Source: an uncultured Opitutaceae bacterium
GTDB taxonomy: Bacteria; Verrucomicrobiota; Verrucomicrobiia; Opitutales; Opitutaceae
NCBI GenBank assembly: GCA_903862935.1
Contig: CAIOZY010000048.1
Span: 1 to 50,652 of the forward strand
Direction: 5' to 3'
Length of the DNA: 50,652 nucleotides
Shown: positions 1-50,652 of the stretch, piece after piece
Layout of the letters: each line of letters opens with the position of its first letter
How positions within the stretch are numbered: the stretch's first letter is position 1
Position numbers and translations under genes: made by a program
The notes under the pieces: generated by a model
What the model saw: only the letters and a program-made list of their open reading frames with translations
Database searches by the model: none
What the model was told of the DNA's origin: nothing

Positions 1-85
1 CACGGATAGATTTGGGCCAACACCCCTATGCTCAGGTGTTCGGAGATTTTCCCTCCCGTTCCCATCGTCATCGCGCTGCGTGCCA
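1..85. other. window edge, no gene seen
   Basis: This short left edge lies downstream of the minus-strand Ig-like gene. I see no convincing coding sequence, terminator hairpin with a T-run, or RNA gene in it. Confidence 0.4.
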
Positions 86-1693
86 TCACCCCAGCGTCCA
101 GATGATCGATCGAGCGTCAATCCTTAAGTTAACAGTATTGCGGTTAGCCCACGTGCTTGCATCCGTCGAACTCCACAGGGACGGGCCGGAGGGAAAACCG
201 GCAGAGCCGCCGGGCATGACGTAGGCACCGTTGCCGTAGACCGCCTCGGCCCCGTAGAGCCCGCCCGAAGCCGTCGTCGCGGCCGTGGCCCAGGTTGCTC
301 CTTGATCGGAGGAGGTCAGGATCTTCCCGTTGGTGCACGTCGCGATAAACAGATTATTGACGTAGGAAATGCCGGTCAGATCCGTGCCGGTGATGATGGA
401 TGTCGGGCTGCTCCATGTTGTTCCGTTCGAGGAGGTGAGGATGACGCCTCCGTTTCCCACGACGACGAAATGGCCCGTGCCGTCACAGGCTATATCGTTG
501 AACGTTATTGAATTACTGAGCGTCTGAGCGCTCCAGGACTGGCCGAGCGTGGTGACGTAAAGCTTGGTCGCGCCGTTCGCCGCGCCCCCCAGCACGTAGA
601 AAAACCCGTTGAAGTAGTGCGGCCCTGATAGGGAGTCGCCGGTACCCACCGTGCCTATTGTCCAAGTGACTCCGTCCGAAGACGTAGCCGTCTGGCCGTT
701 CTCGCCGGCGGCCACAAAGACGCCATTGCCAAAGTCCAGCCCCTGAAGGCCTGAGCCATAATTGATGCCATCGACCGAAGCGATCGAGTTGCGCGGCGTC
801 CACGTGGCCCCGTCGGTGGATGTGTAGATCGAGTCCACCCCCCCCAGAATCACAGAAACGCCGTTGCCGCTGGCAAAACCGTACAGGTTATTCGCGGTGG
901 AAAGGGCCCCGATCGTCCACGTGCTTCCGTCGGTCGACGTGTAAAATCCCCCTCGCAGGCCCGTCGCAATGAACTTAGTCCCGTCGAAGTAAACCCGGGA
1001 AAAGATATTCCCCGAGGGAAACGGATTGAGCCGCTGCCAACCCCCATTCGGGGTCACTTCGAGAGCGAACGGCAGGCTTGAAGCATTACCGAGGGAATTG
1101 CCCAGCTCGACCGAGTAGGCCCCGTTGTCGGCATTGCCGGCCGTTCGGACGAAATAATACGGATTGGTGGCTCCGGAAATCGCCGCTCCGTTGTGATACC
1201 ACTGGTAGGTGAACGGAGGGGTGCCTCCTGAACTTGCGTAGAGATACAGGTTCGTTCCGGCCGGGATCGCGTGCCCGTAGGTGGGAAACACCGAGACGTT
1301 TCCGGGAGAGGCCGGAGTGACCGTCAGGACAGCCGCATTGCTCGTCACGCTTGCAGGGGTGGGCGTGGAGGAATCCGTCACCGTCACCGTGTAGCTTCCC
1401 GCATTCGCGATCGCTGCGGGGCTGTTGTTGTTGTTTACGGTATAGCTTGCACCGGTGGCCCCCGCTATCGGTGACGCGGAGGCGCTGCCGCTGGCCTGGT
1501 ACTTCCACTGGTACGTGTAGGCCCCCGTTCCGCCCATAGCGGCGACGTTGAACGTCACGTAGAGATAGCCGTCAGGCACAGTCTGACTCTGCGGCTGTGT
1601 CGTGATTGAAAGCGTGGTGGCCTGGGCGGCGCTGGCCACGGCAAACAGGCAGAGTGCAATCAACGACCGGAGGTTGGAAAGCCGGGTTTTCAT
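86..1693 (-). CDS. secreted Ig-like and Trp-repeat (BNR-like) surface protein
   Basis: 535 residues. An N-terminal signal peptide (hydrophobic core about residues 10-22, cleavage probably after AQA at 26) marks export. Residues 27-125 and 130-213 look like two Ig-like folds (YQWKY and YQWYHNG strand motifs, each ending in an LTV/LEV strand). Residues 250-515 carry six spaced copies of a short (T/S)S-(T/S)(D/N)G-x-TW signature at about 251, 291, 337, 420, 460 and 507. This resembles the Asp-box/BNR motifs of beta-propellers such as sialidases and photosystem-stability-factor-like proteins. I see no sialidase catalytic residues, so binding or adhesion is more likely than hydrolysis. The C-terminus lacks a PEP-CTERM or LPXTG sorting signal. 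The ATG is preceded by a TTAACCCC leader, not an SD. It is a stand-alone transcription unit. The fold assignment is moderately sure and the function is unknown. Confidence 0.8.
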   Translation of the reverse strand: MKTRLSNLRSLIALCLFAVASAAQATTLSITTQPQSQTVPDGYLYVTFNVAAMGGTGAYTYQWKYQASGSASASPIAGATGASYTVNNNNSPAAIANAGSYTVTVTDSSTPTPASVTSNAAVLTVTPASPGNVSVFPTYGHAIPAGTNLYLYASSGGTPPFTYQWYHNGAAISGATNPYYFVRTAGNADNGAYSVELGNSLGNASSLPFALEVTPNGGWQRLNPFPSGNIFSRVYFDGTKFIATGLRGGFYTSTDGSTWTIGALSTANNLYGFASGNGVSVILGGVDSIYTSTDGATWTPRNSIASVDGINYGSGLQGLDFGNGVFVAAGENGQTATSSDGVTWTIGTVGTGDSLSGPHYFNGFFYVLGGAANGATKLYVTTLGQSWSAQTLSNSITFNDIACDGTGHFVVVGNGGVILTSSNGTTWSSPTSIITGTDLTGISYVNNLFIATCTNGKILTSSDQGATWATAATTASGGLYGAEAVYGNGAYVMPGGSAGFPSGPSLWSSTDASTWANRNTVNLRIDARSIIWTLG

Positions 1694-1701
1694 AGGGCGG
1701 A

Positions 1702-1709
1702 GGGGTTAA
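1702..1709 (-). promoter_or_regulatory. TTAACCCC leader motif before Ig-like gene
   Basis: On the minus strand TTAACCCC lies 8 nt before the ATG at 1693, and no purine-rich SD is present. The same kind of motif precedes SWIB, DUF481, MscS, TonB and Hsp20 genes in this window. It may mark a short leader or start-proximal element. The role is inferred from recurrence only. Confidence 0.3.
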
Positions 1710-2025
1710 GATCCAAGCTGGGCCGAGAGGCCCGGAGGGGAAAACAGATAGGCTCTAACATGGGGCACAACAAACCGGGGCCCCAGCCAGGGTTTCTGGC
1801 GGTCTGACGCGCAAAAGGGAGTATTCGCGTATGGGCACTAGGCTCTAGAAGCAACTCACTGCCAATGGCCTTAGGGATGATTCTGATTGTGAGCAATTAT
1901 TAAGCCCATTGCTACTCAATTATTAGACCATAATGTCAGTTTACTGTACCTCACTTAAGTAAAACTACTTATTCGTGGTCAAAAAATGCCGATATCTTAT
2001 CGACCCAAAAAGAATCAAACGGACA
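1710..2025. other. intergenic region, AT-rich, no gene found
   Basis: About 300 bases between the Ig-like gene and the SWIB terminator. The part from about 1880 to 2000 is much richer in A and T than the surroundings and probably holds the promoter of the Ig-like gene (minus strand). I see no conserved small ORF, tRNA or clear sigma-70 box that I would commit to. The minus-strand frame at 1690-1896 is simply open and has no leader or composition supporting it. Confidence 0.4.
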
Positions 2026-2057
2026 CAAAAAACGCCGCACCCGGATGGGTGCGGCGT
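2026..2057 (-). terminator. intrinsic terminator of the SWIB gene
   Basis: A perfect 11-bp stem (2032-2042 with 2047-2057) with a GGAT loop is followed on the minus strand by a run of six T. It sits 25 bp beyond the SWIB stop codon, a textbook rho-independent terminator. Confidence 0.9.
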
Positions 2058-2081
2058 CAAACTCAGAACCTTGCGGGAACC

Positions 2082-2351
2082 TTAGGAAACGTGATTCGAG
2101 ACGAGCTTGGTCATCTCGAACATGCTGACCTTGCCCTTGCCACCGAAGACGGCCTTCAGGTTGGCGTCGGCATTGATCATCTTGCGGTCCTTCTTGTCCT
2201 GCAGTCCGTTCTTCTTGATGTAGTCCCAGAGCTTCTTGGTGAGCTCGGTACGGGGAAGCGGCTTGGCGCCGACGACAGCAGCGAGAACGGCATCCGGGGT
2301 AACCGGGGCCATGAACTTAGCATTGGGTTTACGAGCGGGTTTTTTAGCCAT
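2082..2351 (-). CDS. stand-alone SWIB/MDM2-domain protein
   Basis: 89 residues. After a basic N-terminal tail (MAKKPARKPNAK) the rest is one SWIB domain: the LPRTELTKKLWDYIKKNGLQD helix pair, then KKDRKMINAD and the FEMTKLVSNH end match the family core. In eukaryotes the SWIB fold is a part of SWI/SNF complexes. In bacteria it is known chiefly from Chlamydiae and Verrucomicrobiota, alone or fused to topoisomerase I. The basic tail suggests nucleic-acid contact, and a chromatin or topology role is inference. I chose the ATG at 2351 over an in-frame TTG two codons upstream, because the ATG gives the usual MAKK start. It is monocistronic with its own terminator, and a perfect 14-bp palindrome lies upstream. 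Confidence 0.93.
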   Translation of the reverse strand: MAKKPARKPNAKFMAPVTPDAVLAAVVGAKPLPRTELTKKLWDYIKKNGLQDKKDRKMINADANLKAVFGGKGKVSMFEMTKLVSNHVS

Positions 2352-2360
2352 AGTCAATGT

Positions 2361-2367
2361 GGGTTAA
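2361..2367 (-). promoter_or_regulatory. TTAACCC leader motif before SWIB gene
   Basis: TTAACCC on the minus strand ends 9 nt before the SWIB ATG, which lacks an SD. It is one of six similar motifs in this window. Confidence 0.3.
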
Positions 2368-2375
2368 GGACGGTT

Positions 2376-2389
2376 TTGTCTTAAGACAA
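2376..2389. promoter_or_regulatory. perfect 14-bp palindrome upstream of SWIB, possible operator
   Basis: TTGTCTTAAGACAA is identical to its reverse complement and lies 25-38 bp before the SWIB start codon. Its position suits a dimeric repressor site or autoregulation, but no regulator gene is adjacent. A loop-free hairpin is less likely than a protein site. Confidence 0.4.
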
Positions 2390-2401
2390 GGGAATTTCTA
2401 G

Positions 2402-2446
2402 AGGGGAATTGAGGTTTTTCCGAGGAAAAAATAGAATAATCCCCCT
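2402..2446. terminator. imperfect inverted repeat downstream of the ABC exporter genes
   Basis: Outer arms GAGGGGAATT and AATCCCCCTC (9 of 10 complementary) enclose an inner TTTTTCC/GGAAAAA pair just after the last minus-strand ABC gene stop at 2451. There is no clean 3' T-run, so it may be a weak terminator, an mRNA 3' end structure or chance. Confidence 0.3.
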
Positions 2447-2450
2447 CAAG

Positions 2451-4313
2451 TCATGTCCGGTCGTCCACCTGGACGAACTGCTTGTAAAGCGCGGCGTAGT
2501 GCCCACCAGCCTCGACAAGCTCCGGATGGGTGCCCCGCTCGACGATCCTACCTTGGTCCAAAACGAGCACGACGTCTGCGTGCCGGATCGTGCTCAGGCG
2601 GTGGGCGACGATGAAGCTCGTGCGTCCCTTGAGCAGCGTCACGAGCGCCCTCTGCAGGCGGTCCTCCGTCAGGGCGTCGATCGAACTGGTTGCCTCGTCC
2701 AAGATCACGATCCTCGGGTCGGCGAGCCACGCGCGGCAGAAGCAGATCAGCTGGCGCTGGCCCACGGACAGGCCGGCCCCGCGCTCCCCCACCGTGGTAC
2801 GCAGGCCGCCCGGAAGAGTATCTAAAATATCAAGACACTCGAGCTTGCGGGCGGCCTCCCTCACCTCTTCCTCGTCGGCCTCCGGCCTGCTGAGAAGGAT
2901 GTTGTCGAGGACCGTGCCGCTGAAGAGGAAGTTCTGCTGCTGCACCATCCCCATCTGGCGGTGGAGCGAGATGCTGGTCACCGTCCGGATGTCGCGGCCG
3001 TCGATCAGGATCTCGCCTCGGGTCGGCAGGTAGAACTTCGCCGCCAGGTTGATTATGGAGCTCTTGCCAGAGCCCGTGTGCCCGACCAGGGCCACCGTCT
3101 TGCCGGGCTCCGCCGCGAAGCTGATGTCGTGCAGGACCAGCCGGTCCGCCGCGTAGCCGAACGAGACCCCGCGGAACTCCACCCTGGCCCCGACGGGGGA
3201 CCCCGCTGTTCGACCCCGGCTCATCCGGGGATCGGGCAGGTCGGTTGCGTCCGGGTTGTCCTTCCAGTCGACCGGGTGGTCGATCAGCCAGAACACCCGC
3301 TCGGCCCCCGCCATCGCGATCAGGGCCTGGTTGTACTGGTTGCCGATGGCCGTGATGGGCGAGAAGAACTGGTTTGCCATCAGGAAAAACTTGATGAGGT
3401 CGGCGACGGGCATCGTCCCGTGGAAGACCCGCCAGCCACCCAGGAGCAGCAGGATCGCGACGAAGAACTGGCTGTTCAATTCCAGCAGCGGCGAGAGGAT
3501 CGCCGAGGTGCGGGCCAGGGCGATGTTGTACCGAGAGTGGTCGGCCAAGAGGCCACGGAACAGCCCCGCGTTGGTGTCCTGCCGGACAAAGCCCTGGGTC
3601 ACCCGGATCCCGTTCACCGACTCGGCCAGCGTAGCCGTCAGGCGGCTGAAGCTGTGCTGGGAAGCCCGGGTGAGCCGGCTGTACTTCATCCGGAAGTGGT
3701 TGTTCACCAGCCACAGGAACGGGGCCATCGCGACTACGACCAGGAACAGCTGCCAGTCCCACCAGGCCATGACACAGGCGGAGAAGACCATCTGGCCGAA
3801 CTGGACCGTGCTTGCGAAGGCGACGTCCTGGATGCCGACCCGGAGGGCCTCTACGTCGCTCGTCATCCGGCTGATGATCCGGCCGAGCTTCATCCTGTGG
3901 AAGAAGCTCATGGGCTGGCGTTGGATCTTGTCGAATACGTCGGCCCGGAGGCGGTTCACCACCGTCTCGCCGATCTCCAGGGCGTAGCGTTGCCGGAAGT
4001 GGAAGAGGACGTCGGTCAGGACCGCCAAGACGGCGAAGGCGGCCGTCCCGACGGCCACCGCGTGGAGGTCTCCTCGTGCAATCGGTCCGGCGATGACGAC
4101 CGAGGTGATCCACACCAGGGCCGGCAGCTGCGCCGAGCGGATGATCGTCAGGGCAAGCAGAACCCACGCCTTGCGCCGCACCGGGTGGGCGTAGGTGAAG
4201 AGCCGGCGGATGAGCCCCCACTCCAGCGGCTTGAACTGATTGCCGTCGTCGTCCTCGTCCCCGACGCGGTGGACGAGCACCAGGTTCGGATTCTTGAAGT
4301 CGGCCTTTTTCAT
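2451..4313 (-). CDS. ABC exporter half-transporter, catalytic-site subunit
   Basis: 620 residues, type I exporter layout. Six membrane helices fill residues about 45-340 and an ATPase domain fills about 375-615. Visible motifs are Walker A GHTGSGKS (411-418), Q-loop region MVQQQNFLFSG, signature LSVGQ (515-519), Walker B IVILDEATSSID with catalytic Glu540, and H-loop His571. The signature has V where the consensus is G (LSGGQ). Its partner immediately upstream has lost the Walker B Glu, so the pair fits a heterodimeric exporter (BmrCD, TmrAB or TM287/288 type) with one degenerate site. The start overlaps the partner's stop by 4 bp (ATGA), indicating translational coupling. The substrate cannot be read from sequence; drugs, lipids or peptides are possible. 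Confidence 0.92.
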   Translation of the reverse strand: MKKADFKNPNLVLVHRVGDEDDDGNQFKPLEWGLIRRLFTYAHPVRRKAWVLLALTIIRSAQLPALVWITSVVIAGPIARGDLHAVAVGTAAFAVLAVLTDVLFHFRQRYALEIGETVVNRLRADVFDKIQRQPMSFFHRMKLGRIISRMTSDVEALRVGIQDVAFASTVQFGQMVFSACVMAWWDWQLFLVVVAMAPFLWLVNNHFRMKYSRLTRASQHSFSRLTATLAESVNGIRVTQGFVRQDTNAGLFRGLLADHSRYNIALARTSAILSPLLELNSQFFVAILLLLGGWRVFHGTMPVADLIKFFLMANQFFSPITAIGNQYNQALIAMAGAERVFWLIDHPVDWKDNPDATDLPDPRMSRGRTAGSPVGARVEFRGVSFGYAADRLVLHDISFAAEPGKTVALVGHTGSGKSSIINLAAKFYLPTRGEILIDGRDIRTVTSISLHRQMGMVQQQNFLFSGTVLDNILLSRPEADEEEVREAARKLECLDILDTLPGGLRTTVGERGAGLSVGQRQLICFCRAWLADPRIVILDEATSSIDALTEDRLQRALVTLLKGRTSFIVAHRLSTIRHADVVLVLDQGRIVERGTHPELVEAGGHYAALYKQFVQVDDRT

Positions 4314-6238
4314 GCCGAACCCTCCCGGGCCTGAAGCTGGCGTCCGTCGACGAGCTGGAGGTTGGCGATGCGCAGGTAGGGCCCGGGAACCCGCATCAGC
4401 TGCTCGTGCGTGCCCTGCTGCACGATCCGGCCGTTGTCCATGACGATCACGAAGTCGGCCCGCCGCAGCGTGCTCAGCCGGTGGGCGACGATGAAGGTGG
4501 TGCGCCCGGCGATCGCGCGGTCCAGGGCCTCGAAGATCTCGTGCTCGGTCTCGCTGTCGATCGCCGCCGTTGGATCATCCAGGAGCAGGATCGCGGGCTC
4601 GAGCAGGACCGCCCGGGCGATCGCCAGGCGCTGGCGCTGCCCGCCCGACAGGCTGTTGCCGCTCTCGCCCAGGACCGTGTCGTAGCCCTTCGGCAGCCGC
4701 AGGATGAACTCGTGCGCCGCGGCGATCCGGGCTGCCTTCTCGATCTGGGCGGGAGTGGCCCGGGGGTGCCCGAAGGCGATGTTCGCGGCGATTGTGTTCG
4801 AGAACAGGAAGCTCTCCTGGAAGACGAGCCCGATGTTGCGCCTCAGGTCGTCCAGCCGGAGGTTCCGCACGTCGATCCCGTCCACGAGGAGCCGCCCCCC
4901 CGTGACGTCATAGAACCGGGGGATGAGCCCCATCAGAATGCTCTTGCCCGCCCCGGTGGCCCCCAGGATGGCGACGCACTGGCCCGGTTTGACGTCGAGG
5001 GTGATGTTGCGCAGGAGCGGCTGGCTCCCCTCGGGGCCCGCCGCCGCGAGCGCCGTGGGCGACGAGTCCGCCGAAAGGCTTCCCCACCGGGCCGACCCGG
5101 GATAGCCGAAGGAGACGTTCTCAAATCGGACCGCCCCCTCGAGACGCGGGCGGCTCACGGCGCCCGGGGCGTCCTTCACCTCGATCGGGGCGTCCAGAAT
5201 CTCAAAGACCCTGCGGGCCCCGATCAGGGACTGCTGCACGGAGTTAACGATCGTGGCGACGTTGTTCACCTGCCCTGAGAACTGGTCCAGCAGCCCCGCG
5301 AAGACCACGAGCCCGGCCCCGAGCGGGATCTGGCCCCGCACCACGAGCCACCCTCCGTAGCCCAGGAGGACCATCGTGTTGATCCGGGTCATAAACCCGA
5401 CCGCCGGCGAGAACAGGCTCACGCGCCAGAAGATGTTGTGCTGCTGGGTGAGGACCGCGTCGTTCGCGGCGTTGAACCGGCGCCTGGCCTCCTCCTCCCG
5501 CCCGAAACCCTTCGTCACGGCGACCCCTTGGACACTCTCGGCAAGGACCTGAACCATGTCCTCGACCAGGGTGCGATTCTTGGCGTACTCGGGCTGAATC
5601 CGGCGCGAGAACCGCATCGCCATCGCCCACAGAAGAGGGGTCGTGCCCAGGCACGCCACCGTGAGCCCCGGGCTCAGGCTTGCCATGTAGACCACGTACA
5701 CCGTCAGCGAGATCACCATGATCAGGCTCTGGATCAGCACCTGGTCAACGAACATACGCACCGACTGCACGTCGCTCGTCACCCGGGTGATGATCGTCCC
5801 GGTCGTGTTGGCGTCGAAGAAGCGGAAACTCAGGCGTTGCAGCTTGTCGTAGACCTCGCCCCTCAGGTCCACGACCAGCTTCTGCTGGACCAGGATGTTG
5901 ATTGAGACGTTGTAAACGTAGTTGAGGACCGCCCGGCACAGGGCCAGGGCCAGGATCATGAAACCGAGGAGCGCGAGCACCTTCATCGCGGGCCAGGTGT
6001 CCGGCAGCGCCAGGTGAAGGCGGTTGGCCGACAGCGGCGTGTGCTCGACCTTGTGGCGGATGAAGTCGATCCCGACCCCGGTGAAGCTCAGGCCGAAGAT
6101 GCCCATCGTCAGCAGGATGAGCTGGATCCCGAGGACCCGCAGGCAGTGCAGCCGGTAGCGCCAGGCCAGCCCGAAAAGCCGCGTGATCAGCCTCCAGTTC
6201 GAGTAGGGGGCTGCTGGGGCATGCGCAGGATCAGGCAT
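4310..6238 (-). CDS. ABC exporter half-transporter, degenerate-site subunit
   Basis: 642 residues, first gene of the two-gene exporter operon. The membrane domain covers about residues 25-330 and the ATPase about 375-630. Motifs: Walker A GATGAGKS (426-433), Q-loop [11 protein letters not shown], canonical signature LSGGQ (530-534), Walker [13 protein letters not shown] in which Asp555 replaces the catalytic Glu, and His586. The Glu-to-Asp change is a known hallmark of the non-hydrolysing site of heterodimeric exporters. A Ser/Ala/Pro-rich insert ([25 protein letters not shown]) lies between the first ATPase strand and the Walker A strand, unlike the partner. It is coupled to the downstream subunit by an ATGA overlap. 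Confidence 0.92.
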
Positions 6239-6328
6239 CGGGGCCCAACCTATGCCAAAGCCGGGCGCGGGAAAGCGGAAACGCGAAGCTCATTCGAGGG
6301 GCTCCGCCGCCCCACCAGGGGCCGTCCC

Positions 6329-6937
6329 TCACTGTTGGCGGGGCATCCCGGGCTGCGGCGGCTGCTGCGGCTGTTGCTGGGCCTGCTCTCGGAGCATGCG
6401 TCTGCGCCGGACCTCCTCGGCGATCGCCTGGAGGCGGCGCTGGTTGTCCTCGGGCGTGGGGTTAAGGACGGTGTTGACGGTCGCCAGGGCGCTCGACGGC
6501 CCCGGAGAGGGAGGCCCCCCCTGCGCAAAGGCGATCCCGGGGGACGGCTGGGGAAAGGCGGCTGCGGGGCCCTGGGTGGCGACCTTGCCCTGGCGCAGCG
6601 TCAGGACGATCTGCCGGCCGTCGTTTGTCTGCAGGCCCACGGTGTCCCGCGCCGGGTCGGCGGAATTGACGGTGAAGGGGTACCCGGTCTCGTTCAGGCC
6701 GACCCAGGCGGTCGACTTCTTCGCCGGGTCATAGATGCAGTACCTGAAGCCCGAGCCCATGGCCATGATGCCGCGAAGCTCGTACGAGGTTCCGTCCGGG
6801 GCCTGCCCGCCGGAACCCGGGCCGGAGGCCCGGCCCGACACGAAAGGGGAGGAGTCCGGCGCCTGGGCGCGCCCGATCCCCGGAAGGCCCAAGAGGGCCC
6901 CGGCAAGGACGATCGGAGCGGCGTGGAGGTACTTCAT
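6329..6937 (-). CDS. secreted protein of unknown function, Pro/Gln-rich tail
   Basis: 202 residues from the ATG at 6937, chosen because it opens directly into a signal peptide (MKYLHAAPIVLAGALLGLPGIGRAQA, cleavage near 26). An upstream in-frame start would place 15 charged residues before it. A compact globular segment at about 50-120 (ELRGIMAMGSGFRYC, STAWVGLNE, RQIVLTLRQGKV) is followed by a low-complexity Pro/Ala/Ser stretch, a short basic helix (QRRLQAIAEEVRRRRMLREQ) and a Gln/Pro tail. The globular part vaguely recalls the small beta-domains of GspC/PilP-type secretion proteins, but I do not recognise a family. It lies between the ABC exporter operon (91 bp upstream of it) and the MscS gene on the same strand. 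Confidence 0.7.
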   Translation of the reverse strand: MKYLHAAPIVLAGALLGLPGIGRAQAPDSSPFVSGRASGPGSGGQAPDGTSYELRGIMAMGSGFRYCIYDPAKKSTAWVGLNETGYPFTVNSADPARDTVGLQTNDGRQIVLTLRQGKVATQGPAAAFPQPSPGIAFAQGGPPSPGPSSALATVNTVLNPTPEDNQRRLQAIAEEVRRRRMLREQAQQQPQQPPQPGMPRQQ

Positions 6938-7012
6938 CCGGCTGGGGAAGGCCAGATTCCCACGAACCCGGCCCTGCTTCAAGCGGCAAGACGTTTCAGG
7001 GCGGGGTTGGAT

Positions 7013-8215
7013 TCAGCCCTCGGTCTGGGCCGAGGCGCCCGCCACGGGCCCGTGGGGGACGACCGCTCGGGTCGGCACCGCGAGCGCCAGGCCTCCGGCC
7101 TCGACCGCCCGCATGATTCCCAGGTTGATACGCTCCCGCACGGCCAGGCTCTTCAATCCGTCGGGGTTCACCGTAAAGTAGATCAGCTGCAGATCGAGGG
7201 AGGACTCGCCGAAGTCGGTGAAGTTGACGATCGTTGACCCGCGCTGGATGTCGGGATCGGAGGCAAGCAGCGCCCTCAGGTCGACGAGGAGCGCCTCCAG
7301 GCGCTGGGGCTCGGCCCGGCAGGCAAGCCTGATGACCTGCAGGATGCGGCGCTGGGGCATGCGGCTGAGGTTCGTGATGGCCTCGGTGGCGACCACCTTG
7401 TTCGGGATCACGATCAGGGTGCGCTCCGGGGTCCGGAGCCGGGTCGACCTGAGGCCGATGTCCTCGACCGTCCCCTCGTTTCCAGCGACCCGGATCAGGT
7501 CGCCGACGAGGAAGGGCCGGTCGACCACGACGACGAAGGAGCCAAACATGTTGGCGATCGTGTCCTGGGCGGCCAGGGCGAGGGCCAGGCCGCCGATCCC
7601 CAGGCCCGCGAGAAAGGTCTTCACGTCCGCCCCCAGGCTCTCGGCGACGACCAGGAATCCCAGGATTCCGAAGACGACCCCCAGGGTCTTGCGGACAAGG
7701 GGCATCAGGGATGCGATTCCCAGCGCCCTTTCCCGGGCCACGGTCTCGAAATGGTCCAGAAGCGCGATCCCGGCGGCCAGGATCGCCCACAGCATCATCC
7801 CGGTGAAGGCGACCCGGGTTCCGTAGTCTACCAAGTGCTGGGCCCCGGCCGGCAGGTTCAAGACGGCCAGCGCGGTGAAGACCGCCCAGAGCATGATGAG
7901 GGCGGCCACGGGCCGCTTCACCGCCCCGAAGACCTCGTCGTCGATGCCGGTGCGGGCCTTTCCGGCCAAGCGCCTGACGACCCGGTAGAGACCCGCCGTC
8001 ACGGCCCTCCGCAGGAGGATGCCCAGGCCGATGATCGCCAGGCAGGCAATGAACCGGAAGAGCTCCTCGTTCACATCCGGAAAATACCCGTGGAGCCAGC
8101 CGATGATCCGCGCCGGAAGTTCCTCCACCTCGGCCACTTCCCTAGCAGCGGCGGTGGCGGGATCAGCCACCCGGGTCATGCCCGGGCCGAGGATTTGCGC
8201 CAGAATCGTCTGCAT
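7013..8215 (-). CDS. MscS-family mechanosensitive ion channel
   Basis: About 400 residues. There are four hydrophobic segments in residues 45-200, the last being the pore-lining helix region. The diagnostic stretch GGLALALAAQDTIANMFGSF is followed by VVVVDRPFLVGDLIRV, the MscS beta-domain start, and a C-terminal alpha/beta vestibule (LRTPERTLIVIPN onward). The family forms homoheptameric inner-membrane channels that release solutes on hypo-osmotic shock, and this is a mid-sized member. The ATG at 8215 is preceded directly by an in-frame GTG (8218) that could also start it. A TTAATACCC motif sits 7 nt before the GTG. The tail is rich in Ala/Pro. Confidence 0.93.
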   Translation of the reverse strand: MQTILAQILGPGMTRVADPATAAAREVAEVEELPARIIGWLHGYFPDVNEELFRFIACLAIIGLGILLRRAVTAGLYRVVRRLAGKARTGIDDEVFGAVKRPVAALIMLWAVFTALAVLNLPAGAQHLVDYGTRVAFTGMMLWAILAAGIALLDHFETVARERALGIASLMPLVRKTLGVVFGILGFLVVAESLGADVKTFLAGLGIGGLALALAAQDTIANMFGSFVVVVDRPFLVGDLIRVAGNEGTVEDIGLRSTRLRTPERTLIVIPNKVVATEAITNLSRMPQRRILQVIRLACRAEPQRLEALLVDLRALLASDPDIQRGSTIVNFTDFGESSLDLQLIYFTVNPDGLKSLAVRERINLGIMRAVEAGGLALAVPTRAVVPHGPVAGASAQTEG

Positions 8216-8221
8216 CACACG

Positions 8222-8230
8222 CGGGTATTA
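8222..8230 (-). promoter_or_regulatory. TTAATACCC leader motif before MscS gene
   Basis: Minus-strand TTAATACCC ends a few bases before the start codon, with no SD. It is a variant of the TTAA-CCC leader recurring in this window. Confidence 0.2.
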
Positions 8231-8244
8231 ACCACTCGGCAGGT

Positions 8245-8664
8245 TCAGTCAATAAACCGCTGAGCCCACTCGGGCCGGGGCGGGCGCGGGGATTCCCCGA
8301 GGCGGCGGCGCAGGCGCGCGGCAACCCGGTAGGCGGCGTCCCCCAGGGATCGCGGCACGGCCGCGATCATCGTCCCCAGCGGCCGCCCCACCCCGCCGCA
8401 GGCCCGCAGGGCCCCGGCAACCCCCGCGCGGCGCAGCGCATGCCCGGGACCGGGCCAGTGTTCCACGAAGACCAAAGTCGAGAAGTCCCGGGCCGGCAGC
8501 CCCCGGTCCCGAAGGTAGGCCTGGGCGGCGGGACCCTGGAGCGGCGCAAACCGGAGGGTTCCCCTGCGGTCGACCCTCAGGAGCAGGCGGACGAGGGCCG
8601 AGCACAGGCCGCACTCCCCGTCAAAGAGGAGTACCGGACCGCCTGCACTGCCTGGGACCGTCAT
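8245..8664 (-). CDS. DCC-family (DUF393) thiol-disulfide oxidoreductase-like protein
   Basis: 139 residues from the ATG at 8664. The first strand-loop [22 protein letters not shown] holds the family's defining DGxCxLC motif, and [14 protein letters not shown] and LVFVEHWPG follow as in the family. Members are predicted thioredoxin-like proteins with a Cys-x-x-Cys site, and their physiological substrate is mostly unknown. An upstream in-frame start (8703) would add an Arg-rich stretch that is not conserved in style, so I prefer the internal ATG. It sits 29 bp upstream of the MscS gene on the same strand and could be cotranscribed with it. Confidence 0.85.
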
Positions 8665-8739
8665 TGCTGCAGGAATACAACAGTCACTCCGGCGCCGCCG
8701 CAAGCGGCGCCGGAGGGAACTGGATCGAGGGAGCGTCCC

Positions 8740-9144
8740 TCAGCTGACCGATATCTTCCTCGGCTTGAGGGCCTCGGCCTTCGGAAGAGACGCGAGCAGG
8801 ATCCCGTCCTTCAGCTCGGCGTGGATCTTCTCAAGGACGATCGCATTCTCGTGCTCCAGCACGAGCTCGTAGGGCACGTCGGGGGACTCGCGGTAGAGCG
8901 CGGTCCAGCCCTGCGGCTGCTTCCAGGCGCGGCGGCCGGTGATGCGCAGCTGGTCGGCCTCGGCCGTGATCTCGAGGCCGTCCTTCGGGACGCCCGGCAG
9001 GTAGACCGTCAGGCCGTAGGCCTCGTCATTTTCGACGATCTCGTAGGCCGGCCTGACGACCGAGCCGGGCTCGGAGGCTCCGGCAGCGCGCCGGGCGGAA
9101 AGATCCTTGGAGGGATTGGGAATGAGGGATGAGAACAGGGACAT
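8740..9144 (-). CDS. Hsp20/alpha-crystallin small heat-shock protein (second of pair)
   Basis: 134 residues. The N-terminal arm ends near residue 30, and the alpha-crystallin domain follows (AYEIVENDEAYGLTVYLPGVPKDGLEITAEADQLRITG), closing with the GILLASLPKAEALKP strand typical of the family. The protein is shorter than its neighbour and the domain carries an unusual Trp-rich insertion (AWKQPQGWTALYRE), so the two are diverged paralogues that may form mixed oligomers. The start at 9144 is fixed by a good SD (AAGGAG, 10 nt before). It is 44 bp downstream of the first Hsp20 gene, in one operon. ATP-independent holdase in the cytoplasm. Confidence 0.93.
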   Translation of the reverse strand: MSLFSSLIPNPSKDLSARRAAGASEPGSVVRPAYEIVENDEAYGLTVYLPGVPKDGLEITAEADQLRITGRRAWKQPQGWTALYRESPDVPYELVLEHENAIVLEKIHAELKDGILLASLPKAEALKPRKISVS

Positions 9145-9188
9145 GGTTGGGTTTCTCCTTGTGTTGAGGGTGTCGGTTCCGGTCGGGG

Positions 9189-9641
9189 TCACTTGACCTC
9201 GACGGTGACCTTCTTCGGCTTGGCCTCCTCGAGCTTTGGCAGCGTCACGGTGAGGATGCCATTCTCGTAGGCGGCGCTCACCCGGTCGGCCTGAACCGCA
9301 TCGGGGATGTTCACCGAGCGGCTGAACGAGAAGGACTCCTCTCCCGCGCCGCCCTTGCGCTTGCGCGAACCGGAGATGGTGAGGAATCCCTCGACCATCT
9401 CGACCGAGATGTCGTCGCGCTTGACGCCGGGTAGCTCGGCCCGGAGGTAGGTGTTGTCCTTGTCCTCGTAGAGGTCGACCGGGAACTGGGTGGCCGTCGA
9501 CCAGGCGCTTCCGACCCCGGAGAGCGCCGTCTCGAACCAACGGTCGATCTCGCTCTCAAGGCCGGTCCACGGGCTGCGGCCCGAGAAGCCGAAGGCTGGG
9601 GCGAGGGTTCGGGTGTTGGGGGTGTACTTGATGATACGCAT
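9189..9641 (-). CDS. Hsp20/alpha-crystallin small heat-shock protein (first of pair)
   Basis: 150 residues. The N-terminal arm (residues 1-45, with PAFGFSGRSPWTGLESEIDRWF) is followed by a canonical alpha-crystallin domain: FPVDLYEDKDNTYLRAELPGVKRDDISVEMVEG, then GFLTISGSRKRK and the signature AAYENGILTVTLPK near the end. The start at 9641 is supported by an SD (AGGAG) 10 nt upstream. A longer frame upstream has no conserved sequence. It leads an Hsp20-Hsp20 operon. A weakly sigma-32-like element lies about 50 bp upstream. Confidence 0.95.
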   Translation of the reverse strand: MRIIKYTPNTRTLAPAFGFSGRSPWTGLESEIDRWFETALSGVGSAWSTATQFPVDLYEDKDNTYLRAELPGVKRDDISVEMVEGFLTISGSRKRKGGAGEESFSFSRSVNIPDAVQADRVSAAYENGILTVTLPKLEEAKPKKVTVEVK

Positions 9642-9657
9642 GGTGGTGTTTTCTCCT

Positions 9658-9665
9658 GGGTTAAA
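9658..9665 (-). promoter_or_regulatory. TTTAACCC leader motif before Hsp20 gene
   Basis: TTTAACCC on the minus strand lies 16 nt before the Hsp20 ATG, immediately followed by the AGGAG SD. It is one of the recurring TTAA-CC leaders in this window. Confidence 0.25.
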
Positions 9666-9687
9666 GTTATTCGGACGCCCCAATTGT

Positions 9688-9719
9688 GCATGGGGGATGC
9701 CGAACTCCTGATAATCAAT
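9688..9719 (-). promoter_or_regulatory. possible sigma-32-like heat-shock promoter
   Basis: On the minus strand ATTGATT (9713-9719) is followed after 17 bp by CCCCATGC (9688-9695), which loosely resembles the -35 and -10 (CCCCAT-T) of heat-shock promoters. The match to the -35 box is weak; the location upstream of two Hsp20 genes is the main argument. Confidence 0.22.
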
Positions 9720-9989
9720 AACAAGCTGGTGATGAATCTTTTGTGATCCAACACGCACCCCATCAGAGGGAAATTTTGCCCCGGCTGGGACGGCACAACG
9801 GGGCCAGATTTTCACACCGCAAGCTGCGGCAAGACCCACGCCCGGTTTCGCGCTGGCCTGTCCCCATGTCCACCTGATGAGGCCAAGATTTTGCCCTGTC
9901 ATTTATGGTCGCCGCGAAATCCCGGGTAGATTTCGAGTGACCTGAGAACGTCACACGATAATTAGGCCTTCAGTGAACCCAACGAAGCA
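9720..9989. other. intergenic region between divergent Hsp20 and hydrolase genes
   Basis: About 270 bases with no supported gene. It must carry the plus-strand hydrolase promoter. The words GATTTTCAC, GATTTTGCCC and AATTTTGCCCC recur loosely near 9778, 9808 and 9888, and AAATC-7-GATTT forms a small inverted pair near 9925. None is strong enough to call. I see no CIRCE element. Confidence 0.35.
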
Positions 9990-10910
9990 ATGTCGCTAAC
10001 CCGCACGGCGAGGGGGGCTGCTTTGCGTGCAGTCCTGCTCATGGTAGCAGCCCTTCCTGCGTTTGCCGAGACAACCGGCAAAATCTCCACTGGACCGGGC
10101 CACTTCGTCTTGGCAAACGAGGGCGAGCCCATCGACGTCTTCACGTATAAGCCCCCGACCTACGAGAAGGGTCCCATTCTCGTCGTGATCCACGGGTCCG
10201 ACCGGGACGCGGAGGATTACCGCAACGACGCGATTTCGATCGCCGAACGCCTGGAGGTCATCGTGGTTGCGCCGCTGTTCGACCGGGAGCGCTTCAGTGA
10301 CGAGAGGTACAAGCGCGGATGCGGCGTGACCAAGGACGGCAAGCTGCAACCGAAGGACAAGTGGACGTTCAATGTCATCGTGCGGCTCGTGGCGAAGGTG
10401 CGCGAGATGGAGGGCTCCAAGCTGGCGTACTACATGATCGGCCATTCGGGAGGCGGACAGTTCGTGGCAAAGATGGCGATGTTCATGCCGGACGAGGCGA
10501 AGGGTTTCGTGGCGGCAAATGCAGGGTCCAATGTATTTCCCACCAGGGAATTGAAGTTCCCCTATGGGCTCGGTGGCCTGCCGGAGGAGCTGCACAGCGA
10601 CGAGATCCTCCGGAGATTTTGCGCCCAGCCGCTTACGCTGTTCTTGGGAACCGGCGATGTTCATCAGCTCGAGTCCGATTCCTTCGATTTCAGTCCCGGA
10701 GCCATGGCGCAGGGCCCGACGCGATTGGAGCGAAATCACAATTTTTTCAACGAGATGAAGAAAATGGCCTCCCAGCATGGCTGGCCATTCGCCTGGCAGA
10801 TCGTCGAGACGCGCGAGGGCGTCGCCCATGACGGCGCGAGAATGTTCCATGCGCCGGAGGTCGAAAAGGCCCTATTCGGCAACTGCAAGGACCGATGCCG
10901 CACGCCGTAG
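9990..10910 (+). CDS. secreted alpha/beta hydrolase (PHB-depolymerase/esterase-like)
   Basis: 306 residues. A signal peptide (cleavage near ALPAFA, residue 26) directs export. The fold is recognisable: strand VVIHGSDRD (oxyanion region, residues 65-73) and nucleophile elbow GHSGGG with Ser153. Asp638-type numbering does not apply; the Asp is probably in the LFLGTGDVHQLES segment and the His in the C-terminal VAHDGARMFH segment. The family includes serine esterases, feruloyl esterases and depolymerases, and I cannot assign the substrate. Four Cys (CGVT, RRFC, NCKDRC) could form disulfides in the periplasm. It is a stand-alone gene converging on the cytochrome fusion gene 55 bp away. Confidence 0.82.
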   Translation: MSLTRTARGAALRAVLLMVAALPAFAETTGKISTGPGHFVLANEGEPIDVFTYKPPTYEKGPILVVIHGSDRDAEDYRNDAISIAERLEVIVVAPLFDRERFSDERYKRGCGVTKDGKLQPKDKWTFNVIVRLVAKVREMEGSKLAYYMIGHSGGGQFVAKMAMFMPDEAKGFVAANAGSNVFPTRELKFPYGLGGLPEELHSDEILRRFCAQPLTLFLGTGDVHQLESDSFDFSPGAMAQGPTRLERNHNFFNEMKKMASQHGWPFAWQIVETREGVAHDGARMFHAPEVEKALFGNCKDRCRTP

Positions 10911-10965
10911 GGTACGGCCCTCTCACGGACCGTCGGATCTTTGGAAGGCAACCGCCGGCCAGCGC

Positions 10966-11844
10966 CTACTTGGCCTGCGCGTGCTCCGTAGCCATGAGAG
11001 GCGGTGCCGAGAGCGTCGCAACCAGATACGCTGCAAGACTGTCGACTTGAAGCGGGGACAGGGGGCCGCCCTGGTCGATCGCGAACGCCGGCATCAGGGT
11101 GCCCGGTTTGCCGGATACAATGATCTGTTTCCAGAAGGCCCGGTCGGTCGGGTGATCGAGCTTGGCCAAATCGGGAACCATCGACGCGCGATGCTCGGCC
11201 TCGTGGCACACGCCACACGCCGCGTGGAAAAGGAGCCCGCCGGCGAGCCCGGCTGCCGGGGCAACATGGCATCGGCGGCAGTCTCCCTTGAACACGGCCT
11301 GCCGGTCCGCCGAAGCCAGCATCCGGTTGCGCGCGCGGGCCTCCGCGTCCGTGGACTCGATCTTGGGCGCGGGCAGGTTGATCCGCATCAGCAGCACGCG
11401 TGCGCCCCTCCTGGTTTCGACTGTGGCCGTCTTGACGAGCATTCCCGACTTCCCCCGGACATCGACAACCAGCTGGAGTTCGCCACTGCCGCCGGCAGGG
11501 ATCATCCAAGGCCGGCTTGGGAGTCTTGCAATGGTGCAGCCGCAGGAGGGTTTAACATCCGTGATGACGGCGGTCTCGGCGGAGACATTTGTGAGACGGA
11601 AGGTGAATGTGCAGCTTTCTTCGCCCGTCTTCAGGCTTGCCGTCTTTTCGGACTGGTCCGGCACGATCGATCTGTCCTCGGCCGGAGCAAGGTGAGCCGC
11701 GGCTCGTGGAGCGGCAAGAACTCGCTGGGTCAGAAACTCCGGTGAGAGCAGGCACGCTGCAATCGCCCAGGAGAACCGGGTCACCAGCAAAGCGCGGACT
11801 AACGGGGGCATGGGGGATGGCGCAGGGGCCACGATGCCCTCCAT
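10966..11844 (-). CDS. DUF1573 domain fused to c-type cytochrome
   Basis: 292 residues from the ATG at 11844 (an alternative ATG at 11811 also precedes the export signal). Residues 14-45 form a signal or anchor helix. Residues 65-160 are a DUF1573-like Ig fold with the hallmark VKPSCGCTIA at about 97-106. Residues 185-280 are cytochrome-c-like with two haem-binding CxxCH motifs, C189-H193 (CRRCH) and C210-H214 (CGVCH), and a likely Met ligand in PGTLMPAF (Met251) before a LAAYLVATLS helix. The two CxxCH are only 16 residues apart, closer than usual for two full cytochrome domains. It may act in periplasmic electron transfer. It is single, convergent with the hydrolase gene. Confidence 0.8.
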   Translation of the reverse strand: MEGIVAPAPSPMPPLVRALLVTRFSWAIAACLLSPEFLTQRVLAAPRAAAHLAPAEDRSIVPDQSEKTASLKTGEESCTFTFRLTNVSAETAVITDVKPSCGCTIARLPSRPWMIPAGGSGELQLVVDVRGKSGMLVKTATVETRRGARVLLMRINLPAPKIESTDAEARARNRMLASADRQAVFKGDCRRCHVAPAAGLAGGLLFHAACGVCHEAEHRASMVPDLAKLDHPTDRAFWKQIIVSGKPGTLMPAFAIDQGGPLSPLQVDSLAAYLVATLSAPPLMATEHAQAK

Positions 11845-11954
11845 CACACGGCCCTGACAAGCTGATTGGCGATTGGAACCGGGGCACCCGGGTCTTACCG
11901 CAGCCTCAAAATCCGAGTGCATTCTCCCGGATCCGTGGTTCACTTGCCCATCCC

Positions 11955-13109
11955 ATGAGATTCGACTTTGACCTCCCGATCGAGCGCCGCGGCACCGACT
12001 CCCAGAAGTGGCAGAAGTACGCCGGCAGGGATGTCCTGCCAATGTGGGTCGCCGACATGGATTTCAAGAGCTGCCCGGCCATCATCGAGGCGATGCGGCA
12101 CCGCGTAGATCAGGGGGTCTTCGGCTATGCCCGCCCTATGCCTTCGACGGTGGATGCGGTGGTGGGAGGTTTTGAGACCCGTTATGGCTGGAAGATCGAC
12201 CCAGCCTGGCTCGTGTGGATCCCGGGGCTGGTGTGCGGTCTGAACGTGACCGCAATCGCCTTTGCCGGGGCTGGCGAGGAGGTTCTCTGCCTCACCCCCG
12301 TCTACCCCCCTTTCCTGTCGGCACCGAAGAACCAGGGGCGCATCTCCCGGCCCGTGCCGCTCGTCCTCGAGTCGGGGGTCTGGTCGATCGACTGGGAGGC
12401 CCTGGAGCGTGCGGTCACGCCGAAAACCCGGCTTTTCTTCCTGTGCCACCCGCACAACCCGGTGGCGCGGGTGTGGCGCCGCGAGGAGATTGCCCGGCTG
12501 TCGGAATTCTGCGCGCGGCACAACCTGATCCTCTGCTCGGACGAAATCCACTGCGACCTGGTGCTCGAGCCGGGGCTCGGGCATGTTCCCGCAGCCTCGC
12601 TGTCCGCAGCGGCCGCCGCGCGGACCGTCACCCTCATGGCGCCGAGTAAGACGTACAATATACCCGGGATGGGCATTTCCCTCGCCGTGATCCCCGATCC
12701 GGGCCTGAGGGCGCGCTTTGTTCGGGCGACGGCGGGCATAGTGGCAGAAGTCAACGTCCTGGGCTACGCCGCCTGCGAGGCCGCCTACCGGGACGGGGAA
12801 CCCTGGCGCCAGGATCTCCTGCGCTACCTGCGGGGCAACCGCGACTTCCTGATCGACTTTGTCGCCCGCGAACTGCCCGCGGTCAAGGTCGAGGCGCCGA
12901 TTGAGGCGACCTACTTGGCCTGGCTGAATGTGGAGGCCCTCAAGCTTCCCAGGCCAGTCGAGCACTTCGAGGCGCACGGCGTCGGCTTGAGCGACGGATC
13001 TCCGTTCGGAGGCGCCCCGGGGCGCCACATGCGGCTCAACTTCGGCTGCCCGCGCTCGACCCTGGCCGAAGGGCTGCGCCGCTTGGCGGCGGCCGTCCGC
13101 GCCGCCTGA
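11955..13109 (+). CDS. PatB/MalY-type PLP-dependent C-S lyase (cystathionine beta-lyase family)
   Basis: 384 residues, normal for fold-type I aminotransferase-like lyases. The start MRFDFDLPIERRGTDSQKW is typical of PatB/MalY (DF-xxxxRxxxxSxKWD), as is LPMWVADMDFKSCPAI. PLP-site residues seen are Asn168 in FLCHPHNPV, Asp196 in CSDEIHCDL, Lys232 in APSKTYNIPGM (Schiff-base Lys) and Arg in HMRLNFGCPRS near the end. The enzyme cleaves C-S bonds of cystathionine or cysteine conjugates to give pyruvate, ammonia and a thiol. A longer frame upstream is not conserved, so I start at this ATG. The dihydrouridine synthase gene follows after 6 bp, suggesting cotranscription. Confidence 0.93.
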   Translation: MRFDFDLPIERRGTDSQKWQKYAGRDVLPMWVADMDFKSCPAIIEAMRHRVDQGVFGYARPMPSTVDAVVGGFETRYGWKIDPAWLVWIPGLVCGLNVTAIAFAGAGEEVLCLTPVYPPFLSAPKNQGRISRPVPLVLESGVWSIDWEALERAVTPKTRLFFLCHPHNPVARVWRREEIARLSEFCARHNLILCSDEIHCDLVLEPGLGHVPAASLSAAAAARTVTLMAPSKTYNIPGMGISLAVIPDPGLRARFVRATAGIVAEVNVLGYAACEAAYRDGEPWRQDLLRYLRGNRDFLIDFVARELPAVKVEAPIEATYLAWLNVEALKLPRPVEHFEAHGVGLSDGSPFGGAPGRHMRLNFGCPRSTLAEGLRRLAAAVRAA

Positions 13110-13115
13110 GCCTCC

Positions 13116-14222
13116 GTGACAATCGGCCCGCACACGCTCGGTTCGAACCTGGCCCTTTCCCCCCTGGCAGGGTACACCAACCTGCCGATGCGCCTCACGC
13201 TGCGGGAGATCGGCGGTCTCGGCTGGGCGACAACCGACCTGGTCAACGCCCGTTCGCTCCTGGAGAACAACCCGGCGGCCCTGAAGCTTGTCACGAGCTG
13301 CCCCGAGGACCGTCCCCTCGCCGTGCAGCTCTTCGGAAGCGTTCCCGGCGAGATGCGCGACGCGGCCCTGAAGTGCCAGGACCTCGGGGTCCAGGCGGTC
13401 GACGTGAACATGGGCTGCCCCGTGCGCAAGGTCACCCAGATCGGAGGCGGATCGGCCATGATGACCGACTTCGACCGGACCGTGGCGCTGGTGGCGGGGA
13501 TGGTCTCGACTGTCCAGATTCCCGTGACGGCAAAGATGCGCCTGGGCTGGGACTCGGCCACCCTGACCGCCCCCGACCTCGCCCGCGCCCTCGAGGAGGC
13601 TGGCGTGGCGGCAATCTTCATCCACGGCCGGACCCGCGCCCAGGGCTTCTCGGGGACCGTAAGCCTTGCCGGGATTCGCGCAGTCGTGGAGGCGGTCCGC
13701 CGCATCCCTGTCTTCGGCAATGGCGATGTCACCAGCCCCGAGGCCGCCCAGCACATGATCCAGGAGACCGGGTGCGCCGGGGTCGCGATAGGCCGGGGGG
13801 CCTTCTACGACCCGTGGATCTTCCGCAGGACCGAGCGATTCCTCACAACCGGACAGCTTGAGCCCGAGCCGGACATCTCGGAGCGGCTCCGGGTCCTCAG
13901 GCTTCACTTCGAGCGGTATTGCGGGTTCTATGGGGAGGAGCGCGGTTCGAGGCTCTTCCGCAAAGTCGCCCCCTGGTACGCCCGGCGCTTCGGCCCCGCC
14001 AAGCCCTTTAAGCAGCGGATGCTCACGATCGCCTCGCGGGCGGACTTCGATGCGGCGCTCGCCGACTACCTCGCGTGGCGCTCGAGGTTCTGCGATTCCG
14101 CGGGAGAGCTCCTGCCGAAGTACCGGCCGGCGCCCCTGAGGGCCTCATTTCTGGGGCCGGAGTCCGGCGAGCCGGAGCCGGCGGCAATCCGCGTCCCGGA
14201 CGGCCCGGTCGAATTGTGGTAA
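13116..14222 (+). CDS. tRNA-dihydrouridine synthase (Dus family)
   Basis: 368 residues, GTG start 6 bp after the C-S lyase stop. TIM-barrel flavoprotein that reduces uridine in tRNA D-loops with NADPH. Visible marks are the LSPLAGYTNLPMRL N-terminal FMN strand, QLFGSVPGEM, and catalytic Cys101 in VDVNMGCPVRKV. Then come GGGSAMM, VTAKMRLGWD, IFIHGRTRAQGFSG, VFGNGDVTSPEAA and AGVAIGRGAFYDPWIF, the phosphate-binding end. The C-terminal helical domain (residues about 245-340) recognises tRNA. The motif set is DusB-like, but the subfamily is not certain. The last 30 residues are Pro/Glu-rich and extend beyond the usual end. Confidence 0.94.
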   Translation: MTIGPHTLGSNLALSPLAGYTNLPMRLTLREIGGLGWATTDLVNARSLLENNPAALKLVTSCPEDRPLAVQLFGSVPGEMRDAALKCQDLGVQAVDVNMGCPVRKVTQIGGGSAMMTDFDRTVALVAGMVSTVQIPVTAKMRLGWDSATLTAPDLARALEEAGVAAIFIHGRTRAQGFSGTVSLAGIRAVVEAVRRIPVFGNGDVTSPEAAQHMIQETGCAGVAIGRGAFYDPWIFRRTERFLTTGQLEPEPDISERLRVLRLHFERYCGFYGEERGSRLFRKVAPWYARRFGPAKPFKQRMLTIASRADFDAALADYLAWRSRFCDSAGELLPKYRPAPLRASFLGPESGEPEPAAIRVPDGPVELW

Positions 14223-14237
14223 ACTGAGGCACAAACC

Positions 14238-14915
14238 ATGTCCAACGCATCGCACTTCTGGGCCCTGATCCTCGGCACGGTCGCGGCCCTCCTTCCGCTC
14301 ATCAACCCGCTTGCCGCCGCGCCGACCTTCCTGGCGATCACAGAGGGAGACACGCCCCAGCGGCGGCTCGCGCAGCTCAAACGGGCCTGCCTGTACATGA
14401 TCGGGATCCTCGTCAGCTTCCTGATCGGGGGCACCTTCATCATGGCCTTCTTCGGGATCTCGATCCCGGGCCTGAGGATCGCCGGCGGTATCCTCGTAGT
14501 CGGGATCGGGTGGAGAATGCTCATGGGCGCGCGCGACCGGCTGCCCCGGGAGAAGGCGGCCGCCGACGAGGCCCGGGCGAAGGCCGACGTGTCGTTCTCC
14601 CCGCTGGCGATGCCGATGCTGAGCGGCCCCGGCTCGATCGCCGTCACAGTCGGGTTCACCTCGCTCGCCTCCCACTGGCTCGACTACGTCGCCATCATTC
14701 TCGGGATCCTCGTCGTGGCCGCGGTCTCCTACGCGATCCTGCGGGCCTCCCACCGGATCGTCTCCGTGATCGGGTTGAACGGCATGAACGTGCTGACCAA
14801 GATGATGGGCTTTCTGCTCGTGTGCATCGGCATCCAGTTTGTCGTCAACGGAATCGTCGGGGTCGCGATGGAGCCGGAACTGGTGCGGGGGATCCGCGAC
14901 GCCCTGCGGCAATAA
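14238..14915 (+). CDS. MarC-family integral membrane protein
   Basis: 225 residues with six membrane helices. The pattern matches MarC/UPF0056: LLPLINPLAAAPTFLAIT in helix 1, GIRIAGGILVV-like segment LRIAGGILVVGIGWRML, FSPLAMPMLSGPGSIAV and a final GFLLVCIGIQFVVNGIVG. The family's transport role is unproven (the early link to multiple antibiotic resistance was withdrawn). It lies 15 bp after the tRNA-dihydrouridine synthase gene and probably shares its transcript. Confidence 0.92.
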   Translation: MSNASHFWALILGTVAALLPLINPLAAAPTFLAITEGDTPQRRLAQLKRACLYMIGILVSFLIGGTFIMAFFGISIPGLRIAGGILVVGIGWRMLMGARDRLPREKAAADEARAKADVSFSPLAMPMLSGPGSIAVTVGFTSLASHWLDYVAIILGILVVAAVSYAILRASHRIVSVIGLNGMNVLTKMMGFLLVCIGIQFVVNGIVGVAMEPELVRGIRDALRQ

Positions 14916-14963
14916 AAGTTTCACTCGCCCAAGGCCCCCGCCGCCGCCACTGTTCTGACCGCC

Positions 14964-15635
14964 ATGTCGACGATTACGCGCTTTCTGCCCCCGGCCGCCG
15001 TCTTTGCGGCCCTCGCCCTGTCCGGCTGCTCGCACTCCCCGGCCTGGGTCGAGAAGACAACCTCTCACATCCCGTGGATCGGCAAGAAGTCGAGCGAGAC
15101 GCCGCGCCCGGCGAAGGAAAATTCAAAGATCGCGACCGAGACCGAGAAGGAGTTTCGCATCCGCTGGGTCACCAAGCGAACTCAGGACCTAGCCTCCCAA
15201 GGCATGCCTCCCGACGCCGCAAAGGCCCAGGCCGACGCCGAGTTCGACGACAAATTCATCGCCACGCACGTGTCGAAGTCGGCGGGGCGCACGCGGCCCG
15301 AGCCCGAGACCGTGGGAAGTTCGATGCCCGAGCAGTCCTCCTACCAGCCGGCTGTCGCCACCTCGTATGCGCCCGCGGCCCCCGCCCCCGGCTATGCGGC
15401 GGCGCCAAGCCCGACCCCGCCAGCGCGCGGTTTCGGCGAGGCCTCAACCCTCAAGTCGATGATCAAGCGCTGGAACGCCCTGCCGGCCGAATCCAAGACC
15501 CGTATGAGGGACTTCCTTCAGAAGTGGAACAGCCTGCCCGACGAGGACAAGACGATGTTCCCGGAGTGGACCAGCCTCTCCGACGAGGACCGGCAGCTCT
15601 TCCGCCAGCTGATTGGGGAGAACGACTCGCGCTAG
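14964..15635 (+). CDS. lipoprotein with C-terminal DUF3106-like helices
   Basis: 223 residues. The signal peptide ends in a lipobox LSGC (Cys22), so it is predicted to be lipidated. A charged helical middle (KENSKIATETEKEFRIRWVTKRTQDLASQGM) is followed by a Pro/Ala/Tyr-rich flexible linker (about 110-155). The C-terminal 60 residues contain three copies of a W-x-S/A-LP/S-xE-D-x pattern (WNALPAESK, WNSLPDEDK, WTSLSDEDR), like the repeats of DUF3106 proteins. Function unknown. It is 48 bp after marC on the same strand, and no family with an experimental role is recognised. Confidence 0.75.
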   Translation: MSTITRFLPPAAVFAALALSGCSHSPAWVEKTTSHIPWIGKKSSETPRPAKENSKIATETEKEFRIRWVTKRTQDLASQGMPPDAAKAQADAEFDDKFIATHVSKSAGRTRPEPETVGSSMPEQSSYQPAVATSYAPAAPAPGYAAAPSPTPPARGFGEASTLKSMIKRWNALPAESKTRMRDFLQKWNSLPDEDKTMFPEWTSLSDEDRQLFRQLIGENDSR

Positions 15636-15654
15636 CCTCGCGGGGCCGCCGGGC

Positions 15655-16122
15655 CTAGTCCCGGTCGACCTTCAGCAGCTCGATCATGAAGACGAGCGAA
15701 CTGTCGCGCTTGATCCGCGGCGGCTGCCCCCGCGACCCGTACGCAAGTTCCGGCGGAATGATGACCAGGCGCTTCTCGCCCGGCTTCATGAGCTGCAGGA
15801 TCTGGTCCCAGCCTTCGATCACGAAATGCCGGCCGACCCGGAATTGGAACGGGCGCGAGGCGTCTTCAAGCCGGTCGAAGACCGTCCCGTCAAGCAGGCT
15901 CCCGACGTAGAGGACCGAGACCTTGTCGCCCGGAACGGGGCAGTTCCCGCTTCCCTCCCGCTCGATGAGGTAACGGATGCCGGTGTTGGTCTTCTTCAGG
16001 CCCGGCCACTTGTGGGTAATGAAGTCCAGGTCGTCCGGCGGAAATTTTTCCCGCTGGGCGTTCAGGGGTGAGGCCGCGAGGCAGACGGCCACGAACAGGA
16101 GGAGAAGGCTGGGGAGTCTCAT
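15655..16122 (-). CDS. exported FKBP-type peptidyl-prolyl isomerase
   Basis: 155 residues. A signal peptide (MRLPSLLLLFVAVCLAASPLNA) predicts a periplasmic protein. The FKBP fold is clear: VSVLYVGSLLDGTVFDR, FQFRVGRHFVIEGWDQILQLMKPGEKRLVIIPPELAYGSRGQPPRI and the C-terminal LVFMIELLKVD strand. The active-site aromatic residues (Tyr in LYVG, Phe in VFD, Trp in EGWD, Tyr in LAYG) are present, so it should be active in folding of envelope proteins. The ATG at 16122 was chosen because it begins the signal peptide. It lies 59 bp downstream of the UDG gene and may be cotranscribed. Confidence 0.94.
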   Translation of the reverse strand: MRLPSLLLLFVAVCLAASPLNAQREKFPPDDLDFITHKWPGLKKTNTGIRYLIEREGSGNCPVPGDKVSVLYVGSLLDGTVFDRLEDASRPFQFRVGRHFVIEGWDQILQLMKPGEKRLVIIPPELAYGSRGQPPRIKRDSSLVFMIELLKVDRD

Positions 16123-16181
16123 GGCATTAGGGTGGCCCGAGGAAATAGAGGAATCGGCGGGCCCTCCGCGAGCGGCAAATT

Positions 16182-16796
16182 TCAGGGGGTTCTCCCTGTC
16201 CCCCGGACCGCGCTGTGGGCCGCGATGAGGCCGAGGGCCCCTTTGAGCAGGGTCTTTCCCGGCTCCATGCGGTGCCAGGGGGAGGCCCCCGAGGGATGCG
16301 GAAGGGGGATGCAGTCGGCCTGCCGGCCGGCAAAGCCGATCCGGAAGCTGCGGCCGATCACCTCGGCCAGCGGCGCAGGGGGCAGGAACCGCCCGATCGC
16401 GAGCTTGCCCACCGGGATGACAAGCTCCGGCTCCAGGATCTCGAACTCCCGCTCCAGCCAGCGCGAGCACGACTCGATTTCCTCGGGGGACGGCACGCGG
16501 TCGCCCCCTTCGGGCCGCTTGCCCGGAAAGCAGCGGCAGACCGCGGCAAAGTAGAACCGGTCGCGAGTCTGGTCCTCGCTCCAGCCCAGCGCTCCGCTAA
16601 ACCAGCGGAAGAGCGTCTTGCCGGCAGTCCAAGCGAAGGGCCGCCCGAGCTTCGGCTCCTTGTCCCCGGGGGCCTGGCCGACAAGGATAACCCGGCTTGG
16701 CACCGGCCGGCCGACGACGACCGGGCGGTGCATGGCGGGGCAGCGGATGCAGCCCTGGAGGGCGGCGAGGTGGCGTTGGATCGGGGTCTGAGGCAT
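16182..16796 (-). CDS. uracil-DNA glycosylase superfamily, Fe-S (family 4/5-like)
   Basis: 204 residues. Motif A is GQAPGDKEPKLGRPFAWTAGKTLF (residues 40-63), close to family 4 GEAPGxxEdxxGRPFVGxAGxxL. The C-terminal motif is LPHPSGASPWHR (His167). Cysteines at 16 and 19 (CIRC), 87/89 (CRC) and 110 (ESCSRWL) are placed like the four Fe-S ligands of family 4/5 enzymes. PSPEEIESC and LVIPVGKLAIGRFL are also typical. The HPSG rather than HPSxxxR ending, and Ala-Trp-Thr in place of Val-Gly-Arg, make this a diverged subgroup. It removes uracil from deaminated DNA or acts on a related lesion. It is upstream of the FKBP gene. Confidence 0.85.
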   Translation of the reverse strand: MPQTPIQRHLAALQGCIRCPAMHRPVVVGRPVPSRVILVGQAPGDKEPKLGRPFAWTAGKTLFRWFSGALGWSEDQTRDRFYFAAVCRCFPGKRPEGGDRVPSPEEIESCSRWLEREFEILEPELVIPVGKLAIGRFLPPAPLAEVIGRSFRIGFAGRQADCIPLPHPSGASPWHRMEPGKTLLKGALGLIAAHSAVRGTGRTP

Positions 16797-16839
16797 GGAA
16801 GGTCCGGAACTCTAGCGGCGCGGAAGGCCCGGCATCAAA

Positions 16840-16872
16840 AAAAAAGACGGACCCCGTGCGGGATCCGCCTCT
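16840..16872 (-). terminator. intrinsic terminator of the RRM protein gene
   Basis: On the minus strand GGCGGATCCC and GGGGTCCGTC pair over 10 bp (two G-T pairs) around a GCAC loop and are followed by nine or more T. It lies about 90 bp beyond the RRM gene stop. Confidence 0.85.
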
Positions 16873-16961
16873 TTGAAAAAACACTCTCGTGCCGCAACCT
16901 GCCCGAAGGCGGGCTGCGGCCCGGTTCCTGCGATCGGGCGCGATGGCGCCCGGCGGGAATC

Positions 16962-17330
16962 TTAGTACCGGCGCTCGCCGCGATCGCGACCGCCGCCGAA
17001 GCCGCCGCGGCGCTCGCCGCCGCCGCCGCCGCCGAAGCCGCGACCACCGCCGCCGCCGCCGAAGCCACCCGGACGCTCTTCCTTCGGGCGGGCCTCATTT
17101 ACGGTCAGCTGCCGGCCACCGAGCTCGGTGCCGTTCAGCTTCTCAGCAGCAGTCTTTGCCTCTTCGTCGCTTCCCATGGTCACGAAGGCGAAGCCGCGGG
17201 GGCGGCCCGTCATCTTGTCCATGGCGACGTAAACGTCGGTCACAGTTCCGAATTGCGCAAAGCACGTGCGAAGTTCGTCTTCCGTGGTCTTGAACGACAG
17301 ATTACCGACGTACAGTTTGGAGTTGGCCAT
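16962..17330 (-). CDS. RRM-domain RNA-binding protein with glycine-rich tail
   Basis: 122 residues. A single RRM covers residues 1-82, with RNP2 KLYVGNLSF (5-13) and RNP1 RGFAFVTM (46-53), both with their aromatic residues. The tail (about 90-122) is Gly/Arg-rich ([23 protein letters not shown]) and ends RGERRY. This is the architecture of cyanobacterial Rbp and plant glycine-rich RNA-binding proteins, which in cyanobacteria are cold-induced. Binding of single-stranded RNA as a chaperone or regulator is expected. The ATG at 17330 begins the usual MANSKLYVG; an upstream in-frame ATG is rejected. A leader of up to 230 nt separates it from the next gene upstream, and no SD is visible. Confidence 0.93.
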
Positions 17331-17497
17331 TAGTAGATTTCGTAGAGTCACCGTCCGCTGCCAGTACCGTTCCCACCATTGGGTTTCGAAATCATCACTT
17401 AAGCTACCTGCTCAGCCAACGACTCACCAGAAACTGTCATCAAACTGCTATCTCTAACGAAGTCACAAGCAACGCAGAGACAAGTGCTTGAAGCAAG
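17331..17497. other. upstream/leader region of the RRM gene
   Basis: About 165 bases of lower GC with no ORF support, between the DUF3016 terminator and the RRM start. It must contain the RRM promoter and may give a long 5' UTR, as seen in some cold-shock-type genes. I do not see a defined riboswitch fold. Confidence 0.35.
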
Positions 17498-17534
17498 GTA
17501 AAAACGGGAAACAGGCTGCTCTGCCGGGCCGTTT
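17498..17534 (-). terminator. probable terminator of the DUF3016 gene
   Basis: On the minus strand AAACGG (17529-17534) pairs with CCGTTT (17502-17507), with a second GGC/GCC pair inside, followed by TTTTTA. It starts 27 bp after the DUF3016 stop. Confidence 0.45.
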
Positions 17535-17561
17535 CTGTTTTCTTAGTCGTTGAGTTTCAAT

Positions 17562-18146
17562 TTATAACTTATCGACGAATCCCGCGGGCTTTCCCGCCGG
17601 AACCCCGGCTCCGGCCGCCTTCTTTAGGTCCCTAAGGTTGTCGCGCATCCACCCCTCGAGGATCGCCTTCTCGTAGCGAAGAGGGTCCTGCAAATCCAGG
17701 GTCATCGTCATCTCGAACTCGAGGACCCTCATGTCCTCCTTGCCCTCGCGGACGACTTTTCCCGACGGGTCGATCACGGCCCAGCTGAACTTGAATGCGG
17801 GCGGGTAGATCGCCTTGACGATGCGGACCGAGGCCCACTGCGCCCCGCGCCACGGCTCGAAGTCGCCAGCAAGGTCGATGTCGGTGAAGGTCATCGTGAG
17901 CCGGTAGCCGTCGGGAACGAGGTACTCGGCTTGGGCGACTATGCAGGAGCGGATCTGCTCGAGAATGCCATCGCGCCCCCTGTCGGTTGGAAAGTAGTCG
18001 TCCTTAACATCCGTGAACTTATCCGGGTGGTCGAACACGACCTCCGCCTTGGGGGCCGGCTTTGCGGGCTTGGGAGCCGCCGCCGCCTGGAGGGACCCCG
18101 CGCAGAACAGCGCGAGTGCCGCCGCTGTCAGAAATAAGGTTTTCAT
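17562..18146 (-). CDS. DUF3016-family periplasmic protein
   Basis: 194 residues with a signal peptide (MKTLFLTAAALALFCAGSLQAAA) and a Lys/Pro/Ala linker. The rest matches DUF3016: VVFDHPDKFTDVKD, a central helix (GILEQIRSCIVAQAEYLVPDGYRL), MTFTDIDLAGDFEPWRG, IYPPAFKFSWAVIDPSGKVVREGKEDM and a C-terminal helix (RYEKAILEGWMRDNLRDLKKAA). The family has no known function, and members are small exported proteins. It is transcribed away from malQ, with only 40 bp between the two starts. Confidence 0.82.
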   Translation of the reverse strand: MKTLFLTAAALALFCAGSLQAAAAPKPAKPAPKAEVVFDHPDKFTDVKDDYFPTDRGRDGILEQIRSCIVAQAEYLVPDGYRLTMTFTDIDLAGDFEPWRGAQWASVRIVKAIYPPAFKFSWAVIDPSGKVVREGKEDMRVLEFEMTMTLDLQDPLRYEKAILEGWMRDNLRDLKKAAGAGVPAGKPAGFVDKL

Positions 18147-18186
18147 GGGAACCGGGTTTGGTTGTTATGACGGGCGCAGCATCACA

Positions 18187-19722
18187 ATGGTTCCAAAATT
18201 GCCTCTTTTCAACTGGCTGAACTCCCGCGGGGCCGGGGTGCTCCTGCACCCCACGAGCCTGCCGGGAGAGCAGGGCGTGGGCGTCCTCGACCGCAATGCC
18301 GACCGTTTCCTCGACTTTCTGCAGGCCTGCGGGATCACCCATTGGCAGATCTGCCCCCTGGGTCCCACGGGGTATGGAGACTCCCCCTACCAGTGTTTCT
18401 CGGCCTTCGCCGGAAATCCGAACCTGATCGACCTCGGGGACTTGGCCGAGCGCGGCCTTCTCACCCCCCAGGAGATCGCCCCCCTCGCTGGACTGGGCAG
18501 GGACAGGGTCGACTACGGGGAGCTTTACCGGCTCAAACCCGCACTCCTGGGCAGGGCTGCGGAGCGGTATTTCAGACAGGGGGCGCCGGCCCTTGGCGCC
18601 GAGGGCTTCGCCGAGTTCAAGAGAAGGAACTCCCCCTGGCTCGACGCGTACGCGGCGTTCCGGGCCCTGAAGGACCATCATGGCGGCTGGTCCTGGACAG
18701 ACTGGCCCGCGGCGCTGCGGACCCACGCCGGAGCCCTGCGTTTGCCGCTATTGGCCAAGCTCTCCGCCTCCTGCGAGGCCCATCGCTTCTCCCAGTACGC
18801 CTTTTTCTCCCAGTGGCAGCGCGTTCGCATTGAGGCCGCCCGCCGGGGCGTCTCGATCATCGGGGACGTGCCGATCTTCGTCGCCGCAGACTCAGCCGAC
18901 GTCTGGGCAAACCCCGGGCTGTTCGAGCTGGACCCGTCCAGCGGGCTGCAGCGCACGGCCGCGGGCGTACCCCCCGACTACTTCTCTGAGGACGGCCAGT
19001 TCTGGGGAAACCCCCTGTATGCCTGGGACCGCCACGCGGTCGACGGCTATGCCTGGTGGACCGCCCGGCTGAAGGCGGCCTTCGAACTCTGCGACGTCGT
19101 GCGGATCGACCACTTCCGCGGATTCGAGTCGTACTGGCGCGTTCCGCTGCCGGCAAAAACGGCCCGCGATGGCGCTTGGGTTCAGGGCCCGGGCCTCGGG
19201 CTTTTCCGAGCACTTGCGACAGCCATTCCCGGGGCGCGGATCATCGCCGAGGATCTCGGGGTCGTTACACCGGCGGTAGAGCGGCTCCGGGAGCAGTCGG
19301 GGTTGCCAGGGATGGCGGTTCTGCAGTTCGCCTTCGGAGGAGACGCGAAAAACCCCTACCTGCCGCACAACTTGGTCCCCAACCAGGTCGTCTACCCCGG
19401 GACCCACGACAACGACACCTCCGCCGGCTGGTACGCGGGCGCGGGAGAGAAGACCCGCGACCACATCCGCCGCTACCTGCGCGTGGGCGGCGGCGAGGTC
19501 TCCTGGGACCTGATCCGCTGCGCGTACGCCGCGGTGAGCCGGCTCGCGGTCGTGCAGATGCAGGACATCCTGAGCCTCGGTTCCGATTCCCGGCTGAACA
19601 CGCCGGCAAAGCCGGACGGAAACTGGCAGTGGCGCCTCGGCCCCGGCCAGCTCGAGGGTCTGTTCGCCCGAACCGCGCCCTACTTGAGGGACCTCGGCGA
19701 ACTCACCGACCGGATCCGTTGA
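18187..19722 (+). CDS. malQ: 4-alpha-glucanotransferase (amylomaltase)
   Basis: 511 residues, glycoside hydrolase family 77 of the short bacterial type. It opens with RGAGVLLHPTSLPGEQGVG and ICPLGPTGYGDSPYQCFSAFAGNPNLIDL. The catalytic residues are nucleophile Asp308 (VVRIDHFRGF), acid/base Glu355 (RIIAEDLGVV) and Asp408 (YPGTHDNDTSAGW). The enzyme transfers maltooligosaccharide units in glycogen or maltodextrin metabolism in the cytoplasm. The ATG at 18187 gives the normal length; the longer open frame upstream overlaps the DUF3016 gene and is not coding. Short intergenic spacing (16 bp) to the acylase gene suggests cotranscription, though no functional link is obvious. Confidence 0.96.
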   Translation: MVPKLPLFNWLNSRGAGVLLHPTSLPGEQGVGVLDRNADRFLDFLQACGITHWQICPLGPTGYGDSPYQCFSAFAGNPNLIDLGDLAERGLLTPQEIAPLAGLGRDRVDYGELYRLKPALLGRAAERYFRQGAPALGAEGFAEFKRRNSPWLDAYAAFRALKDHHGGWSWTDWPAALRTHAGALRLPLLAKLSASCEAHRFSQYAFFSQWQRVRIEAARRGVSIIGDVPIFVAADSADVWANPGLFELDPSSGLQRTAAGVPPDYFSEDGQFWGNPLYAWDRHAVDGYAWWTARLKAAFELCDVVRIDHFRGFESYWRVPLPAKTARDGAWVQGPGLGLFRALATAIPGARIIAEDLGVVTPAVERLREQSGLPGMAVLQFAFGGDAKNPYLPHNLVPNQVVYPGTHDNDTSAGWYAGAGEKTRDHIRRYLRVGGGEVSWDLIRCAYAAVSRLAVVQMQDILSLGSDSRLNTPAKPDGNWQWRLGPGQLEGLFARTAPYLRDLGELTDRIR

Positions 19723-19738
19723 CGCCGTTCGCCCCACC

Positions 19739-22132
19739 ATGCCCCCCGACTCCCCCCGCAGAGGACTCCGCATCACCGCCGCCGCAGCCAGCGTTTTCAC
19801 CCTGGCCGTCCTAGCCATCGCCGGATGGTTCTACGGCCGCTTGCGCTCGAGCCTGCCCCAGATTGACGGCCCTGCTCGGCTGCCGGGCCTGTCGGCGCCG
19901 GTTGAAATCGAGCGCGACGCCCTAGGCGTCCCCACAATCCGCGGGAAGAACCGCGCAGACGTGGCCCGAGGCCTGGGTTACGCGCACGCTCAGGACCGCT
20001 TCTTCCAGATGGACCTCCTGCGCCGGCGCGCCGCCGGGGAGCTTGCCGAGCTCTTCGGGAAGGCCGCGCTCCCGGCCGACAGGGCGGTCCGCCGCCACGG
20101 GTTCCGGCAGATCGCCCACAGGGTCCTCGCGGGGCTGCCCGCGGCCGAGCGCTCGGTCGTCGAGGCCTATGCCGAGGGCGCGAACGCCGGGCTCGCCTCC
20201 CTCCGCGCAAAGCCCTTCGAGTATTACGCCATCCGCGCCGAACCCCGCCCATGGCTCCCGGAGGACACGATCCTGATCACCTGCGCCATGGTGCTGACGC
20301 TCCAGGACGACAACGGCCGCTACGAGAGGACCCTGGACACGCTGCGGGACACCTACGGCGACCCGGGGCTCGCCTTCTTTGCCCCACTCCTGACCCCGGC
20401 GGACGCGGCCTTGGACGGGAGCACCGCACCCCTGCCTCCGGTGCCCGGCCCCGAGGTGGTCGATCTTCGCGCTGAGGCGCTTGCCGCGGCGGTCCCGGCC
20501 GGCGAGGTCGCCCCGGAGGCCGTGGTGGCCGGATCCAATTCCTTCGCAGTCGCCGGAAGCCGGACCACGACGGGTGCGGCGATCATCCAAAACGACATGC
20601 ACCTGGAGATGGCCGTGCCGAACATCTGGTACCGGGCGAGCCTCGTCTGGGGGAGCCACCGGGTCACCGGAGTCACGATTCCCGGGGAACCGCTCGTGGT
20701 TGCCGGAAGCAACGGAAAGGTAGCCTGGGGCTTCACCAACTCGCAGACCGATACGGGTGACCTTGTGCGCATCGCGCCGAGCCCGTCCCCCGATCTCTAT
20801 CAGGGCCCGGGGGAGAGCGGGCTGGTGCCGTTCGAGCGCCGAAAGGAGACCATCCAGGTCAAGGGCTCGGATCCCGTAACCGCCGAGTACGACTGGACGA
20901 TCTGGGGCCCAGTGGTCGGAACCGACGCCCACAAGCGCCTTCTCGCCTACCGCTGGACCGTGTATGACCCAGGGGCGATCAACTTCGACCTGATCGCCAT
21001 GGAGGAGGCGGAAACGGCCGACCAGGCGGTCGCTGTCGCCCACCTCGCGGGTCTTCCCAATCAGAACTTTCTGGTCGGCGACTCCGCCGGACACATCGCC
21101 TGGACGATCGCGGGTCGGCTGCCCAGGCGCGTGGGCTTCAGCGGCCGCCTTCCGGTCTCCTGGACCTTCGGGGACCGGCGCTGGGACGGGTTTCTCCCCC
21201 CGGAGGAGGTTCCCGTGGTCAAGGACCCGCCCCAGGGTTACCTGTGGACCGCGAACAACCGGATCCTCGGCGGCGGGGCGCTGGTTCTCCTCGGCGAGGG
21301 GGCCTACGCCCGGCCGGCGCGCGCCGCGCAAATCCGGGACGACCTAGCCGCGCTTACCGCAGGGCCCAAAACCACCCCGGCCGATCTCCTCGCGGTGGCC
21401 CTGGACAACCGGGCGCTGCTCCTTGAGCGCTGGCAGAAGCTGCTTTTGGAGGTACTGACCCCGAACGCTGTGGCCGGCAAGGCTACGCGGGCCCAGCTCA
21501 GGGCGGCGGCCGAGTCCTGGGGGGCCCGTGCCAGTGTCGACTCTGTCGGATACCGGCTAGTCCTCGCCTTCCACGACGAGGCAAGCCGGCGCGTCCTCGA
21601 GCCGATCTTTGAGCCGTGCTTTGAGGCCTACCCGGGATTCTTCGCCACGCGCCTCAATACGGAGGATGCCGTTTGGGCGATCCTGCACGCCAGGCCGGCC
21701 CATCTGCTGTCTCCGAAGTACCCCGACTGGGACGCCTTGCTCTTGGCCGCCGCGGACGACGCCGTCGACCAGGCGATCAAGGAGGCAGGCAGCATCGCCC
21801 AGGCGTCCTGGGGCCGGCACAACGCCCTGCACATGCAGCATCCCTTGAGCCGGGTCCTTCCCCGATGGATGACCGGATGGCTCAACATGCCCGCTGAGCC
21901 GCTCGCTGGCGACAACGGCATGCCGCGGGTCGCCACCTCCAGCCACGGCGCGAGCGAGCGCTTCGCCGTTTCTCCGGGGCACGAGGAACAGGCAATCTTC
22001 GAGATGCCCGGAGGGCAGAGCGGCCACCCGCTGTCGCCATTCTACCGGGCCGGCCACGAGGCCTGGGTCCACGGGGACCCGACCCCGTTCCTTCCCGGGA
22101 AACCCGAGCACACCCTGACGCTCTCGCCATAG
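19739..22132 (+). CDS. penicillin acylase family Ntn-hydrolase (amidase)
   Basis: 797 residues. The N-terminal hydrophobic segment (about 12-32) is a membrane anchor or signal, so the enzyme is periplasmic. The A-chain region contains IERDALGVPTIRGKNRADVARGLGYAHAQDRFFQMDLLRR, a family hallmark. The autoproteolytic junction is at Gly265-Ser266 (VVAGSNSFAV), Ser266 being the nucleophile at the new N-terminus of the B-chain, followed by NDMHLEM and WGFTNSQTD. B-chain motifs HMQHPLSRVLP and GMPRVATSSHGASERF resemble aculeacin A/AHL acylases and related amidases. The substrate (beta-lactam, acyl-homoserine lactone, peptide amide) is not predictable. It follows malQ after 16 bp and has a plausible terminator. 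Confidence 0.93.
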   Translation: MPPDSPRRGLRITAAAASVFTLAVLAIAGWFYGRLRSSLPQIDGPARLPGLSAPVEIERDALGVPTIRGKNRADVARGLGYAHAQDRFFQMDLLRRRAAGELAELFGKAALPADRAVRRHGFRQIAHRVLAGLPAAERSVVEAYAEGANAGLASLRAKPFEYYAIRAEPRPWLPEDTILITCAMVLTLQDDNGRYERTLDTLRDTYGDPGLAFFAPLLTPADAALDGSTAPLPPVPGPEVVDLRAEALAAAVPAGEVAPEAVVAGSNSFAVAGSRTTTGAAIIQNDMHLEMAVPNIWYRASLVWGSHRVTGVTIPGEPLVVAGSNGKVAWGFTNSQTDTGDLVRIAPSPSPDLYQGPGESGLVPFERRKETIQVKGSDPVTAEYDWTIWGPVVGTDAHKRLLAYRWTVYDPGAINFDLIAMEEAETADQAVAVAHLAGLPNQNFLVGDSAGHIAWTIAGRLPRRVGFSGRLPVSWTFGDRRWDGFLPPEEVPVVKDPPQGYLWTANNRILGGGALVLLGEGAYARPARAAQIRDDLAALTAGPKTTPADLLAVALDNRALLLERWQKLLLEVLTPNAVAGKATRAQLRAAAESWGARASVDSVGYRLVLAFHDEASRRVLEPIFEPCFEAYPGFFATRLNTEDAVWAILHARPAHLLSPKYPDWDALLLAAADDAVDQAIKEAGSIAQASWGRHNALHMQHPLSRVLPRWMTGWLNMPAEPLAGDNGMPRVATSSHGASERFAVSPGHEEQAIFEMPGGQSGHPLSPFYRAGHEAWVHGDPTPFLPGKPEHTLTLSP

Positions 22133-22165
22133 GGACCCGGGGCGGCCGCGGCGCGGGCCCTTTTT
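22132..22165 (+). terminator. probable terminator after the acylase gene
   Basis: GGG(A)CCCG pairs with CGGGCCC over 7 bp with one bulged A around a GC-rich interior, followed by TTTTT. It overlaps the last base of the stop codon. Confidence 0.6.
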
Positions 22166-22208
22166 CGTTGAGCCGCGCCGCAGCCAAACGCACCATTGCA
22201 CCCCAAGC

Positions 22209-22901
22209 ATGGCCAATAACCGGCGCAGCCTCACCGTATATCTCGGAAGCGAGATCTACAGCCTCAAGCACCTGATCGGCAACGCCTACCTCGCGGAGGC
22301 CATCTACGAGAAATCGCACGGCCGGTATCTGTGCGAGCTGCCGCAGGACCTGGAGAGGCCGGGAGCGCGGCCGCGGGCGGTCCGCGACCAGGCGATCCGC
22401 AAGCTTGTAGCCTGCGACCTGGCGCTGTTCCTGTTCGACGGGGCGGAGCTGGAGAGCGCGACCGCGGTCGAGTTCATGATCGCGAAGTTCGCCGACATTC
22501 CCTCCGTCATCCTGCGCAGCGACCTCAGGCGCGCCGGGGACGGCCCCAACCCGTGGACCCTGATGGCGAGCTCCTATCCGCGCACCGCCTCCGTGGCGCT
22601 CGACGGACTGGAGGCCTACAAGGCCATCCGCAGGCGCCGCCACCGCGGCCTGGACGAGATCGCCCGCCTCGCCGGCCAGCATGGGTCGGCCGACGCCCAG
22701 CGGATCTGCGACGAGGTGGCCTCCGCCTGCGTGAGGACGCTGGACCGCGTCAGCGCGATCGAACCGGTGATGCCCAAGTACCTCCGGGAGGAGGTCTTCA
22801 ACTGGATCGCCCTCATGCCCGGCCTGAAGGGCAAGCAAAAGGTCCTGCGGAAAGAATTCGAGAGCTACCTGGAGCGCAAAGTCGGGAAAGGCCTCCTGTG
22901 A
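22209..22901 (+). CDS. nucleoside 2-deoxyribosyltransferase-like protein
   Basis: 230 residues. The N-terminal half is recognisable as the nucleoside deoxyribosyltransferase fold: LTVYLGSEIYSLKHLIGNAYLAEAIYEKS, then a charged PQDLE segment, RDQAIRKLVACDLALFLFDG and SATAVEFMIAKFADIPSVILRSD. This gives the order Y-LGSEIY...DxxxxxxcDlalflfdG...E found in the family. The C-terminal 90 residues are helical (GLEAYKAIRRRRHRGLDEIAR onward) and longer than in the smallest members. Known members move deoxyribose between nucleobases or hydrolyse nucleotides; activity here is inferred. Its last codon overlaps the GTG start of upp, so the two are translationally coupled, which supports a base-salvage role. 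Confidence 0.75.
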   Translation: MANNRRSLTVYLGSEIYSLKHLIGNAYLAEAIYEKSHGRYLCELPQDLERPGARPRAVRDQAIRKLVACDLALFLFDGAELESATAVEFMIAKFADIPSVILRSDLRRAGDGPNPWTLMASSYPRTASVALDGLEAYKAIRRRRHRGLDEIARLAGQHGSADAQRICDEVASACVRTLDRVSAIEPVMPKYLREEVFNWIALMPGLKGKQKVLRKEFESYLERKVGKGLL

Positions 22902-23524
22902 ACCCAAACCTACACCTGCTGCAGCACCCCCTGGCCTTCCACATCGTCACCCACCTGCGGGACAAGACGACCAAGCCGGCGACCTTCCGGACGCTGACCT
23001 ACCAGCTGAGCCTGCTGCTCGCGATCGACGCGACCCGCGACCTGGCCACGGCGGAGAAGCCGATCGACACCCCGCTGGAGCCCACGACCGGGCGGGTGCT
23101 CCTGCACGAGCCGCTGGTGGTCGTCCCGATCTTCCGGGCGGGGCTCTCCATGGTGCAGCCCTTCCTCGACATGTTCCCGGACGCAAATGTCGGCTACATC
23201 GGCCTGGAGCGCGACCACAAGACTGCGGAAGCGCGCAACTATTACTGCAAGCTCCCGCCGCTCGCCGGAGGGCGGGTCTTTGTCGTGGACCCGATGGTCG
23301 CGACAGGGGGGTCGGCGGCCCAAGCCCTGACGCTGGTCAAGCAGGCCGGGGCGTCGAACCCCAAGCTCGTGTGCATCGTCGCCTGCCCCGAGGGACTGGC
23401 CGAGGTGGCGCGCCAGCACCCGGACGTGCCCGTCCACGCGGCGGCGTTCGACCGGGAGCTCAATGTCCGCAAGTACATCCTGCCGGGACTGGGCGACTTC
23501 GGGGACCGGCTCTACGGGACCTAG
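22898..23524 (+). CDS. upp: uracil phosphoribosyltransferase
   Basis: 208 residues, the exact usual length, from a GTG overlapping the previous stop (GTGA). The motifs are clear: HPLAFHIVTHLRDKTTKPATFRTL, VVPIFRAGLSMVQPFLDMFPDANVGYIGLERD and the PRPP loop VVDPMVATGGSAAQAL. The C-terminal GLGDFGDRLYGT is the canonical uracil-binding end. It converts uracil and PRPP to UMP. It is coupled to the deoxyribosyltransferase-like gene. Confidence 0.97.
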   Translation: MNPNLHLLQHPLAFHIVTHLRDKTTKPATFRTLTYQLSLLLAIDATRDLATAEKPIDTPLEPTTGRVLLHEPLVVVPIFRAGLSMVQPFLDMFPDANVGYIGLERDHKTAEARNYYCKLPPLAGGRVFVVDPMVATGGSAAQALTLVKQAGASNPKLVCIVACPEGLAEVARQHPDVPVHAAAFDRELNVRKYILPGLGDFGDRLYGT

Positions 23525-23538
23525 CCCCAGGGAATACC

Positions 23539-24579
23539 CTACTGCCAGTCGAGTATCAGCCGGGTGTAGTAGGTTGTGTCGAGTTTCTTCACGCCCTTCG
23601 GCGGGATGCTCTGGTAGTTGTTGGAAACCCCCATCCGAAGCTTCCAGGTCGAACTCGCGAGCGGTAGCTGCCAATAGCTGTCCTGGGTGATGATGTAGTT
23701 TTTGAAATCGGCGAAGGTCGGCACGATCGTCACCTTGTTGACCATCTCCCAGGTCTTCATCTTCAGGTCGCTCGCAAACTCAAGGTCCGCGGCCGCGGAG
23801 TTGACGGACGGGGTGCCGGGGGTTTCGTAGCCGTCATACCGGTAGGCCAAGCCCAGGCGCCCCGTCAGCACCTCAATTGCGTTCTTAATGAAGTCGTAGC
23901 CGCCGCCGGCCGCCGCCGTGTCGTAGAACTTGATCGACATGATCCGGTCGAATCCGCCCTCGTCGCGCACGAACCACGAGTACCGCTCGACGAAGTTCGA
24001 CGAGTAGTCCACCCCTGCCTTGAACTTGTCGGCAGACTTGGTCCCGTCGGACACCTGGCGGTTGTAGGCGGTGTAGAAGTCCAGACTGTCTTGGGGGGAT
24101 ACGAGCTTCGCGGCGAAGCTCGCCCCGGTTCCGAGCTGGTCGTGGTTACCGCTGGTGCCGCTGATGTCGACCGCGGCCTCGTACTTCCAGTGGCGCTCCA
24201 TCGCCGCAACCGCGGGGTCCTTGCCTCCGGCCTCCCATGAGGCGGCGATCTTCGCCACGCTCGTCGTGATAGTCCCGTCGGCGCCCGCGATGACGATGGC
24301 TCCGTCCTTGGTGGCGATCTGCCCATCGAAGCGGGTGCCGCTCGCCAGGCGGACGGCCACCGGCTGGTCGGTCTGGATCGAGGTCACCTCGGACTGTTTC
24401 ACGGTCAGGTCGCCGGCAAACGTGGTTGAAATGGACACGCTTCCTCCGGTGATCTTGGTGATCGTGCCCACAATGCGGGCTCCGTTCTTGATCTCGATCA
24501 CATCGGCGGAAAGCCGGGCCGCGCAGACCGCGGCGACGGCGCACAGCGGAATGATTCGGAATAGGGATGCTATTTTCAT
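23539..24579 (-). CDS. DUF481-family outer-membrane beta-barrel protein
   Basis: 346 residues. The signal peptide ends around residue 25 (ARLSADV). Residues 26-110 are two to three short beta repeats of the kind I-x-x-x-NGA-x-xxGTITKI, VKQSEVTSI and DGQIATKDGAIVI. Residues 130-346 are DUF481, a predicted beta-barrel: alternating strands such as WKYEAAVDISGTSGN, LDFYTAYNRQV, RYSWFVRDEGGFDRI and LGLAYRYDGYETPG, ending LDTTYYTRLILDWQ with a terminal aromatic residue as in outer-membrane proteins. Function unknown. The ATG is preceded by TTAATCCCC and no SD. It converges with upp (14 bp) and diverges from the methyltransferase. Confidence 0.85.
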   Translation of the reverse strand: MKIASLFRIIPLCAVAAVCAARLSADVIEIKNGARIVGTITKITGGSVSISTTFAGDLTVKQSEVTSIQTDQPVAVRLASGTRFDGQIATKDGAIVIAGADGTITTSVAKIAASWEAGGKDPAVAAMERHWKYEAAVDISGTSGNHDQLGTGASFAAKLVSPQDSLDFYTAYNRQVSDGTKSADKFKAGVDYSSNFVERYSWFVRDEGGFDRIMSIKFYDTAAAGGGYDFIKNAIEVLTGRLGLAYRYDGYETPGTPSVNSAAADLEFASDLKMKTWEMVNKVTIVPTFADFKNYIITQDSYWQLPLASSTWKLRMGVSNNYQSIPPKGVKKLDTTYYTRLILDWQ

Positions 24580-24585
24580 GGGGTC

Positions 24586-24594
24586 GGGGATTAA
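24586..24594 (-). promoter_or_regulatory. TTAATCCCC leader motif before DUF481 gene
   Basis: TTAATCCCC on the minus strand ends 6 nt before the start codon. It belongs to the recurring leader set in this window. Confidence 0.3.
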
Positions 24595-24739
24595 GGTAGA
24601 TCGGCGTTTGCTCGTCGAGAAATCTTCTCAGGTAATCAGTGAAACCTATCTAATCCCCGCGGGTGCCTGGATCAACGATAGATTGATCGGAGGACCTCAA
24701 TGCCCCATTGGTGGGGTCCGGTCCCCCGGGACCCCTCCC

Positions 24740-25642
24740 ATGCCTAACCCAGACGAACGCCCCGCCCTCCTCGTCGCCGACCGCTGGCGCGACTACGAGC
24801 TGCTGGACTGCGCCGACGGGATGAAGCAGGAGCGGTGGGGGCCGTACACCCTGGTCCGGCCCGATCCCCAGGTAATCTGGCCCCGCCGCGGGGGCGCCCG
24901 GCCCTGGTCCCACTGGGACGGATTCTACCACCGCAGCGACTCGGGGGGCGGCCGCTGGGAGTTCCGCAGGCCCCTGCCCGAGCACTGGCAGATCCACTAC
25001 GACTCCCTGGGACTGACCTTCAAGATTCGGCCGACCTCTTTCAAGCACACCGGTCTCTTTCCGGAACAGGCTGTCAACTGGGAATGGGCCAGCGAGAGGA
25101 TCCGGCGGGCCCGGGAGGGCGGCCGCGAGGTCGGCGTCCTGAACCTGTTCGGCTACACCGGCGCGGCGACCTGCGCCTGCGCGAAGGCCGGGGCGAGCGT
25201 CTGCCACGTGGACGCCGCGGAGGGCATGGTCAAGTGGTGCCGGGAGAACGCCGCCTTAAGCGGGCTTTCGGAGGCCCCGGTCAGGTACATCGCCGACGAC
25301 TGCCTGAAGTTCGTGCGCCGCGAGGCCAAGCGGGGCCGTCGCTACGAGGCGATCATCATGGACCCGCCGACCTACGGCCGCGGCAGCTCCGGGGAGATGT
25401 GGAAACTTGAGGACCACCTCTGGGAGCTGCTCTCCGAGTGCCGGTCAATCCTGAGCGACAGCCCGCTGTTCTTCCTGATCAACGCCTACACCGCCCGGCT
25501 GTCGCCCACCGTGATTGCGAACCTGCTCTCCGAGCTCATGGACGGGAGGGGCGGGAAAATCTCGGCCGGCGAGGTCGGCCTCGCGGCTTCCGGCGGCGGC
25601 CTGGTCCTCCCCTGCGGCGTGTACGGCCGCTGGGAGGCCTAA
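24740..25642 (+). CDS. class I SAM-dependent methyltransferase, RlmI/RsmJ-like (PUA-less)
   Basis: 300 residues. The Rossmann methyltransferase core has motif I GVLNLFGYTGAATCACAKAGASVCHVDAAEGMVKWCRENAAL, the acidic VRYIADDCLKFVRRE, and the catalytic motif IIMDPPTYGRGSSGEMWKLEDHLW. It ends with FFLINAYTARLSP. The DPPxYGRG-x-GExW form and the N-terminal WPRRGGARPWSHWDGFYHRSDSGGGRW mark the group close to RlmI/RlmK-type 23S rRNA cytosine or guanine methyltransferases that lack the PUA domain. The target base is not fixed by the sequence. ATG at 24740 chosen for length and composition. It converges with cstA after 13 bp. Confidence 0.88.
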   Translation: MPNPDERPALLVADRWRDYELLDCADGMKQERWGPYTLVRPDPQVIWPRRGGARPWSHWDGFYHRSDSGGGRWEFRRPLPEHWQIHYDSLGLTFKIRPTSFKHTGLFPEQAVNWEWASERIRRAREGGREVGVLNLFGYTGAATCACAKAGASVCHVDAAEGMVKWCRENAALSGLSEAPVRYIADDCLKFVRREAKRGRRYEAIIMDPPTYGRGSSGEMWKLEDHLWELLSECRSILSDSPLFFLINAYTARLSPTVIANLLSELMDGRGGKISAGEVGLAASGGGLVLPCGVYGRWEA

Positions 25643-25655
25643 GGGGGGCCTCCGG

Positions 25656-27713
25656 TCAGCCTGCCGGGACCCGTGCTGGCTCGTAGGGATCCTCGCTCAG
25701 ACCGGCCTGGCTCCTGCCCGCGAGCAGCTGCCACCAGACCCGGGCGTTGGCGAGGACGATAAGGGTTACGAGGACCAAGAAGAAGCCCGTTACCGCGGCA
25801 TCGACGTGCAGGTTGAAAATCTGGCGCCGGAGCGCTGCAGCCTCATCCGGCCCGGCCGCTCCAAGCCCCGCCGCAAAGGCCCGACCCCCGGCGAGGAACC
25901 CGAGCCGGGGGTCGGAGGCGAAGATTTTCATCCAACCGGCCGTCATGGTGACTGACAGGAGCCAACCTAATGGCAGGAGCGTCACCCAAAGGTAGCGGGT
26001 GCGCCCCATCTTGATCAGGACCGTCGTTCCGAAGGCGAGCGCCACGACCGCGAGCAGCTGATTTGCCACCCCGAAGATGGGCCACAGGGAGTTGATGCCG
26101 CCGAGGGGGTCGACGACCCCCTGATAAAGGAACCAACCCCAGGCCGCTACAAACAGCGTCGTCGCAAGCGCGTTCGCCGGGAGCGATCGGGTCTCGCCGA
26201 GAGGCTTCCACGCCAGCGCGAGCAGATCCTGGACGAGGAATCTCCCCACCCGGGTGCCGGCGTCGAGGGTCGTCAGGATGAACAGCGCCTCAAACATGAT
26301 CGCGAAGTGGTACCACAGCGCGAGGGCGGCCCGGCTGCCGGAAACCCCGGCGAACATGTGGGCCATGCCAACCGCGAATGTCGGAGCTCCTCCGGTGCGC
26401 CCGATCATGGTCTTTTCCCCGACCTGGGCCGCGAGGTCCGCCATGTCCGCCGAGGTGACAGGGTAGCCCAGGGCGGAAACCTTCGCCACGACAGCCGATT
26501 CGCTCCCGGCCATGTTGATCGCGAAGTACTCACCCGGCCTCATCGTGCAGGCGGCGATCAGGGCCATGATGCCCACGCACATCTCCGTGATCATCGCCCC
26601 GTATCCGACGACCCGGATGTGCCGCTCCCGGGCTATCAACTTCGGGGTCGTCCCCGAGGCGACCAGCGAGTGGAAGCCGGAGATGGCTGCGCAGGCGATT
26701 GTGATGAAGCAGAAGGGGAACACGGGGCCGGCGAACACCGGGCCGCTCCCGTCGATGAACCGGGTCAGGGCCGGCATCTGGAGGGCGGGGGCGAGAACCG
26801 CGATCGCCACGGCCAGCGCCGCCACCGTCCCGATCTTCATGAAGGTGCTCAGGTAATCCCGCGGCGCGAGCAGCAGCCACACCGGCAGGATCGAAGCGAG
26901 GAACCCGTAGCCCATAAGGACCCAGGCGAGCGAGACTCCGCCCAGGGTAAACGCAGCTTCCCAGCGTGAGCCGGGGACCAGCTTTCCGACCCAGACTGCG
27001 CCGAGGAGGGCGACCACACCCAGGGCGCTCACCCAGGCGAGCCGCCCGGACCGGTGCCCGGCCGAGCGCATGCCCAGCCCCATGGCGATTGCGATCGGGA
27101 CCGTCGAGGCGATCGTGAACAGCCCCCAGGGGCTGTTGCTCAGGGCCTTGACGACGACCAGCGCGAGGACTGCCAGCAGGATGATGAGGATCCCGATGAT
27201 GCCGACCAGTGCGACCAGGCCGCCGAAGGGGCCCACCTCCTCGCGGACCATCTGTCCCAGGGACCTCCCGCCCCGGCGCACCGAGCAGAACAGGATCACG
27301 CTGTCGTGCACCGCCCCGCCCAGGGTCGCCCCGACCAGCATCCACAATAGCCCCGGCAGGTATCCGAACTGAGCGGCCAGGACCGGCCCGACCAGGGGCC
27401 CGGGGCCGGCAATGGCCGCAAAGTGGTGCCCGAAGACGACCCACTTGTGCGTGCGCACGAAGTCCTTCCCGTCGGCCCTGACCTCGGAGGGAGGGGCCCT
27501 CCCGTCATCGATCGAGAGCACCCGGGCCATCACCCAGGCCGAGTGAAAGCGGTAGGCGATCGCGGCCGTGCAGGCCGCGGCAATCACCATCCACAGTGCG
27601 TTCACAGGCTCCCCCCGCGCGCGGGCCAGGACCGCCACTGCCCCGGCGCCGAGGACCGCCACCGCGAGCCAGCCCAGCCGGCGCGTCCAACTCTTGGGAA
27701 AAAGGGTCTTCAT
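25656..27713 (-). CDS. cstA: CstA-family carbon-starvation / peptide-pyruvate permease
   Basis: 685 residues with about 16 membrane helices. The family signatures are strong: RTHKWVVFGHHFAAIAGPGPLVGPVLAAQFGYLPGLLWMLVGATLGGAVHD near the N-terminus, FITIACAAISGFHSLVASGTTPK and AMITEMCVGIMALIAACTM. Next come FEALFILTTLDAGTRVGRFLVQDLL and INSLWPIFGVANQLLAVVALAFGTTVLIKMGRTRYLWVTLLPLGWL. CstA members import peptides or pyruvate under carbon limitation. The start could also be the ATG four codons upstream (27725). Divergent from the symporter gene. Confidence 0.95.
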   Translation of the reverse strand: MKTLFPKSWTRRLGWLAVAVLGAGAVAVLARARGEPVNALWMVIAAACTAAIAYRFHSAWVMARVLSIDDGRAPPSEVRADGKDFVRTHKWVVFGHHFAAIAGPGPLVGPVLAAQFGYLPGLLWMLVGATLGGAVHDSVILFCSVRRGGRSLGQMVREEVGPFGGLVALVGIIGILIILLAVLALVVVKALSNSPWGLFTIASTVPIAIAMGLGMRSAGHRSGRLAWVSALGVVALLGAVWVGKLVPGSRWEAAFTLGGVSLAWVLMGYGFLASILPVWLLLAPRDYLSTFMKIGTVAALAVAIAVLAPALQMPALTRFIDGSGPVFAGPVFPFCFITIACAAISGFHSLVASGTTPKLIARERHIRVVGYGAMITEMCVGIMALIAACTMRPGEYFAINMAGSESAVVAKVSALGYPVTSADMADLAAQVGEKTMIGRTGGAPTFAVGMAHMFAGVSGSRAALALWYHFAIMFEALFILTTLDAGTRVGRFLVQDLLALAWKPLGETRSLPANALATTLFVAAWGWFLYQGVVDPLGGINSLWPIFGVANQLLAVVALAFGTTVLIKMGRTRYLWVTLLPLGWLLSVTMTAGWMKIFASDPRLGFLAGGRAFAAGLGAAGPDEAAALRRQIFNLHVDAAVTGFFLVLVTLIVLANARVWWQLLAGRSQAGLSEDPYEPARVPAG

Positions 27714-27858
27714 CGGGGGCGGCATCCGTTTGGCAGAGCGGGCGCCTTACGCCAAGGCGTAAAAACGGCTCAACCGGTGAAGATTGATGACAGGCCCTCC
27801 GCTCTTGACGGCCCGCTTCGCGGGCCTCCTGCTTGCCCGAAAATCCCCTCGGCCGCCC

Positions 27859-29433
27859 GTGAACACCCCCCACCCCTTCGGCGCCCTCGATTGGACCGTG
27901 CTGGCCGCGTACGCCGCGGCCATGCTCGGAATCGGCTACTACTACTCGCGCAGGCAGAAGAGCGCCGAGGAGTACTTCCTGGGCGGGCGCACCATGCACC
28001 CGTTCCTGGCGGGCATCTCGCTGTTCACCGCGATCACGAGCATCATCACCTACCTCGGGACCCCGGGCGAGTACGTGCAGTACGGCCCGACCCTGGCGTT
28101 CCTGGCCGGGCTTATCGCGCTCCCGTTTGTCCAGCTCATCGTCGGCCGCTGGATGATCCCCGTCATCATGAGGCTGCCGATCACGAGCGCCTACGAGCTG
28201 CTCGGCGGACTGGGCCTGTCGGTGCGCCGGACCGGGTCCCTCGCCTACATCGTCACCCGGTTCGTGTGGATGTCGATGATCCTGTACACCAGTTCACGGG
28301 CCCTGGTGAATGTGATCGGCTGCGACCCCCACTGGGGCTACCTGATGATCGCGGTCATCGGCCTGGTGACGACGACCTACACTTTAAGCGGCGGGATCCG
28401 CACGGTCATGATCACGGAGACGGTGCAGTTCTTCATCATGCTGCTCGGGGCGACGGCGACGATCGTATCGGTGTCAGTGCGGCTCGGCGGAGTGTCCGCC
28501 TGGCTGCCGGTCCGCTGGGAGCCCCACTGGCCGCACCAGCCCCTGTTCAGCCTCGACCCCCACATCCGGGTGACCCTCATCGGGGCCTTCATCTACAACG
28601 TCATCGCGACCGTCTGCTCCACCGGCTCCGACCAGTCAACCGTCCAGCGCTTCCTCACGACCCGCGACGCGCGCACTGCGCGCCGGGCCTTCCTGCTGAC
28701 AAATTTCTCGATCGGCGGGGTGTCGATCGTCCTGGGCCTGGTGGGGGCGGCGCTGCTGGGTTTCTACCGGATGAACCCCGGGGCGATCCCCGCCGGCCTC
28801 ACCCTCGAGAAAAACGGAGACGCCTTCTTCCCCCTTTACATCGCCCAGTTCCTGCCGAGCGGGGTCTCGGGTCTGGTGGTCGCAAGCCTCATGGCGCTGT
28901 CGATGTCCTGCCTGAGCGCCGGGATCAACGCCCTGATCATCATCATCACCAAGGATTTTATCGAGACCTCCAAGTCCCACGTCGAGCACTCCGAGCAGGA
29001 GAAGGTGAGGTTGTCCCGCAGGCTCGCCTTCGTGATCGGCCTGTCGGTGATCCTGGGAAGCGTCGCCGTGGGCGCCGTCCGGGGCAATATCTTCGAGGTC
29101 GCCGGAAAGACCGTGAACCTGCTCGGCTGCCCACTCTTCGGACTGTTTTTCCTGGCGATTTTCGTGCGGTTCGCGACCCCCTTCGGGGCGGTTATGGGCG
29201 CGGTCTACAGCACAGCCGCGGCCGTGATCGTGGGCTATTGGGACGTCCTGACCGGACACCCCGTCATCAGTTTCCTGTGGATCGCCCCGATCTCATTCTC
29301 CGTGAGCATCGTTGCCAGCTGCGGCTTCAGTCTGCTGCCGACCCGAGGACGTCCGGTCCGAGTGCTCGCCTCCTATGCGGCGGCCTCCCTCGCCGTTTTG
29401 GCGGGGATCTCATGGTGGGTTGTCAGCCGGTAG
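27859..29433 (+). CDS. sodium/solute symporter (SSS family)
   Basis: 524 residues from the GTG at 27859; an ATG at 27787 would add 24 non-hydrophobic residues, which I think less likely. There are 13 or so membrane helices beginning at LDWTVLAAYAAAMLGIGYYYSRRQKSAEEYFLGGR, the family's helix 1 and R-x-x-xx-EYFLGGR loop. Also LFTAITSIITYLGTPGEYVQYGP, TTYTLSGGIRTVMITETVQFF, TVCSTGSDQSTVQRFLTTRDART and GLVVASLMALSMSCLSAGINALI, with Na-site serines in the last. It imports an unknown solute (sugar, sialate, carboxylate). It diverges from cstA, and its 3' end overlaps the deacylase gene by 11 bp on the opposite strand. Confidence 0.92.
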   Translation: MNTPHPFGALDWTVLAAYAAAMLGIGYYYSRRQKSAEEYFLGGRTMHPFLAGISLFTAITSIITYLGTPGEYVQYGPTLAFLAGLIALPFVQLIVGRWMIPVIMRLPITSAYELLGGLGLSVRRTGSLAYIVTRFVWMSMILYTSSRALVNVIGCDPHWGYLMIAVIGLVTTTYTLSGGIRTVMITETVQFFIMLLGATATIVSVSVRLGGVSAWLPVRWEPHWPHQPLFSLDPHIRVTLIGAFIYNVIATVCSTGSDQSTVQRFLTTRDARTARRAFLLTNFSIGGVSIVLGLVGAALLGFYRMNPGAIPAGLTLEKNGDAFFPLYIAQFLPSGVSGLVVASLMALSMSCLSAGINALIIIITKDFIETSKSHVEHSEQEKVRLSRRLAFVIGLSVILGSVAVGAVRGNIFEVAGKTVNLLGCPLFGLFFLAIFVRFATPFGAVMGAVYSTAAAVIVGYWDVLTGHPVISFLWIAPISFSVSIVASCGFSLLPTRGRPVRVLASYAAASLAVLAGISWWVVSR

Positions 29434-30565
29434 GCCAGGCAGCGCGTCTTAGGAAGTCGGACAGGATAGCTCGGGCCCGGTCTAGCTCGGCGACCGAGAT
29501 CCACTCGTCGGCCGTGTGCGCCTGGGCGATGTCCCCGGGGCCGAACACGACGCTGGGGATGCCCCCCTGGGCCAGGACGCCCGCGTCCGAGAAGTAGTCC
29601 ACGCCCGCAAGGCTCTTCTGGTGGGCGCTCTGGAGCAGCTGGCGAACGAGCGGCAAGTCGGGATCGGTCTCGAGCGGGATGCAGGGGGCAGCTTTGGCGT
29701 TGGACAGGAAGGCCTCGAGTCCCGCCTCGCGCAGGAGTCCGCGCAGCTCGCGCTCGACCCCGGCGTCGGTCTCCCCGGGCAGGGTCCGCCGGTCGATCGT
29801 GATCGAGCACTGGGCTGGGACGATGTTCGCCTGCAGGCCCCCGCAGATCGTGCCCACGTTGACGGTCGGGTGCCCGAGCAGGGGGTGGCTGCGCCGGCGC
29901 AGGAGGGCCCCGTAGCGCTTCTCGATCAGCTCGACGACAGGCGCCATGCCTCGGATCGCGTTCTTTCCGAGCTCGGGCCGGGCTCCGTGGGCGGCCTTGC
30001 CGCGGGTCTGGAGCGTGATCCACAGGTTTCCCTTGTGGCTTGTCACGACCTTGAGTCGGGTCGGCTCGCCAACGATTGCCAGATCCGCCTTGAACCCGGA
30101 GTCGGCAAGCCTTCGGGAACCCGTCTGAGCTGTCTCCTCGTCGATCAGGCCCACAAACCCCAGCTCGATGCCCTGCGGCCGCGGGCCCGCGGAGGCGAGC
30201 TCGCACAGGGCGGTCACCATCGCCGCGACCGATCCCTTGGTGTCGCAGGCCCCGCGGCCGTAGAGCCGGCCTCCGCGTCTGCGGGGTACGAGCTGCTCCT
30301 CGCTCGCCACCTCCACGGTGTCCAGGTGCGGCGCAAGAAGGATCTTTTTTCGTACCCGGCCCTTCGGCGACAAGCGAAGAAACAGGTTCGATCGGCCCGG
30401 AGACACGGGCTGCCAGCCCACGTCAAGCCCCGCCCGCCGGCCAAAGGCGGCCAAAAACTCCCCGACCCGCCGCTCACCGGCCCGGGGGTGCCCGGCCGGC
30501 AGGAAGGCGTTGTTCACGCTGGGAAGGGCGATCAGCTCGCGAAGGAGTTTTTCGGCGGAGGTCAT
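29423..30565 (-). CDS. argE: M20-family deacylase (acetylornithine deacetylase ArgE-like)
   Basis: 380 residues. The zinc metallopeptidase core is intact: His in LLAPHLDTVEV, Asp in GRGACDTKGSVAAMVTAL, the catalytic and ligand Glu pair in GLIDEETAQTGSR, AIVGEPTRLKVV and a C-terminal His in DIAQAHTADEWISV. The dimerisation domain (AHGARPELGKNAI to TLPGETDAGVER) is present. Best fit is the ArgE/DapE group of cytoplasmic N-acyl-amino-acid deacylases, with N-acetylornithine as the likely but unproven substrate. No other arginine gene is adjacent. The 3' end overlaps the symporter gene by 11 bp. Confidence 0.88.
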   Translation of the reverse strand: MTSAEKLLRELIALPSVNNAFLPAGHPRAGERRVGEFLAAFGRRAGLDVGWQPVSPGRSNLFLRLSPKGRVRKKILLAPHLDTVEVASEEQLVPRRRGGRLYGRGACDTKGSVAAMVTALCELASAGPRPQGIELGFVGLIDEETAQTGSRRLADSGFKADLAIVGEPTRLKVVTSHKGNLWITLQTRGKAAHGARPELGKNAIRGMAPVVELIEKRYGALLRRRSHPLLGHPTVNVGTICGGLQANIVPAQCSITIDRRTLPGETDAGVERELRGLLREAGLEAFLSNAKAAPCIPLETDPDLPLVRQLLQSAHQKSLAGVDYFSDAGVLAQGGIPSVVFGPGDIAQAHTADEWISVAELDRARAILSDFLRRAAWPTG

Positions 30566-30628
30566 GGGGGAGGATGTCCCCTACATTGGGGCTGCCGCGT
30601 CCAAAAGGCGAACCTTAGAGCCCTGATT

Positions 30629-32602
30629 TCACACCCCAGCAGGCCCCTGGGGCTTCCACTGGTTCTTCATGATTCGGAGTATGGAGGTTCGCAGGTCGTT
30701 GAACCTAACCGGCTTGGAAACATATCCGTTCATGCCGGCCTCAAGGCACTTCTCCCGGTCGCCCGGCATGACGCTCGCCGTCATCGCCAGGATGTGAAGC
30801 GGCGCCTTCCAGCGGCACCGCTCCCCCAGCTCGCGCTCCCGCCTGCGGATCTCGCGGGTGGCCTCGTAGCCGTCCTGCTCAGGCATCTGGCAGTCCATGA
30901 GGACGATGTCGTAGGGGATCCGCTCCAGAGCGGCGAGGACCTCGATCCCGTTGGCGGCGATGTCCGGCGACAGGCCCAGGCTGTGGAGCTGCCGCACGAT
31001 GACGGCCTGGTTGAGCCGGTTGTCCTCCGCCACCAGGACTCTCATCTTGGGAAAGGCCTCGCCGCCGGCGGGCCCGCCCGCGCTGTCCCGTCCTTCCGGG
31101 ACGCCCACTGCGACGGACTTTCCGAACCGCACGGTGAACCAGAACTGCGTTCCCTTCCCCGGTTCGCTCGACACGCCGATCTGCCCCTGCATCAGGCTGA
31201 CGAGCTCCCTGGCGATCGCCAGGCCCAGGCCCGTGCCGCCGTACTTGCGCGTGGTGGAGCTGTCAGCCTGGGTGAACGCATTGAAGAGCCGGGGCTGCAC
31301 CTCCTTCGAAATTCCGATTCCGGTGTCGGAAACCTCGAACCGCAGCCAGATCTCCGACTCCGTCTCCCGGTCCCGCTCCACGCGAACGGAGACCTCGCCG
31401 CGCTCGGTGAACTTGACCGCATTGTTCATCAGGTTGGACAGGATCTGCCCCAGCCGCCCCGGGTCTCCGTGGACCCGGCGGGGCACGTCGTCGGACACGT
31501 GCTGGGTGAGGGACAGGCCCTTCTCCCGGGCCCTCGGCAGGAGCATGTCGACGGCACTCACAATGATATCCCTCAGCTCGAAATCCAGAACCTCGAGCCC
31601 GAGCTTTCCAGCCTCGATCTTGGAAAAGTCCAGGATGTCGTTGAGCACGCGCAGCAGGATCTCCGCGCTCAGCCGGGCCGCCTCGGCGAATTCCCGCTGC
31701 TGCGGGTCGAGCGCCGTCTCGGACAGGAGGTTCACCATGCCGAGGACACCGTTCATCGGGGTGCGGATCTCGTGGCTCACGGTGGCTATGAACTCACTCT
31801 TGACCCGGAGCGCGGTCTCCGCCGCCTCCTTTGCCAGGATCAGCTCCTTGGTACGCTCCGCGACGCGGGTCTCCAGCTGCTCGCGGACGCGCCGCAGTTC
31901 GGCATCCCGCGTCTGGATCTGGGAAAGCATCTCGTTGAACTGGTTCACGAGCCGGCCAATCTCACCGCCGCTTCCGGGGATGGCGCGGTGGGAGTAGTTG
32001 CGCTCGGCCGCCACCCGGCCGGCGACCGCGACCAGGTTGGCCACCGGGTCCGAGATCGCCCGGTACAGGCTCGAGGCGATGACGAGCCCAGCCAGACCCG
32101 CAATGAGAGTCGCGGCCGCAAGGACGAACGCGTAGCGCCGGTACCGCTCCTTGAGCTCCGTCAGGTCGGACCGCAGGTAAACCGAACCTATGGTCTCGCC
32201 CTTGAACTGGATCGTCTGGAGCGACTCGAGGGAGTCGGGGCCAAAGCGGGACCACGCCCCCACCGGGTTGGGCCAGGTTGCGGCAAGGGCCGGGTTCCGG
32301 CGATAGCTGGCGAGCACCCGGCCGCTCGCGTCGTAGACGCAGCTGGCGTCGACATGGGGCTGCAGGCTCAGGCCGTTCAGGGTTTGCGCGGCCGAGTCCG
32401 GGTCGTTGAAAGCTAGGGATGAGGCGCAGTTGTACCCAATCATCCTCGCCAGCAGGGATAGGTTCTGGACCATCGCCTGCCGGGCCACGGCCTGCTCATA
32501 GGCGAAGGCCGCACCTCCGGCGATCAGCAGGGCAGCCAGGCTCGTCACAAGGCTGATGAGCGTCAGCTTGAGTTGGATGGGGGCGTTGCGAAAAAGTCTC
32601 AC
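30629..32602 (-). CDS. hybrid sensor histidine kinase with CHASE8-like periplasmic domain
   Basis: 657 residues from the GTG at 32602, 4 bp after the YfiR stop; an in-frame TTG at 32644 would overlap that gene. Two membrane helices (about 11-36 and 156-178) enclose a CHASE8-like domain: [58 protein letters not shown] ([11 protein letters not shown]...[25 protein letters not shown]), a short coil, HisKA with His277 ([15 protein letters not shown]), HATPase ([24 protein letters not shown]) and a C-terminal receiver (VAEDNRLN, phospho-Asp570 in [11 protein letters not shown], conserved Lys in VSKPV) follow. There is no DNA-binding or HPt domain, so a partner must lie elsewhere. It is the third gene of the TonB-receptor/YfiR/kinase operon. 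Confidence 0.93.
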
Positions 32603-32606
32603 GGGG

Positions 32607-33221
32607 TCAGGGTCCCTGGGGTTCGCGGTGGACCGCCGTTGCAAGTTTGAGCAGCTGGGCGCTGATCTTCAGGCCGGCCTTCTCGGCGGCCTCCTGGTTG
32701 ATCGAGAAGCGAACCCGGCCATCGATGAGCGCAAAAGTCACCATTCCGCCGAGCTCGGAGAACCGCTCGGACTCTCCCACCGTCAGGACGTGGGCCTTGC
32801 GGACAGCTCCGATGAGATCCTCCTTACCCTCCCCGTCCTGGGCGCTCAGGAACAGCACGTCGGAGCCTGCCGCCTCCTCGGTTGAGGTCACGCGCCGGAC
32901 CGCGATCGGCCGGGATAGGACGGTTCGTCCGGCGATCACGGCCTCGATCTGCCGGACGACGGTCTCGGGCCCGGCGACGCCGATCACAAACGGCTTTTGC
33001 AGGTCGGACTCGCCGGTCTGCGGCCACTGGACGAACTTTGTGAAATTGTAGAGGAAGGCCGCCTTGACCTCGTACTCCGCGGCGCCGCGGACCGAGACCG
33101 ACGCCAGGAGCAATAGCCCCAGGAGAGCCCACAGCGGCCGGAGCCGCGAGCCCGCGCCTCCCCTCCCCGGCCGACAGGTGTCAGCCGGGCCGCAGCTCGG
33201 AGAGGTGGCAACCGCATGCAT
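32607..33221 (-). CDS. YfiR-family (DUF4154) periplasmic regulator
   Basis: 204 residues from the ATG at 33221, 4 bp after the TonB receptor stop. A hydrophobic core ([21 protein letters not shown]) directs export. The mature part matches Yfi[106 protein letters not shown]. In Pseudomonas aeruginosa YfiR binds and represses the CHASE8 domain of the diguanylate cyclase YfiN/TpbB. Here the CHASE8-like partner is a kinase. I see no cysteine in the mature protein, whereas P. aeruginosa YfiR carries redox-sensitive disulfides, so control must differ. The long charged N-region before the signal is unusual, and the true start could lie slightly inside. Confidence 0.9.
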
Positions 33222-33225
33222 GCGT

Positions 33226-35265
33226 TCAGTACCTGTAATTGAGCAGCAGCCGGAAGGTCCGACCGTCCTGCGCCACCACATCCTGCGCCAGCGTGGCGTC
33301 GGCCGGATACCCGTACCGCGTGTCGAAGGCGTTGTAGAGGCTCGCCGAGGCCGCCCACCCCGACTTTCCCCGGGCCGTGGACAGCGTGAAGTTGGTGAGG
33401 GTGAAGCCGGGCGCTGTCGCGTCAGCAACCGTTTCCACGCTACTGTTGTACTGGACCTCGACCGCCGCAAAGAGCTTCCCCGAATAGAGAGGAACTCCGG
33501 CGTTCAGCTTGGCCAGGCAGCGGGGTGAATCCGTCAGTTGCTCGCCCGTGGCCGGGTCGTGTGTGCGCTGCAGGGAGACGCTCGCCCGGGCCATCGCCCC
33601 GCCAGCTGCCTTCGCCTCGACCTCGAACCCGAGCCCGTCGGCAGTGGCCGAGTTAAGATTCATAAAGAAGAGATCTCCGGCCGGGGTAACATCCTCGGTG
33701 ATCAGGTCCGAGACGGCGTAGTGGTAGGCTGAGACGCTTGTTCGCACGTGCTCCCCGAAGTACTGCTCAAGAACGAGCTCCGAAGTCAGTATCGTCTCGG
33801 GCTTGAGCGGGTGCGGGGCCTGAGCGGGCCCGTTGTAGAAGCGCTCGTAGGCGTTTGGCGGACGGAAGGCCCTCCCCAAAATGACCTTGAGGGCTGTGGC
33901 GGCGGAAGGACGATAAATCAGACTGACTCGCGGGTTGAGGGTCCCCCCGAAGCCCCCGAAATAACGGTCGTAGCGCAGGCCCGCATTCAGCAGCAGCGAG
34001 TCCGCCAACTCAACCTGATCCTCGGCAAAAATACCCAGAACGGAATCGGTGTGGTGGTCGTTGAGGTAATAGGTGCGCGGAACCGTCTCGTCGTAATAGC
34101 TCTGGTCCTGGCGGAAGTTATCCTGGTAGTCGATTCCAGCGACCAGCTTCTGGACCTCGGACAGCTTCCCGGTCACCTGAGCCAGGGCGCCCACGCGCTC
34201 GCCGTGGGCGATGTCGTCCTGGATCGTTACAATTTTTGGCTGGTAGGCGTAGGGGTAGAAGCCGTGATAGTACATTCCGTCGTAGTAGACATGCGCCTCG
34301 AGTTCGAACCCCGCGCTCAATTCCCGGCTGAACTTGAGGTCCGCATACCCGTCCTCGTCGTCGGTCTTCTCTCGGCCAGAGTTGAACACGGTCCCGAAGG
34401 AGGCCGTGGGAACGTGCTTGGTGCGCGCTGAGAAGAACAGGGTCAGCGTCAGGTCGCGGTAACTTGCGTCGACGAAGGCCTTCGCGGCCGACTCCCCGTC
34501 GGAGCTGCGCGCGATCCCGCTGTTCGCAGCAGCCGGGTTTGAACTGATCCGCGGATCGAATTCCGGGTAATACAGCGAACCCACGCCCGCGCTCGAGTAA
34601 TAGGACACGGAGGCGAGCAGCTCCAGGCCGCTCTTGAACTGGTTGCCGTAGGTGAGGCGGCTCTCGTAGGAACCGAAGCTGCCGGCGGAGGCGGTCGACT
34701 CGAAGCCCCCGATGTCGCGTCCGCGGCGGGTCACGATGTTGACGACCCCAAAAAAGGCGGACCCGCCGTAGATCGCCGACCCGGGTCCGCGGATGATCTC
34801 GATCCGGTCGATCAGGCCGATGTCGATCGTGTTCTCACGGGCGACGTAGATCGCGTCGTAGACGTTGTCGTTCATCCGGTGGCCGTCGATCAGGACGAGG
34901 GTCCGGGTGTTGTAGTCGCCGGGGCGGAGGAACCCGCGGGTTCCCAGGTAGGAGTAGTTGCGGTCGTCGGCGACGTACATTCCGCGGACGGACCGCATTA
35001 CGTCGGCCAGTGTCTGGTCTCCAAATTTCCAAATTTCGTCCGCTGTCACGATCGAGACCGAGGCGGGGGCCTCGGTCACCTTCTGTTCGTACTTCGAGGC
35101 CCCGGTTACTGTCTCCACCTTGATGTCCATCAGCTGCTCGATGGACAGGTCCCCCAGACCCTGCTCTGGGGCCCTCCCCAGAGGACCCGCCGAAGCCCCG
35201 CCGGCGATGCTGAGGAAAATCAGTACCACGAGAGTCGCAGGTAAGAACCGAATTTTTTGCGACAT
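33226..35265 (-). CDS. TonB-dependent outer-membrane receptor
   Basis: 679 residues. Signal peptide to about residue 27. A plug domain at about 40-165 (IKVETVTGASKYEQKVTEAPASVSIVTADEI, GTRGFLRPGDYNTRTLVLIDGHRMND, IDRIEIIRGPGSAIYGGSAFFGVVNIVTRRG) is followed by a 22-strand-type barrel ending in FRLLLNYRY. The N-terminal LSIEQLMDIKVETVTGA pattern is the short TonB-box-like region common to the vitamin B12/iron receptor group of this kind (COG4771-like); the ligand is unknown. No ferric uptake genes are adjacent. It leads an operon with YfiR and the hybrid kinase, with only 4 bp gaps, which is the main clue to a signalling rather than pure uptake role. TTTAACC lies 6 nt before the ATG. Confidence 0.93.
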   Translation of the reverse strand: MSQKIRFLPATLVVLIFLSIAGGASAGPLGRAPEQGLGDLSIEQLMDIKVETVTGASKYEQKVTEAPASVSIVTADEIWKFGDQTLADVMRSVRGMYVADDRNYSYLGTRGFLRPGDYNTRTLVLIDGHRMNDNVYDAIYVARENTIDIGLIDRIEIIRGPGSAIYGGSAFFGVVNIVTRRGRDIGGFESTASAGSFGSYESRLTYGNQFKSGLELLASVSYYSSAGVGSLYYPEFDPRISSNPAAANSGIARSSDGESAAKAFVDASYRDLTLTLFFSARTKHVPTASFGTVFNSGREKTDDEDGYADLKFSRELSAGFELEAHVYYDGMYYHGFYPYAYQPKIVTIQDDIAHGERVGALAQVTGKLSEVQKLVAGIDYQDNFRQDQSYYDETVPRTYYLNDHHTDSVLGIFAEDQVELADSLLLNAGLRYDRYFGGFGGTLNPRVSLIYRPSAATALKVILGRAFRPPNAYERFYNGPAQAPHPLKPETILTSELVLEQYFGEHVRTSVSAYHYAVSDLITEDVTPAGDLFFMNLNSATADGLGFEVEAKAAGGAMARASVSLQRTHDPATGEQLTDSPRCLAKLNAGVPLYSGKLFAAVEVQYNSSVETVADATAPGFTLTNFTLSTARGKSGWAASASLYNAFDTRYGYPADATLAQDVVAQDGRTFRLLLNYRY

Positions 35266-35271
35266 GAGTAT

Positions 35272-35278
35272 GGTTAAA
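35272..35278 (-). promoter_or_regulatory. TTTAACC leader motif before TonB receptor gene
   Basis: TTTAACC on the minus strand ends 6 nt before the TonB receptor ATG, without SD. It is the last member of the leader set. Confidence 0.25.
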
Positions 35279-35425
35279 CAATATTGCCCAAGAATGTGGA
35301 CACAAGCTGCCTCTGATCCGTGATTCTACGCAGTGGCTCGATGAGCCCGGGAGCGAAACGGATTGGCTTGAGCGCGCCAACCCGGTGATACTGTCCCCGC
35401 TCCGTCCGGCCCCTCCCGAAACTCC

Positions 35426-36505
35426 ATGCGCCCCCGCACCCAAGCTTCCCTGAAAGCAGCCCTGCTCGGCCTCGGTCATCCTCACTCCGCGGCCTATCTC
35501 AACACCCTCAACAACTTGCCCGAGGTCTCAGGGATCTTTCTGTGGGACGAGACCCGGCGGCCGGGGGTCGCGGGATCGCTCCCGCGCAGTCCCAAGGTCG
35601 AACTCGTTACACCGGACTTGGACAGGCTCCTCGCCCGCAGCGACCTGGACTTCGCGATCGTCTGCGCGCGAACCGACCAGGCTGCCGATATCGGCAGAAG
35701 GGTTGTCGAGGCCGGAAAGCATCTGCTGACCGAGAAGCCGGGCGGGATGGACCCAGGCGAGATCTCCGGGGTCATCCAAGCCGCCCGGCGGGCGGGGGTC
35801 TGCGCCGGGGTTCTGTACGCCAACCGGTTCCAGCCGGCCATGCGCGAGGCCCACAAGCTATTTTCAACGGGAACGATCGGGCGCCTTCTTTCGGCCGAGG
35901 CGCGCATGCTCACGACCCAGGTCCGGTTCAGGGACCCCAAAGTCTGGTTCTTTCACCGCCGTCACGCCGGAGGCGGAATCCTCACCTGGCTCGGCTGCCA
36001 CTTCATCGACCTCTTGCAGCACGTCTCGGGCGATCGGATCACCGCAGTGTGCGCCCACGAGGCGACCCTCTCCGGGGAGAAGATCGACGTCGAGGACTCG
36101 GCCGCCCTGGCGCTCCGGTTCGCATCGGGCGCCGTCGGGACCTTCCATGCGGGATACACCCTGGCGCACAGCGGCGGCGGTTTCGTGAACGCCTCGGGCT
36201 ACGACACTTACCTCGCGTGGAATGGGCAGGAGGGCAGGATCGTCTGGCCGGGGCTCGTGCCCCGGCTGCACGTCGAAAGCCCCGTCGCATCGGGCCCGGC
36301 GGTCCGCGAGAAGTTCTTCCGCCCGCGCAAGACGACCTCGTACGGGGGCGCCGGGGGCGAGGCCTTCATCCGCCAGTTCATCGCAGCGACACGGGGACGG
36401 GCGGAGCTGCCCGCCTCGCTCGAGAATGCCCTCAGTGTCGCCCGGGTGATCGAAGCGGCCGAGCGTTCTGCGGCAACCGGCCGGCTGGTCGCCGTCCGCG
36501 GGTAG
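35426..36505 (+). CDS. Gfo/Idh/MocA-family oxidoreductase
   Basis: 359 residues. N-terminal Rossmann fold starting AALLGLGHPHSAAYLNTLNNL, nucleotide-binding; VDFAIVCARTDQAADIGRRVVEAGKHLLTEKPGGMDPGE carries the family's EKP motif (Lys binds the cofactor and substrate). The C-terminal beta-sheet domain has the DPKVWFFHRRHAGGGILTWLGCHFIDLLQHVSGD block with the catalytic-region Cys-His-Phe-Ile-Asp pattern. It oxidises a sugar, inositol or related alcohol with NAD(P). It starts a four-gene operon; 4 bp separate it from the permease gene. Specific substrate unknown. Confidence 0.9.
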   Translation: MRPRTQASLKAALLGLGHPHSAAYLNTLNNLPEVSGIFLWDETRRPGVAGSLPRSPKVELVTPDLDRLLARSDLDFAIVCARTDQAADIGRRVVEAGKHLLTEKPGGMDPGEISGVIQAARRAGVCAGVLYANRFQPAMREAHKLFSTGTIGRLLSAEARMLTTQVRFRDPKVWFFHRRHAGGGILTWLGCHFIDLLQHVSGDRITAVCAHEATLSGEKIDVEDSAALALRFASGAVGTFHAGYTLAHSGGGFVNASGYDTYLAWNGQEGRIVWPGLVPRLHVESPVASGPAVREKFFRPRKTTSYGGAGGEAFIRQFIAATRGRAELPASLENALSVARVIEAAERSAATGRLVAVRG

Positions 36506-36509
36506 CGCG

Positions 36510-37508
36510 GTGAGCAATCCGACCATGGCCCAGGATTCGAAGTTGTCCCATCATTTCCGGGCCATAGGCATGCTGCTTGTTGCGGATATGTTCGCCGCTC
36601 TCGGGTTTCCTCTGGTCAAGGCGCTCGCCCTGGTCCACGAGGGCCTCTTTCCGGCGGGTCGTGGGTGGTTTGAAGTCGCCGACCTGACGGGCCCGCGCTT
36701 TCTGCTGCCGATCCCGCTTCTGTGGTGGTGGCAGTCCCGGGAGGGCCGGGTGACGGCCCGGGAATGGCTGCAAGGGGGGGCTATCGGGCTCTTCGCATCG
36801 GTCGGAATGATCGTGCTCAGCGACGGCCTGCGCTTCGCCACGGCCTCAACCTCGGCCTTCTTCGCGACCCTGTATGCGGTCTTCATCCCGGTTTGGGTCG
36901 CCCTGTGGCGCCGCCGGATGCCCGGCCCCCTCGTGTGGATCAGCTGCCTGATGGTACTCACGGGCGTCGCGGTCCTCGGCCGCTTCGACTGGCGGCATTT
37001 GGCGTTCGGGCGGGGCGAACTCGAGGCCCTGCTGAGCGCGGGCTTCTTCATGGGGCAGCTTCTCTCCCTCGACCACGAGGGGTTCAGGGGAAACCGGCCC
37101 CGGGCGATCACGCTGACGATGTTCGTCACAATGAGCGCGGTGTTCGCCGTCGTCACGGCGGCGTCAGCGCCGGATCTCCGGTCCCTCGCCGCACCCTGGA
37201 CCTCGCCCTCCTGGGTGGTCCTGACCTTGGTCATTGCCGCCGCCTGCACCCTGGCCCCGTGCCTCATGGTGAACGTCTGGCAGCCGCGGGTGACCGCAAC
37301 GGAAGCCGGGCTCATCTACGCCGTGGAGCCGGTGATGAACGCCGTCCTGGTCCTTTTCCTCCCGGCGTGGCTGTCCTGCTGGACTGGGATCGGCTACCCG
37401 AACGAGTCGGCTACCCTGGGCCTGCTCGTCGGCGGCGGGCTCATCACCGCGGCAAATGTGCTTGTGCAGTCGCGCCGGGCCGCAGCGCCCCCTTCCCCTC
37501 CCCCATGA
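36510..37508 (+). CDS. DMT/EamA-family permease
   Basis: 332 residues, GTG start 4 bp after the preceding stop. Ten membrane helices in two five-helix EamA repeats: the first covers about residues 15-150 (FVWISCLMVLTGVAVLGRFD end), the second about 170-325 (ACTLAPCLMVNVWQPRVTATEAGLIYAVEPVMNAVLVLFLPAWLS). It probably exports or imports a metabolite belonging to the operon's pathway. The stop overlaps the next start (ATGA), so its translation is coupled to the aldehyde dehydrogenase. The substrate cannot be told from sequence. Confidence 0.88.
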   Translation: MSNPTMAQDSKLSHHFRAIGMLLVADMFAALGFPLVKALALVHEGLFPAGRGWFEVADLTGPRFLLPIPLLWWWQSREGRVTAREWLQGGAIGLFASVGMIVLSDGLRFATASTSAFFATLYAVFIPVWVALWRRRMPGPLVWISCLMVLTGVAVLGRFDWRHLAFGRGELEALLSAGFFMGQLLSLDHEGFRGNRPRAITLTMFVTMSAVFAVVTAASAPDLRSLAAPWTSPSWVVLTLVIAAACTLAPCLMVNVWQPRVTATEAGLIYAVEPVMNAVLVLFLPAWLSCWTGIGYPNESATLGLLVGGGLITAANVLVQSRRAAAPPSPPP

Positions 37509-38974
37509 AAACCTACCGGCATTTCATCAACGGCCGCTACGAGGGCGGCGCCAGGACCTTTGAGACCCAAAACCCGGCAACCGGCCGACGGTTCGGCCTG
37601 GCCGCCCGCGGAAGCAAGCGTGAGATCGGCATGGCGGTCGATGCCGCCCGGGCCGCTTTTGAGAAGGCGGGGTGGGCCGACCTGGATGGCCGGCTCAGGG
37701 GCGAAATCCTCCGCAGGGTCGCCCGGGCGATCCGCTCGCGCGCAGACGAGATTGCCGCCGTCGAGGTGGCCGACGCCGGCAAGACGGTGGGAGACGCCCG
37801 AGCCGAGGTGGAGATCGCGGCCCAGGCCTGGGACTACTACGCCGACCTGACCCAGTCGGCGGTGGGCACGGTGAATTCGGTGCCCTCCCCGGACCAGTTC
37901 GACTACACGATCCGCCAGCCCATGGGGGTCATCGGGATCATCATTCCCTGGAATTTTCCGTTCGTCCTGACGGCGCTCAAGCTCGCGCCGGCGCTGGCCG
38001 CCGGCAACACCGCGGTCCTCAAGCCGGCCGAGGAGACGCCGGCGACCGCGGGTTTGCTCGGGGCCCTGTTAAACGAGGCAGGCGTCCCCCCGGGGGTTGC
38101 AAACATCGTCCTCGGGACCGGGGAAGAGGCGGGCGCGGCCCTCGCCCAGAGCGGAGGCCTGGACAAGCTCGTCTTCACGGGCTCGACCGAGGTCGGCTCA
38201 ATCGTCATGAGTTCGGCCGCCCGCAACATCACCGACGTCACCCTGGAACTCGGAGGCAAGAGCGCCAATATCATCTGCGCCGACGCGGACCGCGAGCAGG
38301 CCCTTGCGAGCGCGGCGTTCGGGTGCCTGCTCCACAGCGGCCAGTGCTGCTGCGCCGGCACGAGGCTCCTGGTCGAGGATTCCATCTACGAGGCTTTCCT
38401 AGAAGAACTCGCCCGCCGCTTCGAGCGCGTCCGCGTCGGCAACCCCGCGGACCCAAGGACCCACCTGGGGCCGATCATCAGCGAGCGACAGCTAAAGAGA
38501 ATCGAAGGCTGCGTGGCCTCCGGAGTCCGGGAGGGAGTGCAGATCCTGACCGGAGGAGAGCGCCTGAGCGGCCCGGCCAAGGGAAAGGGGTTCTTCTACC
38601 GGCCCACGCTCCTCGGGGGAGCCCGGAACGACATGAAGGTTTCCCGGGAGGAAATCTTCGGGCCCGTCCTGACCTGCATTCGCTTCGACGACTTCGACGA
38701 GGCGATCGCGATCGCCAACGACTCCCCCTACGGTCTGGCGGCCGGGGTTTGCACCCGGGACCTCGCCAAGGCCCACCATGCGGCCCGCCGGCTCCAGGCC
38801 GGGACCGTCTGGGTGAACACCTTCAACGGGCTGGCCATCAACGCCCCGTTTCTCGGCTGGAAGCAGAGCGGAATCGGCGTCGAGCGCGGGGTCGAGGGTC
38901 TGCACGACCACATGCGCCTGAAGCACGTGCGCATGGACCTGTCGGGAAAGCCGCTCGCCGTCTACGGAGAATAA
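37505..38974 (+). CDS. NAD(P)-dependent aldehyde dehydrogenase
   Basis: 489 residues, start overlaps the permease stop. Complete ALDH fold: INPATGRRFG-like NPATG near 23, IIPWNFPFVLTALKLAPALAAGNTAVLKPAEETPATA, VFTGSTEVG, catalytic base Glu248 in LELGGKSANI, nucleophile Cys282 in HSGQCCCAGTRLLVED, EEIFGPVL and PYGLAAGVCT. It is closest to the betaine/gamma-aminobutyraldehyde/ALDH9-like class (C-terminal GWKQSGIGVERG). It oxidises an aldehyde to an acid in the cytoplasm. The next gene (OSBS/NAAAR) begins 5 bp downstream. Confidence 0.95.
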   Translation: MKTYRHFINGRYEGGARTFETQNPATGRRFGLAARGSKREIGMAVDAARAAFEKAGWADLDGRLRGEILRRVARAIRSRADEIAAVEVADAGKTVGDARAEVEIAAQAWDYYADLTQSAVGTVNSVPSPDQFDYTIRQPMGVIGIIIPWNFPFVLTALKLAPALAAGNTAVLKPAEETPATAGLLGALLNEAGVPPGVANIVLGTGEEAGAALAQSGGLDKLVFTGSTEVGSIVMSSAARNITDVTLELGGKSANIICADADREQALASAAFGCLLHSGQCCCAGTRLLVEDSIYEAFLEELARRFERVRVGNPADPRTHLGPIISERQLKRIEGCVASGVREGVQILTGGERLSGPAKGKGFFYRPTLLGGARNDMKVSREEIFGPVLTCIRFDDFDEAIAIANDSPYGLAAGVCTRDLAKAHHAARRLQAGTVWVNTFNGLAINAPFLGWKQSGIGVERGVEGLHDHMRLKHVRMDLSGKPLAVYGE

Positions 38975-38979
38975 ATCCC

Positions 38980-40092
38980 ATGAGAATCGATACCGCGGAA
39001 ATCCGGCGCGTCGTCATGCCGCTCATCAGCCCCTGGCGCACCGCCTACGGCGAGGACGCGGCCATTCATTCGGTCCTCGTCCGGCTCGGCTCGGACGGCG
39101 TCGAGGCTTGGGGGGAGGCCTGCCCCCTGTACGCCCCGACGTATTCCCCCGAGTCGGCCCTCGGGGTCTACGAGACGTGCCGGGAGTTTCTGCTTCCCAG
39201 GCTTGTGGGACAGGAACTCGCGGCCCCGGCCGATGTGGCCAGCCGCATCGGGATCTTCAAGGGGAACCCCTTCGCAAAGGCGGCCGCGGAGAGCGCCTGG
39301 TGGGCCCTGGACAGCAAGCGGCGAGGTCTGCCGCTGTGGCGAGCTCTGGGCGGAACCAAGCCGGAGGTCCTGTGCGGGCAGGATTTCGGGGTGCAGGACC
39401 GGATCGACGACCTCTTGGCCCTGATCGCCGGAGCCGTCGCCGAAGGCTATCCGCGGATCAAGCTCAAAGTGAAGCACGGCTGGGACATCGAGGTCCTCCA
39501 GGCCGTCCGCGCGGCCTTTCCGAAGACGGTCTTCCACGTCGACTGCAATTCCGGGTACGACCTGCACTCTGACTGGGAGACCCTGCGCTCATTCGACCGG
39601 TTCAACCTTGCGATGATCGAGCAGCCCCTGGCCGACACCGACCTGATCGAGCACGCCGAGCTCCAGCGCCGGATCGCAACCCCGGTCTGCCTCGACGAGT
39701 CGATCAAGGGGCCGAGGGACTTCCGCCTGGCGCTGAAGATCCAGGCCTGCCGGGTCGTGAACGTGAAGCCCGGCCGCGTGGGCGGTCTCCACAACGCCGT
39801 CCAGATCCACAACATGGCCCGCGACGCCGGGGTCACGGCCTGGGTCGGCGGGATGCTCGAGAGCGGGGTCGGGGTCGGCATCTGCGGGGCCCTGGCAACC
39901 CTGCCCGGGTTCACCTACCCGGCGGACATGTTCCCGTCCCGCCGGTTCTACCGGCACGACCTTACCGACCCCGAGATCGAGTTTGATGGCCGCTGCCACT
40001 TCCGGCTCGGCGAGAGGCCCGGGGTGGGTTTCGAGCCGGTGCCGGAGCGCCTCGAGGCGGTCACGGTTGCCCGGCACTCGTTTGCCGCCTAG
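38980..40092 (+). CDS. enolase-superfamily enzyme, OSBS/N-acylamino-acid-racemase group
   Basis: 370 residues. The muconate-lactonising subgroup barrel is complete, and the catalytic residues fall at nearly the same numbers as in Amycolatopsis NAAAR: Lys163 in [11 protein letters not shown], metal ligands Asp188 (FHVDCNSGY), Glu214 ([10 protein letters not shown]), Asp239 ([10 protein letters not shown]), and Lys263 ([11 protein letters not shown]). [21 protein letters not shown] closes the barrel. Such enzymes are o-succinylbenzoate synthase (menaquinone pathway) and/or racemise N-succinylamino acids. No other men gene is near, so racemisation or epimerisation is likelier; this is inference. 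It shares a CTAG stop-codon overlap with the convergent aldo/keto reductase gene. Confidence 0.9.
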
Positions 40093-40964
40093 GAAGCCCG
40101 CCCGATCTCTTGGAAAAGGGCCTCGCTGAGCTTGAGACCCGCGGCGGCGATATTCTCCTCCAGGTGGGCGACCGACGAGGTCCCCGGGATCGGGAGCATC
40201 ACCTTCGAGCGCTGCAGGAGCCAGGCGAGCGCCACTTGGGCCGGCGTGCAGCCGCAAGCCTTGGAAGCCAGGTCGAGCAGCCCGCCGGCCTTGGCGAGAT
40301 TGCCCGCGGCAACAGGGAACCAGGGGATGAATCCGAGGCCCTGGCCCGTGCAGTGGTCCAGGACCGGCTCGTGCTTCCGGTCTCCCAGGTTGAAGAGGTT
40401 CTGGACGCTCACGATCGCGACTGTCCTGCGGGCCTTTTCGATCTCGGCGACCGACACCTCGGAGAGCCCGATGTGGCGGATCTTGCCCGCCTTCTGGAGC
40501 TCGGCCAAGGCACCCAGCGACTCCTCGGCAGGCACCTTGGGGTCTATCCGGTGGAGCTGGTACAGCTCGATCCGCTCCAACTTCAGGCGCCGCAGGCTCA
40601 TCTCGACGCACTGGCGAAGATATTCCGGACGGCCGACGGGGGCCCACTGGCCCGGACCGGAGCGTGTCAGGCCTCCTTTGGTGGCTATAACGAGACCCTC
40701 CGGGTAGGGGTGGAGCGCCTCGGCGATCAGCCGCTCGCTTACCTCCGGGCCATAGGAGTCGGCGGTGTCGATGAAGTTGACGCCGAGTTCCACCGCCCGG
40801 CGCAGGAGGCGGCGGGCTTCGCCCGGGTCCCGGGGCTCGCCCCAAATCCCGCTGCCGGTGATCCGCATCGCTCCAAATCCGAGCCGGTTGATCTTGAGGT
40901 CGCCCCCAAGCAAGAAGCTGCCGCCTGCTGAGGCATCCGGGGTCGTGAGGGTCTTGGAACTCAT
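40089..40964 (-). CDS. aldo/keto reductase
   Basis: 291 residues from the ATG at 40964 (a longer upstream frame is not conserved). The AKR tetrad is present: Asp and Tyr in [19 protein letters not shown], Lys in [10 protein letters not shown] and His in ELYQLHRID. The (beta/alpha)8 barrel continues with [12 protein letters not shown] and [13 protein letters not shown], and ends with the NADPH-binding [20 protein letters not shown]. It is closest to the class of bacterial oxidoreductases like YajO or the pyridoxal reductase-type group. It reduces an unknown aldehyde or ketone. It is convergent with, and overlaps by 4 bp, the enolase-superfamily gene. Confidence 0.93.
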
Positions 40965-41048
40965 GGGACCAAGGTGCGTCGAAAAAAAGACGGCGTCAAC
41001 CGGAGCCCCGGCTTGCCTTGGGGCCCGCGTTCCCCTCAATGGCAGCCC

Positions 41049-41501
41049 ATGACTAGCAGAGCACTTCTCGCGCTGATCGCATTCACCCTGTGCGCGTCGG
41101 CCAAGGCCCAGTCCTGGGGCGACAAGCTTCAGGGACTTTATCTCACTGTAGACGGCGGAGGCCAGGTCTCGGTTTACAAGGAGGCCGATGGCACCTTCAG
41201 CGGGAAGCTCGTGTGGCTTCGGGAGGACAAGGCCCGATTGGATACGAAGAATCCCGACAAGGCCCGGCAGTCGGACCGCGTGTGGGGTCTGGTGATCCTA
41301 CACGGGTTCACTCCGAACGACGCGACGAAGCGCTGGGAGGGCGGCAAGATCTACGACCCCAAGAACGGCAAGACCTACGACGGGTTTATCTATTTCGACC
41401 CTGAGGAGCCGGGCGTCCTGCGGCTGAAGGGCTATGTCCTGGGGATCAAGTGGCTCGGGCGAGAAACCCACTGGACGCTCGAGAAAACCCTGCGCAACTG
41501 A
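41049..41501 (+). CDS. DUF2147-family exported protein
   Basis: 150 residues with a signal peptide ([21 protein letters not shown]). The mature part fits DUF2147: [92 protein letters not shown]. The family is small, beta-rich and periplasmic, with no assigned function. Stand-alone gene between the aldo/keto reductase and an MFS transporter. Confidence 0.85.
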
Positions 41502-41552
41502 GACCGCGGGGCACAGAGGTTTGCGGCTGCTCCGGGGAAAAGGCCCCCTAGA

Positions 41553-42812
41553 ATGGGACATTCCCGGCATCCTGTCGTCTATACGGTCCTAATCGCGCCG
41601 TTTGGTGCGGTCACAGGCTTTGTCAGCGTGGCGCTCGCCTTCATGGCCACGAAAAAGGGACTCACCGTGGGGCAGGGGGCGGAGCTGATCGCCATCGGGA
41701 TGCTGCCCAACGTCTGGAAGTTCTTCTGGGCCCCGGTGACGGACATGACGCTGAGCCGCCGGAAGTGGTACCTGATTTCCCTGGTTCTGTGTGCCGTGGG
41801 CACGTTCGCGACGGCCGCCGTACCCTTGCGCCCGTCCAACTTCCTGCTGGTCCAGGCGATCATCTTTGCCACCTCGGTTGCGGCGACCGTCCTCGGATTC
41901 GCCGTGGAGGCCATGATGGCCAAGCACACGTTGCCCGCGGACCGCGGGCGGGTCAGCGGCTGGTACCAGGCCGGAAATCTCGGCGGAACGGGGATTGGTG
42001 GGGGCCTGGGCCTGTGGCTGTTGACCCAGTTGCCATCGCCCGCCCAGACCGGGCTGATTCTCGCCGCCCTGATGCTCTTCTGCGGGGCCGTGGTTCCGCT
42101 GCTCCCGGATGTTCCGGCTGAAGACCGGGGAGAGTCGGTCGCTGGCGCCGTGCGCAACGTTGCCTCGCAGGTCTGGCGGATGGGCCGGATGCGCGAGGGG
42201 GCGCTGAGTGCCTTTCTCTGCTTTCTTCCCCTGGGAACGGGCGCTGCGGCCGGAGTCCTTGCCCAAGCCGACGTCGCTGCCCACTGGGGAGCGGACTCCC
42301 GGCATGTGGAGCTGGTTCAGGGGTTCCTCGGTGGCCTCGTCTCCATGGTCGGCTGCATCGTGGGCGGTTACGGGTGCTCCCGGATAGGCTCCCGCGTCGC
42401 CTACGCCGCCTACGGTGGGATCATGGCGGCGGTCACCGCCGCGATGGCCTTCCTGCCGGCGACCCCCTCGATCTATGTCGGCGGCAACATCGCCTATTTC
42501 TTTGTGAACGGGCTGTGCTACGCGTCCTTCTCCGCAGTCGTCCTCGACGCGATTGGAACCGGTCTGGCCGCAACGAAATACAACGTCTTCGCATCGCTCT
42601 CGAACACCCCAATCTGGTACATGGGGCTGCTGCTCGCAGCCGTTGAGACCCGCCTTGGTCCCAAGGGGATGCTGCTTGCCGAGTCCGCGTTTGGGATCCT
42701 AGGAATCCTGGCCTTCATGGCCGCCGCCCAAGTCTGGCGTCCCAAGGCTGCGGTACCTCCGGCCACCAACGGCGCCTGGGAGGGCGGGGTCGCCCAAACC
42801 TCGGGGGACTGA
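41553..42812 (+). CDS. MFS transporter (AmpG/PAT-like)
   Basis: 419 residues with 12 predicted membrane helices. The N-terminus FGAVTGFVSVALAFMATKKGLTVGQGAELIAIGMLPNVWKFFWAPVTDMTLSRRKWYLIS has the loop 2-3 signature of the peptide/acetyl-CoA/drug (PAT, AmpG-like) branch of the MFS: WAPxxD followed by RRKWY. The second half (VGCIVGGYGCSRIGSRVAYAAYGGIM, YFFVNGLCYASFSAVVLDAIGTGLAATKYNVFASLSNTPIWYMG) is consistent. Importing muropeptides like AmpG is possible and would fit a LysM neighbour, but the substrate is not established. Converges on the giant coiled-coil gene, 49 bp apart. Confidence 0.85.
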   Translation: MGHSRHPVVYTVLIAPFGAVTGFVSVALAFMATKKGLTVGQGAELIAIGMLPNVWKFFWAPVTDMTLSRRKWYLISLVLCAVGTFATAAVPLRPSNFLLVQAIIFATSVAATVLGFAVEAMMAKHTLPADRGRVSGWYQAGNLGGTGIGGGLGLWLLTQLPSPAQTGLILAALMLFCGAVVPLLPDVPAEDRGESVAGAVRNVASQVWRMGRMREGALSAFLCFLPLGTGAAAGVLAQADVAAHWGADSRHVELVQGFLGGLVSMVGCIVGGYGCSRIGSRVAYAAYGGIMAAVTAAMAFLPATPSIYVGGNIAYFFVNGLCYASFSAVVLDAIGTGLAATKYNVFASLSNTPIWYMGLLLAAVETRLGPKGMLLAESAFGILGILAFMAAAQVWRPKAAVPPATNGAWEGGVAQTSGD

Positions 42813-42861
42813 CGCTCCGCCGGGGTGCCCGGACTGGCGGTAGGATCCACCAGGCTTATTC

Positions 42862-45800
42862 TCAGGGAATCTTCAACTTTTGGCCGGGCTGGAGACTGTT
42901 CTCGCCCCTTAAAACGTCCCGGTTCGCATCGTAGATGTCCTGCCAGCGGCTTGCCGTGCCGTACTGTCGGAAGCTGATCCGGGTCAGGGTGTCCCCCTCC
43001 TGCACAACATACGTCCTGGTCGGCGCAGCCTGGGGGGCCGGCGCCGGGGTAGACGACGGGGCCTGGGCCTGCGGGGCCGGGGGCAGCCGTGATGGGAACG
43101 AGGCTCCTCCGTTGAGAACGCGCGCCGCAGAGGCGATCTGCTCAAGGGTGGACTGGGCAACCCTCAGGCGCGCCGCGAGTGCTGTGTTCTCCTGTTGGAG
43201 CTGGGCCAGCCGGGACGTGCGATCGCGCTCGGCTGCTGCCGCGGCCTCCCTGGCCCTGGTCCCTTCGGTCCGAAGCGCGGCCAAGTCGCGTTGCGCATCC
43301 GCAAGCTGCTTTTCAACTGCGTCGAGTTGGGAAGCCCGTTCGGCCGATGCCTTGTCACTGCTGGCCAGCTTGGGACGGAGCGCCTCCAGGTCGGCAAGGG
43401 CCTGCGTCCGGGCCGCGTCGAGGTCCTGCTTCGCCTTTGCGAGCTCGGCGTTTTCCGCGCGGAGGACCTCGAGCTTTCCGGAAAGGTCCTTAACCTGGGT
43501 CTGGAGCGTCTCGCTCGAGGCGATCCTGTCCTGCATGGAAGCCAGCTCCTTTTCCTGCTCGGCGAGCTGCTTTTTGGTGGTGTCGGCCTCTGAAAAGCGA
43601 TCACTTCCCGCCTTTTCCGCGGCCGCGAGCTTCTCGCGAAGTCCCGAAACCTCCTGATGCAGGGAGGTGAGCTGTCTGGCGGCCGCCTCGAGCTGCGAGG
43701 CCCCGTCCGCGGCGGCCTTGTCTCCAGCGGCTAGCCTGTCCCGCAGCGAGCTGATCTCGGTGGCCGCTTTGTCCGCGGCAGCCCGCGCCTCGGCCTGGAC
43801 TGTATCTGAATCCCTTCTCGCCCGAGAAAGTTCGGCATTTTCAGCGCGGAGCGTGTCGAGCTTGCGGGACAGGTCGCTCACCTGGGCCTGCAGGGTCTCC
43901 CCTGCAGCAAGCCGTTCGCGCAGTCCCGTGAGTTCCTGCTGCTGGGCGGCCATCTGCCGAGCGGCGCCCGCAAGTTCCGCGCGGGCCTTCTCGGCCTCGC
44001 CGAGCCTGTCCTGGAGACCCGAGATTTCTTTCTCCTGATCGGCGAGCTGCCGCTTCGCAGTGTCGAGTTCGGAACTGCGGTCGCCCCCGGTCTTCTCCGC
44101 TGCCGCGAGCTTCTCGCGAAGTCCCGAAACCTCCTGGCGCAGGGAGGCGAGCTGCCTGGCGGCCGCCTCGATCTGCGAGGCCCCGTCCGCGGCGGCCTTG
44201 TCTCCCGCGGCTAGCCGGGCCTGCAGGGAGCCAAGTTCAGCCTTTGCCTTTTCCGCTGAGGCCCGCGCCTCCGCCTGCGCCGCATCCGAGTCCCTCCGGG
44301 CCCGGGAAAGTTCGGCGTTCTCCGACCGAAGGGTGTCGAGCTTGCGGGACAGGTCGCTCACCTGGGCCTGCAGGGCCTCCCCGGAGGAAAGTTTCCCGCG
44401 CAGTCCGGAAAGTTCCTGCTGCTGCGCCGCAAGCTGCCGGGAAGCGGCCTCAAGTTCCGCGCGGGTCTTCTCGGCCTCTCCGAGCTTGTCTTGGAAACCG
44501 GAGATCTCCTTTTCCTGGTCGGCGAGCTGTTTCTTTGCGGTGTCGAGCTCGGAGGCCTTATCCGCGCCTGCCTTCTCCGAGGCGGCGAGCTTCGAGCGCA
44601 GGATGTCGATCTCTTCGCTGCCCTTGCGGCCGGCGTCTGAGAGCTGTCCGCGCAGATTGAGGAGCTCAAGCTGGCTCTTCTCGCTGGACTGCTGGAGCTG
44701 GGCCACTTGCTGCGCCAGCGAGGCATTCTCGGCCTTGAGCTTGCCGTTCTCGCTCGCCAACCCATCGGCCTGTGCCTTCACGTCGGACTCCTCTCCCGCC
44801 TTGGACGTAAGCAGCAGCCTGTTCGCTTCAGAAAGGGCCCGGTTTGTGTCGCGCAGCTGGCTCAGCTGCCTCGCAACCGCCGCAATTTCATCAGCCGAAT
44901 TCTTCTCGTTTTCCGCAGCCTGGCTCTCGAGCTGGCGCACATGCTCCTGCAGGGTCCGCATCTCGAACCGGACAGCCTCCTGGTTCGGAGCTGCCTTCGC
45001 TATCTCGGCCTGGGAGGCCAGCGCGGCATCAGCGCTCTTCTTGGCCACCTCGAGGTCCTTTAGGAGTTCCGAGTTCTTGGCCCTGAGCTCGGCTGCGGCG
45101 GCGGCCTCTACCTTGATCTGGGCCACCTGCTCGTTGAGACCCTGGACGGTCTTCGCAAGCTCGTCTCGTTCCCTCGCGAGTGCGGCGATTCGGGCCTCGG
45201 CCTCCGCATTGGGTTTTTCTCCTCTGGCAACCTCTTGGCGTAGCTCGCCGATCTGGCGGCCCGCAGCCTCAAGCTGGGACGTCCGTTCGGCCAAGGCGCT
45301 TTCGCTCACTGCGAGCCTGCCCTGCAACGCCTCAAACTCGGAACCGGCCTTCGCGCGGGCTTCCTCAAGGCTTTTCTTGGATGCTAGGAGTTCCGCGTTC
45401 TCGGCACTCAGCGATTCCAGCTTAGTTGAAACATCCCTAAATCGCGCCTGGAGCGCATCGCTTTCGGCCAGCTTGGTCTGCAGCTCCGCGAGCCGCGCGT
45501 TGGCGACGGCCAGCTCGGCCGCCGCGCCCTCCTGGGCCTTGGACTTCAAGGCCGCGAGATCCGCCCTCGCCTTCTCGGCAGCGGTGCGGGCCGACTCGGC
45601 ATCCCGCCTCGCCGCGACCAGTTGCCCCTGGAGCGTTTCCAGCTCGGAACCGGCCTTCGCCCGGGCCTCCTCAAGATTCTTCCGGGCTGTCAAAAGTTCT
45701 GCGTTTTCCGCACTCAGCGACTCCAGCTTGGCTGAAACATCCCTAAATCGCGCCCGGAGCGCCTCACCATCGGCCAGCTTGGTTTGAAGCTCCGCGACCC

Positions 45801-48800
45801 GTGCGTTGGCGGCGTCCAGCTCGGCCGCCGCGCTTTCCTGACCCTTGGACTTCAAAGCCGCGAGGTCCGCCCTCGCCTTTTCGGCCGTGGCGCGGGCCGA
45901 TTCGGCGTCCTGCTTTGCCGCTACCAGTTGCCCTTGGAGCGTCTCGATTTCAGAGCCGGCCTTCGCTCGGGCGGACTCAAGATTTCTTTTCGCAGCCCAT
46001 AGTTCGGTGTTCTCCACACCCAGCGCATCAACCTTAGCCGAAGCGTCCCTGAATCGCGCCTGAAGCGCATCGTTTTCGGCCAACTTGGCCTGTAGTTCTG
46101 CAACCCGCGCGTTGGCGCTGGCCAGCTCGGTCCCCGCACCCTCTTGGGCCTTGGCCTTTAGAGCTACGAGGTCAGCCTTTGCCTTCTCGGCAGCAGCGCG
46201 GGCCGACTCAGCTTCTTGCTTTGCCGCGACCAGTTCCGCGTTCTTCGCCCGGATCGATTCGAGCACCCTCGCGGAGGCGTCCCGGTCCTGGGCCTGAAGG
46301 GCCTCGTTTGCAGAGAGCTTGGCCTGGAGTTCGGCGATGCGTTTGCCGGCTGATTCGACCTCGGCCGCGCGGTCCGCAGCAGCGTGTTCGCTCGCTGCGA
46401 GCTTTGCCTGGAGTGTTTCGAAGTCTCCGCGGTTCCTGTCAGCCGAGCCCTGCGCCTGCATCTGGATGGCCTCGGCCTCCTGCTTGGCCCGCGTAAGCTC
46501 GTTGTTCTTCTCGAGAAGGGAATCGAGAAGCTTTCTGACCGAGTCCTTTGTCTGCGCCTGTTGCGCGTCGCTGGCTGAAAGCCTCTCTTTGAGCTGGGCG
46601 ATTTGCTTGTTGGCGGCATCCGCCTCGGCTGAGCGGTCTGCGGCAGCCTTCTCGCTTGCGGCGAGCCTTGCCTGCGCCGCCTCGAGGTCGGCGTGGGCCT
46701 TCTGCGCGGCTGCTAGCTTGGCCTGCGCGGGGTCCAAGAGAGCCCGAACCTTCGCCGCGTCCTCCTCGGCGCGGGCTAAGGCCGCCGCGGCCTGGGCCTT
46801 GTTCCGGTCCAATTGATCGGTCAGTTCCTGGATTCGCCTCCCTAGATTGTCCCGCTCCTTGGTCAGCGCAGCAATGGCCGCCGTATGGTCCGCCTCGGCC
46901 CGCTCGCTGTAGCCGGCTTTTTGCTGGAGCTCTGCAAGCCTCCGGTTTGAGGCCTCCAGCTGCGCCGCCCGTTCAGCCAGGGCGCTCTCCCCGGCAAGCA
47001 GCTTTCCACGCAGGGATTCCAACTCGCTGCGGGCCTGCGCATAGGCCGCCTCAAGGCCTGCCTTCGACTTCGCCGCCTCGTCCTGGACGCGCACCAGGGC
47101 CGCGATCCTGGCCTTTTGCTCGGCTTCGGACCTCTCAACGGCCCCCAGCCTGTCCTGAAGCTCCCCCACCCGCGTGTTCGCGGACGCAAGCTCGGCAGCC
47201 CGCTCGGTGGCGGTCTTGTCGCTGTTGTCCAGCTTGAGCCTGAGAAAATCTAGTTCCGCCTGGGTCTTCTCCAAGGCGGCCTGGGCCTTGGCCCTCGAAG
47301 CCTCGGCTTCCTGGCTCGCAACAGCCAGGCCGTCCCGCGCCTTGGCGAGTTCGGAGACCTTGGGCTCCGGACCGGGAGTTCCGGAGGCTGCAAGCTTTTG
47401 CTCCAGCTCAGCCACCCGTCGATTCGCGGCCTCCAGCTGGGAGGCGCGCTCTGCGGATACCTTCTCGCTATCGTCGAGCTTCAACCGCAGGAAACCCAGA
47501 TCGGCTTGAACCTTGTCATACGAGACACGGATTTTCGCCCGGGCCGACTCTGCGTCCTGGCTGGCCTTCGCCAGATCGTCCCTCTGCCGGGTGACCGCCG
47601 CTAGCTTCGCCTCCACATCCGGCGAGGCTTTTCCAGCGGCCGCAGCCCGGGCCTCCAGCGCGGAAAGTTCCGCGCGTATTTTTTCGGAGGCCGCCTGGGC
47701 CTGCGAGTAGGCCTGCTCAAGATTGTCCTTCGACTTTGCAAGCTCGCCGTTCTGAGCCCGGAGCACCTCTAGCTTCGAGGCCATCTCACGCGTCTGCGCC
47801 TGCGCGGCATCTAGCTGTGAGGTCCGGTCCGCCAGGGCCTTCTCGTCGGTCCCGATTTTGGCCTGCACTGCCGCAAGATCTGCCCGCGCCCTGTCCGCTG
47901 CGGCCTCGGCCTGCGCCCTGCCTGCCTCAGCCTCCTGCCGGGCTTTCTCCAGCCCTGCGCGCTCCTTGGCAATAGCCGCCAGCCTTGCCTCCCGCTCGGG
48001 CCCCAAAATCTCCGAGCCCTTCTCCTTCGCCTGAAGTTCCTCCAGACTCTTGTTCGCAACCTCGAGCTGGGCAACACGCTCTGTCAAGGCCCGCTCGCTC
48101 GCAGCCGACTTCGCACGCAGCTCTTCAAAGTTGGCCTGCGCCTTGTCCGACACGGCAAGCCTTGCCTGCATCGAATCCACGAGGGTACGGGCCTTGGCGG
48201 CTGACTGCTGGGATCTTGCGACTGCCGCCACAGCCTCGTCCTTGGCCTGGGCCAGCTGCTCAGTGAGGCTGCGAGCCTTCTCGGCAAGGGTGTTCCTGTC
48301 CTGGGTAAGGGTCTCGATCACGGCCCGCTGCTCAAGCTCCGCCTTGCTCCCCGCGGCGAGCTTGGCCCGGAGTTGGGACAGCTCAGCTGTGGTGCTCTCA
48401 AGGCGGGCGGCGAGTTCCGCGGAGTTCTGGGCGCTCGCGGCAATCTTCGTCTGCACCGGCTCAAGCAGCCCCCTGGCTTGGCTTGCATCCTCCCGGGCGC
48501 GAGCCACTGCAGCGGCGGCCTCCCTCTTGGTCTGGGCAAACTGTTCGGCAAGGGTCTGAAGACCCTTGGAGAGGGTGTCTCTCTCCGTCGCGAGAGCCGC
48601 CAGGCGCTGGTTCGCCGTATCCAGCTGCGCGGCGCGTTCCGCAGAGGTCTTCTCCTCGGCAGCGAGTTTTGCGTTTGCCGACTCAAGCAGGGTGAGGCTC
48701 TTCCGGGAGCTCTCTTGCGCCTGGACCACCGCCGCACCGGAATCAACCCGGAGCCGGGAAAGCTGCTCGGCAAGGTCTTGGGCGTTCTTGGCAAGGCCGT

Positions 48801-50493
48801 CCCTCTCCCTTGCAAGCGCCTGGAGCCTTGCGTCCTGGCCGGGTTCCACCCTTCCCACAGCGGCTAGCCGCTCCGAGAGCTGGGCGATCTGCCTCTTGGC
48901 CGCATCCAGAGCCGTATCAGATGCGGCGCGCAACTCCTCGGTTTCGCGCCGGGCAGCGATCAGCTGGGTGCGGAGCTGCTCCGTCTCAGAACTCTGCCTT
49001 GCGGCGGCGGCAGCCTTTGTCGTGGCCTCCGCAAGCCTCGACTCCAGCGCGGCTTTCTCGGCGGCGAGGGCTTGTCCCGCCTGGGCGGCCTGGGCCAGGC
49101 GTTCGTTCTCGCTCTTCAGCTTGGCGTTGGCGACCTGCAGTCCCCCGAGGGTCCGGTTGAGCGTGGCGACTTCCGCCTCCAGTGCCTTGGGCCCCTGGGG
49201 GACCGCCGCCGTGCCATCCTGGGCCTTTAGTCCTTCGATCCTTGCCCGGGCGTCCTGGAACTGAATGTTGAGCTTCCCCAGTTCGATGATCGAACTCTGC
49301 TCCTCGGACTCGAGCCGCGCGTTGTCCTGCTCCAGATCCCGGATCTTCGACTTAAGGGCGGCTATGTCCCCGGCATCCGCGTTGGTAACCGAGGTTCCCC
49401 CTTTGAGCTGGGCCTCGAGACGGGACGCCTGATCAGTGGCCGTGGTTTTCGCGGCCCGAAGGCTTTCTACATTGATCTCCAGGAGCTTGATCTTTCTGCG
49501 GAGTTCCTCCGCCGCTGCCGCCGAGACCGAGTCCCTCATCACCGCGTGCGCCGCCTGAAGACGCTCGGAAAGTGAGGCGTTCTCTTCCCGGAGGAGTCGG
49601 AGGTTCGCGGCAATCCGCGCGTTCTCCGAGCGCGCCTTTTCAAGCTCAGCCGCAATCCCGTCGGAACCGGCCGGCGTCTGATCCGCCGCCACAGATTCCG
49701 TGCTCAGTCGCACTTCCTTGGCAGGCTGTGGTCGCCCTCCCATCTCGGCCCGGATGGCCGCAAGTCTCGATCTGGCGTCGTCGATCTGGGACGGGGTGAG
49801 GGATGTGGCGACAAGGTCTCTCCCTTTCGCCGAGATCCCGTTTTCAACGGCCAGCGTGAGCCAGGCGAACGCGGAGATCGGATCCGGAGGGTTGGAGCCA
49901 AAGCCGTTTGCGAGAAGCAGGCCGTAGTTGTTTTGGGCCTTCGCAAAATTCTGGATCGCAGCCGCCCGGTAGAGCTTTGCCGCGGCTGCCGGGTCCGCCG
50001 CCGATCCCCTCCCTGATTCGAGCATCAGGGCCAGGTTAAACTGGGCTGGCGCGTAGCCCTGCGCGGCGGCCGTCCGGTAATAATTCTGGGCGGACTCCTC
50101 GTCCTTGGAGACGCCGCGCCCCATTTCGTAGTCGAGTCCCAGATTGTACTGCGCCTCAGGCAGCCCCTTGTCAGCGGCCTGCCTCAGCCAGAGTACGGAC
50201 TCGGTCTCGTTGCGGGCGACCCCCCTGCCCGCAGCGTACATGTTGGCCACGTTGAACTGCGCAGGCGTGTAACCCTGCCATGCTGCGGACAGATAAAGAT
50301 GGAACGCCTCGGCGAAATCGACAGCCACCCCATCGCCGCGCTCGTACATGGATCCAAGGGTGAACTGCGCCACCGCCGAACCCTCGCGGGCCTGTTTTTT
50401 GAGGGTTGAAAGGTCCAGTTGGCTCTCCGCCGCCTCAAGGCTCGCCAATCCTCCAAGCATGGCGAGAAGGCAGATTTTTGCCCAGGAGACCAT
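42862..50493 (-). CDS. giant exported Sel1 / coiled-coil / LysM protein (2,543 residues)
   Basis: 2,543 residues, the largest gene here. A signal peptide (MVSWAKICLLAMLGGLASLEA, cleavage about 21-23) predicts export. Five Sel1-like 36-residue repeats follow at 38-73, 74-109, 110-145, 146-181 and 182-219 (pattern G-x-x-x-A-Q-(F/Y)-N-L-x-x-x-Y-x-x-G-x-G-x). From about 275 to 2455 lies an unbroken, Ala/Glu/Lys/Gln/Arg-rich coiled coil with few Gly or Pro, built from units such as A-S-E-K-A-x-A-D-R-A-x-(Q/E)-L-(E/D)-A-A-N-x-x-(I/V). Residues about 2460-2493 are a Pro/Ala linker, and 2494-2543 a LysM domain (YVVQEGDTLTRISFRQYG...PGQKLKIP). I see no cysteine after the signal. Sel1 repeats usually bind proteins and LysM binds peptidoglycan. 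Role unknown; related in plan, but not order, to FimV. Confidence 0.9.
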   Translation of the reverse strand: MVSWAKICLLAMLGGLASLEAAESQLDLSTLKKQAREGSAVAQFTLGSMYERGDGVAVDFAEAFHLYLSAAWQGYTPAQFNVANMYAAGRGVARNETESVLWLRQAADKGLPEAQYNLGLDYEMGRGVSKDEESAQNYYRTAAAQGYAPAQFNLALMLESGRGSAADPAAAAKLYRAAAIQNFAKAQNNYGLLLANGFGSNPPDPISAFAWLTLAVENGISAKGRDLVATSLTPSQIDDARSRLAAIRAEMGGRPQPAKEVRLSTESVAADQTPAGSDGIAAELEKARSENARIAANLRLLREENASLSERLQAAHAVMRDSVSAAAAEELRRKIKLLEINVESLRAAKTTATDQASRLEAQLKGGTSVTNADAGDIAALKSKIRDLEQDNARLESEEQSSIIELGKLNIQFQDARARIEGLKAQDGTAAVPQGPKALEAEVATLNRTLGGLQVANAKLKSENERLAQAAQAGQALAAEKAALESRLAEATTKAAAAARQSSETEQLRTQLIAARRETEELRAASDTALDAAKRQIAQLSERLAAVGRVEPGQDARLQALARERDGLAKNAQDLAEQLSRLRVDSGAAVVQAQESSRKSLTLLESANAKLAAEEKTSAERAAQLDTANQRLAALATERDTLSKGLQTLAEQFAQTKREAAAAVARAREDASQARGLLEPVQTKIAASAQNSAELAARLESTTAELSQLRAKLAAGSKAELEQRAVIETLTQDRNTLAEKARSLTEQLAQAKDEAVAAVARSQQSAAKARTLVDSMQARLAVSDKAQANFEELRAKSAASERALTERVAQLEVANKSLEELQAKEKGSEILGPEREARLAAIAKERAGLEKARQEAEAGRAQAEAAADRARADLAAVQAKIGTDEKALADRTSQLDAAQAQTREMASKLEVLRAQNGELAKSKDNLEQAYSQAQAASEKIRAELSALEARAAAAGKASPDVEAKLAAVTRQRDDLAKASQDAESARAKIRVSYDKVQADLGFLRLKLDDSEKVSAERASQLEAANRRVAELEQKLAASGTPGPEPKVSELAKARDGLAVASQEAEASRAKAQAALEKTQAELDFLRLKLDNSDKTATERAAELASANTRVGELQDRLGAVERSEAEQKARIAALVRVQDEAAKSKAGLEAAYAQARSELESLRGKLLAGESALAERAAQLEASNRRLAELQQKAGYSERAEADHTAAIAALTKERDNLGRRIQELTDQLDRNKAQAAAALARAEEDAAKVRALLDPAQAKLAAAQKAHADLEAAQARLAASEKAAADRSAEADAANKQIAQLKERLSASDAQQAQTKDSVRKLLDSLLEKNNELTRAKQEAEAIQMQAQGSADRNRGDFETLQAKLAASEHAAADRAAEVESAGKRIAELQAKLSANEALQAQDRDASARVLESIRAKNAELVAAKQEAESARAAAEKAKADLVALKAKAQEGAGTELASANARVAELQAKLAENDALQARFRDASAKVDALGVENTELWAAKRNLESARAKAGSEIETLQGQLVAAKQDAESARATAEKARADLAALKSKGQESAAAELDAANARVAELQTKLADGEALRARFRDVSAKLESLSAENAELLTARKNLEEARAKAGSELETLQGQLVAARRDAESARTAAEKARADLAALKSKAQEGAAAELAVANARLAELQTKLAESDALQARFRDVSTKLESLSAENAELLASKKSLEEARAKAGSEFEALQGRLAVSESALAERTSQLEAAGRQIGELRQEVARGEKPNAEAEARIAALARERDELAKTVQGLNEQVAQIKVEAAAAAELRAKNSELLKDLEVAKKSADAALASQAEIAKAAPNQEAVRFEMRTLQEHVRQLESQAAENEKNSADEIAAVARQLSQLRDTNRALSEANRLLLTSKAGEESDVKAQADGLASENGKLKAENASLAQQVAQLQQSSEKSQLELLNLRGQLSDAGRKGSEEIDILRSKLAASEKAGADKASELDTAKKQLADQEKEISGFQDKLGEAEKTRAELEAASRQLAAQQQELSGLRGKLSSGEALQAQVSDLSRKLDTLRSENAELSRARRDSDAAQAEARASAEKAKAELGSLQARLAAGDKAAADGASQIEAAARQLASLRQEVSGLREKLAAAEKTGGDRSSELDTAKRQLADQEKEISGLQDRLGEAEKARAELAGAARQMAAQQQELTGLRERLAAGETLQAQVSDLSRKLDTLRAENAELSRARRDSDTVQAEARAAADKAATEISSLRDRLAAGDKAAADGASQLEAAARQLTSLHQEVSGLREKLAAAEKAGSDRFSEADTTKKQLAEQEKELASMQDRIASSETLQTQVKDLSGKLEVLRAENAELAKAKQDLDAARTQALADLEALRPKLASSDKASAERASQLDAVEKQLADAQRDLAALRTEGTRAREAAAAAERDRTSRLAQLQQENTALAARLRVAQSTLEQIASAARVLNGGASFPSRLPPAPQAQAPSSTPAPAPQAAPTRTYVVQEGDTLTRISFRQYGTASRWQDIYDANRDVLRGENSLQPGQKLKIP
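42865..43014 (-). other. LysM domain of the giant protein
   Basis: Codons 2494-2543 encode a complete LysM domain: YVVQEGDTL, an ISFRQYGTASRWQDIYDANRD middle and the PGQKLKIP end. It predicts attachment to peptidoglycan at the C-terminus. Confidence 0.9.
43561..44600 (-). repeat. 480-bp tandem in-frame repeats in the coiled coil
   Basis: The sequence repeats with an exact 480-bp (160-codon) period: units begin at 43561, 44041 and, partially, 44521. Comparing 43621-43740 with 44101-44220 by eye gives 111 identical bases of 120 without gaps; the 60 bases from 43861 and from 44341 share 50. Each unit encodes the same run of coiled-coil segments (QLADQEKEISGLQD, AQVSDLSRKLDTLR, ENAELSRARRDSD). 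Confidence 0.9.
45325..46242 (-). repeat. 306-bp tandem in-frame repeats in the coiled coil
   Basis: Three copies with an exact 306-bp (102-codon) period, seen with several anchors (45341, 45647, 45953 for one word; 45431, 45737, 46043 for another). A shorter related unit (234 bp spacing) follows at about 46277. Each encodes the segment set AESARxxAEKARADLAALK, ELxxANARVAELQTKLA, RFRDVSAKLESLSAENAELL and KAGSELETLQGQL. Unit edges are approximate. Confidence 0.88.
49836..50382 (-). other. five Sel1-like repeats of the giant protein
   Basis: Codons 38-219 form five consecutive 36-residue Sel1 repeats (alpha/alpha solenoid). They sit directly after the signal peptide and could be a protein-binding head on the coiled-coil stalk. 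The last repeat is slightly irregular, with an extra NPPDP. Confidence 0.85.
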
Positions 50494-50595
50494 TGGGTGG
50501 ATTCGTAGGTGTCAGTTGTGTCCGTCAAGTTCAGCAAAATGGGGCCATGGAGCGGTGAGGATTGGAAAGATAGTTTAAGATATGGGGTGGGGCCA
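50494..50595. other. upstream region of the giant gene
   Basis: About 100 bases before the giant protein start codon. There is no clear SD. A relatively AT-rich patch (about 50555-50580) could be its promoter, but I cannot assign boxes. Confidence 0.3.
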
Positions 50596-50620
50596 GGGGC
50601 GGGGGCGCAGCCCCCGCCCC
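50596..50620. repeat. perfect GC hairpin at right edge
   Basis: GGGGCGGGGGC (596-606) and GCCCCCGCCCC (610-620) form a perfect 11-bp stem with a 3-nt loop. No T-run follows on either strand, so it is not a classical terminator; it may be a dispersed GC-rich repeat or transcript-end structure. Confidence 0.6.
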
Positions 50621-50652
50621 GCTCGTGAGTGTCAGGCGGCCTTTCGTGCGGG

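Follow-up and report, generated by a model that had tools for sequence, protein, structure and literature searches.

Our analysis of a 50,652-nucleotide stretch of DNA from an uncultured Opitutaceae bacterium (the window) shows that it encodes a complete 2,543-residue protein in which a signal peptide, a Sel1 solenoid, a heptad-type coiled coil of about 2,180 residues and a C-terminal LysM module follow one another. Judged by sequence comparison, the protein is a member of a family found in many Opitutaceae and not a lone oddity. The ends of these proteins are conserved, while the coil between them tends to keep its heptad register and not its length. We propose that the protein acts as a peptidoglycan-anchored long-reach tether, that is, an exported dimeric rod that would lie along the sacculus with LysM on peptidoglycan and the Sel1 heads on an envelope partner. 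Cellular location, partner and role are what we infer, and we put the probability of this reading at slightly under one half.

Domain architecture

The open reading frame occupies positions 42862-50493 of the minus strand, starts with ATG and runs for 2,543 codons with no internal stop. Its features are listed below.

42862..50493, minus strand: whole gene for an exported Sel1-coil-LysM protein (family A), 2,543 aa (ORF, Pfam and orthologues)
50428..50493, minus strand: signal peptide, residues 1-22, without lipobox (Kyte-Doolittle scan; cleavage site placed by eye)
49738..50412, minus strand: Sel1 solenoid, residues 28-252 (Pfam; AlphaFold2; nearest solved Sel1 proteins)
49657..49737, minus strand: flexible linker, residues 253-279 (AlphaFold2, pLDDT <50 at 261-276)
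43111..49656, minus strand: heptad coiled coil, residues 280-2461, with 31 register breaks (heptad statistics; AlphaFold2 at the ends)
45337..46235, minus strand: tandem duplication within the coil, 306 bp x 2.9, 79% matches, 102 aa (repeat comparison)
43612..44553, minus strand: tandem duplication within the coil, 480 bp x 2.0, 82% matches, 160 aa (repeat comparison)
43120..43221, minus strand: final coil turns just ahead of the linker, residues 2425-2458, strongly conserved (12 of 26 invariant columns in a 43-sequence tail alignment)
43018..43110, minus strand: Pro/Ala linker, residues 2462-2492 (sequence; low pLDDT)
42865..43017, minus strand: C-terminal LysM, residues 2493-2543 (Pfam; 43/43 tails scanned match LysM; AlphaFold2 fold)

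Pfam detects Sel1 with E=2.9e-31 (107.2 bits against a cut-off of 30.7, three stretches passing singly) and LysM at residues 2495-2543 with E=3.2e-9 (37 bits against 20.9). The AlphaFold2 model built on 57 aligned heads has a Sel1-type solenoid at residues 28-252, with 13 helices and pLDDT mostly 96-98, then a disordered link and a helix; this solenoid is consistent with at least five Sel1 repeats. In the model built on 43 aligned tails, a single 152-residue helix (2310-2461) leads into the disordered Pro/Ala linker and a LysM fold. AlphaFold modelling had been proposed in the first-pass annotation of this DNA, and the solenoid at the head and the helix, linker and LysM at the tail are what it returned. 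That annotation had read a signal peptide, Sel1 repeats, a long coil, a Pro/Ala linker and a C-terminal LysM in one frame, and the ORF, Pfam, AlphaFold2 and heptad power confirm this order. The sole cysteine is residue 8, within the signal peptide, and some Pro/Gly spots are present inside the coil.

A family of Sel1-coil-LysM proteins in Opitutaceae

Carriers of family A were defined by a best E <1e-45 to the Sel1 head of the window's protein across 150 genomes of the bacterial family, and such a strong match was found in 54 of them (a simple Sel1 regular expression matched almost nothing and was left unused). At 33 of 40 fetched loci, our first set, Sel1 and LysM share one frame of 1,212-3,660 aa; the remaining seven are cut by a contig end, broken by a stop or frameshift, or without LysM. 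A second set came from a scan of genome contigs, whose best 80 loci were kept. Its first 70 loci (L159-L228) partly overlap the first set, and 69 of them carry verrucomicrobial titles, the other being titled just 'bacterium'; the last ten (L229-L238) have titles from other phyla and no LysM shown. Among these 70 of the best 80, 45 have Sel1 and LysM in one frame (666-2,122 aa), 12 run off the 3' end of the contig, one is without its 5' end, six have LysM elsewhere (beyond a stop or in a different frame) and six are without LysM. The 7 of 40 and 25 of 70 loci (the latter from the best 80) that do not combine both modules in one frame speak against the tether reading, although many are contig-end cuts. 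Every one of the 43 tails scanned, from 42 of 45 available relatives and the window, matched LysM.

At the level of the order (177 genomes), full-length head matches (E <1e-80) occur in 8 of 15 genomes of the same family among the matches listed; no comparable head appeared in another family among these matches, the best there being 7.1e-59 in a 317-aa frame. Three long-frame LysM matches outside the family were examined and gave no Sel1-coil-LysM plan (L247 and L249 without a Sel1 match, L248 largely masked). The search for relatives that had been suggested along with the modelling thus finds the plan across Opitutaceae. Within the genus of the window, strong head matches are confined to 2 of 13 genomes, the window's own and G504, so the gene is dispensable in that genus, which also weighs against the tether reading. 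In a tree of 82 Sel1 heads made by a quick method, the window's copy sits alone on a long branch (0.67), and no near kin is supported for it.

Membrane and export signals were scanned in 47 family proteins, from 46 of the 70 second-set loci (including L181, cut before LysM) plus the window. A hydrophobic N-terminal segment was seen in 44 (Kyte-Doolittle scan), a lipobox in none, a later membrane-like segment in none, and the mature part is without cysteine in 43. The claims that the protein is exported by a signal peptide, carries a single LysM and a very long coil, and has neither a later membrane segment nor a lipobox are therefore borne out. The signal peptide suggests export via Sec, and since there is no membrane segment or lipid anchor, the protein would presumably reside in the periplasm of a two-membrane cell.

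A second, paralogous family, B, has about two Sel1 repeats resembling the last repeats of A, followed by a coil and LysM, in frames of 900-1,961 aa (21 kept) and 1,535-2,163 aa (four more). It is present in 79 of the 150 genomes by head profile (E<1e-18), with the full plan seen at fetched loci. The two families tend to occur together: when kinship is ignored, 44 genomes have both, 10 only A, 35 only B and 61 neither. The window's genome has A only, and five congeners (G072, G114, G148, G500 and G501) have a B protein instead of A. Coil-LysM neighbours were found at 2 of 25 B loci, with a lipobox in 3 of 5 such ORFs.

Genomic position and authenticity of the gene

The window is an entire contig (C48) of a genome in 62 contigs, and the gene, though complete, starts 159 bp from its end. 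At 66 of the 70 second-set loci (from the best 80) a gene that we call X lies upstream on the same strand, more than 400 bp off in seven cases, and prfB is within the stretch at 58 of the 70. In the window's genome, prfB-X is on contig C40 with no such gene in 11.5 kb downstream; the site is also without the gene in all six congeners fetched (7-12 kb downstream seen), and the G504 copy adjoins X. It follows that the window's copy either changed its place or arrived from another source, and the quick head tree fits either. No function could be read from the neighbours: prfB and X remain together in genomes without the gene, X has no Pfam match at E<=1, and 26 window genes compared with the flanks of A or B loci gave no match suggesting shared order. 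That prfB and X give no functional hint counts against the tether reading.

Because the genome's own prfB-X site is empty, we considered that the contig might be mis-binned. Its tetranucleotide profile correlates with two other stretches of the genome at r 0.983 (C40) and 0.975 (C60) and with the lower-GC C1 at 0.871. The corresponding values are 0.944-0.971 for five congeners, -0.54 for a sixth (G038, 43% GC there) and 0.80-0.91 for seven other genera. The malQ gene of the contig is the sole copy found in the genome, with congeners among its top matches (63-67% identity; other genera 65%). Composition and the single malQ both oppose mis-binning.

More generally, a sequencing, assembly or binning artefact, or a gene in decay, might be suspected from the contig-end location, the position off the usual prfB-X site, the few kin within the genus and the long lone branch in the tree. 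We find this hardly credible, since the contig agrees with its genome in composition and in malQ, the heptad signal is undamaged, and the tandem copies differ by about 20% and so are not the product of collapse. Moreover, two single-contig genomes have the same Sel1-coil-LysM plan. These genomes, G003 and G113, agree in length with Opitutus terrae PB90-1 and Lacunisphaera limnophila IG16b, and both isolates appear to carry the gene; from stop to stop, the A frames span 1,913 and 1,384 residues and the B frames 1,099 and 1,904, respectively, the actual proteins being somewhat shorter. A frameshift or assembly artefact, named beforehand as what would undo the first reading, is contradicted by the unbroken frame and by the same plan across Opitutaceae relatives.

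A probably parallel, in-register coiled coil

The mean windowed power of the coil is 5.31 at period 3.50, well above the at most 1.49 reached in 50 composition shuffles, so that the coiled-coil assignment holds up when checked. In a seven-state register model, trained on 33 orthologues with the window's protein left out, position a is filled by I/V/N/L and d by L/A, g by acid residues or Gln, and e by Arg, Gln or Thr. The model breaks the window's coil 31 times, 25 of the breaks being of 3 or 4 residues, and one shuffled copy 59 times; the share of such short breaks in other orthologues is 45/46, 19/26, 38/59 and 8/13. Asn together with beta-branched residues at a and Leu at d is the mark of parallel dimers. 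With a second register model that is blind to a/d differences, the a:d ratio of Asn is 17:5 in the window's protein and 536:82 in the 33 orthologues, and that of Ile/Val is 48:22 and 1059:396; the a:d difference of Leu in the window's protein is not significant (p=0.08).

Charge pairing was counted in the same way. Pairs from g to e' (+5) are attractive rather than repulsive at 53:10 in the window's protein, 832:180 in orthologues and 480:41 in 21 B proteins. Outer pairs of equal spacing served as controls, and these lean the opposite way in orthologues (b>g 260:474, e>c 331:517), are 26:31 and 18:39 in the window and are neutral in B proteins (128:125 and 143:132). Pairs of the within-helix type (+3/+4) are strongly attractive throughout (in the window, b>e 43:5 and f>c 50:4), so the +5 signal could be partly indirect. 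The window's protein shows no overall bias of acids at g or bases at e (0.24/0.24 and 0.20/0.22). Attraction likewise prevails in its c>a (21:1) and d>b (14:0) pairs, which means that part of its register is probably misassigned. From core composition and from g-e' pairing with these controls, it appears that the coil is parallel and in register, probably a homodimer; a trimer would yield some of the same charge signal.

These results bear on how so long a coil is accommodated. It was suggested at first that it lies along the wall, folds back or forms filaments. An antiparallel folded-back bundle would give a short thick spacer fitting a normal periplasm, and the 31 register breaks and the Pro/Gly spots might act as hinges. 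We consider this quite unlikely, as Asn and Ile/Val at a are of the parallel type, g-e' complementarity is strong, and 25 of the 31 breaks are of the 3 or 4 residues that continuous coils tolerate; in addition, 152 residues are modelled as one unbroken helix, in a single-chain model whose reach does not extend to pairing.

Intermediate filaments show a charge repeat of about 9.5 residues in which acids alternate with bases in antiphase, and a 28-residue charge repeat is typical of myosin-like packing. The window's coil has a weak repeat of 9.45 residues with acids against bases in antiphase (-178 degrees), which 5.5% of 1,000 heptad-block shuffles reach; a repeat of this type falls under 5% in 4 of 33 orthologues and is absent in 29. 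A 28-residue repeat is not one of the leading periods of acids, bases or net charge in the window's coil, where the best observed-to-shuffle ratios (1.8 for acid, 2.0 for base and 1.7 for net charge) are spread over unrelated periods. The periodicity matters for the idea of a periplasmic cytoskeleton, in which dimers would stack end to end or sideways into peptidoglycan-bound filaments and so give the wall its shape or stiffness, a parallel being CrvA, which forms polymers in the Vibrio periplasm. Filaments are typically built from long parallel rods, a cell-bending periplasmic polymer is described in the accessible part of one report (PMC7695739), and the weak 9.45-residue repeat would fit as well. 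That repeat is borderline in the window and missing from 29 of 33 orthologues, however, the myosin-type period is not among the top ones, and length varies threefold among the 33 orthologues, so we regard a cytoskeletal polymer as unlikely. Of the three suggested fates of the coil, folding back is thus opposed by the parallel-coil signatures, filaments are possible given the borderline repeat, and lying along the wall is the one we prefer.

Conserved ends and drifting length

The two ends of the relatives are 40-54% and 39-55% identical to those of the window's protein. Mean column identity is 70% in a Sel1 alignment of 12 sequences; 57 aligned heads have 23 invariant columns and 43 aligned tails have 26, of which 12 fall within the last turns of the coil. 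Across 39 within-genus pairs, identity is 37-88% in the coil, 52-92% in the first 340 residues and 66-89% in the last 110, with the coil less identical than the head in 36 pairs. L061 and L062, from close sister species, have coils that are 88% identical, and a single uninterrupted block of 240 residues sets them apart.

To a large extent, such steps seem to respect the register. Thirteen pairs at >=60%, out of 21 candidates, together contain 48 gaps of at least five residues; 19 of these are multiples of 7 against 6.9 expected (p=1.5e-5), with the reservation that an aligner prefers gaps in phase and that the pairs are in part not independent of one another. Fifteen of these 19 gaps are of 7 or 21 residues, and among gaps longer than 7 there are 10 multiples in 37 against 5.3 expected. 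On this sequence evidence, register tends to be kept and length does not. The proposal that the protein is a polarity or shape ruler fails here: the comparison of lengths gives 1,212-3,660 aa in the 33 orthologues, a threefold range, and 666-2,122 aa in the second set (best 80), and the 240-residue step separates sister species. Variation of this kind argues against a ruler, and we have rejected that reading.

Coiled coils rise by about 0.15 nm per residue. At this rate the rod would be about 324 nm long in the window's protein, and those of the 33 orthologues would span about 110-475 nm, which supports the earlier claim that it is far too long to span an ordinary periplasm. The two smallest frames of the second set, 968 and 666 aa, would form shorter rods, that of the 666-aa frame (L216) being an estimated 40 nm or so. 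A rod of the usual size, being far longer than the periplasm is deep, must lie along the wall. Alternatively, it might act as a radial spacer from sacculus to membrane across an unusually deep periplasm or a membrane infolding. The lipobox-bearing coil-LysM neighbours at some B loci (3 of 5 ORFs, 2 of 25 loci) and the small estimated rod of L216, the shortest A-type frame with LysM, would suit a spacer, but the spread of about 110-475 nm is ill-suited to a fixed gap and we hold this to be very unlikely.

In the tether reading that we prefer, two chains would zip into a parallel, in-register coiled coil, as core and charge statistics suggest. At one end the pair of LysM modules on flexible linkers may grip glycan strands of the sacculus, and at the other the pair of Sel1 solenoids may hold a putative partner protein, in line with what is known of the two domain families. 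The partner would be kept inside a wide yet limited area of the sacculus, or the protein would stitch together widely separated regions of the envelope. Such a device would require exact ends, and its rod would need mainly an unbroken heptad coil, so that length would be free to drift. We tentatively extend this to the whole family: Opitutaceae may possess wall-attached 'leash' proteins as a class of their own, in the form of parallel dimeric rods, between 100 and nearly 500 nm long, along the sacculus, in which the ends are selected and length evolves almost freely in steps that largely keep the register.

Comparison with known systems

Besides the Sel1 and LysM modules, the one curated family model over its cut-off is Pfam HMMR_N, a eukaryotic coil model (36.2 against 30.1), a match that we read as coil composition. 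Identity with SMC/Rad50 was rejected, as SMC_prok_B scores 154.5 against a cut-off of 567.35 and the others are far below too. The Sel1 head shares its fold with solved Sel1 proteins such as 6deh (6deh_A, TM 0.66, rmsd 1.6), 4bwr, AlgK (3e4b) and MotX of flagellar rings, and gives profile matches to MotX and AlgK, but a giant coil or LysM is named in none of the titles among the matches listed, and the head is far below the cut-offs of the NCBIfam MotX, AlgK, ExoR and MerG models. By sequence, the closest solved LysM is of the Kbp/YgaU type (7pvc, E=1.3e-8); the match is confined to LysM, and Kbp is a 157-residue potassium-binding protein chain. Peptidoglycan binding by the LysM tail is a prediction from its family.

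PodJ, the polarity scaffold of Caulobacter, has cytoplasmic coils. It resembles the window's protein in its coils, in being treated as a dimer and in a periplasmic Sel1 part that may contact peptidoglycan, according to the part of the source at hand (PMC9926476). The transmembrane segment that PodJ has between coils and periplasmic Sel1 is missing after the signal here (0/47), where the coil follows signal peptide and Sel1 and ends in a C-terminal LysM, and membership was rejected on this ground. The polar landmarks FimV, HubP and TspA share a peptidoglycan-binding LysM, a helical-repeat module and a long middle; as laid out in the available portion of PMC12918733, they run from periplasmic LysM through a transmembrane region and an acidic cytoplasmic region to a C-terminal TPR. 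The order in the window's protein is reversed, as first noted, with Sel1 N-terminal and LysM C-terminal (2495-2543), no membrane segment (0/47) and a coil that is near neutral, so it does not belong to this group either. FimV/HubP and PodJ nevertheless offer the best comparison for the presumed working principle, in which one end touches the wall and the other binds a client. Among periplasmic structural proteins the best comparison is CrvA, the curvature protein of Vibrio cholerae, which acts on wall growth and polymerises, as far as the accessible text goes (PMC7695739); the likeness is one of description.

The papers listed in our searches include no description of a Sel1-coil-LysM architecture, and no well-characterised family of identical architecture turned up there or among curated models. 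The first-pass suggestion of a new type therefore stands in so far as we found neither a curated model nor a paper for the whole plan, but must be qualified by the fact that this is a widespread Opitutaceae family. PodJ and FimV/HubP cross the inner membrane, and an exported wall-gripping rod of hundreds of nanometres would be a distinct long-range organiser of the envelope. If the idea is right, leash proteins would work outside the inner membrane and give order to the envelope over distances that make up a good part of the cell.

Polarity markers and the host wall

A polarity role had been suggested as well, and as a flagellar link it follows no rule. FlhA is present in 27 of 54 carriers of the A head and in 52 of 96 non-carriers (p=0.73, kinship ignored), and no FlhA match was found in the window's genome; since the A head does not track FlhA, we rejected the link. 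MreB-family profile matches occur in 150 of 150 genomes, which says nothing either way.

Up to 2017, descriptions of the group denied it any peptidoglycan components, as the accessible part of PMC5303756 recounts. The hosts do have peptidoglycan, as the same text reports DAP in O. terrae PB90-1 and sacculi obtained from L. limnophila IG16b (PMC5303756). Since these two isolates appear to carry the gene, both its role and the free-length rod are directly testable. Three Lacunisphaera isolates are cocci of 0.6-0.9 µm, and the cells of L. limnophila IG16b are given as cocci of 0.9 µm in the portion of the paper at hand (PMC5303756).

Length, in-frame stops and possible LysM loss in the exported Sel1-coil-LysM family A

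The sister proteins L061 and L062 have coils that are 88% identical and differ by a single block of 240 residues, so that the pair amounts to a natural experiment in rod length. In metagenome-assembled genomes (MAGs), family A frames also contain in-frame stops (loci L168, L179, L184, L190, L212 and L224), three TAG and three TAA, beyond which coil or Sel1 sequence continues in the same frame; the stops may stem from misread bases, from genuine decay of the gene or from variants within the population. At three loci with an A-type head, L076 (genome G049), L069 (G045) and L071 (G076), LysM was not found in frame, and judging from these frames wall anchoring was possibly lost there. The A-type frame of L216 is 666 aa long with a LysM and a short coil; it does not lie beside gene X, the usual neighbour, and shares its MAG with the 1,424-aa L166.

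Neighbouring and related genes

Gene X, next to prfB, is exemplified at locus L116:
11505–12899, gene X, ∼470 aa, adjoining prfB

It is present at 66 of the 70 family A loci (taken from the best 80 loci of the contig scan) and is conserved, with 66–84% identity in the comparisons made. Against Pfam it gave no match at E ≤ 1, and by eye it looks putatively ATP-grasp-like. The prfB-X stretch of one congener (L122, G038:C16:294000–308500) has 43% GC versus 65–68% in the stretches of the other congeners, which may reflect a large composition shift or misplacement.

In the window and its genome two further genes are of note:
41553–42812, + strand, MFS transporter, convergent with the Sel1-coil-LysM gene (42862–50493, – strand)
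contig C60 of the same genome, 16160–17803, 689-aa frame with several Sel1 matches

Among the 40 other genomes of the family searched, homologues of the transporter at 45–62% identity occur in only four, with two further ones below 30%. The 689-aa frame lacks coil-like composition.

At four loci of the paralogous family B (L124, L130, L253 and L255), one or two additional coil-LysM ORFs of 256–502 aa lie behind the B gene. Those of L253 and L255 carry a lipobox, a motif that suggests candidate peptidoglycan-gripping lipoproteins.
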